DNA of 64,000 nt from Chrysophaeum taylorii. Lineage: Eukaryota > Sar > Pelagophyceae > Pelagomonadales > Pelagomonadaceae. Positions 1 through 64,000 of the stretch are shown here, one piece after another. Where the stretch lies: the NCBI GenBank assembly GCA_029834535.1, contig JAQMWT010000029.1:1-64000 (forward strand), read 5' to 3'. The notes beneath the pieces were generated by a model, which was not told the DNA's origin, did not search any database, and was given only the letters and a program-made list of their open reading frames with translations. How positions within the stretch are numbered: position 1 is the stretch's first letter; every line of letters begins with the position of its first letter. The position numbers were made by a program, and so were the translations under genes.

Positions 1-450
1 GCCTCGGTGACACGACACGATCGATCAGTATCTGGTACCGTTGCAGTGGCCGTGCGACGGGTCGAGGTTGCGAAGACTTTAAGCTCGGCGATCAAAGTCA
101 GCATGCCGTTGTTGTCAGGGATTCAAAACTCGACTGTAAAGAGCGAGGCTTCGTCTTCCGACCCCACCTAGTCCGGCCGAAAGAACTCCGACGCCTCGTC
201 TTCGGGAAAAAGGCCGCGGTCATGCGCGCGTTGTCAGCATCGACAACATCGTTTCGACGGGGCGTGAAGAATGGCGCGCTGAAAGAGCCGCCGCGGGTCG
301 TGGAATAGTCTGGCGAGGTCGCCGTAGACGGCTGGAGGTCACTGTCTGGCTCTCGCTCCTACCTGATCCTTACTCTCGCGCCTACCTGAGACCCCTTACC
401 CTAATCGGGACAAACAGACATACAGACCACAACAGACAGACATACAAACA
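1..450 (-). repeat. Partial array unit 0 (left edge)
   Basis: This is the right part of a unit cut by the window edge. It includes the helicase segment that reads RNLDPSHGHCNGTR on the minus strand in better copies. It is the most diverged copy, with many single-base indels compared with units 2-4. It lacks the terminal TTAGTAGTTAGGA block found in the later units, so its junction with unit 1 is worn. Confidence 0.7.
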
Positions 451-1485
451 CAAGTGCAGGCCAGTAAGTTTTCGCCCCAGTATTCACCTTAGTCCCAATC
501 TCTAACCCCAGTAAGTTCGCCTAATCCCAGTAAGTTCACCTAGTCCCAATCTCTAACCCCAGTAAGTTCGCGTAAAGCCCACTCGTGCTCACATCCACTC
601 ACCCCCGCTCCTTCGAGCCTCGTCGCTCTCCCTCCGCCAATCTAACTGCTTTTGATCCGTACACGCCGCTAGCCCTTTGCGTTCACTCTAAAAACCCCAG
701 TAAGTTCTTGGTCCCAGTAAGTTCACCTGGTCACTAAGTTCACCTAGTCCCCTCTCAAACCCCAGTATTCACCTGGTCCCAATAAGTTCAACTAAAGTTC
801 CGGAGTAGACGCCGGGGAGGGGCTTATCGGTATTGCGCAGCACGTGTGGGGTAGGGTGGGTTCGACTCCCGACTCGAAGAGATGCCTCGGGGTTGCCGAT
901 CGACAGAGAGCCACGTGAGCTGGACGTGGCAGAAGACGGCTTCGCCAAGAGGACGCCGACTCGCGGGCGTCTGGCCCTGGCTCTTGGTGATCGTTTGGCG
1001 TCGGCCGGGCCTAACGGGATACAGGTTGGAGAGCCTCGGTGACAACGACACGATCGATCATGTATCTGGTACCGTTGCAGTGGCCGTGCGACGGTCGAGG
1101 TTGCGAAGACTTTAAGCTCGCGATCAAAGTCAGCATGCCGTTGGTTGTCAGGGAGTTGGAAACTCGACTCTCGAGAGCGAGGCGTCGGCTTCCGACCCAA
1201 CCTAGTCGGCCGAAAAGAACTCCGACGCCTCGTCTCCGGGAAAAAAGGCCGCGGTCATGCGCGCGTTGTCAGCATCGACAACATCGTTTCGACGGGGCGT
1301 GAGAATGGCGCGCTGAAAGAGCCGCCGCGGGTCGTGGAAATAGTCTGCGAGGTCGCCGTAGACGGCTTGGAGGATCACGTCTGGCTCTCGCGCCTACCTG
1401 ATCCTTACTCTCGCGCCTACCTGATCCTTACCCTAAATCGAGGGACAAACAGACAGACAGACAAACATCTGTCGATTAGTAAAGA
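451..1485 (-). repeat. Array unit 1
   Basis: The unit begins with CAAGTGCAGGCCAGTAAG and ends with a worn ATCTGTCGATTAGT tract. It contains the subrepeats, the helicase fragment at about 790-1380 on the minus strand, and a short CAGA tract. The helicase reading frame is interrupted by several indels, so no protein can be made. Confidence 0.7.
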
Positions 1486-2542
1486 CAAGTGCAGGCCAGT
1501 AAGTTCGCCAGTAAGTTCACCTAGTCCCAATCTCTAACCCCAGTAAGTTCACCTGGTCCCAGTAAGTTCACCTAGTCCCAATCTCTAACCCCAGTAAGTT
1601 CGGCGTAAGCCCACTCGTGCTCACATCCACTCACCCCACTCTCCTTCGAGCTCGTCGCTCTCACCTCCGCCAATCTAAGCTGCTTTGATCCGTACACGCC
1701 GCTAGCCTTTGAGTTCACTCTAAAACCCCAGTAAGTTCACTTGGTCCCAGTAAGTTCACCTGGTCACCAGTTCACCTAGTCCCAATCTCAAACCCCAGTA
1801 AGTTCACCTGGTCCCAGTAAGTTCACCTACAGTGCGCGTGTAGACGCCGGGAGGGGGCTTATCGGTATTGCGCAGCACGTGTGGGGTAAGGTGGAGTCGT
1901 CGATTCAGAAGAGCTTATCCTCGGGTTGCCGATCGACAGAGAGCCACGTAGAGCTGGACGTGGCAGAAGACGGGCTTGGGCAAGAGGACGCCGACCTCGC
2001 GGGGCGTCTGGCCCTGGCTCTTGGTGATCGTTTGGCGTCGGCGGGCCTTACGGGATACAGGTTGGAGGAGCCTCGGTGACAACGACACGATCGATCATGT
2101 ATCTGGTACCGTTGCAGTGGCCGTGCGACGGGTCGAGGTTGCGAAGACTTTAAGCTCGCGATCAAAGTCAGCATGCCGTTGGTTGTCAGGGAGTTGAAAA
2201 CTCTACTGTAAAGAGCGAGGCGTCGTCTTCCGACCCAGCCTAGTCAGCCGAAAAGAACTCCGACGCCTCGTCTCCGGGAAAAAGGCCGCGGTCATGCGCG
2301 CGTTGTCAGCATCGACAACATCGTTTCGACGGGGCGTGAGAATGGCGCGCTGAAAGAGCCGCCGCGGGTCGTGGAAATAGTCTGCGAGGTCGCCGTAGAC
2401 GGCTTGGAGGATCACTGTCTGGCTCTCGCGCCTACCTGATCCTTACTCTCGCGCCTACCTGATCCTTACCCTAAATCGAGGGACAAACAGACAGACAAAC
2501 AAACAAACAGACAGACAAACATCTGTCGATTAGTAGTTAGGA
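1486..2542 (-). repeat. Array unit 2
   Basis: It has the same architecture as unit 1 and ends in ATCTGTCGATTAGTAGTTAGGA. The minus-strand helicase fragment spans about 1850-2415. The expected protein has a stop in the region that would read FFSAD..GSEDDAS, plus a frame change before the RNLDPSHGHCNGTR block. Confidence 0.72.
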
Positions 2543-3531
2543 CAAGTACAGGCCAGTAAGTTCACCTAGCCCCAATCTCTAACCCCAGCATTTTCACCCC
2601 ATTAAGTTCACCTAGTCCCAATCTCTAACCCCAGTAAATTCGGCGTAAGCCCACTCGTGCTCACACCCACTCACCCCACTCTCCTTCGAGCTCGTCGCTC
2701 TCACCTCGGCCAATCTAAGCTGCTTCGATCCGCACACGCCGCTAGCCTTTGCGTTCACTCTAAAAACCCCAGTAAGTTCACCTGGTCTCAGTAAGTTCAC
2801 CTGGTCACTATATTCACCTAGTCCCAATCTCAAACCCCAGTAAGTTCACCTGGTCCCAGTAAGTTCACCTACAGTGCGCGTGTAGACGCCGGGAGGGGGC
2901 TTATCGGTATTGCGCAGCACGTGTGGGGTAGGGTGGAGTCGTCGACTCAGAAGAGGATATCCTCGGGGTTGCCGATCGACAGAGAGCCACGTAGAGCTGG
3001 ACGTGACAGAAGACGGGCTTCGCCAAGAGGACGCCGACCTTGCGGGGCGTCTGCATCTGGCTCTTGTTGATCGTTTGGCGTCGGTGGGGCTTGAGGGATA
3101 CAGGTTGGAGGAGCCTCGGTGACAACGACACGATCGATCATGTATCTGGTACCGTTGCAGTGGCCGTGCGACGGGTCGAGGTTGCGAAGACATTAAGCTC
3201 GCGATCAAAGTCAGCATGCCGTTGGCTGTCAGGGAGTTGAAAACTCGACTGTAAAGAGCGAGGCGTCGTCTTCCGACCCAACCTAGTCGGCCGAAAAGAA
3301 CTCCGACGCCTCGTCTCCGGGAAAAAAAGGCCGCGGTCATGCGCGCGTTGTCAGCATCGACAACATCGTTTCGACGGGGCGTGAGAATGGCGCGCTGAAA
3401 GAGCCGCCGCGGGTCGTGGAAATAGTCTGCGAGGTCGCCGTAGACGGCTTGGAGGATCACTGTCTGGCTCTCGCGCCTACCTGATCCTTACTCTCGCGCC
3501 TACCTGATCCTTACCCTAAATCGAGGGACAA

Positions 3532-3566
<35 letters not shown>

Positions 3567-3612
3567 AACATCTGTCGATTAGTAGTTAGGATCTGTCGAT
3601 TAGTAGTTAGGA
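2543..3612 (-). repeat. Array unit 3
   Basis: It has the same architecture as its neighbours. Its right end carries the block ATCTGTCGATTAGTAGTTAGGA twice in tandem (about 3567-3612), a small duplication exactly at the unit end. The helicase fragment is at about 2880-3470 on the minus strand and is the best-preserved copy in this array. Confidence 0.72.
2880..3470 (-). pseudogene. PIF1/Helitron-type helicase C-terminal fragment, frameshifted
   Basis: Read on the minus strand in shifting frames, the unit gives successive blocks typical of the C-terminal half of PIF1-family helicases. The first is an AILTPRRNDVVDADNARM block (the usual 'ILAPRNDDVDEIN' region). Next is LRNLDPSHGHCNGTR (the 'MLLRNLDPSRGLCNGTR' block). 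The last is TINKSQGQTPREVGVLLPKP followed by VFCHVQLYVALCR (helicase motif VI region). No copy keeps one frame through all three, so this is a fossil. The same fragment occurs in every array unit and in the 36-kb copy; it is described once here. Confidence 0.8.
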
Positions 3613-4949
3613 CAAGTGCAGGCCAGTAAGTTCACCTAGTCCCAATCTCTAACCCCAGTAAGTTCACCTGGTCCCAGTAAGTTTCGTATAAGTTCACCTG
3701 GTTAGTAAGTTCACCCAGCTCACACCAACTCCTTTGAGCTCGTCTCTCTCGCCTCCGCCAATCTAAACTGCTTTGATCCGCACGCGCCGCCAACCTGCGA
3801 GTTTACTCTAAAAACCCTTTACTCTAAAAACCCCAGTATGTTCACCTGGTCCCAGTTTCACCTGGTCACTCAGTTCACCTAGTCCCAATCCCAAACCCCA
3901 GTAAGTTCACGTGGTCCCAGTAAGTTCACCTACAGTGCGCGTGTAGACGCCGGGAGGGGGCTTATCGGTATTGCGCAGCACGTGTGGGGTAGGGTGGAGT
4001 CGTCGACTCAGAAGAGGATATCCTCGGGGTTGCCGATCGACAGGGAGCCACGTAGAGCTGGACGTGGCAGAAGACGGGTTTGGGCAAAAGGACGCCAACC
4101 TCGCGGGGCGTCTGGCCCTGGCTCTTGTTGATCGTTTGGCGTAGGCGGGCCTTAAGGGATACAGGTTGGAGGAGCCTCGGTGACAACGACACGATCGATC
4201 ATGTATCTGGTACCGTTGCAGTGGCCGTGCGACGGGTCGAGGTTTCGAAGACCTTAAGCTCGCGATCAAAGTCAGCATCCCGTTGGTTGTCAGGGAGTTG
4301 AAAACTCTACTGTAAAGAGCGAGGCGTCGTCTTCCGACCCAGCCTAGTCAGCCGAAAAGAACTCCGACGCCTCGTCTCCGGGAAAAAAAGGCCGCGGTCA
4401 TGCGCGCGTTGTCAGCATCGACAACATCGTTTCGACGGGGCGTGAGAATGTCGCGCTGAAAGAGCCGCCGCGGCTCGTGGAAATAGTCTGCGAGGTCGCC
4501 GTAGACGGTTTGGAGGATCACTGTCTGGCTCTCGCGTCTACCTGATCCTTACTCTCGCGCCTACCTGATCCTTACCCTAAATCGAGGGACAAACAGACAG
4601 ACAGACAAACTCACCCATGTCGCCGCCTCGGGGAACCCCGCCCAGGCCGCCCGATCCCAGCAGGACGTCACCCTTCGTCGCACATACGTCCGGCGGCAGC
4701 ATGCGTACGACCTACGGGCGGGGCCCGTCCTTTCTTCGCCTGCCCCACGCCTCGGCGATGACCCCGACTAGGTCCCGCGTACTTATCTCCGCCCGTCAGG
4801 CACATCCCTCATACCCCACAAACCCACCCACATCCTTCATGCTCCCCACACACACCCCCCCCTCTTAGCAGTCGACATTTAAAGACAGACAAACAGACAA
4901 ACATCTGTCGATTAGTAGTTAAGAAAGATCTGTCGATTAGTAGTTAGGA
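3613..4949 (-). repeat. Array unit 4 with 260-bp unique insert
   Basis: This is the last unit of the array. Between its CAGA tract and its terminal ATCTGTCGATTAGTAGTTAGGA it carries a GC-rich stretch (about 4612-4870) not present in units 1-3. Diagnostic bases, such as a TTTCGAAGACC block and CAGCATCCCG, are shared with the solo copy at 36175-37556. So is a CACACACACCCCCCCCTCTTAGCAGTCGAC flank (two pieces, each under 20 bases). This unit is therefore the closest relative of that copy. Confidence 0.72.
4612..4870. other. Unique GC-rich insert inside last array unit
   Basis: The stretch is absent from units 1-3. It has no convincing reading frame; an 83-codon open frame has no recognisable features. 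It ends in a run of C residues. That C-run and the TTTAAAGACA that follows recur at 37195-37220, so part of this flank was carried along in the solo copy. Confidence 0.5.
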
Positions 4950-5748
4950 CCTACGCCGGGAGGGCGGATGCCCTCGCAAGGCTCAGGATTCATGAGGCAC
5001 CGTCCTCCATCGCAACCACGCGGTCGGCGATGTAATGGTATTTATATACTCGGAAAAGGCGCAGGGGAGGACGCCGCGCCTTGTTGTTGCGGCTCCTCCG
5101 GCGGAGGAGGTCCGACGGACCTGTCTTGGCCATGGGAGCCAAGGGCTCCTGCGCGCATGACCTCCGGTTTGGGCCAAGGAAACAAAAAGCCAACCGCCGG
5201 TAGCCCAGGCTGCCACCTGTACCAGCAAAGTGAACTGGATCGCACATTTGGGAGACTCTCACTCGGGAGGCGCCGAGTGTGAGTGGCGCGTGCGGTACGA
5301 GAACCGCAAAATCTCGTCGTCCGAAACTGCGGGAGTGAGTGAGTGAGTCAGTCAGTCAGTCAGTCAGTCAGTCAGGAATTGTGTCGAAGACCTATTCTTA
5401 CGCGCGAGTGGCGCGGCGCAGTCCCGGACCATCGGTTCCATGAGCCTGAGGTAGTGCACCATATCCTACCGAGGAGTTTGTCTCGCAGTAAAGACTTCGG
5501 TGGCGCACCTCCTCGAGCTCGGTCAACCCCTTCATCAAGCTGAAGCGCGGCTCGAGCGCAGGCATCGGATCGGGGGCGATGTTGGCGTCGAGAGGGACGT
5601 TCTCGAGCTCTCCCACGTTTTCTGTCACCCATGAATGCATAGTTGATCCTTCAACGTGCGAGCTTACCCTCTCCATTCAACAAAATAATTACCCTCCATC
5701 CTCTTGGGTTTTCCGAACAACCGTGACGTCATCTTTTGGATTGGTAGC
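4950..5748. other. Intergenic region with GAGT/CAGT microsatellite
   Basis: This region follows the array. It contains a GTGA/CAGT tetranucleotide run at about 5333-5376 that resembles the one in an intron at 31.63-31.66 kb. Short open frames on both strands overlap each other and show no family features. I see no gene here. Confidence 0.5.
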
Positions 5749-6456
5749 ATGCCGTCATCGTCCTCGGGTCTTCCTGCTCCTCCTCGCGGGCAGCCGGGTC
5801 GCGGTGGCGCGCACGCTCGATTCGCCGCCGAGAACAGGCGGCTGTGGGACGCGCAAAAGTTGACGTATAGGCACGAGCGCGGAGCCAAGACGATTTTCGA
5901 CCCGCGCGCCCAGCAACGGCCCGAGGGCAAGCCGTATGACAAGAAGAAGGGGCTGTTCGGGCCGATGATTGCGCTCCTTCCTCTCGATGAGGGTGACGAG
6001 ATTGAAGAGTTTGCCGCGCTCGTTCGCAAGTTCACGAAAACCAACGGCCCCCTCGCGGTCGGGGCGTCGCGCGACGAAGACGATAAGCCGTTAATTTGGT
6101 ACGCCGTCGACACGAACGACCCCATCGCCTGCGATATCCTGCTCAACCAGGGTGCCGGTACCAGCGCCTTTATCAAGTTCGGCGAGAACGCCAAGAGTCC
6201 TTTCGAGCACGCCTACAGCAAGCGCTACGACCGCGTCGTCGACATTCTTAACTCGTACGCCCACGGCGAACTCTCCGATATCACGGACACCCACGACTCC
6301 CTCGCCCTCGCCGCGGCCCTCAAGGCCGACCTCGAAAAGAACGACTGCCCCGACTGCCCGCCCTGCCCGCCTTGCCGCTGTCGCAAGTACGTCTGTTACT
6401 CGCGCTGCACCGAGTCCAAGTGCTCCGAAGACTCCCCCTGCTGCTTCCCTCGTTGA
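5749..6456 (+). CDS. Ankyrin-like protein with cysteine-rich tail
   Basis: This is a 235-aa protein of unknown function. The chosen start is the ATG opening MPSSSSGLP; an upstream in-frame ATG at 5704 would add 15 residues with no obvious role. The middle part contains one or two degenerate ankyrin-like units, with a pattern resembling LIWYAVDTNDPIACDILL followed by a helix pair near residues 105-165. The last ~45 residues are very rich in cysteine and proline (repeated CPxC pairs, then CC near the end), suggesting metal binding or disulfides. No signal peptide or membrane segment is visible. Coding bias matches neighbouring genes. The ankyrin call is tentative. Confidence 0.65.
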   Translation: MPSSSSGLPAPPRGQPGRGGAHARFAAENRRLWDAQKLTYRHERGAKTIFDPRAQQRPEGKPYDKKKGLFGPMIALLPLDEGDEIEEFAALVRKFTKTNGPLAVGASRDEDDKPLIWYAVDTNDPIACDILLNQGAGTSAFIKFGENAKSPFEHAYSKRYDRVVDILNSYAHGELSDITDTHDSLALAAALKADLEKNDCPDCPPCPPCRCRKYVCYSRCTESKCSEDSPCCFPR

Positions 6457-6551
6457 TTCTGCGTCGTCGCCATCATCACCACCACTACCGCCGCAAGTCC
6501 GCTCAATTTTTCGGAAGAAAAAAAAAACAAAGGGTAAGTAAGTATCTTAGG

Positions 6552-7928
6552 ATGATGGTGGAGGACCCCGTGGTGATCGAAGTCGTGTTGGGTTTCTGCG
6601 ATGCGGCGTCGGTCGCCCGGTTCGCACGCAGCTCGAGGTCGTCGCTCCGATCCGCGGATACGGTCGCGCGGCGCGCAATGGAGAAGGTGGGGATGCGAGG
6701 GTCGGCCTTGGAGGGACTCGGGTATCTCGAAGTGCGGGGCCAGCGGACGCTCGGCGTCGCGGGGCACGCCGTCGTCGGCGCTGGGGCGTGGGTCGCGTAC
6801 ACGTGCGGGAGCGGCCGGTACGGGCAATTGGGCGTGGGGTCCGTTATGGACAGTTCGAAAGTCCAGCGGGCGACGAGGCTTCCGGGGCCGGTCTTTTGCG
6901 CCGGGGCTGGAGCTCGATTCTCGGCGTTCGTCGTCGGCGCCGGCGTCGCGTACGCGTGCGGCGACGGGTCGTCGGGCGCGCTCGGGTCGGCGACGGCGCC
7001 GTGCTCCTCGTGTACTCGGCCCCGGCCCGTGCCGGAACTCGCGAGGACGCGCGTGAGAACGGTATCGTGCGGAGCTTCCCACACGCTCTGGGTCATCAAC
7101 GAGGACCGGGGGGTGGTGGGGATGGGGTCGAACAAGAACGGCGAGCTCGGAGTCGGCGACCGCAAGGATCGCGCGGTCCCGACGGCGGTAAGAACCGCGG
7201 ACGGCGTCAGACTCGTCGGCGCGTCGGACGTCGCCGCCGGCGTCAACCACTCGCTCTGCGCGTGCGCCGGGGGGTTGTATTCGTGGGGTGCCGCCAACAA
7301 GGGGCAGCTCGGCCACGCAGACTCCCACGCGAGGGTTTTCGCGGACCGCGTAGAGACGACGAGTTGGGTTGCTCGGCGCGTCGCAGCCGGGGGAATGTTT
7401 AGTCTGGTCCTCGACGCCGACGGCGCTTTGCACGCGTGCGGCGACGCGCGGTCGGGCGCGCTCGGCCTCTCGCGCACGGGGAGATTACTGAAGTGCACCC
7501 GCTTCCAGCCCCTTTCGTCGATGTCGGGGGTTATTCTCGACGTTTCCGCGGGCTACGCGCACGCCGTCGCGATCGCGAGTCCGGGCGTACTGTACGCGTG
7601 GGGAGGCGGCTACAAGGGCCACGCCGCGGCCCTCGGCTTGGGCGACACTTCCCTGGGTTGCGACACGCCCCGCTTGGTTTATTTGGGGGATGACGACGCC
7701 CCCGTCGCCGTTGCCGCCGGAGGCACTACCGACGTTGGTACTACGCTCGTCAGAATGCGCAGCGGCGCCGTCTTGGCCGCCGGTGGTGGCCTCGTAGTTC
7801 CTCCTGTGAGTAGCTTTCGGGAGTTGCTCCCGGCGGCGGTCGCGGCAGCTGGCGTCGCAGAGGCCAAGAGGTTTGGACCCCGCGATGATTCCTCGGCACA
7901 GAGCTACTATTTCGCCGGCATATTTTAA
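6552..7928 (+). CDS. RCC1-repeat protein
   Basis: A 458-aa single-exon protein built of RCC1 repeats, the seven-bladed propeller found in Ran exchange factors and many scaffolds. The repeats show the typical G-x-G-x-x-G-Q/A-L-G pattern: CGSGRYGQLGVGS, CGDGSSGALGS, MGSNKNGELGVGD, WGAANKGQLGH, CGDARSGALG and WGGGYKGHAAALGLGD. They alternate with VSCGASHTLWV-like turns. Residues 1-40 form a short helical F-box-like lead (VIEVVLGFCDAASVARFAR), which is weak evidence. The start is the first of two adjacent ATGs after the upstream gene's 3' end. It ends 59 bp from the convergent esterase gene. Whether it acts on Ran cannot be told from sequence. Confidence 0.85.
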   Translation: MMVEDPVVIEVVLGFCDAASVARFARSSRSSLRSADTVARRAMEKVGMRGSALEGLGYLEVRGQRTLGVAGHAVVGAGAWVAYTCGSGRYGQLGVGSVMDSSKVQRATRLPGPVFCAGAGARFSAFVVGAGVAYACGDGSSGALGSATAPCSSCTRPRPVPELARTRVRTVSCGASHTLWVINEDRGVVGMGSNKNGELGVGDRKDRAVPTAVRTADGVRLVGASDVAAGVNHSLCACAGGLYSWGAANKGQLGHADSHARVFADRVETTSWVARRVAAGGMFSLVLDADGALHACGDARSGALGLSRTGRLLKCTRFQPLSSMSGVILDVSAGYAHAVAIASPGVLYAWGGGYKGHAAALGLGDTSLGCDTPRLVYLGDDDAPVAVAAGGTTDVGTTLVRMRSGAVLAAGGGLVVPPVSSFRELLPAAVAAAGVAEAKRFGPRDDSSAQSYYFAGIF

Positions 7929-7987
7929 TCAATAACACACCAGTGCGATGATGGTGATTCGAGGAGGAAAGAAACCACCACCACCAC

Positions 7988-9805
7988 CTACTCCTCCTCC
8001 AGCGAGCTACTGCTTTGATGCGTCGTCGTGAGCGCGGCCCACGCCTCGCATCGCTGGATGCGCTGGTCCGGGACGGGGAGCGGCCCGTAGGGGAGGTCGA
8101 AGTGCATGACGAGACCGGTGTCCACAAAATCCGGCCAGGCTGGGAGTGAGAGTCCGGCATCATCGTGCGGGAGGAGCCTTCTTCTTTTTTCCCACACCGC
8201 GGAATCGGAATCGGAATAGGAATCGTCGTCGTCTAGTGGTGCCCCTTCGGCGGCAAGCGCCGCCCAGTAAGCCCCCATCGCCGCCGCGAGCTCGGGCTCA
8301 AAGGGATCGGAGGCCGGCGCGCCTTGGCAGAGCCCGTCGTGGTCTCTGCAGTCCTGGAAGACGTAGGGAATCTCGGAGGAGTGGTCGACGGTGGGCAAAT
8401 ACGCGCGTCGACTGAAGTTGTAGACGCGGACCACAACGCCGGTGGTGGAGTTGGACATGACGCGGGCGGCCTCGAAGGCCTCGCAGGCCCCGATCCAGCC
8501 CCCGTAGCCGTGGACGGCCTGGCCGGGGGCGGGAAGGGAATCGACGAGCATGGCCGAAAGGCGCGCGACGGTCGAGAATTCGTACTGCTCGAGAGGGTAC
8601 AAGTCGAGGAGAGGGGCGAGGACGCGGGCATCCGGAACGCCGGTGAAATGGCGGAGAATCTCGAGGGTCGTGAGATCGTCGTAGGGGGGGAGTTGGCCCG
8701 GCATGACCTCGGGCACGATCCCCGCGAAATTGCAGGCGACGAGCTCGTCGCCCACCAGGCGGCCGCAGTCGTATTGGAACTCGTCGCGGTTTGTCCCCAC
8801 GATAATACTGCGGGCGTTGGGCGGGCGTGTCCTGAGCATCGCGAGGGGGGTGGCGTCGAGCTCGACGTCATCAACCGTCATGCACCAGGGGAAGGCGGGG
8901 GCGGCGTCGTAGACCTCGTCGGGGAGTCTTCGCGGTCGTCCCGTCGTCGGCCACACCAATGCTCCGGTTGGCGCGAGGCGCAAACAGGCGTCTCGCACTT
9001 CTTGGAGCGGCGTATTTTGCGACACCCACGCGCACCCGACGACATAAGACGCGAAGGAGCGCACGAAGGCTTCGCCAACTATGCCGGTTTGAACTTGGAG
9101 TTCGCAGCCGCCCGACTCCACGACGGCCGCCTTAAAAAGCCCCGCCGATTTTGGGGAAGCGAGGTGAAAGCACACCGAGATCGCGCCCGCGCTTTCGCCA
9201 AACAAAAGGACGCGCGAGGGGTCGCCGCCAAACCCCCGGATGTTCCGTTGCACCCACTCCATCGCGAACCGCTGATCGAGCAACCCGAAATTCCCGTAAC
9301 CCTCGTTCGCCGGCAGCGATAGAAACCCCAAAGCGCCCAGCCGGTACTGAATGGATACCAGAACCACACCGTACTGCAACGCGAGGGCCGACCCGTCGTA
9401 GTATCCCCCGGCATATCCGTAACCGTACTTCTCGTACCCGTCGCCGCTCTCGAGGCCGCCGCCGTGAACGAACAGCATCACCGGCAAATCGAGGGCCTCG
9501 TCGGGGGCCGCGGTCGTATACAAGTACAAATACAAGCAGTCCTCCGCGCCATAACTTTCCTGGAGGCACGCTGGTGCGAATGCCCGCGTGTCGAGCGGTG
9601 TGGTCCAGGGGTCTGGCGGCTTCGGCGGCTCCCACCGCGGCAACGGCGGCGCGGCAAACGGGATCGACCGGAATGCGGTCACGCCATTCGCCTGCGTCTC
9701 GCCCACGACCGGCCCGAACTCGGTGCGGTACACGTCGTCGTCGTCGCTCAGGGCCGCCGCGCCGAACCTACAGCAGAACAACGAAAAGAAGAAGTGTGAC
9801 ATCAA
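7988..9805 (-). CDS. Type-B carboxylesterase, secreted
   Basis: A 605-aa alpha/beta-hydrolase of the carboxylesterase/cholinesterase family, which hydrolyses carboxylic esters. The N-terminus is hydrophobic (HFFFSLFCC) and reads as a signal peptide. Family landmarks appear in order. They are VTAFRSIPFAAPP, the EDCLYLYLY block, the oxyanion-hole HGGG (FVHGGGLESG) and the nucleophile elbow GESAG near residue 215. GTNRDEF carries the catalytic Glu and VDHSSEIPYVF the catalytic His. All three triad residues are present and the length matches the family. Start codons of this gene and the divergent YbaB gene are 74 bp apart. The acidic, serine-rich C-terminus has no retention signal. Confidence 0.9.
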   Translation of the reverse strand: MMSHFFFSLFCCRFGAAALSDDDDVYRTEFGPVVGETQANGVTAFRSIPFAAPPLPRWEPPKPPDPWTTPLDTRAFAPACLQESYGAEDCLYLYLYTTAAPDEALDLPVMLFVHGGGLESGDGYEKYGYGYAGGYYDGSALALQYGVVLVSIQYRLGALGFLSLPANEGYGNFGLLDQRFAMEWVQRNIRGFGGDPSRVLLFGESAGAISVCFHLASPKSAGLFKAAVVESGGCELQVQTGIVGEAFVRSFASYVVGCAWVSQNTPLQEVRDACLRLAPTGALVWPTTGRPRRLPDEVYDAAPAFPWCMTVDDVELDATPLAMLRTRPPNARSIIVGTNRDEFQYDCGRLVGDELVACNFAGIVPEVMPGQLPPYDDLTTLEILRHFTGVPDARVLAPLLDLYPLEQYEFSTVARLSAMLVDSLPAPGQAVHGYGGWIGACEAFEAARVMSNSTTGVVVRVYNFSRRAYLPTVDHSSEIPYVFQDCRDHDGLCQGAPASDPFEPELAAAMGAYWAALAAEGAPLDDDDSYSDSDSAVWEKRRRLLPHDDAGLSLPAWPDFVDTGLVMHFDLPYGPLPVPDQRIQRCEAWAALTTTHQSSSSLEEE

Positions 9806-9879
9806 TCGTGTGGTAGAAAATTGCGGGCGTCAACGGCACGTGTATTATTATTGACCGTTGGGTTTGAAGCCAATCCGCG
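9806..9879. promoter_or_regulatory. Short bidirectional promoter region (esterase / YbaB)
   Basis: Only 74 bp separate the two divergent start codons, so the core promoters of both genes must lie here or overlap coding sequence. An AT-rich stretch, TATTATTATTGACCG, sits in the middle. No further element can be assigned. Confidence 0.4.
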
Positions 9880-10492
9880 ATGATGCTGCGAAGTCTTCTC
9901 GTCCTCGCCCTCTGCACCGCCTTCCAGGCACCGAGTCCCGTCGCGGTGGTCCGACGGGACGTCGCGCGAAGCTTGTTTGGCGGAGCCCCGCCGCCGTCCG
10001 AGCCCGCGCCACCTTCGGGGGGAAAGACGATGACCATCCCCGGCCTTGGGACAATTACTGAGGAAGAAATGCGGCTCGCGATGGAATTTCGCCAAAAAAT
10101 GGCCGAGCGCATGGCGGCCATCGTCGTCGAGGGCACGGCGCTCGGCGGCAAAGTAAAGGTGCGGCGTGCTTTTTTTTTCCTTCCATCACCACGCGCAGGT
10201 CAGCTACGACGGCCAAGGACAACCGTGAGCCTCTCTGCTGCTGCTGCTGCTGCGTTGTGATCCCTCCTCAGGATAAAGGTCGAGATCTCCGACGACGCCA
10301 TCAAGGAGGGTGCGCTCTGCTATTGTGCGAAACGAAAACTCCCGCGCAGGCGAAACGGCGATCAGTGCCGCCGTCGTCGACGCCGCCAAAAAGGCGCAAC
10401 AGGAGTCCCTCGTCAAGATGAAGCAAACCATGATGAGCATGCAGCAAGAAATTGCGCAACAGATGCAGGCGCAAATGGGCGACAAAAAGTAG
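9880..10492 (+). CDS. Plastid YbaB/EbfC-family DNA-binding protein, four exons
   Basis: Exons are 9880-10158, 10199-10224, 10272-10309 and 10350-10492, giving 161 aa. The three introns are 40, 47 and 40 nt with GT-AG ends. Splicing joins GGKVK to VSYDGQGQP to IKVEISDDAIKE, the central beta-hairpin of YbaB/EbfC nucleoid-associated proteins. A long amphipathic helix (AAKKAQQESLVKMKQTMMSM...) follows. The N-terminus MMLRSLLVLALCTAFQAPSP is a signal peptide ending in an AFQAP motif, the ochrophyte plastid-import signature. The product therefore probably binds plastid DNA. The gene is invisible unless the micro-introns are removed; the reconstruction keeps one frame throughout. Confidence 0.87.
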
Positions 10493-10821
10493 CCTGAGGG
10501 GCCTTCCTTCTTCTTCTTCTTCTTCTTCTTCTTCTCGGGACTCCAGTTCGAAAGAAAGAAAGAAAGAAAGAAGCCGCACCTCAGGCTTGGCGGCCCATAG
10601 TGCGTGCTTAGTGGGTATTCTTTACGCTAATCCGATAGATGTCGTCGTCGGGACTCCCCCGACCGACAATATCTCCCCGTGCCGACCGACCGGTATCTGT
10701 AGGCAAGGGAAGGATTGATATTGTTTTCACGCGCAACAAGAAGCGTGCTGCCACGGGTGGGTAGGTGGGTGGGTGACCACATTAATATCGTGGTGTGCAC
10801 CCACCCACTCGAGAGTTTAGA
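10493..10821. other. Intergenic, convergent 3' ends
   Basis: This is the gap between two convergent genes. It contains a CTT run (about 10506-10535), a GAAA run (10549-10572) and a GGGTGG-rich patch. I see no gene. Confidence 0.5.
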
Positions 10822-11232
10822 CTACTCTTTGGCGGCGGCAGCGGCGGCGGCGGCGGCAGGGTTCTTATTCTTCATCGCCTCCTCGACTTTCGCGATGAAG
10901 GCTTTGATCAGGTCCGGTCCTTCATTCGGCATCTCCTTGACGAGATGAGCGATGATCGGAGCCAAGAGGTCGCTCGACAACGTGGTGTGGTCTGGCGTCG
11001 GGAGTTGGTGTCGTCCCTCGTCGGGAAGCAACTCGTGGCCTTGGGCCTTGGCATGGAGGTAGTTGAGAAGCAGTGGCAGCGTCTCGTGTTCGGTGGGTTT
11101 CTGGAGTCGCAGATAGGTCACTGCGCCTTCCACGATCGGCGCAATCATCTTCGCGCTATAGTCGCGAGCGTCGGCACGCTTTTGGACGAGGGCCTTGGAC
11201 GGCCCCAGAACCAAGCTCATCCTCCGTTTCAA
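10822..11232 (-). CDS. Small protein with DPY-30/RII-alpha-like segment
   Basis: 136 aa, or 132 aa if the second ATG (MSLVLGPS) is used. Residues ~27-62 (KMIAPIVEGAVTYLRLQKP then LPLLLNYL) have the spacing of a DPY-30/RIIa dimerisation helix pair: a hydrophobic helix, a K-P turn and a short xxLLxxYL helix. This is a weak resemblance. The C-terminus is a helix followed by an alanine tract encoded by a GCC/GCN repeat. It starts only 15 bp from the end of the upstream gene on the same strand. No targeting signal is visible. Function unknown. Confidence 0.6.
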   Translation of the reverse strand: MKRRMSLVLGPSKALVQKRADARDYSAKMIAPIVEGAVTYLRLQKPTEHETLPLLLNYLHAKAQGHELLPDEGRHQLPTPDHTTLSSDLLAPIIAHLVKEMPNEGPDLIKAFIAKVEEAMKNKNPAAAAAAAAAKE

Positions 11233-11247
11233 AGCAAAGAGAAAGAC

Positions 11248-12858
11248 TTATAATCCGAGTGACGTCATCGGTGATGTCATCATCCCGCTTGTTGGTTTTT
11301 GGTGTTGCTCTCTCGTCGGAGCATGCCAGCGTCGCGGAGGACACCTGCGTCGTGACGAGATGGTGAATCTACAGGAGGAGGAGGAGGATTGCGTACCGAG
11401 TTTGCGCTCGAGGATCGCGCGCTGCATCAGGTTGAAGTCATCGACGTTGGTCGCGTTCCAGAAGTTGCGCATGACGGTGACGGAGGGCGTGAGCGACACC
11501 GCAAAGTGGTACCAGTTTCGGGGAACGAGGAGTGTCTCGCCAGCTCTGACGATGGCCGCGTAAGGAATTGCCCGAGCATACAGCGGATACTCGTCGAGGT
11601 CGGGCGACAAGACGTCGACGGGGGAGTGGCCGGCGTCGTCGGCGTAGAGATTTGCTTTGTCGGCGGGAGAGAACGCGACGTAGAGCTTCGAGCCGTGGAG
11701 TACCGTGAGACGCGCGTGCGCGCCGTGGTTGTCGCGATGGAGGCGAGTCGTCGCGCCGCGCGGGCCAATAAACGCTTTTGTGAGGCGCGTCGAGGCATCC
11801 GTTGCCGTCGCGGCAGCGAGGGCCTCTCCTTTTTGGGACGGACCGAAGATCCGAGCGTTGGCCTGCGTTTCGAACTCGAGCAACAGACGACCGGAGAGGT
11901 CCTCGACGTCGGGAAACTGATCGAGCGGCGGCAAAACGCTTCCGCCTCCCCAGACATTGGGATCTTGCACGAACAGTTCCCAGCCGTTGAGGTAGTAAGG
12001 CGAGTGGTCGACTCGGAGACAAAATTTTGAAAAATCGGCGACCGTGACCTCGACGACGGGCGCGGCCCGGAGCGAGGGGTCGGTCGAGCGGATGGGCGCC
12101 TTGGCCTTGGCGAGCGCTCGCGCGCGCTGAGCCCACGGCGCGTCGCACAGCTCGTCCCACGTCCAATTGCGGGGTACGTCGGGCGACCGGCGAGCGCTCA
12201 CGCACAGGCCTCTCCCCGAGACCTCGTCGGCACCGGTCCAGGTTCCCTCGTGCGGCGGGATGGGTCGACCCCCCACCCTTCCGAGCGGATCCACCCTCGC
12301 GCGCAGATAGCTTCGAATCTCCTCGCTCGGCCACCACGCGAGGAGCGCATCGTCGCTCCTCGGCCGCGTCGCGAGCTCGGCCGCGGCAATATCGTCGGCC
12401 GAAGCGTCGACGCCGTCCGCGGAGACGACAACGACGTCGAAGACGATCGGAGCGCCGGGTTCTATAGAACGGGCCGCGCCACCGGGGTAGGCCTCCGAGC
12501 CCGCGACCCGCACGCGCGACGCGCCGCCGAGACGCGTCTGCAGGACGCCGGCCTCAAAACCCGGAACGACTCGACCCTTGCCGACGTCAAAGCTAAGGGG
12601 ACTCTTTTTGAACCAAGTCCCGTCGAACACGGCCCCGCTCGACGCCAGCCTCCCGGTAAAGTGCACCGTCGCTTTCGACCTCGCGAACCGTTTGTGATGG
12701 GGCACGTACAGCGCTTCTACTTGTACGCCTTTGCGAGGGGGGCGCCATAAAGATCGCATCGCTGCGAGCTCCTGTGACGTGGGCCCGGATCCGCCGCGCA
12801 CCACATCCCGTTCCCACGTCAGCTCTTCGTCGCAATGGAGCGGGATCTCATCTTCCAT
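11248..12858 (-). CDS. FKBP-type PPIase fused to JmjC-like oxygenase
   Basis: A 536-aa two-domain protein. Residues ~55-145 form an FKBP domain (ATVHFTGRLASSGAVFDGT, then VVPGFE, then AYPGG..IEPGAPIVFDVVVV), a peptidyl-prolyl isomerase fold with most active-site positions kept. Residues ~270-480 form a cupin/JmjC domain. It has the Fe(II) ligands H-x-D in TTRLHRDNHGAH and the distal His in VPRNWYHFAVSL. A further block reads HGSKLYVAFSPADK. JmjC proteins of this type hydroxylate proteins or RNA using 2-oxoglutarate. No signal peptide is visible, so it is probably cytosolic or nuclear. The serine-rich tail after ERKLGTQ may be a retained intron or a real extension. Domain calls are firm; the substrate is unknown. 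Confidence 0.85.
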   Translation of the reverse strand: MEDEIPLHCDEELTWERDVVRGGSGPTSQELAAMRSLWRPPRKGVQVEALYVPHHKRFARSKATVHFTGRLASSGAVFDGTWFKKSPLSFDVGKGRVVPGFEAGVLQTRLGGASRVRVAGSEAYPGGAARSIEPGAPIVFDVVVVSADGVDASADDIAAAELATRPRSDDALLAWWPSEEIRSYLRARVDPLGRVGGRPIPPHEGTWTGADEVSGRGLCVSARRSPDVPRNWTWDELCDAPWAQRARALAKAKAPIRSTDPSLRAAPVVEVTVADFSKFCLRVDHSPYYLNGWELFVQDPNVWGGGSVLPPLDQFPDVEDLSGRLLLEFETQANARIFGPSQKGEALAAATATDASTRLTKAFIGPRGATTRLHRDNHGAHARLTVLHGSKLYVAFSPADKANLYADDAGHSPVDVLSPDLDEYPLYARAIPYAAIVRAGETLLVPRNWYHFAVSLTPSVTVMRNFWNATNVDDFNLMQRAILERKLGTQSSSSSCRFTISSRRRCPPRRWHAPTREQHQKPTSGMMTSPMTSLGL

Positions 12859-13937
12859 TCAGGTTTCGTTGCCGCGCAGATCTCCGATGCTTGTTGGCGG
12901 TCACGATGAGAGAGTCGTTCGTGCCGCACTTACTAACCCCACGTTTAGGTTGACTCTTTATACAAGGGGGGGGACTGCGAACGTGAGTACACAGGGTGGA
13001 TTGGAATGATGATGTTTGGCTACGTAGTCTAGTACCTCCTCCTGATGTTTTCGTCATCTTCTTGTGTTTCTAGCGCGAATTTTGTGAACTACAAGTACGG
13101 CATACCGCCGACTCATTATGTGAGCGACTTCTCGTTCACGGCGCATGTCACCGCCGGATTTTACGCGTACAGCGTGGTTGGTACTCCCTTCGCAGCGTGT
13201 CGGGAGGATACCCCAAGGATGCACGCACGTGCAAAAGGCCAGCTCTCGAGATTTGTGGATCTCCCATCACAGTGTCTCTTCGCGCGCTGCTGCAAGAAGG
13301 ACGCAGGCCTCTAAACGGGAACATAAAAGCGAGATTGCGCCCAAGCATCTGCTGCCTCCGGCGGCTAACGTTATGCTCAATCCTAGGCTGCCCAGATGAA
13401 AGTCCGTATAGCCTCGGTTGTGCGTGTTAAGATAGGTGGTCGACAAGGAGTTCACCAAGGCGGGCCGGTGCCAGCACTTTTCTTGGGTAAAGGGCCTACT
13501 TCAAATGATTACGACTAAAGCGGCGCAAACCGGCGATCCATTATAGCAAAAAAGCACGCAAGTTCGGGGGGTCAGCGCTCAGTTCATGGGGTGTCCGCGC
13601 TTAATTCACGCGCGCAATAAATGATGGGGGGGGTGTAGCTACACGGCAACGACTGCCGGGGTGTTTCACTGCGACGCAGTCCAACCTGCAAGCAGGTGTG
13701 AGTTCGGAGTTCGGGGCAGGGTGATTTCTATCGCTCGCAGCTCTCCAGCCGGGGAGGCCGTTACATGTAGTAGGATGTCGCCGTGTCAAACGAGCGGTCT
13801 CGAGCAGGATTATATTTTGCTGCAAGCGCCGTTTTCAGGCATAAGAAGTTTATGATGTGTAGTCCATCTAACGACGTATCAAGCTTTCCACCAAGTTGAG
13901 TGGTGATGTCGCTCTTCCGACGAGCACCGCATCCGGA
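12859..13937. other. Intergenic region without recognised gene
   Basis: About 1.1 kb of lower-GC sequence with short overlapping open frames on both strands, none resembling a family. It lies between the start of the FKBP-JmjC gene and the 3' end of the M11 protease gene. I see no tRNA, no convincing promoter and no repeat shared with the rest of the window. Confidence 0.5.
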
Positions 13938-16900
13938 TCAGAGCCTCCGCGTTTCTTCTGTGCAGTCGTCACTCGTCCAGACGTTGGCGTAGTCGTAAAA
14001 ACATCCTGAGTCTACGGTTTGCCCTGCGAGCACCTCGGAGGCCGAACATAGACGCATACCCTTGGCGTCGCACTTTGCGACCGCAGTGGCAAAGTTCACT
14101 AGCTCACAGTTGTGGTCACACTCGTCGCTCGTCCCAACGACGTGATCGTGTATGGTGCAACAACCGACTCCCGCGACCTCTTCAGAAGTATCCACAAATT
14201 TGATGCGTGCGTCCGAGTCTGTGAAGGGACCATCCGTGCACACGCCGACTAGGCCCTTGTTTACGTTACCATCAACGACCGCTTTACACGACGATATGGC
14301 TGGCGCCATTGCGGCGCCCTGGTCATGATCCACGTCGGCGCTCGTTTGGACACCTTCTTCAGGGCAGTCCGTGCTAGTCCAGACGTGTAACTTGTCGTAA
14401 GAGCAACCGGTGCCACTCGTGACCTTTTGGAGGATTTCTTCTTCGGTGCAGAGGCGCATGCCTTCTTGATTGCATGTCTCGAGTGCCGTCGCGTAGTCGT
14501 AGACATCGCAGCTCTCGCTGCAGAACGAGCTCGGTGCGATGGACGGATTGTCTGAGCAGCATCGAATCCCGGCGACGATTTCGTCCGCATAAGCGTACAT
14601 AACATCCGGGTCTGCCACGTCGTCGTACACCTGTGTGGCCGAGCACGAATTTGCCTCGTTGTCTTTGTCGCCGTCGACGATCGACTTGCACACCTTCAAC
14701 ATCGGCTCGGAGACTGGGGGGGAAGTCGGCGAGTGGAACGACACAAGGTCTTGCTCGGACGTCGTCGCATTGGCTCGCGCGTTGGTTGGCATACGTGACG
14801 GCACCGTTGTTGGCACGGGCGTCGTTAGGCAGTCGGTGCTCGTCCAGACGTGCAACTTGTCGTAGGAGCAGCCGGTACCACTTGTGACCTTATCGAGGAC
14901 TTCTTCTTCGGTGCAGAGACGCATGCCTGCTTGTGTGCACGTCTCAAGGGCCGACGCGTAGTCGTAAACGTCGCAGCTCTTGCCACAGAACGAGTTCGGT
15001 GTGATAGTCGGATCGTCCGAGCAGCATCGAATCCCAGCGACGACTTCATCCGCATACGCGTACATAACATCCGGGTCAGCCACGTCGTCGTACACCTGTG
15101 TGGCGGTGCAAGCATTTGCCTCGTTGTCTTTGTCGCCGTCGACGATTGCTTTGCATACCTTCAACGCCGTCTCGTGCACTCGCGGGGTAGTCGGCGCAAG
15201 GGTTGGCATTGACTTGTTCGTGGGGGCCGGTGAGGCGGTCGGCGCAAGGGATGGCACCGTGGTTGGTATGGGCGTCGTTGTGCAGTCGGTGCTCGTCCAA
15301 ACGTGCAACTTATCGTATGAGCAGCCAGTTCCGATCGTGACCTTGCTGAGGATCTCTTCTTCGGTGCAGAGGCGCATGCCTGCTTCGGTGCACGTCTCAA
15401 GGGCCGACGCATAGTCGTAAACATCGCAGCCAGCACCGCAGAACGAGTTCGGTGCGATAGATGGATCATCCGAGCAGCATCGAATCCCGGCGACGACTTC
15501 GTCCACATACGCATATAAAACATCAGGGTCGCTGACGTCATCGTACACCTGTGTGGCGGTACAAGAATTTGCCTCATTGTCTTTGTTGCCGTCGACGATT
15601 GCTTTGCACATCTTCAACGTCGGCGCGGGGGCCGGTGCGAGGGTCGGCGGGGGTGCAGGCATCGGGGTTGGCATTGGCGTCGTGGGGCAGTTGGTACTCG
15701 TCCAGACGTGCAACTTGTCGTAGGAGCAACCGGTGCCACTCGTGACCTTTTGGAGGATTTCTTCTTCAGTGCAGAGGCGCATGCCTTCTTGGGAGCACGT
15801 CTCCAGTGCCGTCGCGTAGTCGTAGACATCGCAGCTGCTACCGCAGAACGAGTTTGGTGCGATAGACGGATTGTCCGAGCAGCATCGAATCCCGGCGACG
15901 ACTTCGTCCACATACGCGTACACAACATCTGGGTCAGCCACGTCGTCGTATACCTGTGTGGCGGTGCAAGAATTTGCCTCGTTGTCTTTGTCTCCGTCGA
16001 CTATTGCTTTGCACGTCTTCAAAGTCGGCGCGGTAGTAGGCGCAAGGGTCGGCGGGGTGACCGGAACGAGGGTCGGCGCAGCCGTCGCGGTCGGCGCGCC
16101 CGTCGTGGGACAATCCGTGCTAGTCCAAACGTGCATCTTGTCGTAGGTGCAGCCGGTACCAGCGGTAATACCGTTCAGTACCTCGGTTTCATTGCACAGC
16201 CGCATCTCTTGTTTGGTGCACGTCTCGAGTGCGGTAAAATAATCCACGGCTTCGCAGGCTGAGCTGCAGAACGAGTTTGGTGAACCTCCATTTCCCGAGA
16301 GCGAGCAACAGCGAACTCCAGCAATAGCACGTGAGGTATTCACGTACAGCACGTCTTCTTCGTCGACATCGTCGTACGGCGCTCCCAGATTAAAGCAGTT
16401 GCTACCCTCGTTGCTCGGGTTGCCATCGACGATGGCCTTGCACGTGGGTCGAGGTTCCGTGGGTACTGGCGTGGGAACCGCAGTGACGACCGACGGCGTG
16501 GGTGGGGTGGTGGTCGAAGAGTAGAGATTGATCATAACGGCGTCTTCGCCTTCCACCGCGTCGACTTTGATGGCGACCGGGTACTCGAGAGTGCCGTCCG
16601 AGTTGTCCTTGTCTAGGTAGATGGTAAACGATGAGCCAGGGACTATGGTCGCGTCAGTCCATTCCGGCGTGTTCGGGGTCGCGTCCGCCAGTACTGTGTA
16701 GTGCACGTACCCGCTGAAACCGTACCAAGCGTTGAGCGCTGTCCAGTACGCAATGACGCCCGGGGTATCGGGCGAGATCGTGCGATATTCGAGGTAAAAG
16801 TACGTGAAACTTGCCTCGCAATCGATTTCGATCCCGGCGTACGTCGAGGTCGATGCCGACAGCCTGCCCTTGTCGACGGCCTCGAGCTTGTAGGGTCCGC

Positions 16901-18556
16901 ACGGGTTGCACAAGTTGGTGCCTGCGAAGTCGTAGGCTTCGACTTGTTGCACCTTCTCGTCGACGACCCAATCGAAGATCATCTTGCTAGAAATAAGGAA
17001 TTCGCCGTAGCCATCACCGTCTTCGATATCTCCAGTGCCCATGACCGAGTGTGGGTCGCCGTACTCTGCGAGCGCGCACGACAGAGCTGTGAAAATGGAC
17101 GCCAAAACTCGACTCACCATCCCACGAGCCGCTGTAATAAGCGTCCCAATACGCGTTTGCGCCGCGCGAACCTTCAGACATGATCCCGGCGTGGTTTGCG
17201 CCAAAGTTGTGACCTACAGCAGCGTTTTGCACGACGCGAGCACACAAAGCGAGGCAAACGAGGCGCGCACGCACCGAGCTCGTGGACGAAACTAGGGTCG
17301 TAATCGGTTGCTTTTAAGTTCAAAAGGACGCCAGGGTACGAGATATAGCCCAGTCCGGACACTCTCATGCCGTCGCATTTGTCGAGAACAACGACGGTGA
17401 AATCGTAGTCGAGGTAATTGTAACCGGCATCGAGGGCTGCAGCGTGCGACATCGAATCAATCGCGTCGGCTTCTTTCCCATTCCAACGGGCAAGAGCGAT
17501 GATGCTGTCACCGATTCTTCTGCACCTTCTTTGGGTGTAGTCGATCGAGAGAGGACGCGTGATATCCGCCGTGATGTTCGTGCCGCCGTAGCTGCTCCGT
17601 TCAAAGAAGTTGTTACCTGTCTCGACCACTTTTTCCAAGTAGCTGGTAAGGTTACCGCCGTGAGCGCTCGTGATCAGGTTGTAATCAAAGCGCCCCTCGC
17701 AGTTGGGATAATCGCTTGCACACACCGGGATGATCAGTACTGACTTCGAGCCGACGGCGTACGTCGAATGCTCGTCTCCGCTGTCGACGCCCGGAAAAAT
17801 GGCGTCGGGCGCGTCAGCCCAGACGACGACGCTGCGGCTTCGGAGGCGCCGCGCGTGCCTTTCCGGCCCGTGGCGCGCAGAAATATCGTCGACGTAGCTG
17901 AGGGCCATCTCGACGTCGCCGACGAGTACGCCAGTACGACCAGCGCCATCGCACGCCAGCGAGCGGTTTTGCGTGTACGAGCAGCGTACCGGCGACTCGG
18001 CGAGCACGAAGTGACCATCGATCTCGAAGCCGGAGATAGGGAGCGCGCGATTCGAACCGAGCAAGCGATCGACGCTGTCGATGACGCGGAGAAACTTCGA
18101 GCTGCCACGCGGTTTGACGTGCGTCGTGCGCTGCGACACGGCGCCTTGGTTGTTGCGCACGTCCGGAGTCGCCACGATCGTCGTCATCTCAGCCAGGCCA
18201 GCGTGAGGACGATCGAGAGAGCACGTTTCGGGCAACTTTTGGCGCGCGTCCACGGGGAGCGCGTAGCTCAGATCAACGGCTGATTGCAGCTCGCGAGCCG
18301 CGACAAGTCGGCGCAGCTCGTTGAGACGGTGCTCGCATGCTGCCTTCTTCTCTTCTTCGTGAGCAGCATGAATGACGCCGTCGTGCGCCTCACGCAGCGA
18401 TTGGTCATGGAGTTCACGGGGAACGAGCCCGTGCAGGATCTTTCGCTGGACGCCGCGAGCTGTAGCCCCCGCCGAGCTGCACACCACGAGCGCAATCACC
18501 AAGTGCCGGACGAGATGTTTCATGGTTCTTCCCATGTGATGTTGCTGGCTCGTCAT
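13938..18556 (-). CDS. Secreted gametolysin-like (peptidase M11) protease with six Cys-rich repeats
   Basis: Three exons on the minus strand, 18556-17275, 17213-17118 and 17086-13938, give about 1508 aa. The introns are 61 and 31 nt. MKHLVRHLVIALVVCSSAGATA is a signal peptide after a short leader. The catalytic zinc motif is split by intron 1: FVHELG joins HNFGANHAG to give HExxHxxxxxH. Exon 3 opens with EYGDPHSVMG, the Met-turn block of M11 metalloproteases of algal cell-wall lysins. After a beta-rich region come six repeats of ~115 aa, each starting CK(A/S)(I/V)VDG and most ending YDKxHVWTS(T/D)xC. Threonine/proline-rich linkers separate them. The repeats are likely extracellular binding or oligomerisation modules. 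The protein probably degrades cell-wall or matrix glycoprotein. Confidence 0.87.
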
Positions 18557-19324
18557 CGCTCGTCTCGATCGCTCGTTTCTAATAAGATAGGATACAGGGA
18601 GTTGATGGCATGTTCTCTGCAGTAACCACCCCCGTGGACTTCCTAGATAATAATATACTCCACTGCAACGGGGTTACTCATTATTACTCCCGAGAAGAAA
18701 TTATAAAGTTCAAGTTCAACATTCATCGCTGGTCTTATCGCAGAAATCTATCGCTAAAGAATCAACAGTCCCTATATATAGTAGAAGGTGTGCCCCGAAA
18801 TCTGGAAAAAGAAAGCCCTTGGTGTGCTTGGATTATTCCAGCGTTCTACTCGTGTGCATTGCGAAGGACGACGACGTTTTCGGCGCAAAACGACAAGAAG
18901 GCTGTCGCAGCAGCAGCAGCAGCAGCAGCAGTACCAAAGGCCTCGTCCCACAAAAAGGCATCACCAGCCCGCGCGTGCCTGCCTGCCTGCCACCTCTGCT
19001 GTGTGATCGTCGTTGTACAAATTGAACTCCTCGTCGATTTTGGATCAAAAGCATGAAGCACCCAGATCCAGATACATAGAGCCCGCCGGGCCCGCCGCGA
19101 CCAAGTTCCGACGACGACGACGACGACGACCGCGGGGCTCCCCATAGCTTTCGTTCGAAACGCAAAAAAAGTGTCTGCGGGGATCTCCTTCTCGTGTAAT
19201 AAGTCTCGCCCCCGATATTTAACATGATACATCGTCGTGTACTTCTAAAATGAAGACCAGCGTCTCGCTGGTGGGGAAGATCGATCTCCTCTCTTCGCGG
19301 CACGTGGCCTCCACTCATCCGACG
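18557..19324. other. Intergenic region between two minus-strand genes
   Basis: It contains a CAG run (18907-18932) and a GAC run (19114-19132). Open frames over these runs are polyGln or polySer artefacts. It includes the promoter side of the M11 gene and the 3' flank of the heparanase gene. No gene is seen. Confidence 0.5.
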
Positions 19325-21503
19325 TCAGCGCGTGTCGAAGTAGAGGTCGGACGAGCTCGCGACGCACGCGGGCCATTCCAGGCGGCGAAAGACAAAGAAG
19401 GCGTAGGAGGCCGGATCAACGATAAGTCGTTCTTGCGGCTTCCTGCGTCGGTCGTTCGTTCGTTTCGCAAAAAATGGCGACGCACGCGTGGAGCGGGTCG
19501 AGCGGCTGGTCGACGGCGACGAGCCTGCGCGCTCGCGTAAATATTCGATTTACGAAATTTTGAATTAAAAACGCCGCCGGAAAGGACGGTCGACCGTTAA
19601 GCAAAGCGAGGCGGGCGTCGAGGTCCGGTCGACCGTCGGGCGCCGCGGGAGCGGTGACGTGAAATTCGTCCCGGGACGCGGTGGCGAGTTTTCCGGGGGG
19701 TTGGATTTGGATCGCGCGTCGCGAGGACGAGTTTATGACGAGAACAACGAGGTCTCCAAAGCCGTCGGCTCCGCGCGTGGCGAGGCGGCAGTGCGCGTAG
19801 GCGCTCGCGTCGCGCGCGGCGTTTTGTTGTCGCGCGAGCAAACGGGCTCGGACGACGCGCGCGCCCATAAGCGTCGCCCAGAGGCGGGTCGCGAAGTAGT
19901 CGGGGTTAGGCTCGAGGCGGCCGAGATGTCGTCTGAGAAGGGCGTAGTGGCCGCCGACAAGCGCCTGGCGGCAGTGCAGGGCGATGGACCTCTCGGCGAG
20001 GGCGCCGAGTTCGTCGAGGTACCAAAACGCCGACACGTAGCGGTCGGTGACGTTTCCCGCGCCCGAGCCGTAGGCGCCGCCCGCTTCCGAGACCCACACT
20101 TGGGCCTCGGGCGCGCCGGCGGTCGCGACGCGGTCGTACGCCGAGACGCGCTGATGGAAGCCCCGGTGGCTCGGCCAGGTTTGGATGTCGTCGTCCACCT
20201 CGTCGAGCCTGTCGCGATCGACGAGCTTGCGTCGCGTTTGCCTCGCGTTTTTGCCCGAGCCGAGCCAATAGAGGTGAAAGGTAAAGGCGTCCACGACGTC
20301 GCCGCCCGACGCGAAGAACCGGCTGTTCCAGTTCTCGATCGCGTCGAGCGGCAGCTGGCAGTCGGGTCCGACCTAATCACGACGCGTCACGCGACTCTTT
20401 ACGACGCAATACTCGCGACCATCGGCCTCGATCGCGTCGGCGGGAGCTCGAGGCGGCGGCGGCGGCGCTCGGAGGGTATCGACTTTATTTTCCAGATGCG
20501 CGCGAGCTCCTTGTCGAGCTGCACGAAATCGCCGCCGACCGTCTCGGCCGACAGGTGTGCGGCGATGCCGCCCGCGCCGCAGAGCTCGTTGCCGAGCGAC
20601 ACCGCGGCCAACGCCGAGAGGTTGCGGGCGGCGCGGTCGGCGGCGTGGCGCAGCAAGTCGCGGGACCCGCCGACTCTGGGCCGCCTGTTTCGTTTTTGTT
20701 TTGAGCAAAAAATGTCGTCGGACGCACCAGACGCCCGTCCAGCACGGCTCGCACGGCGCCGAAGCGCACTTGGAGCAACCGGCGATGTCGGGCTGACGCG
20801 CGCGGCCGTGAAGGCCGCTGAGGCCAAAGATGAGGGGCGCGCCGGACTCGCGCGCGAGGTCGTCGATGTCGTCGTAGCGGTGGTGCGCGAGGCAGCCGCC
20901 AGCGAAACCGATGCGGTCGTTTTCGTTGACGGAAAAATCGCCGCATCGCCCAAAGTCGGGGTCGTCCGGCAGCAATTTACCTTCTTCTCCCGCGTCGTAC
21001 GCGACGAGATCCTGGAGCGAGCCCCCGACTCGAAGCGCGGCCGGCGCCAGCATCGCGAGCGCCGAGCCGAGGTCCCGCCGGTCCGCGGCGCCAGGGCGCA
21101 AGTCGAGGCTCGTCACCGACGCTCTCGCCCACGTGCAAGCCCCCCAGTCGCACTTGGTGGCCGGCCACCAGTCGATTGTCACGCACACGTAGGGTATGGA
21201 GGTCGCGCCGGCAAGGCCCGAGCCCAGCGCGAGGGTGACTCTTTCGCCGCGCGCCTTGAGCCTCGCGGGGGGCGGGACCACGACCACGGGGACGACGACC
21301 TCTCCTTCTTCGTGGCGGTCGCCATTCTTGCTGCTGCTGCTGCCGGGGTTGTTGTTGAAAAAGCGCACCAGAGAGAGCGCCGCCACTGCCCCCAGCACCA
21401 TCACCCAACTCCAGCAACAGAAAGCGGAGGGTCGATCCTCGCCGGGGTCGCTCTCTCTCGCGGCGGCGGGCGCTGTCGAGCCCCGCCTTCGGTGAGGCAC
21501 CAT
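19325..21503 (-). CDS. GH79 heparanase-like glycoside hydrolase, multi-exon
   Basis: Exon 1 runs 21503-20728, and a 43-nt intron leads to exon 2 at 20684. A further exon covers about 20.37-19.60 kb and two short exons end at the TGA at 19325. The boundary near 20.4 kb and the last two introns are approximate. Exon 1 has an N-terminal hydrophobic anchor (VMVLGAVAALSLVRFF). VCVTIDWW, LRVGGSLQD and AVSLGNELCG follow, the last carrying the acid/base Glu after splicing. Then come FTFHLYWLGSG and VWVSEAGGAYGSG, with the nucleophile Glu. The terminal strand reads DPASYAFFVFRRLEWPAC. These blocks are in heparanase order. The enzyme would cleave beta-glucuronide links in extracellular or lysosomal polysaccharide. 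Start could also be the internal ATG at 21401. Confidence 0.82.
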
Positions 21504-21515
21504 CCTTACCCGGAG
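21504..21515. promoter_or_regulatory. 12-bp gap between divergent start codons
   Basis: The heparanase start (minus strand, 21503) and the IMP2-like start (plus strand, 21516) are 12 bp apart if the longest heparanase frame is used. They are 114 bp apart with the internal ATG at 21401. In either case the two promoters must overlap coding sequence. Confidence 0.35.
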
Positions 21516-21944
21516 ATGGCGATGCGTCGACGCCTTGTGACGGTGCCGGTGGTCGCCCTCGCCTTCCACGACCAGATCGCGACGGTGAAGACGGCCGACG
21601 CGCAGATGGTGCTGGTGGACCGGGGTTTCCTGCGGCGCGTGCCGTGGCGCCGGCACGACGTGGTGGTGGTGCGGTCGCCCTGCGACCGCCGGCAGGTCAT
21701 GATCGCGAATCTCCGCCACCTCGAAGGCGAGTGCGCGCGCCCGCTCACCCAGGGGGACTTTTTGACGTGGACCCCCGTCCCCCGCGGCCACTGCTGGATC
21801 GAGGGCGACGACCCCAAGGGCGGCGACTCGACCGAGTTCGGGCCCGTCCCCCTCGCCCTCATCGAGGGGCGCGTCGCCGCGGTCCTCTGGCCGCCCTCGC
21901 GGATGCGCTGGCTCGAGCGTGCCTCTTCATTAAACAAATTAAAC

Positions 21945-21947
<3 letters not shown>
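21516..21947 (+). CDS. IMP2-like mitochondrial signal peptidase homologue lacking catalytic residues
   Basis: 143 aa in the S26 signal-peptidase family, closest to inner-membrane protease subunit 2. The C-terminal half is well kept: VPRGHCWIEGDDPKGGDSTEFGPVP then LIEGRVAAVLWPPSRMRWLE. The catalytic serine block of the family (G-x-S-M-x-P) is missing; the sequence runs ATVKTADAQMVLVDRGFL instead. The usual I-K-R-V catalytic lysine block is replaced by MIANLRHLEG. Unless an undetected exon supplies them, this is a non-catalytic relative. IMP complexes work as dimers, so a structural role is possible (inference). The stop overlaps the convergent rsmG stop by 4 bp. Confidence 0.75.
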
Positions 21948-21975
<28 letters not shown>

Positions 21976-22690
21976 AATCTAGGTCCGAGGTCGGGAAGAA
22001 GAGGGCGCGCTTGTCTCCGCCGACGCCGCCGATGAGGGTGTCGAGCTGGAGATCCCGCCGAGGTCGGACCCCGAGCTCGGCGAGCTCGTCCTCAAAGTCG
22101 CCGCCCTTGACGTAGAGGACGCCGTTTTCGAGGAGGAGGGAGCCGTCTCGTGGTCCACCTCGACGGAGGACCGGTTCGACGGCTCGAATAAACGCGGGCA
22201 GCCTCGCCACCGATCGGCCGAGGACGAAATCGAAGGAGCGGGGGGTCACGTCGTCCGGGACGCGGCCGTGCAATGCGCGGACGTTGGCGGCCGCGGCCGC
22301 TTCGGCGCACGCGTCCACGACCGTAATCTTCCTCCCCCTGCCGTCGGCGAGCGTGAACGCCGCGTTCGGACACGCGATCGCGAGGGGAAGCCCGGGAAAC
22401 CCGCCGCCCGTACCGGCGTCGAGCACGCTTACGCCCTCTTCCCACCGCTCTCGCAACCCGGGCACGCCCAGCAACGCGAGCGCCGGGAGATAGTGTCGTT
22501 CGACTAACGTCGTCGCGTCCAATCCTTTGCGCGACACGACGTTGATTCGCTGGTTCCACTCCAACAGCGTCCGAGCCGCCGCGTCGAGTCGCTCCCAGGT
22601 CTCGACGTCGATCCACGGCAGGAGCCGCTTCTGCGCGGCGGTGAACACCATCATGAGAAAGCAAACTAATAACATGGGGGGAAGAATCAT
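21944..22690 (-). CDS. rsmG: RsmG/GidB 16S rRNA m7G methyltransferase (organellar)
   Basis: 248 aa. The SAM-binding block [18 protein letters not shown] and the upstream [14 protein letters not shown] block are diagnostic of RsmG. This family methylates N7 of a guanosine in the 530 loop of bacterial-type 16S rRNA (G527 in Escherichia coli). The N-terminus [20 protein letters not shown] is hydrophobic and looks like an organelle-targeting signal, so plastid or mitochondrial ribosomes are the likely substrate. The start is the ATG at 22690. The C-terminus is a polyserine tail read from a GAA microsatellite at 21948-21976, probably dispensable. Confidence 0.85.
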
Positions 22691-22741
22691 CCATCTTCTT
22701 CCAGGGTAAGGTTTGTTGTTAAGAAGTCGCTGGTCGCCGAA

Positions 22742-23525
22742 ATGGTGTTCGAGAAAGTGGTCGTCGTTGACGGGCGCACCCACATGCTGGGGCGGCTCGC
22801 CTCGGTCGTTGCCAAGGAGCTCCTGTGCGGCCAGCACATCGTGGTCGTGCGAACCGAGCAGATTATCGTCTCCGGGTCGCGTGAGTCATCTTTCTTCGCC
22901 GTGTTGTAATAACACCATCTTCTTCTTTGGGCGCGCAGTGATGCGGAACAAGGTCAAGTACACGCAGTTTTTAAAGAAAAGGACCAACACGAACCCGAAG
23001 AAGGGCCCGATCCACTACCGGTCGCCTGCCCGCATGTTCTGGCGGACCGTCCGAGGGATGATTCCTCACAAGACGTACCGCGGGCAGCAGGCTATGAGCC
23101 GTCTCCAGTGCTACGAGGGCGTGCCGACCGAGTTTTCCAAGAAGAAGAAGATGGTGGTGCCCCAGGCCCTCAAGGTCCTCCGTCTCAAGCCCGGCCGTCG
23201 CTTCTGCGTCCTCGGCCGCCTCGCCACCGAGTTTGGGTGGAAGCATGCCAAGCTCATCGACAAGCTCGAGGACCAGCGCCGCGTCGTCGCAGCCGAGTTC
23301 TACGCCAAGAAGAAGACCGAGGCTCACCAACGGGCCCTCGCCGAGCGGGAGGCGGACCTGTCGGAGGTCCTCCCCAAGTTGGCCGAGTTTGGCCACTACA
23401 TTACCCCCACCGAACCGAAGCAAGCGGAACCCGCGCCGATGGAGGAGGAAAAGGAAGAGGCGACCCCTGCTGCTGCTGCTACCTCGGCGGAGCCCTCGGC
23501 GGATGCTGGCGCTGGCGACTACTAA
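22742..23525 (+). CDS. RPL13A: Cytosolic 60S ribosomal protein uL13 (L13a)
   Basis: Two exons, 22742-22880 and 22939-23525, separated by a 58-nt intron, give 241 aa. Exon 1 carries the [20 protein letters not shown] start typical of eukaryotic uL13. Exon 2 continues [19 protein letters not shown], then [17 protein letters not shown] and [20 protein letters not shown], all strongly conserved blocks. The last ~35 residues (Pro/Glu/Ala-rich) extend beyond the usual family length. The acidic tail is rare for this protein but encoded in frame. It is a housekeeping component of the large subunit. A single 5' intron is common in ribosomal protein genes of compact genomes. Confidence 0.93.
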
Positions 23526-23546
23526 CAGTAACCCTATAACACCACA

Positions 23547-24311
23547 ATGCTGGCTGCCCGCATCAGAAAGAATGTCGTCGTAGTCGAGCTCGGATCGGTG
23601 TACGTCCGTGCCGGGTACGCCGGCGAGGCGACGCCGCGGTGCGTGTGGGCTTCGCCGACCCACAACCTCGAGGAATGGTTCGTGGACTTGTTCGCGCGCG
23701 GTTTGTTGGCAGCCAAGGCGTCGCAGCTTCGCGTCGTCGTTCTGGAGAGCCCGACGGTAGCGCGGCAGTGGCGAGACGCGCGAATCGAGGCCCTCGTCGC
23801 GGCGGGCCCCCCGGAAGCCCTTGCCTTCGCGCCGACCTCTGTGGCGGCGGCGGCGGCGCTCGCGCGAGCGACGGCGCTCGTTCTGGACGTCGGCGCGTCC
23901 GAGTGTCGCGCGATCGCCGTCTGCGACGGCTACGCCGTTCGCCACTCCCTGTGCGTCGGCGACGACCTCGCGGCGCTCGTGCTAACGTGCCTCGACCGCT
24001 GCGCCCTCGACACGCGACGCCGCCTGGCGGCGAATCTCGCACCCGCGGGCGGCCGCGCGATGACCCCTGGCTTCGACGCCCGCCTCTGCGCCGACCTCCG
24101 CGCCCTCGCGCCAGGCCTCGATTTCCGCATAGCCCACGCTGACTTCCCGCGCTCGGACCTCGCGTGGACCGGCGGCTCGATCCTTGCGGCGGCTGCCCTC
24201 GTCGACCACCGCTTCGACGGCCTCGACCCCGCCCACCCGCCCCCGGACATCTTCGCAATCGGCTCCCCCCTTGTCGCTGGCATCCGCCTCGACCCCCCGA
24301 TCGAGAGATAG
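23547..24311 (+). CDS. Divergent actin-related protein (Arp10/11-like)
   Basis: 254 aa, shorter than actin (375). The N-terminal nucleotide-binding block VVVELGSVYVRAGYAGEATP matches the phosphate-1 loop of actin-related proteins. A second actin-like segment, ALVLDVGASECRAIAVCDGYAV, corresponds to phosphate-2. The C-terminal WTGGSILAAAALV corresponds to the W-x-GGSILA block of actins. Large subdomain-4 and -3 parts are missing, as in Arp10 of dynactin, which is the closest guess. It starts 21 bp after the uL13 stop on the same strand, unusually tight for eukaryotic genes. Confidence 0.72.
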   Translation: MLAARIRKNVVVVELGSVYVRAGYAGEATPRCVWASPTHNLEEWFVDLFARGLLAAKASQLRVVVLESPTVARQWRDARIEALVAAGPPEALAFAPTSVAAAAALARATALVLDVGASECRAIAVCDGYAVRHSLCVGDDLAALVLTCLDRCALDTRRRLAANLAPAGGRAMTPGFDARLCADLRALAPGLDFRIAHADFPRSDLAWTGGSILAAAALVDHRFDGLDPAHPPPDIFAIGSPLVAGIRLDPPIER

Positions 24312-24349
24312 GTCAAAGCAAGTTGTTGGGGAAGAAGAAGAAGAAGAAG

Positions 24350-25276
24350 ATGTGGTGGTTCTTCGTTTTGGTGCCAATCAGCGAGGCGGCGTCGTACCCG
24401 TCCGTAACGGCCCACGGTATGGGGGACTCGTGCTTCAACCACGGCATGAAGAAGATCACGTCTCTCGTGGGATCAACCCTCGACAGCTACGCCGTCTGCG
24501 TCCCGACGGGGTCGTCGCGCCTTTCGGACACGATGAACGGCTACTTCATGACCATGGACGCCAACGTCGACGTCTTCGCGGCGACGGTCCAAGCCGACGC
24601 CAACCTGAAGGATGGGTTCAACTGCATCGGGTTCTCCCAAGGGAACATGCTGTGCCGCGGCTACGTCCACAAATACAACGATCCGCCCGTCAAAAATTTC
24701 CTCAGTGTCCACGGCACCGTCTCGGGCGTCGCGGCCTTTCCCAATTGCGACCCCGACGGTCCCATGGGACCCGTCTGCACGCAAATCGCCAAGTTGTGCG
24801 GGGATGTCGCCTACACCCAAAAGACCCAAGACCTGCTCTTCCAGATCGACTACTACCGCGACCCCTACCGAGTCAACACCACCAGCTACAAGACCTACTC
24901 GCAGTTGGCGCAGTGGAACAACGAGGGTCTTTCCTTCAACGAGACCTACAAGGATAACTTCGTCAAACTCGAGAAACTCATCATGATTAAGGCCGACGAC
25001 GACACCATGGTCTTCCCCAACGAGGGCGAGCACTGGGGCCACTACAAAGACGATTCGTTGACCGACGTCCTCACGATGCGGGAGACCGACTGGTACCTCG
25101 ACGACATGTTCGGCTTGAAGACCCTTGACGAGAAGGACAAGATCATCTTCAACGAGACTTCTGGCAACCACCTGGACTTTTCCGACGCCCAGCTCGTCTG
25201 GTGGATCTCAAACTACTTCGTCGACGCCCCAGACGCCGCCGCCGCCGCCGCCGTGGGTGGTCTCTCTGTCCAATAA
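24350..25276 (+). CDS. PPT1: Palmitoyl-protein thioesterase 1 (PPT1)
   Basis: 308 aa. It is a lysosomal or secreted alpha/beta-hydrolase that removes palmitate from S-acylated proteins. Seen here are VTAHGMGDSC (near the oxyanion hole), IGFSQGNMLCRGYV with the nucleophile serine, IDYYRDPYR with the acid, and ETSGNHLDFSDAQL with the catalytic histidine. The conserved PNCDPDGPMGPVC region and several N-x-T/S sites fit an extracytosolic enzyme. The N-terminal MWWFFVLVPISEAAS is a short signal peptide. The start ATG directly follows a GAA repeat. Length and motif order match the family. Confidence 0.93.
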   Translation: MWWFFVLVPISEAASYPSVTAHGMGDSCFNHGMKKITSLVGSTLDSYAVCVPTGSSRLSDTMNGYFMTMDANVDVFAATVQADANLKDGFNCIGFSQGNMLCRGYVHKYNDPPVKNFLSVHGTVSGVAAFPNCDPDGPMGPVCTQIAKLCGDVAYTQKTQDLLFQIDYYRDPYRVNTTSYKTYSQLAQWNNEGLSFNETYKDNFVKLEKLIMIKADDDTMVFPNEGEHWGHYKDDSLTDVLTMRETDWYLDDMFGLKTLDEKDKIIFNETSGNHLDFSDAQLVWWISNYFVDAPDAAAAAAVGGLSVQ

Positions 25277-25441
25277 AAACACGTCGAGATCGATCGTCGT
25301 CCCCCAAGGTCCGAGTTCGCGCTCGTGGTTAAATATATTCGTCGCAGAAGGACGACCACGACGCAGCTTTTTTATTTCCCCTCCTTCAATAGTAAAGTAA
25401 TAAGTCCCCGGAGGCTAAAACTCTCTCGAACATATAATAAT

Positions 25442-26358
25442 TTAGGAGGGGGGTTTGCGGTCGGCGAGCTCGACTTCGACGAGGAGGCCTTCGTCGAAAC
25501 GACGGGCAAGGCGGCGACGCGCGCCAAAGTTTCGAGGCTGCGGTTGCCTGATGTCCTCGATGCACGCCTCGTTGTCGACGACCTGGGCGAGGGGCACGAC
25601 AGCCTGGCCGATGACGTCGATGCCGCCGGCAGACGCGAGGCCCGTGTTGAGGGCATTGTTGGACTCGGCCGTGCACGCCGAGTTGATCTTCTTCCATCCC
25701 TTCTCCGGGACAACGAAGAGGCGACGGCGCCCGCTCGGTCGCATGCCGACCTGCACCAGTCATAACGCGCGTTTCGTTTTTAAGTTTTGTTTTGGGAGAG
25801 ACTTACGATGGCCGAGTCTAGCGCTTCAATGAGTTCGCCCGAGCCGACGCGCGCGGTGAGTACGTCCGACTCCGAATCGTCGTCTTCTCCGTACCCGAGG
25901 CTAAACACGGGGCTCGCCTCCCCCGAGAGATTGTCGCTCGACCGCTTGCCTATGTCCGCGTGAGAGGCGCTCGCCGCACCCGCACCCAGCCGCATCACCC
26001 GGTACTTTATCAGTACGACGTCGCCGCGCGACACGGGCGGCGCGCTCGCGACGCCGGCCTCGACGTCGCGGTACCGCACGCCGTCCGCAGTCGTCTCGAA
26101 CGGATCCTGCGACCCCTTGAACGCCTCCTGCTCCTTGAGTTCCCCGACAGCCTCGCACTCGTCGATGTCGCGACACTTGCGGACTGTGCGCGACGCCTTC
26201 GGCGGTGGCGCGTTCCCCTTCACAAGCGCCTCTGCGGGCAGCCCGGTCAGGAGCACGGCGCCGGCACTTTCCATCAGAGCCCGCCGTTGCGTCGATGGCG
26301 CCAGAGCACTTCCCAGGTCCATGATGGACATCATCATCAGGATGATTGGCACAATCAT
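25442..26358 (-). CDS. Thylakoid-lumen FKBP-type PPIase
   Basis: Two exons, 26358-25807 and 25750-25442 (56-nt intron), give 286 aa. The N-terminus combines a signal peptide with GSALAPSTQRRALMESAGAV. This contains an ALAP plastid motif, a twin arginine and a hydrophobic stretch ending before an Ala-rich cleavage site, so Tat import into the thylakoid lumen is likely. The mature part has the lumenal-FKBP pattern DGVRYRDVEAG, VSRGDVVLIKYRVMRLG, EALDSAI then VGMRPSGRRRLFVVPEKGW across the splice. Active-site residues are only partly kept, which is common in lumenal FKBPs. A role in photosystem assembly is inference. Confidence 0.82.
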
Positions 26359-27545
26359 TGAGCTATTTATTATTGAGGGTTTTTAACGGTCGACCGGTAA
26401 TAATAATAAGAGGGGGGGGTGAGAGGGGTTTTAAAGGTCGACACTGCGAACCGGGGCGGGGGTGGGTACGCCTTGGGGTGGTCGACGCCACGGCATGTAG
26501 TCCTCAAGCTTGATGCGACCAACTGCGGAGCGCGAGGTGCCAAGAGCCTCCAGGGAGAGGAACGACAACGTCTTTAAAGCTCGAGTTTGTTTTAGACAAA
26601 GGATTCGACCGCACTAACTAACTAACTAACTAACTAAATCTATGCCAGCCGAGTGCATGGGGCCTAGGCTGATCCCAACACCGTAGCGCGTAGGATCATT
26701 TCACAGGGCGTGCAGGCGAGGAGCGCCGAAAGGAGCATCAGGGAAGAGTTGGCACCTGTCGCCATGCGACGCGGAGACCGCGATTCGACCCGTCGCGAAC
26801 TTTCCCTTCCGGCACGTCCCTCGGCCATGTTCCCCCCCCACTGCGAACGTTCCGATAAAAAATTTCGGAAATCGACCTCGTTTCGACTACTCGCGTGGGG
26901 CATATGCATGGGAGCTTGTCCCCCGGATAGTATGGATCAACGCAGCTGTCTCGCAGCAGGGAGAGAAAGATGCTGAGTGAGACGATGGTCGGCCGCGTGT
27001 AGTGCCAGGACACAGCAGGATCCTTAATGATGATGGATCTCCTACCACATAGGCTCGAATATTGCCCCATCAGGCACAAAATGAATCCACCCTGTTCTTA
27101 GATTTCGAACAACGTCGTTGCCTTGGAGGAGCCAGATAAGCGAGTTAAAAACTAGCCGCCCAGTAGGCCCACGCGCCATCGAGAGTTAATACGAAGTACA
27201 ACTCGATTCTATGACCCTGAAAACCTTATAACTCCGACGATCCTCGAAGATTCGCCCGACTTGGGGCATGGTTGGGAGGTAAGGATACCGGGCCGCAAGG
27301 TATTATTGCTGACGTCAGCAAGTAATAATAGGGTGGGCGGATCTAGATCTTAGAAGGGTCCCCCTTGTGGTTTCACGATGCTTCTGCGAGATTGTGTTGG
27401 GTGGCCTCCACGAACTTATCGCCCCCCGCGGTTCCATCCAAGGAATGGCGAGTAGAGAGTGTACCGAATTGCGCATATCGGGGCATACGAGTATGCCCAA
27501 GATACCAATGGTAGCCTGTAGAACGAACTTAACACGCACGGCCCG
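26359..27545. other. Gene-poor 1.2-kb region
   Basis: Upstream of the FKBP gene the sequence has an AATAAT tract and two copies of a GTTTTTAACGGTCGAC / GTTTTAAAGGTCGAC motif (about 26379 and 26425). A CTAA repeat lies at about 26616-26637. Beyond that, base composition is near random and open frames are short. No gene or RNA was recognised. Confidence 0.5.
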
Positions 27546-28005
27546 CTAACTGCAGGAGCGTGATGGGTATCTTCTGCGTCGAATACGTGACGGAGTCCTC
27601 AGACGTTGGTGACCTGTGTGGAAACACCTGTCTGGAACGAGCACGCGAGTGATCGCCCGCACCTTGGGTCGCAGTTTATTTGGCGGAACAGTGCGGACGT
27701 TCAGGCTGCGCGCCTTGGCCTCGGAAATCTGTGAACACATAACTTGGGCGAATTATGCGTGGTCACAAACTGACCTTGGCAGATATTGAGTCGAGATATG
27801 TTTGAGTCAACGAGACGAGCTTGGCGGTGTAGCGCACGACGATCCAACGAAAGATTGGGATGCCAAACAGAATGACGTAGAAAACGACCACCAAGATTTG
27901 GGCATTCGAATCGATGAACGACGACAAGTCCACGGACGTCCCCATGCTCTTCGCTCGATCCAAAAGCTCACTCACTTCGAAAAAACCGTTACACTGTGAC
28001 GTCAA
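27546..28005 (-). CDS. Small single-pass membrane protein, two exons
   Basis: Proposed exons are 28005-27775 and 27728-27546 (46-nt intron), giving 137 aa. Exon 1 starts MTSQCNGFFEVSELLDRAK. It has one strong transmembrane helix (ILVVVFYVILFGIPIFRWIVV), then a basic segment and TQTYLDSISAK. Exon 2 gives ISEAKARSLNVRTVPPNKL and a basic tail. Exon 1 is well supported by its composition. Exon 2 is plausible but the C-terminus may instead involve another splice at the GTGCGG following PNKLRPK. No family recognised. Confidence 0.5.
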
Positions 28006-28609
28006 AATGATTTGCTAGTACTATAACTTGTAGGAAGGAGGAGTATTACTCTACAAAATTTTGAGGTCAGCGACAGAGTCGACGAGCCTCGCGTCAGTCT
28101 TGCTAGCCCCCACTTCGGACGATGCTGACGACGACACGATGGTCAACACCAGCACGATAATCACGGCGTCTTTCTACGTGTCGCAACTATCGATATGGTT
28201 TTCCACTCTGTACAAATGAAAGTCGGACGCCGGTACGGCCAACGACCGGCTTCTTCTTCTTCTTCTTCTTCGGTAGTTGTTGGCGCAAGATTTAGGACGT
28301 AAAACGCAAGGCAGCGCGGCGCTTTTTGAAGACCGACGAAGCAGCTGCTGCAGTTCCTAACAGCGCAATAATACATATTCGCGCTAGAACTAGGAGTTCG
28401 AGAATACTCTACCACAGGTCTCAACGTAGTTGGGTGCGAGCATGTAGAGGATGGCGAGGTCGCGGGGATTCCGCCCGCCCACATGGGGAGAGCTCGCGCA
28501 AGAGAGCGAGCAGGAGCGGCACTGAAGACGAGGGCCCACCGCACGGGTGACTACAGGCTCGGGGGACCGCGCTGTGAAGGGGAGAATGTCAGAAGGGCAC
28601 ACGGAGATT
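28006..28609. other. Intergenic region with CTT microsatellite
   Basis: Contains a CTT run (about 28249-28272). Short overlapping open frames show no family pattern. It forms the promoter side of the small membrane protein and the 3' flank of the PHO88-like gene. Confidence 0.45.
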
Positions 28610-29513
28610 TCAATCCTCGTCGGTGTCGTCGTCACCAGGTTCGTCGTCGTCGTCGTCATCTTCGTCGTCGTCGTCGTCGTCTTGAGCTTGTTCCGAGGAT
28701 ACGGCAGGTTGTTCGTCGGCGGCGTCCTCGGCGGTCGGCGAGTCCTTCTGCATCTGGTCCTGCAGCGCCTGCAAGCACGATGAGCTTATAAAAAAAGCAT
28801 CGTACCTTGAGCCAGGCCGGGACGGGGGGCTCGAAGGGGCGCTTGAGAACGCCCTCGGCAGGCCGTTTGAGGAGGTGGATTTGAACGAGGGGCTCGCGCA
28901 AAAGCGCAAACAAGCCCATGACGGTCTGGATGACGAGGGGCTGGAGGTAGCCTCTACGGAGGTGGAGGTAGGCCATCGCGAGAATCGAGCCGAGCTGCGA
29001 GGTCCTGCCCTTGCGAATCATGTCGAGGTCGTAGTCCCTGAAGGTCGTGTCGCGCGCGAGGAGCGGCGCCAGCAGGGCGTTTGTCCCCTCTCCATCCTTG
29101 GCCCCCAAGTTAGCCATCGAGGCGAGCAGGGGGTTCGCGGGGAGCGAGAGGGGCGTGAGGTCGTCCGAGTCCTCGACGCTGTTCTTGACCGCCGCGAGCA
29201 CCGCTTGGTGGATGGCGAGGAAGGCGACGTACATTGCCCTCGCGACCAACACCGAGTACCGCCGGTCGCCGACGGCCGTGTTGAAGAGCTGGATGGCGAG
29301 GAGGGTCCCGCCGATCTGGACCCAGAGCTCGAGAGAGGGATTCGCCTCAACGGCGGCATCGTAACGCGTCACGAGCGCGCGCAGAGGCTTGATGGCGCGC
29401 GCGGCCAGCGGCGGGCTCCGCGGGTCCAGTTTCGTCACCTTGTCGGCCCCGCCGCGGATGTCGGGGAGACCCCACGCGCAAACCACCATGACCAATATTC
29501 GGAGCATCATCAT
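28610..29513 (-). CDS. PHO88/SND3-family ER membrane protein
   Basis: Exons 29513-28806 and 28768-28610 (37-nt intron) give 288 aa. Yeast Pho88/Snd3 helps target proteins to the ER by an SRP-independent route and affects phosphate uptake. The family block is clear: TTFRDYDLDMIRKGRTSQLG, then MAYLHLRRGYLQPLVIQTVM, then VQIHLLKRPAEGVLKRPFEP. Hydrophobic segments near residues 65-85 (LWVQIGGTLLAIQLF) and 90-115 match the membrane part. It also has an N-terminal signal-like segment (MMMLRILVMVVCAWG) that yeast Pho88 lacks. The spliced C-terminus is a long acidic tail of Asp/Glu runs, longer than usual. Confidence 0.85.
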
Positions 29514-29784
29514 CTCTTCGCTTCTTTTAGTAGGAGCCTCACGGCGTGATAGGCAACGATCAAAAACTTATTAATTTATAAACAGTTGCAGATCGTCGCA
29601 ACGCGTTTCTTGGACTGCACGGGGGTACAGGGGTATAGACATCAAGAGCAGCCAAGCGGAGTTCGAGCCGCGACCAGGTTTTCTCGGCACAAAAAAGAAA
29701 ATTTGTTGCGAGGGTTTGTTTGTTTACGAGAAGCGCGCGCGCTGTGGTTTAATCTTTTGCTCATCACTTCTTTCGAAATAATCA

Positions 29785-30498
29785 TCACCCGCCTTGCGCG
29801 AGGCACTCAGCGACGTTGCTACTGCGGAGGGTACGGCAACCTGCGGGACGAACGCCATCGTCTTTTGGTGGTGGAGGTCGTGGTGGTGGCGCCGGAGGAG
29901 GAGGAGGAGGAAGGTTCTCGGGCTGTGAAGCGGGTTGTAGTGTGGCATCGTCGACTGTCGGAGGAGGCGGGGGCTTGGGGGGGCGTTTCTTTCGCTTGAA
30001 GGGCGGCACGAGGGGACGCTCCGGCGGCACCGAGCGGCCGAGGCGCTTGAGGGCCGTTGGGAAGACTTGGCGGTACTTTTTTGGGGCTTGGGCTTGGACG
30101 TTGTGAGAGATGAGGTACTGACCATAGACGACGCCGCCTTTGACGGGTTCGCAGTTCTCGCGGCCGTACGCGTGAAAGGTCGGCTTCTTATTCGGATCAA
30201 AGAAGGGTTTCTTTAAAGTATCCCGCGTCTTCTTGGCGTCGACCTTTTTCGGCTCGCGCTGCACCATTTCTTCCGCCTCCTCGACCGGCAGTTTGTCTTC
30301 GACCGGCATTGGCAGAAGGTTCTCTGGCGGGGGAGGAGCAGTTTCGGAAGCTGCGAAGAGGCCCGAGGAGATCGCCGGTCGGGTCTCCCAGGCGAGCGCT
30401 TCGAACATTGTCGGCTCGAGGGTCCGCCTGAGCGTAGGCCTCCCGAAGCCCGTGGGCTGGTCAAAGGCGGTTCTGCGGCCCATCACATACAGATCCAA
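29785..30498 (-). CDS. Proline-rich protein of unknown function
   Basis: 237 aa. It begins MDLYVMGRRTAFDQPTGFGR and has two recognisable parts. One is an ordered-looking middle, FDPNKKPTFHAYGRENCEP then GGVVYGQYLISHN. The other is a C-terminal third dominated by proline runs. The short aromatic N-terminal motifs resemble axonemal or flagella-associated small proteins, but I cannot name a family. No signal peptide or membrane helix is seen. It is divergent from the next gene with 85 bp between starts. Confidence 0.6.
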   Translation of the reverse strand: MDLYVMGRRTAFDQPTGFGRPTLRRTLEPTMFEALAWETRPAISSGLFAASETAPPPPENLLPMPVEDKLPVEEAEEMVQREPKKVDAKKTRDTLKKPFFDPNKKPTFHAYGRENCEPVKGGVVYGQYLISHNVQAQAPKKYRQVFPTALKRLGRSVPPERPLVPPFKRKKRPPKPPPPPTVDDATLQPASQPENLPPPPPPAPPPRPPPPKDDGVRPAGCRTLRSSNVAECLAQGG

Positions 30499-30583
30499 AC
30501 GGCGGCACTTTTCTTTTTATTTATCGGAGGAAAGAAAAAAGAGAAAAGCACCAGATGGTGGAGCGGTAATCGCCGTCGCGGTC

Positions 30584-30985
30584 ATGAAGCAAAAGGCCCT
30601 CTGGAAGGAAGACAAGAAAGCTGCGTCGTCCCACGCCTATGTGAAGTACGCCACCGACGACGAGGCCGAGTATCTTACGCGCCGCCGCCGCCGGAGGCGC
30701 CGCCGTTCGAAGAGCCTCGTTTATCCCCCCGTCCCGCTTCGCGGCGAACGGGTCGTCCAGCTCTTCGCGACCGACAAGATAAGCTCCGACTACCTCTCCT
30801 ACATCCAGGCGGAGACCCCAGTCTTCGACGAGAGGCCTTCGTGGTCCCTCCTCGCGTGCTGCCGTGGACGTCGCCTTCACAACGACGGCGAGCGTGGGCA
30901 CCCGCCCAAGCCCCCCGTGGCTTTTGTCCCGGCCTACCCCCTCGTCATCGAGACACTCTTTCTCAGCCTCAACCGCATGTCCTGA
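30584..30985 (+). CDS. Small basic protein, unknown
   Basis: 133 aa, start MKQKALWKEDKKAASSHAYV. An arginine run (RRRRRRRRR) follows at residues ~33-41. The second half (LFATDKISSDYLSYIQAETP, then PAYPLVIETLFLSLN) looks like folded protein rather than shadow. A long open frame on the opposite strand (30521-31144) is rejected because its composition is poor. No function can be suggested. Confidence 0.5.
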   Translation: MKQKALWKEDKKAASSHAYVKYATDDEAEYLTRRRRRRRRRSKSLVYPPVPLRGERVVQLFATDKISSDYLSYIQAETPVFDERPSWSLLACCRGRRLHNDGERGHPPKPPVAFVPAYPLVIETLFLSLNRMS

Positions 30986-31373
30986 GCTACCACCCACTCT
31001 ACGGTGGTGATGCTGGTGGTGGTGACGGCTAGCAGCTCTAGTGTCTCGATGCTGTCGCGAGCGCAGCCTCTCGACGCCGCCCTTACCCCATATTTCCGAG
31101 AAGAACGCCACCACATCGACGCTGTTTTCCCTTGCATCATCCACCTTCTTTGTTGCGCTGTATGATTTTGTTTGTATGTGTTTCGTGTTGTGATCACCGC
31201 CGGCGGCGGCCTACTTGATGGACAACAACGCGGTCGTGCTTTAATCTGATCCTCTTCCTCCATACGTGATGTGCGCGACCTGTTAGTTAGTTACTGCGTG
31301 CCATTGGGGAGGTTCCGGAAGAAGGCGACAAGAGAGACGCAATCTACAGAGAGAGGGGGAGAAGCGTCCCTCG

Positions 31374-32233
31374 CTAAGCCTGCTGGAGGGCGCCGGGGTG
31401 GGCTTGCTGGCGGCGGTCGTAGATGAGCGTGGACGGGGCCTGTGCGGGGAAGTTGACTCGTTCCTTTGGACGGTTGTTCGCAGCAGCAGGGGGACAGACA
31501 ACAGGGTAGCTACCCGGCCAAGGTTGGGCGGGAGGTCCTGCTCGTCGATGCCGAGGTGGGTGATCGAAATGAGGCGGATCATCGCGGCGTGATGGTAGCT
31601 GCGCGCGACGCGAGTAAGGTGCTCGCTCACTCACTCAGTCAGTCAGTCAGTCAGTCAGGCCTCACGCGTGGTGCGACACAAAGGCGAGCTCGCGGGCGAC
31701 GGTGCTCGGTATTTTGTGGAAACTCGCGGCGTCGTTCGAAAGCGCAAACTCGGCGAAGACAGGCCGGTCGAGGAGTGATTGGTCGGCTTCGAGGGCCTCG
31801 ACGACCGTGTCCCGGGTGGTCCTTGCTTGCGCCTGAAAAAGAAAACGTACTCATCAAATTGATTGATTGATTGATTGATTTCTCGCGCACCGCCGCGAGG
31901 GTTGGATCGAGCTCGGCGCCCGTTCCTCGCTCCCGGACGTCGTACCGGAGGGTCGGCGTTGGCTCCATCCCCGGCACGGACGAGAGCGTGGTGACGGCGT
32001 CCGCGAGGCGCGTGCAGTGGTCGAGGGAATGCCGAAGCTGAAACATACTTATCACCTTGGCGTCACGGAGGCTGCAGGATCGGTCGACTCACGTGCATGC
32101 CGACGCTCGCACCGTGGATGGGTGATGTGGAGGTGTAGAGCTCCGCCGCGGGGCGCGCACGCGCGCTGAGCATGTTGATCACCTTGAGCTTCTGGTCGAT
32201 CATGGCCGCGAAGGCGCGAACGAGAGAGTGCAT
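31374..32233 (-). CDS. DinB/YfiT-fold protein, five exons
   Basis: Exons are 32233-32093, 32037-31891, 31832-31666, 31598-31514 and 31439-31374; introns are 55, 58, 67 and 74 nt. The product is 201 aa in one continuous frame. The fold signature is a four-helix bundle with a His metal triad. It shows SVGMH joined to LRHSLDHCTRLADAV, then LRYDVRERGTGAELD, then FVSHHA joined to YHHAAMIRLIS, then NLGR joined to APSTLIYDRR. The GxHxRHxLxH, YDxRxR and HxxYHHA pattern matches DinB-like proteins. Their biochemical role is mostly unknown; some are thiol-dependent metalloenzymes. Intron 3 contains a CAGT microsatellite. The start could lie further upstream. Confidence 0.78.
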
Positions 32234-32461
32234 GAGGGAGGGAGGGAGGCAGGGAGGTCGGTCAACAAGAAGTGCAAACTGCAAGCAAGCCACGTGGTTG
32301 GAAACTCAAAGGTTAGTTAGTTACTATTTATTTAAGGCGGAGCGGGCGTGGAAGGGCAGACTCGAGATTCGAGAGGACCAAAGGCGGGCGAGTGGGCGAG
32401 GATGGCGCCCAAGTCGTGGTTGGGTTGGGTTGGGCACCTCAATTAGGAGAGAGAGAGAGGC
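32234..32461. promoter_or_regulatory. Divergent promoter region (DinB-like / GCN2)
   Basis: 228 bp between divergent starts. It includes an AT-rich patch (AGTTAGTTACTATTTATTTAAGG at about 32312) and a GA-repeat immediately upstream of the GCN2 ATG. The repeat is a candidate purine-rich 5' UTR. Confidence 0.35.
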
Positions 32462-35400
32462 ATGTTTGCCGCCCTCGAAGAAAACGAGGACGAGGACGAG
32501 GACGAGGCGGCGTCGTCGTCGTCGACGACCGTGTCGCAGAAAGAGCGCGGCGAGCGGCGGCGCGAGGAGGTGGAGGCGCTTTTGGCGATCTACGGGGAGT
32601 CGTGCTGGGAGGATGGCGAGACGATCTTCCTTCGCGTGAGTCCGCGGCAGTGGAGCGCATCGGCGGCGGCGCCGACGGTGGAACTCGAAGCGCGGCGAGA
32701 CGAGGGGTACCCCGACAAGCGCGCGTTGGGTCCGATCGAAATCCGGGGGGCGCGCGTGCCGGGGAAGAAGCTGGCGGCGCTGCGCGCGGAACTGCGGGCT
32801 CGCGCGCGAGAGCTGGTCGGCGAGGTCGCCGTGCACGAGTTGGCCATCCTCGCGTGCGAGGCGCTCGAGGCGCTCGAGACGGCCGCCTTGTCGTTGAACG
32901 AGCGCATGCTGGAGCGCGAGCGGCAAGAACGGGAGCTGGACGCGCGTCGCGACGCTAGAGAGGAGCGCGAGCGGGCCGTTCGCGCGGACGAGGGCGCGCG
33001 GCTCGCGGCCGCCGCGCTCGAGTCGGAGGCGCGGCGGCACGGGCCGCTCGAGGTCGGAGGCGCCGCGTCCGAGGAGTCGAGCGACGACGACCTCGAGCGG
33101 ACCACCTCGAAGAATAAGAAGAAGAGCCGTTACGCGAGCGATTTTCGCGAGCTCGGAATCCTCGGCCGCGGCGCGTTCGGCGAGGTCGCCAAGTGCAAGA
33201 ACCGCCTCGACCGGCGGATCTACGCGATCAAGAAGGTCAGGCTCGACGAGGGCGCGAGCCGCCGCGAGGCGAGGCGCCAGCTCCGCGAGGTCGAGGCCCT
33301 CGCGACCGTCGAGAATCCCCGCCTCGTCAGGTACTTCCAAGCGTGGGTCGAAGACGACGATAATCGCGCGTCCTCCTCGGACGACGAAACGGATTCGTCG
33401 TCGTCCGAGAGGTCGTCGTCGTCGTCGTCTTTGGTGTTCACGCTGTATATTCAAATGGAATTCTGCCCGCGTACGCTCCGCGAGCTGATCGACTCCCGAG
33501 CGCTTGTGGGACGTCCCGACGACGCGTGGCGGCTTGTCAGGCAAATCATCGAGGCCCTCGCGTACCTGCATTTTAGCTGCGGTATCGTGCACCGCGACCT
33601 CAAGCCGGCAAACGTATTCGTCGACGCGTCGGCGAACGTCAAGGTCGGGGATCTCGGCCTCGCGACCGTCGCGAGCCGCGTCGAACCTGCGGCTCCCGAG
33701 GAGGACGAGCTCGTCGGCGGTTCGGGCAGCATCACGCGCGGCGTCGGAACCGCTTTGTACCGGGCGCCCGAGGTGATGGCGGCGACGACCTACGACCGCG
33801 CGGCCGACATGTACTCGCTCGGCGTGATCGTGTACGAGATCATGCACGCGCCCTTCGAGACGGGCATGGAGCGGATCGAGCGCCTCGAGGCGCTCCGTCG
33901 GGGTCGACCGACCTTCGACGAGGTCGTCGACCGCAACGCGCGCGCCCTCGCGTCCCGGCTCGTCGCCGAAAACCCGAGCGCGCGCCCGACGGCCGTCGGT
34001 CTCCTCGAGGGCCGGGAGACGGATCTCTTGCCCGCGAGCGCCGACACGATCGACGGCGACGCGGCCCTCTTGTCGCGCGCCAAGGCGACGATTCGTAACC
34101 CGCACTCGCGGTCGCGGGCGACCCTCGTCCGAGCCATATTCGACGCCGAGACGACGCAGCTCTCCGAGTACTACTCGTACTGCCGGCCCGGAAAGCCGAC
34201 AACGACGAATCACCGACGTCTCCGGTCGCTCTCCGTCGACGAGGGCGGTCTCCTCTTGGAGGCCGTTCCGAGGCTTCGCGCGGTCGCCGACGTCGAGCGA
34301 CGCCTCCGCGATATCTTCGAGCGCCACGGCGCCGTCCCGTGAGCAGAATGTCGTGTCAGTAATCAAAAGCGCCGCAGGCTCGCGGCCCCGGTGCTCCGGC
34401 CGCGGCCGCCGCGGCGCGCAGAAGGCGAGACGACGACTACTAATACTACTACTCCGGGCTTCTACGAGCTCGTCGACCCGCGAGGCACGGTGGTCGTGCT
34501 GCCGTCCGAGCTGACGACGGCCTTCGCGCGGCGCGTCGCCGCCGAGCCCATCCGGCAAGAGGGCGTCTTCCGGCGCTACGAGATCGGCCGCGTCTTCGAC
34601 CGAGGCGAAAAGGGTCCGCGGGAACGGCCCGCGGCGGCGTTCGACGTCGCGTGTTTGGGGCCGCGCGCGACGAGAACCCTCGAGGCCGAGTGCCTCGCCC
34701 TCGCGGCATCCCTCGCCCCGCCGCTCAAGGGGGTGGTGCACGCGGGGCACGCCGACCTGGCGGCGCTGGCGACGCTCCGCCTCGACGCCGACTTCGAGGC
34801 CCGGTGCGCGCGGGCGGCCGCGAGAGACGACCCGCTCGAGGCCCTCGACGCCCTCGCGACCGCGCTCTCCAAGATCCGCCGCGGCGACGACGACGACGCG
34901 CGCGAAAGAGCGGTGCGCAAGGTCCGCGCCGCGATCCGCGACCTCTCCGCGCTCCTCGGCGCGGCCCGCGACTCGGCCGGCCTCCGCTGGCAAGGCCCCA
35001 AAGCTGCCGCCGACCGCCGCGCCGTCGTCGTCGACTTGGCTTCTCGTCCGGGCCTCGAGCCCTTCGGGGAAGTGGGCCCCTTTTTTTACGTCCTCTCGGA
35101 CGAAGAAGATCATTATTTGTGCGCGGGCGGCCGGTACGACGCGACCGTCGCGAGACACGTCGTCCCCAAGGACCGGCCCGACGTCCAGACGCGCGCCGTC
35201 GGCCTCCGCGTCGACACCGACACACTCCGCTCTTGCGGCTGGTCCGGAGGAGGAGGAGGAGGAGTGATACATCTTGATCCGCCGACACCACCCCGCGGCG
35301 GCGGCGGCGTCGAAGGGCCCGCGCTCGTGTACTCGCCCGACAGGACAGATTCGGGCGACTGTTCCGCGCTCCGCGTGGCCGCAATGCTTCGAGGGCAAGG

Positions 35401-36163
35401 TTTGCGCGCCTTCCACCTTCCCCTAGCGCCCGCGACGACCTACGGGGTCGGAAGGAAAAAAAAATCCGGCGACGACGCGGCGATCTGCGCGGCGGCGAGG
35501 GGCGCCGCGTGGGTCGTCGCGCTCGACGCCGCCGATAGGGCCACCGTCGTCAACGCGAGTGCCGGCTACTTGCCTACGTCGCCGCGCCGCGAGGTCTCGA
35601 TCTCGAGCTTAGCGTCCGCCCTCGGCGGCGGCGGCAAGCCTCTTGATAGCCCGCGCTCGTTTCGCGTCGTTCGATGCGTCGATTCCCGACAGCACCGTAA
35701 GAGCAAGAATATCGACCGAAACGTCGCGGCCGCCCTCGAGCTCGTCCTCGGATCACCCGTCGAACTCGACGATCGAGGGACTCGTACCTGCGTCGCCGTC
35801 GACGCTCCCCTCGTCTCCGCGCGCCGCGTCGCCACCGCATTCCTCGAGAGCGACCTTCGCGCCGCGCGAGAAGCTGCGGCGCGAGAGCGCAACCGCTTCC
35901 TCAGAATATTTGCCGACGAGCTCGCCGACGCCTTTTTCCTCGGGGGAAACAACCACCGCCTCGTGGTGTACGTCTACTCTGTCCACGACGACGCCATCGA
36001 CCTCGTCGCCCTTCCGCGCAAACTCGCGCACTCCGACGCGCACGCCTCCTCGCCGGACGGGGTCGCCGCTCTCGACGCCCCTTCGACTCCAAGCAGCAGA
36101 ACTTCCTCCCTCAGCAAAAAATCCAAGAAGCGGACCGCCGCCGCCGCCGCTGCGAAATCATAA
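32462..36163 (+). CDS. GCN2: GCN2-type eIF2-alpha kinase (RWD, kinase, HisRS-like)
   Basis: Two exons, 32462-34338 and 34378-36163, joined across a 39-nt intron, give 1220 aa. Domain order is that of GCN2. Residues ~28-125 form an RWD domain (REEVEALLAIYGESCWED) that binds the activator GCN1. An Arg/Glu-rich helical linker follows. The kinase spans ~220-560 with LGRGAFGEVAKCKN, YAIKKV, the catalytic HRDLKPANVF, DLGLA in place of DFG, and GTALYRAPEVM. It includes an acidic-serine insert typical of eIF2-alpha kinases. A histidyl-tRNA-synthetase-like domain follows from ~640 (ELVDPRGTVVVLPSELT, FRRYEIGRVFD) and ends in an anticodon-binding-like region. No pseudokinase domain is visible. It senses uncharged tRNA and phosphorylates eIF2-alpha. 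Confidence 0.9.
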
Positions 36164-36174
36164 TATCATAATAA

Positions 36175-37359
36175 CAAGTGCAGGCCAGTAACTTCGCCAG
36201 TAAGTTCACATGGTCCCAATCTCTAACCCCAGTAAGTTCACCTGGCCCCAGTAAGTTCACCTAGTCCCAATCTCTAACCCCAGTAAGTTCGGCGTAAGCC
36301 CACTCGTGCTCACATCCACTCACCCCACTCTCCTTTGAGCTCGTCGCTCTCACCTCCGCCAATCTAAGCTGCTTTGATCCGTACACGCCGCTAGCCTTTG
36401 CGTTCACTCTTAAAACCCCAGTAAGTTCACTTGGTCCCAGTTAGTTCACCTGGTTACTAAGTTCACCTAGTTCCAATCTCAAACCCCAGTAAGTTCACCT
36501 GGTCCCAGTAAGTTCACCTACAGTGCGCGTGTAGACGCCGGGAGGGGGCTTGTCGGTATTGCGCAGCACGTGTGGGGTAGGGTGGAGTCGTCGACCCAGA
36601 TGAGTATATCCTCGGGGATCCCGATCGACAGAGAGCCACGTAGAGCTGGACGTGGCAGAAGACGGGCTTGGGAAAGAGGACGCCGACCTCGCGGGGCGCC
36701 TGGCCCTGGCTCTTGTTGATCGTTTGGCGTAGGCGGGCCTCAAGGGATACAGGTTGGAGGAGCCTCGGTGACAACGACACGATCGATCATGTATCTGGTA
36801 CCGTTGCAGTGGCCGTGCGACGGGTCGAGGTTTCGAAGACCTCAAGCTCGCGCTCAAAGTCAGCATCCCGTTGGTTGTCAGGGAGTTGAAAACCCTGCTG
36901 TAAAGAGCGAGGCGTCGTCTTCCGACCCAGCCTAGTCAGGCGAAAAGAACTCCGACGCCTCGTCTCCGAGAAAAAAAGGCCGCGGTCATGCGCGCATTGT
37001 CAGCATCGACAGCATCGTTTCGACGGGGCGTGAGAATGGCACGCTGAAAGAGCCGCCGCGGGTCGTGGAAATAGTCTGCGAGGTCGCCGTAGACGGCTTG
37101 GAGGATCACTGTCTGGCTCTCGCGCCTACCTGATCCTTTACTCTCGGGCCTACCTGATCCTTACCCTAAATCGAGGGACAAACAGACAAACACACACACC
37201 CCCCCCTCTTAGCAGTCGACATTTAAAGACAAACAAAAAACAAAAAACAAACAAACAAACAAACAAACAAACAAACAAACAAACAAACAAACAAACAAAC
37301 AAACAAACAAACAAAAAAACAAAAAAACAAAAAAACAAAAAAAAAAAAAAACAAAAAAA

Positions 37360-37391
<32 letters not shown>

Positions 37392-37556
37392 AAAAAAACA
37401 AAAAAACAAAAAAACAAAAAAAAAACAAACAAACAAACAAACAAACAAACAAACAAACAAACAAACAAACAAACAAACAAACAAACAAACAAACAAACAA
37501 ACAAACAAACAAACAAACAAACAAACAAACAAACATCTGTCGATTAGTAGTTAGGA
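36175..37556 (-). mobile_element. Solo Helitron-like unit inserted after GCN2
   Basis: This is a single copy of the array unit, 11 bp after the GCN2 stop. On the minus strand it starts TCCTAACTACTAATCGACAG and ends CCTGCACTTG. It is flanked by A on its 5' side and T on its 3' side, the A/T target seen with Helitrons. The 3' terminus is CTTG, not the usual CTRR, and I find only a weak 4-bp AAGT/ACTT hairpin near it. The interior carries the frameshifted helicase fragment (about 36520-37110). It shares diagnostic bases and the C-run/GTCGAC flank with array unit 4. Confidence 0.7.
37221..37534. repeat. Expanded CAAA microsatellite
   Basis: About 310 bp of (ACAA/CAAA)n with A-rich interruptions, inside the solo element where array units have only 20-60 bp of CAGA/CAAA. 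The minus-strand open frames over it (FVCLFVCL... and poly-Phe) are repeat artefacts. Confidence 0.9.
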
Positions 37557-38159
37557 TACGTGGGGGCCCCTCTCGGAATCCGTTGAACAAACATACTGAG
37601 GACGAGAATATACTAGTAGGGTCGGATAAGATACGAGACTAGCCCGCGCCGCAACGACGGGTCCTACAACGCGTGGGCTTTTCCCTTTTTTTGCGTGAGG
37701 GGACGAAAGGATGCCGACTTCACTATGGGGACTAGTTCCATCGCGACGATCTCGCGGCGTGGCGGCACATACTGCTTGAGTACAAATGAACATAGCTCAG
37801 CGATCCGTTGAGTATGTCTTAGTACAAACTGAAACATAGTTAACGGCTCGTACGAACTTTCTTATCCGACCCTAAATATAGCGTACTAAATTAAATGATT
37901 GATGACCGGTGGGTGGGTTGCTGGCAGAGTCCATCATCGTCGTCGCAAACCCAGGTGTCTACTTACACACAATAATCATAGGAACTTCGCCTACAACAAC
38001 AACAACAACAACAACAATAACAACGAGGCATTGTTGGTCACCAAGCGAACTCGGCCGAGGCTGCTGCTCACCACACGTGGCTCGGGCCCCTCTCTTCTCG
38101 AGAAGGCTCTCGGCGACCAGCTTGAGGTGGTGATCTTCGAATGTAGTATAGGCCTCACA
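37557..38159. other. Intergenic region with CAA repeat
   Basis: Lies between the solo element and the next minus-strand gene. It contains an AACAAC repeat at about 37996-38022. A long plus-strand open frame starting at 37899 runs antisense to the next gene and is rejected. No gene is seen. Confidence 0.45.
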
Positions 38160-38753
38160 TCACGATATCGCACAAGGTTTCTCTGGATCCCACCAGGTGT
38201 CGTCCTCGGATTGCCATTCGGGCCAGCCGTAGCCCTCCTTTCGCGCCCAGTCGAGGACCTCCGTCTGGCCCGCGTTCTGGGCAATGACGATAATGGCGAG
38301 CGAGTGACGCGTGTATTGATGAAGAAACCAATCGATCCAGTTAATGGCGCCGACCTTGACAAACTCGACGAGCTCCTCTGTGGTTCCGGCTGCTTCCGGA
38401 CGCACGCCGCGCGGCAATCGGACGTTATCGTCGACCGAGACGTCGTAGCCGTGGCCCGGAACCATTACCTTGAGCAGCTCGCAGACGTGATTGTCGATGC
38501 CGACCTTGTCGAAGAGCTTGGAGACTTCGACGACGTGCGCCTGCTTTGTGACGCGCTTCCACACGAGCGCACTCAGGGCCTCGTCGGACATCCCATCGAG
38601 CAAACCCAACAGCCACTCCTCGTTGGCGTCGACCATCTCGTGCAACATCTCGCGCTTCCTTTCCAAGTCTGCATCGTCGTCGACGGCGTTGAGCATCGCG
38701 AGGGCGTTCATGTCGACGAGGCTTCTGAGGACGCTTCGTCTTGCGTCAGCCAT
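38160..38753 (-). CDS. Ankyrin-like protein, unknown
   Basis: 197 aa from the ATG at 38753 (MADARRSVLRSLVDMNALAM); a longer start at 38810 (MLDCIKKEG) is possible but overlaps the divergent gene. Helical pairs such as HEMVDANEEWLLGLLDGM and TEELVEFVKVGAINWIDWFL, and the terminal QTEVLDWARKEGYGWPEW, fit degenerate ankyrin repeats. The V-L-x-W-A-R-x-x-G-Y-x-W pattern is frequent in protist ankyrin families. No targeting signal is visible. Function unknown. Confidence 0.62.
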   Translation of the reverse strand: MADARRSVLRSLVDMNALAMLNAVDDDADLERKREMLHEMVDANEEWLLGLLDGMSDEALSALVWKRVTKQAHVVEVSKLFDKVGIDNHVCELLKVMVPGHGYDVSVDDNVRLPRGVRPEAAGTTEELVEFVKVGAINWIDWFLHQYTRHSLAIIVIAQNAGQTEVLDWARKEGYGWPEWQSEDDTWWDPEKPCAIS

Positions 38754-38808
38754 CCGCGCGGCGGCCTTTGTGCCAATACTAAAACCCTCTTTCTTAATGC
38801 AGTCAAGC
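38754..38808. promoter_or_regulatory. 55-bp divergent promoter (ankyrin-like / TatB)
   Basis: Only 55 bp separate the assumed start codons on opposite strands. The complementary CATG at 38808-38811 would provide start codons in both directions if the longer minus-strand start is used. Confidence 0.35.
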
Positions 38809-39653
38809 ATGGGGTTTGCCTTTGTCGCCTTCGCCGTGCCGTGCATCGCCTTCTCCGTCCCGCAAAACGCAGTCTTGCGCCTCCCTGGGTCGTCGGTTCC
38901 TCGACGACGGCCAGCTGCTGTGACGACGCCCAAGATGTCTATGATGGGGGGCGGGATTCTCGGCGTGGGAACGCCCGAGCTCCTCGTCGTGTGCGCTGCG
39001 GGCTACTTCCTCCTCGGGCCCCAGGAGCTCTACAAGCTCGCTCGAGAGATCGGAAAACTCGTGTCGAACGCACGCGCGGCCGTCATCGCCTCCGCGGCCG
39101 AGTGGCAGTCGACGATGGACCAACAGCTCGATTTGTCCGAACTCAGGGACGTCCAGGCCGCGGCCCGCGAGCTTCAAGACGCCTTCAACTTCCGTGCGTC
39201 CTTCCATTGTCCCGACCTCATGGTCGCGCAGGCTCGGAGCGTTACATGAACGAGTGGCGCCAGTACAATAGAGGACCGTATTCGGATATTCCCGACGTCC
39301 TCCCCGAACCAGACCCCGCGCCGGAGGCCGACGACAAGTTCAAACAGCAGCTCGAGATCGACGACTGGAACGCGAAGATCATGGCGAACGACAAGACCGA
39401 TCCTCTTGTCTTCATGGAAAAGAAGCAGAAAGCTCTCGAACAGATCGAGCGCGATTACGACCGCAAGCGCCGCGAACTCGACCTCGAGTACGAGTACGAG
39501 CGTGCGTCTGCTCTTGCTTTTTTTTTCTCCCTCCGAGTGAATACGTCCGCAGGCCAGAAGCTCCAGGTTGAGTTCGCGTCTTCAGAACAAGAACTCGCGC
39601 ATTTCGACGACTCCCCCACCTCCTCATCCTCCTCGGAGGTCGGCAAGGCCTGA
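38809..39653 (+). CDS. Plastid TatB/TatA-type translocase subunit, three exons
   Basis: Exons 38809-39193, 39232-39501 and 39553-39653 (introns 38 and 51 nt) give 251 aa. The N-terminus MGFAFVAFAVPCIAFSVPQN is a signal peptide with an AFSVP motif followed by a basic transit region, so plastid import is expected. The mature part starts with the Tat signature GILGVGTPELLVVCAAGYFL then LGPQELYKLAREIGKLV: a short transmembrane helix, the hinge and an amphipathic helix. After splicing (AFNF-RSERYMNEWRQ) comes a long charged helical tail, which argues for TatB rather than TatA. It would be part of the thylakoid Tat translocon, and the lumenal FKBP in this window is a plausible client. Confidence 0.82.
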
Positions 39654-40291
39654 TCTCCGAATTTCCTCCTTGCGAGTCACAGGCTGGTGGTGTGGGCTTC
39701 TCACCAAGGACGAGACTCACGTCTCTCGCGCCCCACCGGTGGACGCGTCTTTTTGATGTAAGCGCCGCTTTCATTTATTTTACTTGGATCATCCACCCCC
39801 CGGCAGTCGGTCGCGAAAAACACCAGTGGCTCCTCCGGGGCTTGCGATTTACGGTACCACTGGGCACACTCGTCCTACTCCCCCGGAACTTCGCGCTGCT
39901 GGTGTACATACGTACGATTTAGGGCGCGCACCACACGCGATTGATTGCCTACGTACATGTTATCTATCCAGCGCTCGCCACTCTCGGGCGGACTCCACAC
40001 ACACACACACACACACGCATAGTAACAAAATATCGAACATCGCGGCAGTACATTTTTTAATTACTATAGGGAACTATAATCTCTCGCTCCTAGCCGCAGA
40101 TCACACTTAAACATCGTTTCTAAGAAAACTTGCGCGTGTCGTGCGCCCTCCGACGATCGACGGCGAGACAGATACTTCCGGCCGCGAGGGGAGATGATGA
40201 TTCGACGACCACCGCCCGTCACGTCAGGAGCCTTGTTCAAGCTGGAGGGAAGAGGGTCGCGCAAAAACACACCCAAGTTTTTTTTTTTTTT
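39654..40291. other. Intergenic region, convergent 3' ends
   Basis: Contains a CA run (about 39995-40015) and a T run (40277-40293) next to the end of the minus-strand membrane protein gene. No gene is recognised. Confidence 0.45.
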
Positions 40292-41158
40292 TCAGAAACC
40301 GTCAAAGGATGTCCAGGCGGAGACGAGAATAAAGACGCTGAGTCCGGTGAGGACGAGCGGGATGGGGATAGCCTCGACAAGGTTAGCGAGATTCTCCGAT
40401 GACTGGAGCAAGACAGCAACAATCCCAGCGAGCAGGATTGAGCCGAGCGTCACGCCTGTCGTAAGCTCGAACCACGTTAGCTGGTGAGAAAGCGCGAGCG
40501 TGAAATAGACCATGAAGTCGTCCATCGATCCGAGGAAGGCTACGATGACGACGCCGTCGCCCTCCTCGTCGGCGAGGTCCTTCTCGAGCTCGCGCGTGTC
40601 GGGGTCGACGCAAGAACAGTAGGTGTCGTAGGCGTCGCTCATGCCGAGCAGCACTTTTCGGACGAACGCCTTGATAGGTCCGATCTCCTCTTCCTCGGCG
40701 TCCTTCCCCTCGGTGATCGCGCCGTACTCTGGGGCGGGGGGCACATCGTCCTTCTTGACGAGGTCGTCATCCTCCTCCTCCGAGGGTGCTGTTTGGGTGC
40801 GTTTCAACACAAAGTCGAAATAGCCCTCGTCGTAAGCCATGTTCATAGCGTACGCGAAGAGCAGCGACGCGGCTACTGTCGCGATCGACTGGTCGACGAG
40901 CTCGTCGTTGTGGCTGCTGCCCGCGGCGAAATGGATAAAAACGGCCAGCGCGCACGCGAGAAGCGTCAAGAACAGCACGCTCAGCACGTACTTTATCCCG
41001 ATGTTCATTTTCTCGGGAACTGACCTCGCTCGCGCCATGAACGGCGAGAGCCAAGCGAGATCGTCGCTCCCGAGCATGAACTTGAGCACGATGCCCAGTC
41101 CCACGCGGTAGCATATCAGCTTCCAGCTGCTTTCCTTCGATAAGACCTTCCACCTCAT
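40292..41158 (-). CDS. Polytopic membrane protein, CadD/TerC-like pattern
   Basis: 288 aa with about five hydrophobic segments. They include YVLSVLFLTLLACALAVFI near residue 60, a pair around TVAASLLFAYAMN, and three near the C-terminus (TLGSILLAGIVAVLLQ, IPLVLTGLSVFILVSA). A long acidic loop lies at residues ~125-160. The segment VIVAFLGSMDDFMVYFTLAL, with D-D in a membrane helix and a small-residue-rich following helix, resembles cadmium-resistance or TerC-type transporters. This is pattern similarity only. No cleavable signal is obvious. Confidence 0.65.
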   Translation of the reverse strand: MRWKVLSKESSWKLICYRVGLGIVLKFMLGSDDLAWLSPFMARARSVPEKMNIGIKYVLSVLFLTLLACALAVFIHFAAGSSHNDELVDQSIATVAASLLFAYAMNMAYDEGYFDFVLKRTQTAPSEEEDDDLVKKDDVPPAPEYGAITEGKDAEEEEIGPIKAFVRKVLLGMSDAYDTYCSCVDPDTRELEKDLADEEGDGVVIVAFLGSMDDFMVYFTLALSHQLTWFELTTGVTLGSILLAGIVAVLLQSSENLANLVEAIPIPLVLTGLSVFILVSAWTSFDGF

Positions 41159-41799
41159 CTTATCTTCTCATCCTTCGTCGACGCAACGAACCCGAACGCA
41201 CCACTTACGACTACCGGTCGCGGACCCTCGATGATCCACCACAGAAATCCAGCTTATGACGTCATATTCATAGGGACCAACTCTATACTGACGCGCGGGA
41301 GACGTACTCGATGCCGTTGGATGACATCTGGCAGAGGGGGTAAGTGTTGATGATGGAGTTTTGAATGGTTCTCGCGTGTTGCTGGCTGTGGCAGAGTTGA
41401 TGTTGGTGTTTTGAACGGTCCTGATGTGTTGTTGGCTGTGGCAGAACTACAGATAGTCGTCGCTGAAAAGAGCGAAGGAGCCACCAAAGAGCGGTAAAAC
41501 AGCGACAGTTATTTTTTGTCGACGTGTTCGTTTACGTGGTACCAAACGACACGTAGGTTGTTAAGACGTGGCGGCGCTCAATGCGACGACGACGACAACG
41601 AATCAAAAAAACTACTACCCCCTAATATAAATAACTCGCGCAGGCGCAGGCGCGCGGCCGATGTTTGTTTCTTCTTCCTCGCTCTTCGTAGTGGTGGCAA
41701 GAGACAACAGAGTGGAGCATCACACACACACAACCCCCCCCCGCGCAGAGGGCAGAGGGCAGGGCAGGGCAGGGCAGGAGGGGGCAAGCAGGCAGGCAG
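41159..41799. other. Intergenic region with direct repeat
   Basis: A partly duplicated ~55-bp block, GTGTTG...TTTTGAATGGTTC / TTTTGAACGGTCC and TGTTGCTGGCTGTGGCAGA / TGTTGTTGGCTGTGGCAGA, lies at about 41343-41445. A CA run and a GGGCA repeat follow near 41716-41785. Minus-strand frames extending into this region are artefacts. Confidence 0.45.
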
Positions 41800-42954
41800 T
41801 CACTTGCCCACAAGAAGCGGAGCGTCGGTTCGGAAGTGCGAGATTTGGATTTCCGGCTTGCCCTCGTCCTCGAAGTCGCCCTCGAAGCGGCGGCGGCGGA
41901 AGTAGCCGTACTTGAAGGGCGTGTAGAGCGGTCCTCCTCCTCCTCCCTCCTGATTGTTGTTGTTGCGGAGGAGCAAAGGCCTTATTTCGGCGTCGTAGGA
42001 GGGATTGTAGAAGAATGGGCACGAGTAGCGGACATGTCCCGGGTTGGATGCGAGGACGCGGTGCTCGGGGGCCTTGAACTCGTCGTTGGAGAGGACCTGG
42101 AGCATGTCGCCGCAGTTGACGGTGAGTCCGCCGGGGACGGGGTCGACGTCGATCCAGTGGGGCGGGCCGTCGCGATGGGCGTTGAAGTTCGTTTGGAGGG
42201 CCTTGACGCGCTCGTCCTGAAGGAGCAGGGTAAGGGCGCCCGCGTCGAAGTGGCGGTTCACGCCGAGGCGCAATCCCGAGAGCTCGTCGAGGCGAGTTTC
42301 CGCGTCGTCTCGGTCCGTCCTTACGCGGTCGAGGTCTTCCCGAACATTCTCGTAGCGCGTGGCCGCTGCGGAAAGCGCGGGGTACTTGTTGAGGCGCAGG
42401 AAGCTCGTGTGGTGTCGGAAGAAATCGTCGAGCGCAGTCGGCTCGAGGCCGAGCGCCCGCGCGCAGCATCCGAGGAGCTTGGCGCACACCTCGCCGCAGG
42501 CGTCGTAGTAGGCAGAAATCGCTGCGGCAAAGTCCGGGTCGTCCGCGGGCACCTGATTGTAGCCGTCCATGACGCGGTTGGCGGGATCGTCGAGCGGTCG
42601 CGACCGTTCCGGAACGTGTCCGTAGTCGTAGAGTTCCTTCAGGTCCCGCGTTTGCTTCGTGAACTCGTTGGCCGCGTAGCCGCGGGAATTCGTCGCGGTC
42701 CGCGCCAGCTTGGCCTTTTCGGTGTCGGGAAGCTCGAATAATCGGGTCATGGCCGCCTCGAACCGCGCGATGATCTCGTCGGAGATCCCATGGTTCACCA
42801 CGTTGAAGAATCCGAACGTGCGGAGCGCCTCTCCGATCTCCGCCACGTCCGCGTCGCTCGGGCACCCCTTGACAACCCGCGAGATGTCGATGCACGGCAC
42901 TTCTCCCGCCGCCGCCGCGACGACGAAGAAGAACACCGCCTGAAACATCATCAT
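41800..42954 (-). CDS. 2-oxoglutarate/Fe(II) dioxygenase (IPNS-like)
   Basis: 384 aa in the isopenicillin-N-synthase/gibberellin-oxidase-like superfamily. The N-terminal domain begins EVPCIDISRVVKG and has FGFFNVVNHGI. The core oxygenase has the iron ligands H-x-D in NRHFDAGALTLLLQD and the distal His in APEHRVLAS. The 2OG-binding R-x-S appears as VRYSCPFF. Two other blocks, HWIDVDPVPGGLTVNCGDML and FKYGYF, are typical. MMMFQAVFFFVVAAAAGEV is a signal peptide, unusual for this family, so an organellar or secretory location is possible. The substrate cannot be predicted. Confidence 0.88.
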   Translation of the reverse strand: MMMFQAVFFFVVAAAAGEVPCIDISRVVKGCPSDADVAEIGEALRTFGFFNVVNHGISDEIIARFEAAMTRLFELPDTEKAKLARTATNSRGYAANEFTKQTRDLKELYDYGHVPERSRPLDDPANRVMDGYNQVPADDPDFAAAISAYYDACGEVCAKLLGCCARALGLEPTALDDFFRHHTSFLRLNKYPALSAAATRYENVREDLDRVRTDRDDAETRLDELSGLRLGVNRHFDAGALTLLLQDERVKALQTNFNAHRDGPPHWIDVDPVPGGLTVNCGDMLQVLSNDEFKAPEHRVLASNPGHVRYSCPFFYNPSYDAEIRPLLLRNNNNQEGGGGGPLYTPFKYGYFRRRRFEGDFEDEGKPEIQISHFRTDAPLLVGK

Positions 42955-43016
42955 CCTTGCCCTCTAGGGTTATTATTAAGTATTATACAGTTTCCTAATA
43001 TAACCCTTTATTTTAT
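42955..43016. promoter_or_regulatory. 62-bp divergent promoter (2OG oxygenase / JmjC-Tudor)
   Basis: AT-rich 62-bp gap (TTATTATTAAGTATTATACAG) between start codons of two different iron/2OG oxygenase genes on opposite strands, suggesting co-expression. Confidence 0.4.
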
Positions 43017-44603
43017 TTGATGGTGATGATGGTGCTGCTTTGGTTGCTGGCCGCCGGCGCCGGGGCCTTCGTGGTTGCGCCGCCACCGCGCGCCCCCCGA
43101 TTGCTGGGCGCCACAAGTGTGGGTGAGGAGTGGGCGTCGCGCGCGAGGTTCGAGGGGCGGCGCGACGGCGACCCCGACGTCGCGGCGGCCGCCTCGTGCC
43201 GCACGGCCATGGAAGGCTTGAAACCGGCGCTCGAGGGGGTCTGGGCCTCGGGCCCTCCTCTCTTGCTGCGGGCCGGCGAGTTCGCGGGGTGGTTCGGGTT
43301 CGAGGCCCTCGAAGGCGCCTGCGGGCGCGGCGAGGTCGGGGAAGCGGGTCGAGGCGTCGTCGGCGCGGGCGGCTCGTGGCACATGCGGCGGGTCGGCGCC
43401 AAAGGCATCCCCGTGGCTTGGCCGCTCATCGACGAGTGCCTCGGCACCCACAGCACCGTTGTCCTCAACTCGGCCGACGCCCGGTGCCCGCGTCTAGCCG
43501 CCCTGAGCCTCGCGGCCCTCGACGCGTTCGGTTTGCCCGCGTGCCTCAACCTCTACGCGACCGGCGCCGGGACGCGGGTTTCGGCGCCGCCGCACGTCGA
43601 CAAACAGCGCGTCCTGGTACTCCAGACCGAGGGCGCGAAACACTGGCGCGTCTTCGCGCCCCCCGATCCCCGCGCCAAGCCGGCCTCGGATCCCCTCGCT
43701 CGAGGCAAGGGCGACGACTTCATCGCCCCGACCGAACTGGAAGAGCCTCCTCTCGTCGACGTCGTGCTGCGCCCGGGCGACGTCTTGTACGTCCCCGCGG
43801 GCTTCCCGCACACCACCGCGACGACCCTCGAGCCGTCGCTCCACCTCACCCTCGGCCTCGACACCCACGTCTGGGGCCTCGATCCCGTTTCCGCTCGACG
43901 AGGCGCGCTCCGTCGCGCCGGCTTGCCCGACAAGCTCCGGCCCGAGCTCGACCTCGAGCCGGATGTCTACTGGGGCTGCGCCCGCGGGACCCCCCCCATC
44001 GGCTGGTGGGGTACCGGCGGCCTCGCCGAATTTTTGGCGTCGGCCGCGCGTCTCATGGAGCCCGGCCGCTGGACGTCGGATTCCGAGGCTTCGGCGGCGC
44101 TCGACGCCCCCGCCGTCGCTCGACGGCTCGAGGCCCACGCGCGGACCCTCGTCGACATCCAGACCGCGCTCTACGTCGACGCCCTCTACCGCGGCGGAGG
44201 AGGAGGCCCGCGGAACGTCCCCTTCGAGGCGAGGGTGGCCGCCTACTACGCTAAAATGGAGGCCGCGCACCTCGACCTCCTCAAATGGTACGACGACGAG
44301 GGTCGAAACGACGACGCCGCGTGGCGACCGGGCGACGCCGTCCAGGCTCTGATGCAAGGGACCGACGACCAGTGGTTCGACGCGGTCGTCGTCGACGCGG
44401 CTCACCTCGACGCCACCTTCGACGTCGTCTTCTTCGACGGCGAGCTCCAGCGCGCCGTCCCCGCCGACAGGATCCGCCGACCGAGGAAAACTACCACGGG
44501 TGGGGGCGGCGTCACGAAAAAGAAAAAATCTGGCGGCTTCGCTGCCGCCCCCAAGAAAAAGCCCAAGCCCAAGTCGTCGTCGTCGTCGTCGAGGAGGCGG
44601 TAA
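43017..44603 (+). CDS. JmjC oxygenase with C-terminal Tudor-like domain, probably plastid-targeted
   Basis: 528 aa. The N-terminus MMVMMVLLWLLAAGAGAFVVAPP is a signal peptide ending in an AFVAP motif, pointing to the plastid. Residues ~100-300 resemble the ribosomal-oxygenase (MINA/NO66) type of JmjC fold. They include ATGAGTRVSAPPHVDKQRVL with the H-x-D iron ligands, EGAKHWRVF, and LRPGDVLYVPAGFPHTTATT with the distal His. Residues ~440-495 (WRPGDAVQALMQGTDDQWFD then FDVVFFDGELQRAVPADRI) have the Tudor/Agenet beta-barrel pattern. The tail is a Lys/Ser-rich region. Ribosomal-protein hydroxylation in the plastid is a reasonable guess (inference). Confidence 0.85.
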   Translation: MMVMMVLLWLLAAGAGAFVVAPPPRAPRLLGATSVGEEWASRARFEGRRDGDPDVAAAASCRTAMEGLKPALEGVWASGPPLLLRAGEFAGWFGFEALEGACGRGEVGEAGRGVVGAGGSWHMRRVGAKGIPVAWPLIDECLGTHSTVVLNSADARCPRLAALSLAALDAFGLPACLNLYATGAGTRVSAPPHVDKQRVLVLQTEGAKHWRVFAPPDPRAKPASDPLARGKGDDFIAPTELEEPPLVDVVLRPGDVLYVPAGFPHTTATTLEPSLHLTLGLDTHVWGLDPVSARRGALRRAGLPDKLRPELDLEPDVYWGCARGTPPIGWWGTGGLAEFLASAARLMEPGRWTSDSEASAALDAPAVARRLEAHARTLVDIQTALYVDALYRGGGGGPRNVPFEARVAAYYAKMEAAHLDLLKWYDDEGRNDDAAWRPGDAVQALMQGTDDQWFDAVVVDAAHLDATFDVVFFDGELQRAVPADRIRRPRKTTTGGGGVTKKKKSGGFAAAPKKKPKPKSSSSSSRRR

Positions 44604-44835
44604 TATATGACTGACGGAATGTTGCGTGTTTTACTGATGAGATGGCGCGCCGAGAGGAGGTCTCGGGACGCTCATTTTTAATTAACAAAAGTGTCGCGCG
44701 AGTAGTTGATGAGAGCTTTCTTTCTTTCTTCACGGACGGGTCGCGCCAGAAAATTCAGATCGGCGGCAGGCAGCACCATCGCGAGAAACTGACTCCCCCG
44801 ACGACGACGACGACGACAGGAGTAAGGTGTTCGGT

Positions 44836-45762
44836 TTACGACGGGCCGCAGGCGAGTCCGCGCGAGCAGGGGGCGTCCCCCCAAAGACAGGAGGCGTCGC
44901 CCCAGTGCGGGAAGGGCGAATCGCGCAGACCCCGGTCGTCGGTTTTCCCGAGGAAGCCGAGGAGGTCGGCCCAGAGGTTGGTGAGTCGCGGCGGCGGGAA
45001 GGAGATCAGCAAGAGTCGAGATTCTGGAATCGCGCAGCGGGCGAAGGCGCGGTACGCGTCCAGGAGCGCAATTACCTGCACCTCTGACGCCTGGGCGACG
45101 GGGTAGGAGCGGCCCGGGATATCGAGGGCGAGGGGAACCTGGCAGTCGGGCTTGGGGGTCTTGCAGTAGCCACCCCGGAACGTTAGTCGCTTGCGGCGCC
45201 AGGCGGACGCGTCGTAGAGACTCGTCAGCACGAATTTGGCGTTTGGCAGGCGGAAGAGGAGCTGGGTCCACTGCGTGGGGACGGGCGTGTCTGCCCAGAA
45301 CTTAAACTTTGACTTCACAAAGGCGTCGACCGTTGGAGTCGCCGCCCCGAATCGCCCGAACGAGCAATTGTCGTACGTTTTCTTGAAGTGGAGCCCCGGA
45401 ACGTCGAGAAACGCCAGAGCCACGAACAGAGACCTCGTGCCCGACGACCCGGGGCCGATCCCAATGATTGCCGGCTTGCTGCTCGGGGCCTTTTCGGCCG
45501 AAGAGGCCAAGCTTCTGAGGACGCGGAAGAGCACGACTTCGGAGAGCGCGGGATCGCCCAAAATATTCGAAAGATTCGCGGCGTATTGCTCGACGCACGC
45601 CTTGGTGGCGTTCGGTATTACGGCCGAGTTAAAGCCCGGTGTCCTGTGCGCGCGCCGTGCGCGCTCCGCGACCACCAGCGACGTCAGGAAGACGCCAAAC
45701 CACCACGGTCTCTGCTGCATCTTGCGGCGCACTGCCGATGCTGGAGTTTTCGGCAGCAGCAC
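44836..45762 (-). CDS. Sulfotransferase-like type II membrane protein
   Basis: 308 aa. A short cytosolic lead (KMQQR) precedes a membrane anchor (WWFGVFLTSLVVAERA), then a lumenal domain. AIIGIGPGSSGTRSLFVAL has the position and G-x-x-x-S/G-G-T pattern of the PAPS 5'-phosphosulfate loop. LPNAKFVLTSLYDASAWRRK matches the 3'-phosphate-binding block (F-I-L-x-x-R-D-P-x-x-W). Conserved cysteines and one N-x-S site fit a Golgi enzyme. The key arginine of R-D-P is altered (S-L-Y-D). Acceptor unknown; activity uncertain. Confidence 0.72.
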   Translation of the reverse strand: MLLPKTPASAVRRKMQQRPWWFGVFLTSLVVAERARRAHRTPGFNSAVIPNATKACVEQYAANLSNILGDPALSEVVLFRVLRSLASSAEKAPSSKPAIIGIGPGSSGTRSLFVALAFLDVPGLHFKKTYDNCSFGRFGAATPTVDAFVKSKFKFWADTPVPTQWTQLLFRLPNAKFVLTSLYDASAWRRKRLTFRGGYCKTPKPDCQVPLALDIPGRSYPVAQASEVQVIALLDAYRAFARCAIPESRLLLISFPPPRLTNLWADLLGFLGKTDDRGLRDSPFPHWGDASCLWGDAPCSRGLACGPS

Positions 45763-46012
45763 CCCTGGGATCGATCGACCCTACTAGAAACCACCGGAGC
45801 CGCTGTTACCTCCTTTCCTCACTCAGCTGTGGCCGGTCGAAGGTCATGTGGTACGACCATCTGAAAAGAAAAAAAAATGAAAGGGGGGCAGTCTCTACTA
45901 TATACTATAATGGTAAGAAGAATGAATAAAAGGGGGGTAGGAGCCTTTTGTCGTCTCGGCGGCGGCGGCGGCGGATATAGGCGGCGCGAACACCGTGATT
46001 TTTCTCACTCAA

Positions 46013-47738
46013 TCACGCGTCGGGCGGTCCCTGCTTGGGGGGTTTCGGTCCGCCGGCGGGTTTCGACCTGTAAAATAATGATGATCACACAAAACCAATC
46101 GACGACGACGACGACGACGCACATAATGATCTGGTCGACGCGAAGAACGGTGAGCGCGGCGTCGACGGCGAGGCGGATCGCGGATTCCTTGACGTAGAAG
46201 GCGTCGTAGACGGCCGGCATCTCGGGGGCGTCGCGCTTGTCGTCGACGTCGCGGAGGTCAACGCCCGCGGCATTGTCGCCCGCGTCGTGCTTGGCCTTGA
46301 GGTCGGCGAGGACGACGGTCGCGTCGAGGCCGGCGTTCTCGGCGAGGGCGCGAGGGATGACGTCGAAGGCTTGGGCAAATTTTTTGATCGCGTACTGCTC
46401 GAGGCCGAGGGAGGCGGCGCCGAAATCGTGGAGGCGCTTGGAAAGCTCGAGCTCGAAGGCGCCGGCCCCGTAGACGAGGCGGGGGTCGCGCGCGAGGGCT
46501 CGGACGGTATTTACGCCGTCGTCGACGGCGCGTTCGAGGTCGTCGAGGAGGGAGGACGTCGAGGCGCGGACGACGACGGTGGAAATTTTCGAAGAAACCG
46601 TGTCGTCCTGCTCGAAGACGGTGACGGCGCGGCCCCCGAGTTCCTTGACGTAGGCCTTGGAGGCCGAGCCGAGTTCCTCCGGGGTAGGCGCGCCGAGGCG
46701 AACGAGTCCAGATGCTCCGGTCGCGCCGCAGACGCGTCGGGTCTCAAATTTGGAGGGTGTCCTGAGGGTCATGAGCTCGTACTTTTCGAGGAAGTGGCTC
46801 GCCATTTCCGAAATGGATCCGTTCGCCACGACGACCTTGCAGCCCGCGGACGCGACGTCCTTGACGATCGTCTCGAGGGCGCGCTCCTCCGTCTTGTTGT
46901 AGTTCATGAGTTCGTCTGCCGTGCGGATGAGGACCGTGCCCTTGGTTTCCGTCTGGGCCATCTCGATCCCGCAGTTGAATACGGCGATTTTGGCATTTTC
47001 GACAGACTTGACCGAGGTTTCGGTGTCGCGCAGCAGCACCATGCCCTTGACGCACGTCGACATGGCCACGTCGCCGCCCTTTATCTTGGCCACCCGGACC
47101 TGGTCGACCTTGAAGTTTGGGTTGTCGGCGGTGGGGGTCGCCGGTGGCATGACAGACACGCTCGCCTTGGCCACCAGCTTAGCGAGCTCGGTTTCGGCGC
47201 CCTCTTGTTTGGCGCCGAGGACGGGCTCGACGATCTCGGCGAGCTCGTCGACGTCGCGGACGCTCGACACTTTGCGCGCAACGAGCTCTGGCACGATCTC
47301 CTTGCACTTGGCGTAGGCTGCCTCGAATCCGGCGACAATTTCCGACGTATGGAGTCCCGTTCGGAGGAGCTCGTCGGCGAGCTTGAGAAGCTCTCCCGCG
47401 AACGACACCACAAAATTCGTGCCGTCGCCCACTTCCGCGTGCTGCGCCTCGGCCGCCATCGAAATCATCTGCGCGGCGGGATGCACGACCTCGAGCTCCT
47501 TGACGATGGTGGCGCAGTCGCTCGACACGAGCGTTTTTCCGAGGTGGTTGATCACGAGCTTCTTCATTCCCTTGGGTCCCATCGACGACCGCACGATCGC
47601 CGCGAGCTGCTGTGTCGCGGCGATATTGCGCAGCACGGCCTCGTCCACGCCCTCGGCGAGCGTAACGCCCTCCTTCAGCATTCCTCCGAGACCCTGCGCC
47701 GTGTCGAGGTTCATCGCGCCCATTGTCTTCGCCGACAA
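46013..47738 (-). CDS. CCT8: Chaperonin CCT subunit theta
   Basis: Exons 47738-46123 and 46067-46013 (55-nt intron) give 556 aa. CCT/TRiC is the cytosolic chaperonin that folds actin and tubulin. Family blocks are GPKGMKKLVINHLGKTLVSS, the ATPase motif EVGDGTNFVVSFAGELLK, and IERAVDDG-like DDLERAVDDGVNTVRALARD. The C-terminal domain has LEQYAIKKFAQAFDVIPRAL. The spliced C-terminus VLRVDQIIM-SKPAGGPKPP is diagnostic of the theta subunit and confirms the intron. Without splicing the ORF would end in a hydrophobic artefact. The start is 38 bp from the divergent arsenite methyltransferase start. Confidence 0.93.
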
Positions 47739-47776
47739 CGCCCAAGAAGAACGATGAGGGTTCGGCTGCTGCTAGC
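47739..47776. promoter_or_regulatory. 38-bp divergent gap (CCT8 / ArsM)
   Basis: Distance between the assumed CCT8 and arsenite methyltransferase start codons. An in-frame ATG at 47723 for the plus-strand gene would even overlap CCT8 coding sequence. Confidence 0.3.
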
Positions 47777-49003
47777 ATGCCTGCTGGTGATGTCACAGCA
47801 GCAGGCTTCGAAAGAAGAACAACCAACCAACAACTCGAAACCACCTCCTCGCATCCTTTTTGGATGGAGGAGATTGAGCCCGGTGGGCTCGAGGCCTTCG
47901 TCATGAGGAGCCCGCTCGCGGCGGTGCTGGTGGCGACGGCGACAGCCGACGTCGCTAAACTTCGGGCGGCGGTGCCGTCCAAGTGCGCGCTCGCCTATCT
48001 CGACGCCTCCAAGAGGGGCGAGGGCGACTCGACCGTCTTGGAGGTGTACGCGGACGGCACCAAAATCGCGAGCTGTGGGTCGCCAGAGGAGGTGGAGGCG
48101 GCCTTTTCGCGCGCCGACGCCGAGAAGAGCGACAGCGTGCAGCAGGCCGTGCGGCGCGCCTACGCCGAGACGGCGACGGGCGGCGCGTCGGTCCTTCCCG
48201 GAAACTGCGGCGACATCGAGACGCGGCGCGGGCTCCTCGGATACTCGGACGAGTACGAACTCCACAAGGACGCGGATTTGGGGCTGGGCTGCGGAAACCC
48301 TTTGAGCGTGGCGTCCCTAAAGCCGGGCGAGATCGTGCTGGACCTCGGTTCGGGCGCGGGCGTCGATTGCTTCGCCGCCGCCAAGCAGGTTGGTCCCGCG
48401 GGCCGCGTCATAGGGGTCGACATGACCCCCGAGATGCTCGATAAGGCCCGGAAACTCGCGCGTGGCTATCCGACCGTGTCCTTCCGTCTCGGGGAAATCG
48501 AACACCTTCCGTGCGGCGACTCGGTGGTCGACTGCGTCATCTCCAATTGCGTCATTAACCTCTCCGTCGACAAGCCTCAGGTCTACCGCGAGATGGCCCG
48601 CGTCCTCAAGCCCGGAGGCCGCGTCGCCATCTCCGACGTTCTCCGCAAGGAAGAGCTTCCCGCCTCGCTCAAGAGCGAGCAGAGCTATTCATGCTGAGTC
48701 GCGGGGGCCTCGGCGGACGACGAGATGCGGACCATGTTGCAAGACGCCGGTTTCGACCAGGTAAAGATCGACATCAAACCCCAGTCCAACGAGATCATCT
48801 CGGCCTGGATGCCCGGCTCCAAAGCCGAGGAGTATGTCGCTTCTGCCTACGTCACCGCCGTCAAGCCTCTTTCGTCTCTCGACAATCCGTCGAGCGCCCC
48901 TGCGGACGACGTCTTCCGTCGCCCTTCCAGCCACCTCTCCAACGTCGAGGACGTTGCACTCGATGACAAAAAGAAGGGCAAACCTCAGAAGCCCGGCTCC
49001 TGA
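47777..49003 (+). CDS. arsM: Arsenite methyltransferase, probable selenoprotein (TGA = Sec307)
   Basis: The SAM-dependent ArsM/AS3MT family methylates arsenite. Blocks seen are GLLGYSDEYELHKDADLGLG then CGNPLSVASLKPGE, the SAM site VLDLGSGAGVDCFAAAKQVG, VIGVDMTPEMLDKAR, VISNCVINL and RVLKPGGRVAISDVL. At 48695-48697 an in-frame TGA falls where the family has its conserved arsenic-binding Cys (the E-C-L-G-G-A region): SEQSYSC-TGA-VAGASADDEM. Homology continues in the same frame to the TGA at 49003 (MLQDAGFDQVKIDIKPQSNE). No GT-AG intron can remove the codon. With Sec at 307 the product is 408 aa. Residues ~15-100 form an extra N-terminal, possibly thioredoxin-fold domain without CxxC. Start uncertain: ATGs at 47723 and 47777. 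Confidence 0.8.
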
Positions 49004-49255
49004 GGTTAGCGCCGCCGACGCCCCTACGTTCTTCGTGTGGCGCGGTCCTTAGTCTTCTTCTTCTTCTGATGATGATGATGATGCTGCTTTGGATCCGTGC
49101 TTCACGCCTGTGGCGTCGGCGGCACCCCGTCGTCGACTTTTCATCCCCCCTTCGCGCGCGCAAACAACAACAACAACCACAACAACAACCACAACAACAA
49201 CCTCAACCGCAACCACAACAACAAGCTTGCGCTTCGGCAAGACCCCACGTCATCT

Positions 49256-49307
49256 ATGACCTGCGGCCCTTCCCCCGCCCTTGATTGGGCGCCTGGTACC
49301 GCGGCGA
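49256..49307 (+). promoter_or_regulatory. Candidate SECIS element in 3' UTR of arsM
   Basis: About 250 nt after the last stop, ATGA at 49256 is followed by CCTGCGGCCCTT and a C-run in place of the AA motif at the expected ~12-nt distance. A small GCCC-TTGATT-GGGC hairpin follows, then GGTACCGCGG and GA at 49306. CTGCGG pairs with CCGCGG to make the lower helix. This is the layout of a type II SECIS with CC instead of AA. The helix has mismatches, so the call is tentative. Confidence 0.35.
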
Positions 49308-49451
49308 CCACGACGTGGCTCTCTTTCTGTTCGCAGCAGCAGCAGCAGCAGCAGCACGCGAGTTTGAGGCGCCCCCTCCCGTGTCTATCTCGTCTAGAAT
49401 CGGTCGTTCATTCGATGCCCCCCGAGAAATTCACTTGATACGTACGTACCT

Positions 49452-50132
49452 ATGGCTTGGTCGTCTCCGCTCGACTCTGATGTCGAGGCGAGCGAAGGCC
49501 TAGCGGGGCTCGTGGAGTTTGGGCTCGAAGAAATGGAGGCGTCGTTCTCGGACGATGCGGGAGCCGTGGTGCGCGTGCGGGTCGTTGGCTACCCGCGCGA
49601 CGCGGGCCAGGTCGTCGCTTGCACTGGGCAAACGTTGTGGCGCGGCGGCGACGCCCTCGCCGCGTGGTGCTGGCGATCGCGCGTGCGCGGGCGGTGCCTC
49701 GAACTAGGCGCGGGGCTCGGGCTCTGCTCGCTCGTCGCCGAGGAGTGCGGCGCGAGCGTGGTCGCGACCGACGGCGACGAACTCGCGTTGGAGCGTTTGC
49801 GGAAGAACACGCGCGACAAGCGCGTCGAGGTGCGGCAGCTACGTTGGGGTGAAGACGGGCACATCGCGGACATTTTGCGCGAGTTTGGCACCTTCGACCT
49901 CCTCCTCGGCGGCGACGTGCTGTACGACGAGCGCGCCGTCGAGCCCCTCGTCTCGACGGTCGCCGCCCTCCTCGCCCCCGGCGGCACCTTCGTCTTCTCC
50001 TTCACGCACCGCGGGGTCGACCTCGAAAAAATGACAACGGCGGCAAGGGACGCGGGCTTTTGCTTCGAGGTGGCGACCCCTCTTCCCGACTGCGTCTTGC
50101 TCTTCCGAAGAAGAAGAAGAACGTCGAGCTAA
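49452..50132 (+). CDS. METTL21-like protein lysine methyltransferase
   Basis: 226 aa, methyltransferase family 16. Motif I is CLELGAGLGLCSLVAEECGA, the post-I acid is VVATDGDE, and the family-specific DxxY motif appears as LLGGDVLYDERAVEPLV. The upstream TGQTLWRGGDALAAW block, with W at its usual place, is also diagnostic. Relatives trimethylate lysines in chaperones and elongation factors, so a cytosolic protein-lysine methyltransferase is the best call. Start chosen at MAWSSPLDSD. The stop is 10 bp from the convergent peroxidase gene's stop. Confidence 0.85.
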   Translation: MAWSSPLDSDVEASEGLAGLVEFGLEEMEASFSDDAGAVVRVRVVGYPRDAGQVVACTGQTLWRGGDALAAWCWRSRVRGRCLELGAGLGLCSLVAEECGASVVATDGDELALERLRKNTRDKRVEVRQLRWGEDGHIADILREFGTFDLLLGGDVLYDERAVEPLVSTVAALLAPGGTFVFSFTHRGVDLEKMTTAARDAGFCFEVATPLPDCVLLFRRRRRTSS

Positions 50133-50141
50133 TTATATATC

Positions 50142-51158
50142 TCAGGAGGAGGCCCATTGGGTCGGGGTAAGGCGGCCCTCGCAGCCGAGCTCCTCGAGCT
50201 TTTGGAAGGCCACGGAAAAATCCTTGAAGAAGAGGGCGTTGTCCTTGGCGTAGATCTTGGTGTACTTGAGGAATTTGGGATCGTCGCGGAGGAGGAGGTC
50301 CGAGGGAAGCATCATGAGTTTGCCCGAGGGGTCTTCGTACTGGAGGGGGCCGTCCCACTTTTTTGGTGTCCACGGAAGGTTGAGGAGGAGGCTGTAGTAG
50401 GAGTTTGTCAGGATGGTGGGCGCGGGCGTCCACGGGCCGTCGTAGCCGCTCGCGTCGGGGTGGCACCGGCCGAGGGCGTGGGCCCCGGACAACACGACGA
50501 TCTCGCGGTCGTCGAAGCCCATGCGCCCAAAAACGTCATTGCGAAGGCCTTTGGCCGTCTTTTCGGGGGTGCCGAGGTCTGCCGCGGGGAGTCGGCCGTC
50601 GGGGGTAACCGCGGACGCGGGGGCGTCGACGCGGCCCGAGGACCACGGTACGATAGGGCCCCGGGCGGCCTTGATGGCGACGACCCCCGCGAGCGTAAAG
50701 AGGTCGGCGTAGGAGATGCCAGGGTACTTGCTCTTGACCGGTTCGAGCCAGCCGACCGCTTTTGCCAATCCCGCGTTCGCGCCGTGCGCGAGTTCTTCCT
50801 CAAACCTGATCGTTCCCCCCCCAGAACCCCCATCTTTCAAAAACTTGTCGTAGGTTCCCGAGGAGTGCCATGCGAGCCGCACCAACGTCGGCCCCTTGTC
50901 GGCGTCGGTGCTGATGATGCCCTCGATATCCTTCGCCACCGCCTTGTAGTCGACGTCCGCAGCGACGGCGGGGGCTACCACCGTGCTGAGCCCGACGGCA
51001 CACGACGTGCCGAAGATAAATTTCGCGCGGCTCACCACTTCCGGCGGAGCCCTCGTCGGCGCGAGCGCACATGTCGACGCCAACAACACCAGCATTCGTC
51101 TTCCACTCTTCATCTTCTTCGGTAGTTCAACTTGAGGAGGAATCTTCGGAATAATCAA
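50142..51158 (-). CDS. Plastid/thylakoid ascorbate-peroxidase-type haem peroxidase
   Basis: 338 aa, or 323 aa from MKSGRRM at 51113. Class I haem peroxidase. The distal site is [13 protein letters not shown] (Arg, Trp, His). The proximal His lies in [20 protein letters not shown], followed by [16 protein letters not shown]. The substrate-side KLEELGCEG and [20 protein letters not shown] blocks match ascorbate and cytochrome-c peroxidases. The N-terminus [18 protein letters not shown] has an ALAP plastid motif. A second hydrophobic stretch ending AVAADVDY is consistent with a thylakoid-lumen transfer domain. It detoxifies hydrogen peroxide. Electron donor (ascorbate or cytochrome) is not decided by sequence alone. 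Confidence 0.88.
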
Positions 51159-51214
51159 TCAAGTCAAAACTTGAAAAGGGGGGGGGCAGTTTACAATACA
51201 GTTAAATTAATTCA

Positions 51215-52405
51215 TTAATTCTTTCTCAAGCGGAGCGAGCGGCGCAGGTTTTGGGTAGTAGTGTCCAACCCGCGCCGCAGGTTTTTGGTAGTAGTGTCCA
51301 ATAACCCGGGGTCCTCCTGGCCACCCTCGAAGGAGGAGGCAAGGTCGCGCTTGCTTCCACCTTTGGCGACGGCGGCGGCCATCTTGGGGTTTTGTTTGTC
51401 TTTACCCCCTCCTCCACCAGGCGGCTCGCCGTTGGCTGCCTTGCGGGCCTCGGCCGCGAGTCTGGCCTCGCGGGCCTTCTTGGCCTTCTCTTGGTCGTAG
51501 ATCGCGCGGCCCGGAAATTTCGGGTCGGGCTCGAAGACGCGGGTGCCGCCGATCGTGACGTCGCGCGCCTCCCAGCGCATCCGGACCTCGGAGGGGCCGC
51601 GGGGACTATTCAAAAAAACGCCCGGCCACTTGGCGCGAAGTCGCTTGATCGTGGCGGCCTCTCTCGTCTTGTTCCGAACCGCGACGGCGCCGCCCTCGTT
51701 GACGTAGTGCTCGGCCTTTATGATGATCCGGTTGGCGCGGGCAACCTTGCCAAAGGTGAAGAGATGAAGCGCGGTAAAGTCGTAGTCCTCCTTCAACAGC
51801 AACAACGGGTCGAACCGCGGCGCCGAGTCCCGCACCACGATAAAGTCGCCGACGACAAAATTATCGGTCGCGACAGGGGGTCCCCCGAGGGCTTGGCCCT
51901 CGTTGGCGCACGGATAGACGCCGCCGAGGTACGCGTCTACAAACCGCGCGCGGGCCTCGACGTACCTCGCAGCCGCCAGAAACGATACCGAAAAAATCGC
52001 GCTCATCTTGGCCCGGGCGTTCGCCTCCTGGATCGTCCGCGGCTTGGTCCACGCCTTGTCGTGCTCCGAGTGCACGTACCTGAGGGCTCGGACGTCGTCC
52101 GATATCTGGACGCAGCACTTGCCCGCGGCGAACGCCACCTCGAGGGCGGCGTTCCGCGACGCGCACAACCCACCACCCTCGACCACGCGTGCGGCGCCGT
52201 GGTCGCGGTACGTCTCGGTTTCCCCCGCGCCGACGAACCAACACACCTCACACCCCACGAGCTTGGACTCCATCGCTTCCACGTTCTGCGGCCGCTTCGA
52301 CGACACGACGCAGAATAAAAACTCCGCGGCACCTCTGGGCTCTACGGGGCATTGCGCGAGCATAACGTCCTCGTCGATCGACGCCTCTGACGCGGGGTCC
52401 TCCAT
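51215..52405 (-). CDS. GREB1/TAGT-like glycosyltransferase-fold protein (tentative)
   Basis: 396 aa from MEDPASEASIDEDVM. The longer start at 52450 comes from a CAAA repeat (MFVCLFVG) and is rejected. The pattern FLFCVVSSKRPQNVEAMESK, YRDHGAARVVEGGGLCASRN and KCCVQISDDVRAL suggests a GT-A fold. It resembles glycosyltransferases of the GREB1 / TET-associated (TAGT) group, with S-D-D-V in the place of the metal-binding DxD. LLKEDYDFTALHLFTFGKVA with AEHYVNEGGAV would be the acceptor-side half. The basic tail repeats LLDTTTKNLRRGLDTTTQNL. If correct, nucleic-acid-base or protein glycosylation is possible; confidence is low. It lies next to the retroelement. Confidence 0.55.
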   Translation of the reverse strand: MEDPASEASIDEDVMLAQCPVEPRGAAEFLFCVVSSKRPQNVEAMESKLVGCEVCWFVGAGETETYRDHGAARVVEGGGLCASRNAALEVAFAAGKCCVQISDDVRALRYVHSEHDKAWTKPRTIQEANARAKMSAIFSVSFLAAARYVEARARFVDAYLGGVYPCANEGQALGGPPVATDNFVVGDFIVVRDSAPRFDPLLLLKEDYDFTALHLFTFGKVARANRIIIKAEHYVNEGGAVAVRNKTREAATIKRLRAKWPGVFLNSPRGPSEVRMRWEARDVTIGGTRVFEPDPKFPGRAIYDQEKAKKAREARLAAEARKAANGEPPGGGGGKDKQNPKMAAAVAKGGSKRDLASSFEGGQEDPGLLDTTTKNLRRGLDTTTQNLRRSLRLRKN

Positions 52406-53092
52406 CTGGTGCCGGCGATGGATGCAACCAACAAACAAACAAACAAACAAACTGCCAGGGTTTTAAAGGTCGACTGTTGTAAATAAGAGGGGTGGTGGAG
52501 AGATTTGACCCTCTCCGGGTACATGGCAGAGACTGCGTGCAGTCTTAGGCGTGTACAGACCATTCCGCTTGTCACATGCTACTACACAAGGTAGGGATTT
52601 AGGCCCTAACTCCTTAAGGACATTAGGTCCCTTAAAATCGTTCACACTGACAATGAGGAATGAAGCCTCCATTAATTAAACAGACAACCCCATACCTGAC
52701 GGTACGCACCAGGAGGTCTACTCCTTGTTGGAAGTGAACTGCAGATATAATTCTTCATATTCTGAGAGTAATAATGGCGGAAGGGTAAGGGAGGAAAGAG
52801 GGAAAGCCGTATTGCGGAGAAAAAACAATCTCGTGGAGATAGGTGTGAAAGGAGTGAGATGTTCCAGTGTCGTGCACGTAATAGTGTAGCTCTCTGGACC
52901 CCCTCAACGTGTGAAATAATTGTTTATGCATTTCAGACGTTCTTGAGGGCGGAACTTGTGTAATGTACATGAGAGCAGCGAACAAATTAAACAAACAGCA
53001 ACAAAACAGGGGAAGGTAACATAACAAATCAATTTAGGAAGATGAGGTTGGGCAAGTCGTGACATTGCGTAAAGAAGCGGCATCCACAACAT
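52406..53092. other. Boundary between gene-rich DNA and retroelement
   Basis: A CAAA tract (52430-52452) is followed by GTTTTAAAGGTCGAC, the motif also seen near 26.4 kb. GC content then falls and stays low to the right edge. Small minus-strand frames here are not recognisable. The 3' LTR of the retroelement may lie here but cannot be shown, because its partner is outside the window. Confidence 0.4.
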
Positions 53093-54293
53093 CTACTCAT
53101 CATCACTATTATCCTCCAGTTTCTTTAACTCTCGAGGGGGAGAATCATGATCTTCGGATTGGTCGTTAGCAGTATTGTTTGTAGTAATAGCATCACTGAG
53201 GGCGACCAGGGGTGCCATAACAGAAGAGAGGAAGGACATAGCTGCGTCCGGTGTTAAAGTATGCAAGTCTGTTGCTGGGATGACTTGATCCTGTGCACCA
53301 GACATAGTGGTATGTAAGTTATGAGCTGCATCGTCGATTAGAGTTTGCTGTGCCTCGTCATAAGTATTTGGAGGAAACTGTCCAATAGACGAAAGGAGCG
53401 ATCGTGAGATTATGTGGACAAAGACAGCAAGGGTAGGTATCATTGTATCTTGGTGCATTTGGTGGCTATATTATCCAAGAGCGCGACATGTTTTAGATTT
53501 TCGGTTACATGAGCGTTTAAGGTGTCGTAAGCTTCTTGTAGCTGAGTTAAGTTCTTTAGTGCAATCGATAGTTGTTGGTTTCGTGCCATCAAGTGCTGCT
53601 CACTGTTAGTGAGACGTGAGGATAAGGATTGAATTTCCCCTTTTAACTGGCGTAAAGATTCAACCTCATTGTCGTTAGGTTCGTCTGGCGTGGGTTCAGC
53701 AGATGGAGTTTCGACAGGTGCTGGTGTTTCACCTTCCGATAATATATTATCTGAAAAGGCATCAATTATAGCAGAGGGATAGCCAACCTGGACTAACACG
53801 TTTTTGAAAGCAGTCTGATGCTCAGGTGAAAGTTGACGAAAGTAATTTCACATTGGCGGTACCCTCTCGCGAGAAGTGTCATTAAGCTGGTGAAAGACAT
53901 CTTTAACGAAACTCTCAAGGAGCACATTAAGTAGCTCGTCAGGATTAGTCACGACACAGATTTTATCTTCAACAGACTGTAGTAATGACTAAGCCGCGAC
54001 AAGAATCTCAAAATTTGCGTTCGAGATATAAGGCAGCTGTAACAAGAGAGGAGCGTCGGCGTCAGGGTTGATGATGATTTTAGAAGCATCCAAGTTATGG
54101 ATAGCCATACATTTCATGAGCGCCTCTTTAAGCAGCTTGTTGATTACAATGGACTTTCCAAAGCGGAGAATAGTGGCTCTCATGTGTGCAGCTGGATCTG
54201 CAGAGCATTTAGCAAGCAGTGGTAAGTCACCTGGGGAACCATCCCGTCTCATCATGAACGTCTGGAAGTATTTAATTCGGGGAATGAAAGGGT
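53093..54293 (-). pseudogene. Broken retroelement ORF related to ORF3
   Basis: Three minus-strand open stretches (about 54293-53989, 53799-53440 and 53458-53093) are separated by in-frame stops and one frame change. The first reads FIPRIKYFQTF then DLPLLAKCSADPAAHMRATI. The second holds a coiled coil (LRQLKGEIQSLSSRLTNSEQ). The block AHMRATILR resembles GHIRATIIR in the intact 662-aa ORF at 54655-56643, which also has a coiled coil near its C-terminal third. I read this as a decayed relative of that ORF. The similarity is short, so the relation is tentative. Confidence 0.5.
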
Positions 54294-54654
54294 ATGTTCC
54301 CTATATCCTCAGAACACGACAGGCGGCATCTAGAACTACACGAGAAATGTAATGTGTATAGTGCTACATACTTCGGGGCGCGCTAGACCATGATGATGAG
54401 CTTAAGCACAAATCAGAGGACTATTAGAAAGGAAGAAGAAGGGTAAGGATGACATCACGTTCTCAACGGACGGATAAGGGTAAGAGGCAGCAGATTTCTC
54501 TGCACCCCCTCGAGATGTCTTAAGCGCAAGGTGCGACTATAGAGCATCTCTTGAGAAAGATGATGATGAAGGAAGAAAAAAAAAGAAAAAAAAGGAATAC
54601 AGTCTTGATGGTCACAGAGGTCACATACGAAGCATCAAGAGTGTAAGACATGTC

Positions 54655-56643
54655 TTAGGACTTGGATTTGGTGGAGCTGAGAGTCGACTTGACGCTTTTG
54701 AACAGAGCATTACGAAACACTGGTATAACTGACAGTGTGTTAGGATTATCTGAGGTGGTAGACATCGTTACTGGTTCGAGAGTTTCGGTATCGTCGTCGT
54801 CAGCTTCTGTTGTAAGGTGTTGAACACCAATAGCAGAATGGTGTGGTACCATGCGAAATGTAAGTGCAAGTAAAGCATTCAGTATGGATGGCACCAATGA
54901 GTCAAGTTGTAGAGTACTCAGTTGTGTTTCCAAGAAATTGGACTCAGCGAGCGGATCTGAGAAGATAGAAGGGTCTTCCGATTCACATGCTAAGGGAATA
55001 CTTTGAAGACACGAGAGCAGATTATCACGCAGATGATGGAGGTGATCGTCCGGGGAGGCGTGATTGGCAGCATATTGGTCATAGGCTGTGAGAGTTAAAC
55101 GAGACAGCAGCTCTGTGACCTTGTATAGTGTTATGAGTAACACGTGTGCATTGGCAGTAGGAGGGAAGAGCCGGTTCTCCAGGGAAGTGATTGAAGCAAT
55201 GGCAGACTGTAGATCAGTGCGCAGAGATAGATTTTCAGCGCTGAGGGTGTTGATTTTGCGGATGTATAGGCGAAGAGTTTCCTGGAGTTGCTCGACTTGC
55301 TGATGTAAGGCAACGACATCAACCGAGGCAGAGGAGGCAGGGTGAGTCGATGGCGAGGTTCTTTCCAGGGTAGGTTCCGATGTAGGGAGTGAGGAGTTTA
55401 ACGACGTCTCGGTCAACACATGCTGTGTAAGTAGGGGGTATTTCGCGTTTAGAAAGTGCAGAAAGTCTTGATGTTCTGCCGGAGTATAAGTATAAGTGGG
55501 GCCGAACATTACATCCAGGAGTGATGGCGGTTTTGTATCATCTGAGGATGATACGTAGTCGTCAAGATGTTGTACCCACGATTGGGCAACAGTATTAATC
55601 ACATGGTGGGATTTGGAGGGCTTGAACATAGCCTGGGCTTTGCGACCCTGTGTTCGAACAAGAGTTACAAGAAAGTTAAGATGCTCAAGGTGCATCTGAG
55701 TAATAAGCCGAAGATCCAGTGCGAATGGCAGTTGAGTGGTGGAATCTGTGGCTGTATCGGATACCGATAGGATTAAATGAGCAAGTGACGGGTATTCCGT
55801 TAGGTTGCTAGTCAAAAGAGTATATAACTCTTTTGGCAAATAATAGGTGCGTATGATGGTTGCGCGTATATGACCAGCTGAGCACGCATCACAGGGGGAT
55901 TGGAAGGAAGTAGCATTGCGGGCACATACAGTAGGTTGTATAGGCACCTGATCGGTGTTGTGACAAGCACAGCAAATGATCATGGTAATGGTTGAAATGG
56001 GGATGTGACCATTCTTCTTATGGTCGTCCGTGTTGAGGTGACTCAGCACTTCAGTGGGGAGTTCACGAGGTGTTTGTGACTTCGAACTGTATGTGGTAGA
56101 GACAAGGAAGGTAGGTTGTCCCAAATTGTTGAGGCATTGCGCACAAAAGGATGACAAAATGAAACGTTCGCGTTCGGGGCCTCTGTAGCAGCCAATAGAA
56201 GCAATAGCAGGAGCAGCTTCCCAAGGTATAGTAATGGGTAGGCGCATGGATATGAATGTTGTTAGTTCCACAAACAGTGAAAGGTCAGTAGACTCATAGA
56301 TCGAGTTGAGTGCCGTAGAGATTTCCGCTCGCATAAAAGAAGAGAGAAAGGGGGTGGCAGGGACACGGAAGTTCTCAAAGAGAGAGATTCCTCGTTCAAA
56401 CAGGGAAAAATCCATGTTGAGGCCATCCTGGAGTGTTAGGGATTGATGTAAGGTATGTTCAGCTGGTGTCGGTGCGACAGCAGCAGCCTGGGAGGTAGCA
56501 GGAGTAACAGTGGTCATGGGTTGTCGCTTTTGCGACAACTTGGGAGAAGGTTCGGCCGTGGAGAGCGAGCGTGGAATTGTCCTTCGAACGACTGGAGAGA
56601 TGCCGCGGCCACGGGAGTGCCAAGAAAAAGACATGAGCGACAC
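54655..56643 (-). CDS. Retroelement ORF3, coiled-coil protein with Cys-rich segment
   Basis: 662 aa, unrecognised. It follows RNase H in the same frame after a TGA and a TAG. Features are a basic, Thr/Ser-rich N-terminus, then a cysteine-rich middle resembling a zinc-binding module (FCAQCLN, ICCACHNTD, CARN, CDACSAGH at residues ~165-265). A helical domain follows, then a coiled coil near residues 445-490 (LHQQVEQLQETLRLYIRKIN), and an acidic then basic tail. The T-E-T-S-L-N motif occurs at 55394-55415. It could be a displaced gag-like or envelope-position protein. The long intact frame suggests recent activity. Confidence 0.6.
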   Translation of the reverse strand: MSLMSFSWHSRGRGISPVVRRTIPRSLSTAEPSPKLSQKRQPMTTVTPATSQAAAVAPTPAEHTLHQSLTLQDGLNMDFSLFERGISLFENFRVPATPFLSSFMRAEISTALNSIYESTDLSLFVELTTFISMRLPITIPWEAAPAIASIGCYRGPERERFILSSFCAQCLNNLGQPTFLVSTTYSSKSQTPRELPTEVLSHLNTDDHKKNGHIPISTITMIICCACHNTDQVPIQPTVCARNATSFQSPCDACSAGHIRATIIRTYYLPKELYTLLTSNLTEYPSLAHLILSVSDTATDSTTQLPFALDLRLITQMHLEHLNFLVTLVRTQGRKAQAMFKPSKSHHVINTVAQSWVQHLDDYVSSSDDTKPPSLLDVMFGPTYTYTPAEHQDFLHFLNAKYPLLTQHVLTETSLNSSLPTSEPTLERTSPSTHPASSASVDVVALHQQVEQLQETLRLYIRKINTLSAENLSLRTDLQSAIASITSLENRLFPPTANAHVLLITLYKVTELLSRLTLTAYDQYAANHASPDDHLHHLRDNLLSCLQSIPLACESEDPSIFSDPLAESNFLETQLSTLQLDSLVPSILNALLALTFRMVPHHSAIGVQHLTTEADDDDTETLEPVTMSTTSDNPNTLSVIPVFRNALFKSVKSTLSSTKSKS
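55394..55415 (-). repeat. SLNY motif copy 5 (SLNS)
   Basis: Reads T-E-T-S-L-N-S inside ORF3, just before the Ser/Thr-rich linker that leads to its coiled coil. Confidence 0.6.
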
Positions 56644-56695
56644 TCACACGCGTACAAAAAATTGTGGCAAAAGAAGGTAGGCCAGGGCTAGTGGC

Positions 56696-56718
56696 TAGTT
56701 TAACGACGTTGCGGTCAC
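56696..56718 (-). repeat. SLNY motif copy 4 (ends in stop)
   Basis: Reads T-A-T-S-L-N followed by TAG in the pol frame, 12 codons after the pol TGA and before ORF3. It sits at the RNase H/ORF3 boundary. Confidence 0.65.
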
Positions 56719-56733
56719 TAGGGTTAGGCATCT

Positions 56734-59700
56734 TCAATCCTGTAAAGGATTGTCGTCAGAGGCATGATGCATACCGAGTAGAGAGCGAAAGGTGGAGAAC
56801 TCAGCAGCAAGTGGCTTTGTAAAACCATCCGCCACGTTTAGCTTGCCGGGAACATGATGGACTCGTATTTTCTGTAGCGAGATGTACTCACGGATCTTAA
56901 ACCATCTGGTCGACAGTGCCTTGGATCGAGAAGACCCATCTGGGTTATTAGAGGTGTGAACAGCGGCAGCATTGTCAGACAAGAGAGGTAGGCTTCTGAT
57001 GAAGCGCATATCTTCAGCAATTGGGTTGTCATTGTCATCGAAGTCAACAGGATCAGCGGTGTTCTCACCATTAGCATTGTTGACGTAGAAGGTGGGGTTG
57101 ACGACAAAGGAGAGTTCCAACAGCAGCTTGCGTAGCCAAACAGCTTCATCAGCACAAATACTGAGGGCAATCAACTCAGCTTCGTGAGTTGAGCAGGAGA
57201 CAATCGGTTGAAGTTTGCTTTTCCAACCAATAAGGCAGTTGAAAAGATAGAAGACAAACCCGGTGGTAGATTTCCTATCTTCCTGTGCTAAGGAAGGGGC
57301 GTTGTCAGCGTCAACCATGGCAACTAAGGGATCAAACTGTCCAGTAGATACATCCTGCGGTTGGTAGTCGACCACAGTGGATAGATCAATTCGATTAGCG
57401 GAGACAGTGCGAAGGTGAGCTTCAATGGCATTACCTTTAGGATGGAACCAGAGGCGAAGTGAGCGGTTTTCCGGCTTCTTGAGGTAGCGAAGCAAATGCT
57501 CTAGCATTTGGACGTGAACATACGTGGGTGCATGCATACCACGCGAACATCTGCCCAAGGCTTGCGAGAAGTCAGGTCTGCAGGCAACTTGCATGAACAC
57601 CAGCTTGCCAAGGAGGGTGGCAAAGTGCGAATTGATGTACAACTCTGTTTCAGAGCTGGGAGTGCCATCTTTATACTTGAAGGACGATGACATAGGATAT
57701 TTAAGCGGGGTCAGTTGCTGCAAGACTGGGTGATCAGCGAAGAGTTCATCCAGCTTGGCTTGCACATCCAGAGAAATGGAACCGTCAGATGTGCGACACA
57801 CACGCATGCCTAGGAGGGTATGGACAGGTTCAAACTGCTCTACAGCATACCGTTTGTGGAGGGCATCCTGTAACTCAGTACGAAGAGGGTCGTCATTGGA
57901 CACAATAACAATGTCGTCTACAGACAGACTGCATACGACGAACTTAGCATGTGCGGATACTCGAGCATATAGGCAAGAGTCCGAATGCAGGCGTTTGTAG
58001 CCAAGGCTACGGAAGAAGCCGTCTATCTCTTTGTTCCAAAGAGATGGTGATTGCCGAAGTCCATAAAGTGACTTCAGCAGTTTCGGTAGACGTCGGCCCT
58101 TGTACTTAGCGTCATCGGGGTCGATAAGCTTGATGCCGTCTGGTAACTGAACATAGACGTTGGCATCAATGTCAGACTGAACGAAGGCGTTCGGGACGTC
58201 TGCATGGTAGACAGGCAATTGCTTGTATGCTGCAATAGCTAGTAGTACCCGGATTGCGGTCATTGTGGCCATGGGGCTGAAGGTGCCAAAGAAATCGGCG
58301 CCAAGAGATGCTAGGAAGCCACGTAGCACGAGGCGAGCCTTGTGCTTGACGTATTTGCCTGCAGAGTCTGTTTTAATCTTCAGCACCATCCTGCTGTCAA
58401 TAGGACGAGAGACACCGTCGGGTAAGGAAAGTTTGAAGCAGCCAAAGCGGATAATGTCGTGGAGTTCCTTGGCGATGGCCTTGAGGTAGGCGTGCCTGTT
58501 TTCAGGCGACAAACCGTGGAGGCACTTGAGTTTATATTCGTCAATGGAAACGTCCGCTTCTTGGACCTTATATTCGTCAGGACCAACAGTGGCTGGTGAA
58601 TTGTAGTTTAACGACGTTGCGGTCGAGGCAGTGTGCGCAACTTCGGGATAAGCGGAAACAGCGTCAGTAGGAGTAGGAGAAGCAGATTCCAGTTGAATAT
58701 GGATAGTAGGGTCGGTGTGTAAGACCTGGGTGATAAACTCTGTAGAGACCAGAAGGTATTCCTCCAAGTCAGCCAGAGATGCAGAAGTAGCGCCAAACTC
58801 GGAGGAGTTGTGATCAATAAAGCTGGTCGGCGCCAGGTACGTAAGTGCATATTGTAAGGAAGAAGTGCCAAAGGCAGCAGCGTGTTCAGTGAACGCAGAT
58901 AAAAGGGGCTGAGGAATGGGGCACGTAGGTGAACCATCAGCAGTTAAAAAGGTTGCAGCTGGGATGCTGGATGCGCACTTGGCGTGGGCGAAGTAACCAT
59001 CGACGTGCGGGTAGCGGGCAAGTAAGTCAGTGCGCAACGGGAGAAGAAGACGAGCTAACAACGCATGTTTCCCCTCTGAGCAGATAGCAGACCAGAGGAT
59101 ACCACCATTGAGATGAAGGGCGGAGAGGGCGGGAGACTTGAACGTAAGAAAGTGGTGGCGAAGATCCCAGCGGAAATCGGCGAGTTTGCCACCAGCGGCT
59201 TTGTAAGCACCAATAGTAGACGCTTGCAGCCGGGCTTGGATATTTTTCATAGAAGTGGCCTTGCGGGTGTTAGGCTGTTTGGAACCTGGGACAAGAATGA
59301 GGTCATCTTGTGCAAAAAGGTCTTTGTAAGAAGGAAGCAAGGGCGGCGGTGACATAGAGCCAGAATCGTCGGCGAGAGCGTCAGAAGAGGGAGAAGAAGC
59401 AGGAGCAGGGGACGAAGAAGGAGCTGAAGGAGGTGGGGAGTGCCCCCTCTGAGGATGAGGAGTCCGTGTCCCCCTCTGAATGACATGGTCTTGGATAGCG
59501 GCGTGGGGTGTGAGCGAGAAAGGCGCGGGAGGAGCGTGAGGCGGAGGAGCAAGTTCAGGATCAGGAGTAGGATGCTGAAGCATGTAGAGGAATTGCAGCT
59601 TGGACGAAACACGAATTTGTCCGTTTTCAGGGTTGAGGACGACGTCAGCGAGATGGTCGACGCGTGGGGAGACGAGCGGGTTTTGCGCGTTGGCGCAACA

Positions 59701-60594
59701 GAGATATAAGTATTTGCGGCGGCACGGTTCCCACTTGTGGTGTTCATGGGGCTCCAATAGAAGGTAACATTCAGCGCCAAAAATCTTGAGCATGTCATGT
59801 TGGGGAGTGTTGAGTTGGTTGTAGAGTAGCTGTTGCGGACTCAGGATAGCATGATGAATGCGCTCGAGCGTGGCGTTCGGGAGAAGGTTGTAGCTTTGAA
59901 CGGTGTGTATCACCGCCCACGGAAACATGATGGCTGGTTCCACGATCTTGGCGCCACGATAGTGAGCATTAAGGAGAGAACGAAGGCGAGTTGAGGAGGC
60001 GGAGGCGATGAAACCGATGGCGGACTCAACTTCAAAGTTAAAGTGGTGCATGTACGGCGGGAAGGCGATGAGTTGAATGCCCTTATCGACGCGGTACGGG
60101 GAGGTAATGTGCTGGCTAAAGTAGGGCTTGAAGGCATCGGAGTAGAGGGTGCGCATGTGCACGTTGAGTTGTGTACGACAGAAGTCATACACAAAATCCA
60201 GAGCTTGAGTGAACTCCGTGGCGTTGGTGGTGCGTGTAAAGTACACCAAGAGAAATTTCGAAATGAGTTCCTTGAAGACGATGATATGTGTGAAGCCTCC
60301 CCATTCGGATGGGATGGTCACATAGCCGCCGTCGCACGCCCAGACTTCGCCGGCTTTGTGAGTTTGCTCAAAAGAAGGCTTGGTCGCATTGAAATGCTTG
60401 TGCGGGTGGCGCTTGTTGTGTGCGATGCAGTCGGTGCATAAGTCGCGATATGGTATGTCAGAAGCAGAGAATCCAGGGCGAGCAAGTACGTTGGGGGCCT
60501 TGGCAGCGACGTTGTCGGGGCAGTGATGCACCCGGTGGAAGCGATTGGCACGTTCTTTGGCATTGAGATATTCGGTGGATCCGTGTGCGAGGAC
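56734..60594 (-). CDS. pol: Copia pol: integrase, reverse transcriptase, RNase H
   Basis: About 1286 codons open, with no ATG at the left end, so it is read as part of a polyprotein. The integrase zinc finger is FHRVHHC with CTDC. The DDE core shows D in VWACDGGYV, D in LYSDAFKPY and E in NFEVESAIG. A Pro/Ser-rich spacer follows. The RT has VYHADVPNAFVQSDI, LKSLYGLRQSPSLWN and the catalytic S-V-D-D (copia usually Y-V-D-D). RNase H has MVDADNAPSLAQEDRKSTTG, CSTHEAELIAL, LLSDNAAAVH and VADGFTKPLA. All three activities look intact. The motif T-A-T-S-L-N-Y occurs at the integrase/RT spacer. It ends in TGA at 56734. Confidence 0.9.
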   Translation of the reverse strand, partial: VLAHGSTEYLNAKERANRFHRVHHCPDNVAAKAPNVLARPGFSASDIPYRDLCTDCIAHNKRHPHKHFNATKPSFEQTHKAGEVWACDGGYVTIPSEWGGFTHIIVFKELISKFLLVYFTRTTNATEFTQALDFVYDFCRTQLNVHMRTLYSDAFKPYFSQHITSPYRVDKGIQLIAFPPYMHHFNFEVESAIGFIASASSTRLRSLLNAHYRGAKIVEPAIMFPWAVIHTVQSYNLLPNATLERIHHAILSPQQLLYNQLNTPQHDMLKIFGAECYLLLEPHEHHKWEPCRRKYLYLCCANAQNPLVSPRVDHLADVVLNPENGQIRVSSKLQFLYMLQHPTPDPELAPPPHAPPAPFSLTPHAAIQDHVIQRGTRTPHPQRGHSPPPSAPSSSPAPASSPSSDALADDSGSMSPPPLLPSYKDLFAQDDLILVPGSKQPNTRKATSMKNIQARLQASTIGAYKAAGGKLADFRWDLRHHFLTFKSPALSALHLNGGILWSAICSEGKHALLARLLLPLRTDLLARYPHVDGYFAHAKCASSIPAATFLTADGSPTCPIPQPLLSAFTEHAAAFGTSSLQYALTYLAPTSFIDHNSSEFGATSASLADLEEYLLVSTEFITQVLHTDPTIHIQLESASPTPTDAVSAYPEVAHTASTATSLNYNSPATVGPDEYKVQEADVSIDEYKLKCLHGLSPENRHAYLKAIAKELHDIIRFGCFKLSLPDGVSRPIDSRMVLKIKTDSAGKYVKHKARLVLRGFLASLGADFFGTFSPMATMTAIRVLLAIAAYKQLPVYHADVPNAFVQSDIDANVYVQLPDGIKLIDPDDAKYKGRRLPKLLKSLYGLRQSPSLWNKEIDGFFRSLGYKRLHSDSCLYARVSAHAKFVVCSLSVDDIVIVSNDDPLRTELQDALHKRYAVEQFEPVHTLLGMRVCRTSDGSISLDVQAKLDELFADHPVLQQLTPLKYPMSSSFKYKDGTPSSETELYINSHFATLLGKLVFMQVACRPDFSQALGRCSRGMHAPTYVHVQMLEHLLRYLKKPENRSLRLWFHPKGNAIEAHLRTVSANRIDLSTVVDYQPQDVSTGQFDPLVAMVDADNAPSLAQEDRKSTTGFVFYLFNCLIGWKSKLQPIVSCSTHEAELIALSICADEAVWLRKLLLELSFVVNPTFYVNNANGENTADPVDFDDNDNPIAEDMRFIRSLPLLSDNAAAVHTSNNPDGSSRSKALSTRWFKIREYISLQKIRVHHVPGKLNVADGFTKPLAAEFSTFRSLLGMHHASDDNPLQD
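58604..58626 (-). repeat. SLNY motif copy 3
   Basis: Reads S-T-A-T-S-L-N-Y in the pol frame, in the spacer between integrase and reverse transcriptase. Confidence 0.7.
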
Positions 60595-60658
60595 TTACGA
60601 GGAATGGGATGAGCGGGAATATGCCGTTTGCGCCGAACATCGAACTCGAGTTCGGTGT

Positions 60659-61429
60659 CTAAGGCAGGGGAGGCGGTGCGTCGTCATCCTGGTGCGCAGC
60701 AGGGTCACTTGGAGGTGCATCCTCATCATCACGAGTAGCGAGAGTATCTTCGTAGGACGAAGATATATAGTTTAACGACATTTCGGTCAAGCAGTTGCTG
60801 GAAATAGACATCATAAAAGATTGTGCCAAAGACAAGGTATCTGTGCTGCACGTGGTGGAAGCTTGGTCAACGGTCATGAAATTGGATACATAGGATTTCT
60901 TCGTCACGGCAGCAGTATGTTGGAAGGTAGGGTCCAACATAAGGGATTTAATATCGGCAACGAGGAGCGAAAGGTGCTTGTACAGAGTGCTGTACGTACC
61001 GGCAGGCAGAGCATTGCTGAGCATGTCACAGCAAAGGTCATGGCGTAGAGACAAGAGGAAAGATTCCTGTTGTTTGGTGTGGTTGTTAGCACGAATCAAC
61101 TCCGGTCGAGTGGGGTAGCGTAATTTCCCGTTGCGAGGGTCGAGTAAAATAATATTGGCGTACCCTCGGACGGTGGGCAATGGAGCAAGCATGGAGTGGA
61201 TTTTAGAGCCGAGTTTGCGGTCACTTCCACGAAGGTACCCTATATAGCGACTATGAGATAAGTGGTGATCTTCCAGAGCAAAATGAGAATCCTTGTAGTC
61301 GAAAGAGTTGTCGGTGGCCTTGTAGGTAAGGCAGCCAGGCATCACAAGAGAGCATCTGGACAAGAGCTTTTGTATGGCGGTGCCATAGGTGGCAGCGGAG
61401 CCAACTTGGGGAGGGCTTGGACTATCCAC
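60659..61429 (-). CDS. DNA cytosine methyltransferase, C-terminal part (motifs IX-X)
   Basis: 256 codons in a frame shifted by -1 relative to the upstream DNMT part, which it overlaps by ~88 nt. Around residues 82-114, APLPTVRGYANIILLDPRNG then KLRYPTRPELIRANN matches the 'PxxT..G...ilDp.g..R.LTprE..R' segment and motif IX of C5 methyltransferases. Residues ~131-152 (DLCCDMLSNALPAGTYSTLY) match motif X ('y.qlGNaVp..va..l'). The tail is acidic. T-E-M-S-L-N-Y lies at 60768-60790, between the methyltransferase and integrase. Whether the frame change is mutation or programmed frameshifting cannot be told; I see no classic slippery heptamer. Confidence 0.72.
   Translation of the reverse strand: MDSPSPPQVGSAATYGTAIQKLLSRCSLVMPGCLTYKATDNSFDYKDSHFALEDHHLSHSRYIGYLRGSDRKLGSKIHSMLAPLPTVRGYANIILLDPRNGKLRYPTRPELIRANNHTKQQESFLLSLRHDLCCDMLSNALPAGTYSTLYKHLSLLVADIKSLMLDPTFQHTAAVTKKSYVSNFMTVDQASTTCSTDTLSLAQSFMMSISSNCLTEMSLNYISSSYEDTLATRDDEDAPPSDPAAHQDDDAPPPLP
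60768..60790 (-). repeat. SLNY motif copy 2
   Basis: Reads L-T-E-M-S-L-N-Y-I in the methyltransferase C-terminal frame. It is located between methyltransferase motif X and the integrase. Confidence 0.7.
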
Positions 61430-62688
61430 AAGTAACCCATAAACGGCTCCAAATATATGGACCTGTCCCGGTCGCGGGGAATGTCGGAAGCAGTGAACGT
61501 ATACGTGCTTCCAAACGCGTCAATGGAAGCATGATATTTGGTGGTGGCGTTCTCTATGGTGAGGTTGCCGTCAGAATGGTGGCCACCAGTTAAGAAGTAG
61601 GAGTTGTGTGATGTTGATGAGGTTGTAAGTAGTAACCTGTGTGACGGTTGGTTAGTTTCGAAAACGGTTATGTAATAGGACACAGGAGTGGGTGAGTTAG
61701 TGTGTAAGCTGGCAAACAAGTTATAGAGGATTGTAAAAACCTTGACGTGTATAGGGTAGGTTGCATTGGGTAGCGGCTCCATAGAGGAGCGTTTAAAGCA
61801 CAGCTGATGATAAGTACACTCGGATTGAACAGAGTGAGTACGTTGCTCGTGAGCCTGTTGTGAGTGAAGGCGAAGCAGTAACATATTGAGGGATTCAAGG
61901 TCAGCCATAGTAAGCTGAACAGAACCTGTGCGAGAGTAAGGTGCAAACGTTTTAGGAACGGGGATATATGGAGGATCGGGGAACACCCGGATCCAGTCTT
62001 TGGATACGTGTTTAGGTAGCCAAAGGCGCTTGGGAATAGCTTGTAGATCATCCACGATCTTTAGGAAGGGGCGTGGATGGAGGATAGGCCACGACAATTT
62101 AATTGGTCCAGTAGAATACCTGCGTGCGATGCATATCCATCTTTCTCTAGATTGGTAGTCGCCACAGAGGTAGGTCGGGAACCTATCAACAACATCGACA
62201 CAGTAATCGAGTGTAGTATGGATGAGATTGGCCACTGTGATGTGGTCTTGATGACAGTACTTATGCGGAGGCGTCATCTCAGCCAGTAGTACCAAGGGCT
62301 GGAGTAACTTGATGACAGACAGCATGCTGTCGAAAAGAGAATCGTCCAGCAGGCTGTGTAAGTCTTCTGTCTTATGCTGCTTTAGTAGATTCCTGTTCGT
62401 GCAGGGAGGAGTAATCTCAATTATATCACAATAGAATTTGCGCCTTTCCTCTGGTGAGATTAGGTGAAGATGGTTAATAAAGGCGGGGAGAGATTCAAAT
62501 AATAATACTGTAGGGAAACGGTGGCGTAACATACGAACAAGCGTATCATCAGACTCAACAACAACTTTTACATTGATATTTAAGCCTAAGTCATTAGTGG
62601 CTTGAGACAGGAACGCCGGAGTTGACAAACCAGAACAAAGTAACATGACAGAGGGTTTGCGGAGATTGGACTCTTGTGAGAGAAACAC
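61342..62688 (-). CDS. DNA cytosine methyltransferase, catalytic part (motifs I-VIII)
   Basis: 448 codons after an in-frame TGA behind the protease. Motif I/II reads VMLLCSGLSTPAFLSQATND with VVVESDDTLVRMLRHRFP. Motif IV, with the catalytic cysteine at about residue 96, is DIIEITPPCTNRN. Motif VI, with the catalytic glutamate at ~137, is PLVLLAEMTPP (usually E-N-V). Motif VIII is GDYQSRERWICIARR (usual Q-x-R-x-R). Spacing between motifs is that of C5-cytosine DNA methyltransferases. The remaining ~250 residues would be the target-recognition region. It sits between protease and integrase of the copia element. Catalytic residues are kept, but motif I lacks some glycines, so activity is uncertain. 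Confidence 0.78.
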   Translation of the reverse strand: MFLSQESNLRKPSVMLLCSGLSTPAFLSQATNDLGLNINVKVVVESDDTLVRMLRHRFPTVLLFESLPAFINHLHLISPEERRKFYCDIIEITPPCTNRNLLKQHKTEDLHSLLDDSLFDSMLSVIKLLQPLVLLAEMTPPHKYCHQDHITVANLIHTTLDYCVDVVDRFPTYLCGDYQSRERWICIARRYSTGPIKLSWPILHPRPFLKIVDDLQAIPKRLWLPKHVSKDWIRVFPDPPYIPVPKTFAPYSRTGSVQLTMADLESLNMLLLRLHSQQAHEQRTHSVQSECTYHQLCFKRSSMEPLPNATYPIHVKVFTILYNLFASLHTNSPTPVSYYITVFETNQPSHRLLLTTSSTSHNSYFLTGGHHSDGNLTIENATTKYHASIDAFGSTYTFTASDIPRDRDRSIYLEPFMGYLWIVQALPKLAPLPPMAPPYKSSCPDALL

Positions 62689-62703
62689 TGGGCGTGAGAG
62701 TAG

Positions 62704-64000
62704 TCAGGTTAATGGCTGCGTGTTTTGCTGAACAAACTTGTTCTGTTTCCGAAGATTGAGAACCAAAGGGCGAATCCACGGGCGATCTGGTAAAACTCTT
62801 TGGAGTAGGTAGTTGTAGTATGCCAGTAGATCCCTGTTTTCATGGTATCGCTTGAGCGGAAATGCGAGGGAACGAAGTTCGAGTTGCTTGTCGCGAGCGA
62901 TGTTGTAGGTGAGACAAGGGAGAGCGGGTAAATTAGCTGCTATGTAGTGTATGGGAATACGTACATCTTTGTCTATGCGGCTCGTGACAGCGCTGAGCTT
63001 TGGCTCAGCTCGATCATTGAACACAGTGGTCAGGTTCGTCTGGTTCCACTCGAGCATGCTCAGGATAGCGAGATGTCGGTCGTGCACTGGCTGAAGACAT
63101 AAAGCGAAGTCGATCTTAACATAGCCAACTTGTGGATGATCTGGTAGGGGAACAACAATGTTACGTGTTAACATCATGTGTGAGGCACGTTGTTGTCCAG
63201 TGGCTGTTTGAATAACAATCGGCGCGTATTTGGAGTCCAGTGGAATAATATGATTGGGTATTGCAAAATCGCAAGTGGACATCAATGAGATGGTAGCACA
63301 AGAGTCAAAATATAGAAAAGAACAATGTGGAGGGACACTGTTTACCTTCATGTAGTTGGTGAGGAAGGCGTTTTCCGAATGTGGGCAAGTAGTGGAGAGG
63401 CTGGCTGTGAAGAAGTTCTCCAGCAATAACAGATTCGTTGGAATAATAATCGGTTGAACAGGTGGTGATGGTTCGTCAGCCTCATCAGCCATGCCGTGCT
63501 TTTCATCAAATGACGATAGCGAAGTATGATCGGCATCCCTTTTGGTTTCGGCTTGTGGGTTGAGGGCAGATTGGACCTGTGAAGATAGCGAGGACAGTAA
63601 CGCTGGTGGTAAAGCCGAGATGGCGGAAGCAGTAAAGAGGTTAGGCACAATATTGGAGGGATTACCCTGTGTGTTGGGGGCATTCTTCGTGTCTGTAGTA
63701 GGAGGAGTTGCCTTTGGGGTGGGAGCAGTAACAACAGTATGGTGTTGTGGCTCCACGTAGTTTAACGACTTTTCGGTCGAGGATAGATGAACGTCTACAT
63801 CATAAATGATGTCTTCTGCAAACATGAGTTGTTCGTTTAGACGAAGTAAGTTACTGTTGTCCTCAGTAGATGTCGTTGACAGAATGTCAGCTGATTGTAA
63901 TAGAGTCTCAAATAACTTGTTGATATTCTGTTGTAGCTGAGCCGTGGTATCATTATCTGTCACATGCTTCGTAAGTTCACTACACTGTTCTCGCAGGGTG
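62704..64000 (-). CDS. Retroelement N-terminal polyprotein with aspartic protease (partial)
   Basis: The frame is open to the right edge, so the start is outside the window. The first ~60 visible residues are helical (LREQCSELTKHV...LFETLLQSADIL). T-E-K-S-L-N-Y follows at 63758-63780, then a Pro/Thr/Ser-rich linker. The protease core is CSFLYFDSCATISLMSTCDF, where D-S-C-A-T stands for the D-S/T-G-A of copia proteases. Further beta strands (APIVIQTATGQ, KIDFALCLQP, HLAILSMLEW) match the flap and the 'I-L-G-M/L' second half. G to C next to the catalytic Asp is unusual. The ORF stops at TGA 62704 and the frame continues into the DNMT. Confidence 0.72.
   Translation of the reverse strand, partial: TLREQCSELTKHVTDNDTTAQLQQNINKLFETLLQSADILSTTSTEDNSNLLRLNEQLMFAEDIIYDVDVHLSSTEKSLNYVEPQHHTVVTAPTPKATPPTTDTKNAPNTQGNPSNIVPNLFTASAISALPPALLSSLSSQVQSALNPQAETKRDADHTSLSSFDEKHGMADEADEPSPPVQPIIIPTNLLLLENFFTASLSTTCPHSENAFLTNYMKVNSVPPHCSFLYFDSCATISLMSTCDFAIPNHIIPLDSKYAPIVIQTATGQQRASHMMLTRNIVVPLPDHPQVGYVKIDFALCLQPVHDRHLAILSMLEWNQTNLTTVFNDRAEPKLSAVTSRIDKDVRIPIHYIAANLPALPCLTYNIARDKQLELRSLAFPLKRYHENRDLLAYYNYLLQRVLPDRPWIRPLVLNLRKQNKFVQQNTQPLT
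63758..63780 (-). repeat. SLNY motif copy 1
   Basis: Minus strand reads S-T-E-K-S-L-N-Y (TCGACCGAAAAGTCGTTAAA then CTA). It lies between the helical N-terminal region and the protease linker. Confidence 0.7.

Follow-up and report, generated by a model that had tools for sequence, protein, structure and literature searches.

Coding frames and ends of the element

The window analysed here, a stretch of 64,000 nucleotides (contig C29, positions 1-64000, in a host assembly of 70.8 Mb and 697 contigs), holds most of a minus-strand LTR retrotransposon of 12,126 bp, which runs from position 54199 past the window end, its 5' end lying outside. The 3' LTR (54199..54504, minus strand, 306 bp) and the 5' LTR (315 bp, minus strand) both have TG..CA ends; the latter lies beyond the window at 66010-66324 of the same contig (locus L037), and self-BLAST gives 93.7% identity for the pair over 316 columns. 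The sequence GGATC, present at both outer flanks, is the 5-bp target-site duplication. A G-run precedes the 3' LTR, and GGTTATGGGCCCAG, which we take to be the complement of the initiator tRNA-Met anticodon-arm sequence, sits immediately after the 5' LTR, at the position of a primer site. A tRNA-like pattern with the GGTTATGGGCCCAG core occurs at nine places in the genome, with a complementarity of 12 to 14 bases at the three that were read; at these three places ARAGORN detected no tRNA gene. Also present in the host assembly are 84 LHC-type matches and a contig of plastid type that carries psaA/psaB, the PsaB of which meets many near-equal chains in the PDB; an exact 18-base small-subunit pattern had 0 matches.

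The frames of the element follow one another in the order gag-protease, a TGA, a part resembling a DNA methyltransferase (DNMT), integrase-reverse transcriptase (RT)-RNase H, and an ORF of 662 aa. The 3' part of the gag-protease frame occupies 62707..63999 on the minus strand and extends beyond the window. It carries the protease-like FDSCATISLMS (63277-63309, minus), assigned by motif, with DSC instead of the usual D-S/T-G; a pattern search found FDSCAT, in which Cys replaces Gly, in 13 of 15 copies. No Pfam match above cut-off, and no Pfam protease match, was obtained for this frame. The in-frame TGA (62704..62706, minus) stands between it and the DNMT-integrase-RT frame, and is kept in all 17 copies alignable across it (18 were compared), though the neighbouring bases vary; the codon that follows is CTA in 11 of these 17.

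The integrase-RT-RNase H frame (56737..60594, minus, 1286 aa) matches RVT_2 of Pfam at E 1.1e-41 over residues 724-944, and rve at E 0.0049 over residues 79-161, the latter below its cut-off, as is SH3_retrovirus (E 3.4e-4). An HHCC-like motif (60427-60528), a putative acidic triad (60319-60342, 60121-60147 and 60013-60039) and the RNase H were assigned by eye, and the RT has its SVDD at 57901-57924, all on the minus strand. As rve stands upstream of RVT_2 in one frame, the order is that of Copia, and the element is a Ty1/copia-type LTR retrotransposon with protease, integrase, RT and RNase H in this order. After pol, in env position, comes the 662-aa ORF (54658..56643, minus), coiled-coil-like by weak Pfam matches, none of which reaches the cut-off. 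This ORF matches 73 stretches of the genome; comparing the matches listed by hand, we found at least 21 of them to follow a DNMT match of the same strand at a distance of 5.9-8.1 kb downstream.

The DNMT-like region was read with the generally known motif definitions of C5-methyltransferases. Its N-terminal part (61345..62703, minus, 453 aa) carries motifs I, II, IV with the catalytic Cys, VI with its Glu, and VIII; the C-terminal part (60659..61519, minus, 286 aa), in a shifted frame, carries IX-like and X-like motifs. The words quoted by the sequence-only reading were all found on the minus strand where it had placed them: motif I LLCSGLSTP at 62617-62643, VVESDD of the I/II region at 62545-62562, motif IV ITPPCTNRN at 62389-62415, motif VI LLAEMTPP at 62266-62289, motif VIII GDYQSRERWI at 62134-62163, the IX-like KLRYPTRPEL at 61097-61126 and the X-like CDMLSNALP at 61004-61030. 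The same reading had set this DNMT between a copia-like protease and the integrase; the RT and integrase surroundings are borne out, by RVT_2 and by an rve match below cut-off, and the protease is assigned by its motif. As the motifs are split over two overlapping frames, the window copy has a frameshift between VIII and IX; the frame is open in other copies.

Homology, copies and selection

The family of the window, called A hereafter, numbers at least 90 copies in its own genome, from 97 stretches matching the DNMT region; this number is a lower bound, with 93 of 1490 candidates scored, and a few stretches are pieces of one copy. By hand count 55 of the 97 have no internal stop. In 11 of the 13 family-A copies listed, these 13 having been chosen partly for long frames, the region after the upstream stop is covered by a single frame that stays open for over 700 aa. 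The longest frame (1691 aa, on contig C42) unites RVT_2 with the DNMT and an integrase-like part. Laid on this frame, all 18 family-A copies compared contain the region, which had itself served as the query to retrieve them; copies lacking it, named by the sequence-only reading as a refutation, did not turn up within this set. The residues of motifs IV, VI and VIII come in the expected order in 18/18; Q-x-R-x-R of motif VIII is found in 18/18, N-A-x-P of motif X in 17/18 and CSGLS of motif I in 16/18. The catalytic Cys and Glu, already noticed as kept in the window, are maintained throughout (PPC of motif IV and Glu of motif VI, 18/18).

The cytosine methyltransferase proposed from the letters is recognised by the Pfam family DNA_methylase (PF00145) in relatives and not in the window itself: the window frames gave no PF00145 match at E up to 1, nor did the intact copy P0001 at E up to 5. 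By contrast the relative P0003 (269 aa, 39% identical), which matches the family-A profile at E 8.5e-81, reaches 23.0 bits (E 6.1e-5), above the cut-off of 22 bits, and the relative P0002, a transcript of MMETSP source (42% identical), reaches 20.2 bits (E 4.4e-4), just under this cut-off. Both matches cover residues that include motifs IV-VIII. In an alignment of five sequences (P0001, two of the related family A', P0002 and P0003; the A' rows stop short of motif I) the catalytic Pro-Cys of motif IV, E-M-T-P-P-H of motif VI and G-D-x-Q-x-R-E-R-W-I of motif VIII are invariant. Having no PF00145 match of their own, the window copy and P0001 are termed divergent homologues rather than Pfam-scored members.

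A second Copia family of the genome, B, whose DNMT does match PF00145, provides a link between profiles. Under the family-B profile, the nine family-A copies from the genome score between 5.0 and 10.2 bits and P0002 scores 23.8, the best of 500 shuffles of one family-A copy being 2.9 bits. Aligned by hhalign, the A and B profiles score 42.8 (E 1.4e-4), a value that none of 60 column shuffles approached beyond 24.9, and the match is collinear across motifs I-VIII, weakly across IX-X. Profile A8 hits three of three family-B sequences, at 27.1, 23.3 and 18.5 bits; the highest score among 700 shuffles was 7.4. When single sequences of A and B are compared, motifs IX-X match at E 3e-5, and motifs IV-VIII, with 19% identity and E 0.30, do not match significantly. 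No profile match beyond shuffles was found between family A and either the DNMT2-like protein of the genome or its second host-type DNMT; PDB sequence searches with profiles A1 and A2 returned nothing up to E 1, and in NCBIfam neither the family-B frame nor any of P0001, P0002 and P0003 had a match above cut-off.

AlphaFold2 gave a pLDDT of 32.5 for the 453 aa of the window aligned with P0002, and of 47.6 for P0003, P0002 and 290 aa of the window, a model in which strands and helices alternate. For the latter model the top matches in Foldseek and VIA-align are NAD(P)-binding Rossmann enzymes, and no DNMT is among the best 50 of either list. We set aside the oxidoreductase that these matches evoke, as the default outcome of too shallow an alignment. 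The identity of the domain is solid by homology and weak by the direct Pfam and structure tests; judged from sequence, the region is very probably an element-encoded C5-methyltransferase homologue that selection maintains.

Selection was estimated on the 18 family-A copies, chosen by match score and frame length and not at random, a choice which favours intact copies. The dN/dS is 0.155 for motifs I-VIII, 0.138 for motifs IX-X and 0.207 for the whole DNMT, with 153/153 pairs below 1; in the same set it is 0.161 for the integrase (153 pairs) and 0.205 for the RT (78 pairs). Linkers of the DNMT-pol frame give 0.387 and 0.287, the latter between integrase and RT, and the large insert between motifs VIII and IX, at 0.285, is about as constrained as this integrase-RT linker. 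That the motif regions stay below the linkers of the same copies indicates selection on their amino acids themselves: the catalytic part of the DNMT is under purifying selection, comparable to that on the integrase.

No deamination signature at CG was seen between the copies. The C-to-T differences between them show no CG excess (0.0392 at CG versus 0.0401 at CHH), and at third positions C/T differences amount to 0.0777 at CG versus 0.0739 at other C; heavy CG methylation of the copies thus finds no support here. For CG, the observed/expected ratio is lower in the element (0.88 for its part of the window, 0.91-0.96 for six of the 18 copies) than in window positions 1-52000 (1.31), which may only reflect the differing base composition of the element.

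Related Copia and Gypsy families

The same domain, at 47-53% identity, is present in family A' (L038, L039 and L042-L044), met among the stretches read beside six of the 150 RVT_2 matches of the genome, picked from outside the family-A set (L038-L040 and L042-L044). L040 belongs by eye to family A; the sequence read there stops before the DNMT. In family B (L026-L033, the eight loci read) one frame of 1934 aa unites PF00145 (E 1.1e-7) and RVT_2 (E 2.3e-38) with an rve match that is below cut-off (E 0.006). Between A and A' the identity is 64% for the RT, 60% for the integrase and 53 and 51% for the DNMT; between A and B it falls to 38% for the RT, 26% for the integrase and 26% for motifs IX-X of the DNMT. 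As the three parts diverge in step from A to A' to B, a single capture before the split of the families fits best. Most likely one shared ancestor of several Copia families captured the DNMT gene, which the families then retained by selection.

A Gypsy family, C, bears a DNMT too: PF00145 scores 22.8 bits in L034 and 23.5 bits in L035, the two loci read, and in L035 PF00145, RVT_1 and RNase H lie within one frame of 1286 aa. Its DNMT gives no profile match beyond shuffles with that of Copia family A, nor did profile A2 match the Gypsy-family profile A3. This suggests, as far as sequences can tell, that the Gypsy DNMT was likely captured separately from the Copia one. Against the PDB, profile A3 met three DNMT2-type chains at E 0.077 to 0.72, too weak to be used. 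A genome search with PF00145 returned 121 matches, whose model ranges suggest further copies of B and C.

P0002 matches the genome at no fewer than 105 stretches with 39-44% identity (105 of 1056 candidates scored), A and A' being mixed among them, and many of these matches fall outside the family-A list. None of the scored stretches exceeds 44% identity to P0002, so that it has no near copy among them. One of its matches lies near the element of the window, at 72327-73379 of the same contig. Among the best ~8000 candidates by shared words, protein relatives elsewhere numbered one for P0001, two for profile A1 and none for family B. Viral contigs gave no match from P0001, A6 or A2, and contigs of prokaryote genomes none from A6.

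A methyltransferase as a possible part of the replication machinery

Retrotransposons that carry DNMTs have been described from Symbiodinium, in DIRS and LINE elements, and from Klebsormidium, in a Gypsy element; de novo CG methylation by retrotransposon DNMTs is reported, and for the DIRS-borne ones an action on new cDNA is proposed (PMC5890265). Family A shares two features with these systems, namely a DNMT in many copies within the coding region of an element, and purifying selection on it. Among the closest known systems, KnitGypsy-Dnmt3 of Klebsormidium nitens (PMC5890265) likewise has a DNMT in the Pol frame of an LTR element, several copies and purifying selection, but that element is a Gypsy with a Dnmt3 relative, whereas we deal with a Copia and a divergent lineage; our Gypsy loci L034 and L035 are nearer in kind to KnitGypsy than is Copia family A. 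SymbioDIRS-Dnmt3 and SymbioLINE-Dnmt of the same paper resemble family A, with hundreds of retrotransposon DNMTs in one algal genus and selection on the domain, and differ by being DIRS and LINE elements; Symbiodinium Copia elements, according to that paper, are without any DNMT domain.

A 2025 paper (PMC12344493) mentions in passing that some DNMT3 members occur in LTR Copia and DIRS; this mention cites PMC5890265, of 2018, which describes a Gypsy for Klebsormidium, and the section with the mention describes no Copia element. Two other papers report DNMT-bearing Ty3/Gypsy and DIRS elements (PMC6338049) and a Sola-element methyltransferase predicted to make N4-methylcytosine or N6-methyladenine (PMC12477816). 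These transposon-borne DAM/DCM and ParB-methyltransferases resemble our case as methyltransferases of mobile elements and differ from it by their carriers, Ty3/Gypsy, DIRS and Sola. Searches of open PMC papers brought up no described Copia-DNMT element.

How could such a DNMT serve the element? Ribosomes that pass the conserved TGA would make it as a part of pol, readthrough or re-initiation at this codon possibly yielding less of the second product. The location in pol suggests packaging along with RT and integrase, and an action on the new cDNA: the DNMT might methylate the cDNA of the element ahead of its integration. A new copy would then arrive with its mark in place, and be either hidden from a defence directed against unmethylated DNA or steered to a chromatin state. 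On balance we favour this account as a whole, that of a Copia family with a divergent C5-methyltransferase in pol, packaged and methylating its own cDNA before integration. The step of cDNA self-methylation, considered for itself, we put at slightly under an even chance. A wider scenario is more tentative: a Copia clade would have made the DNMT a standing part of its replication before A, A' and B split, marking its own cDNA, and a Gypsy lineage would independently have done likewise. The DNMT has been retained in A, A' and B while RT identity dropped to 38%, and the relative P0002 comes from a protist transcriptome of a different source.

Other roles deserve to be weighed. A C5-methyltransferase by descent could act on RNA or simply bind nucleic acids, modifying or chaperoning the RNA of the element in the particle rather than its cDNA; catalytic residues that are kept together with a missing CG deamination signature would agree with it, as would the RNA methylation that PMC5890265 suggests for a LINE-borne DNMT inactive on DNA in yeast. 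On the other hand a DIRS-borne DNMT is reported in the same paper to methylate CG, and we regard this role as rather unlikely. The DNMT might also be kept through its coupling to pol while slowing the element or marking other DNA, possibly to the benefit of the host, an option named in PMC5890265. It does share one frame with integrase and RT, hence selection for keeping the frame limits its disruption, and the VIII-IX insert is not distinct in dN/dS from a linker; the motif regions themselves are nevertheless more constrained than both linkers, which renders such hitch-hiking improbable.

At the opposite, the domain might be no methyltransferase at all, e.g. another Rossmann-type domain or an extension of the protease or integrase that happens to contain DNMT-like words. 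The failure of PF00145 in the window and the NAD(P)-type resemblances of the weak model go in this direction. They are countered by the PF00145 matches of P0003 and P0002 across motifs IV-VIII, by the invariance of the residues of motifs IV, VI and VIII in the five-sequence alignment, and by the profile match to the PF00145-positive family B, which exceeds shuffles; this reading is mostly refuted and we give it very little credence.

Marks that silence transposons are normally placed by the host; here the element may chemically mark DNA by itself. DNMT-bearing retrotransposons being known in DIRS, LINE and Gypsy, the finding widens their range to Copia, the other great LTR superfamily, and the many open copies make cDNA methylation directly testable. 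If self-marking is true, every new insertion would be epigenetically set from birth.

Stop codon and downstream frame of the window's element

An in-frame TGA (window 62704-62706) parts gag-protease from pol in the window's Copia element (family A); it is kept in all of the 17 family-A copies that were aligned, and it is a candidate readthrough site. Downstream of pol, in the position of an env gene, lies a minus-strand ORF of 662 aa (window 54658-56643), for which a Pfam search gave no match above cut-off; this ORF travels with the family-A element, being kept in many copies. A similar ORF stands immediately upstream of an element of the related Copia family A' (L041, G000:C344:78700-81200), an arrangement that we read as elements side by side or nested.

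Host-type methyltransferases and tRNA-like loci

Methyltransferases (DNMTs) of host type were found at L024 and L025. One is a 360-aa protein resembling DNMT2; the other is a DNMT domain within a long frame of 2086 aa, and the reading covered 844 aa of that frame. Separately, L049-L051 resemble the 3' half of initiator tRNA-Met, their 5' half being without tRNA likeness; ARAGORN called no tRNA at these three loci.

DNMTs in other retrotransposons

Outside the window, about 6 kb past the 5' LTR of its element, a DNMT-like match (G000:C29:72327-73379; 41% to the protist transcript P0002) probably belongs to an A' element. A Gypsy family of the same genome (L034 and L035, on G000:C235 and C686) has a DNMT of its own, which is positive for PF00145 and is encoded upstream of the reverse transcriptase. 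In a second Copia family (B, L026-L033) a PF00145-positive DNMT lies between protease (DGGAS) and integrase, the whole arrangement forming a single frame at L033.
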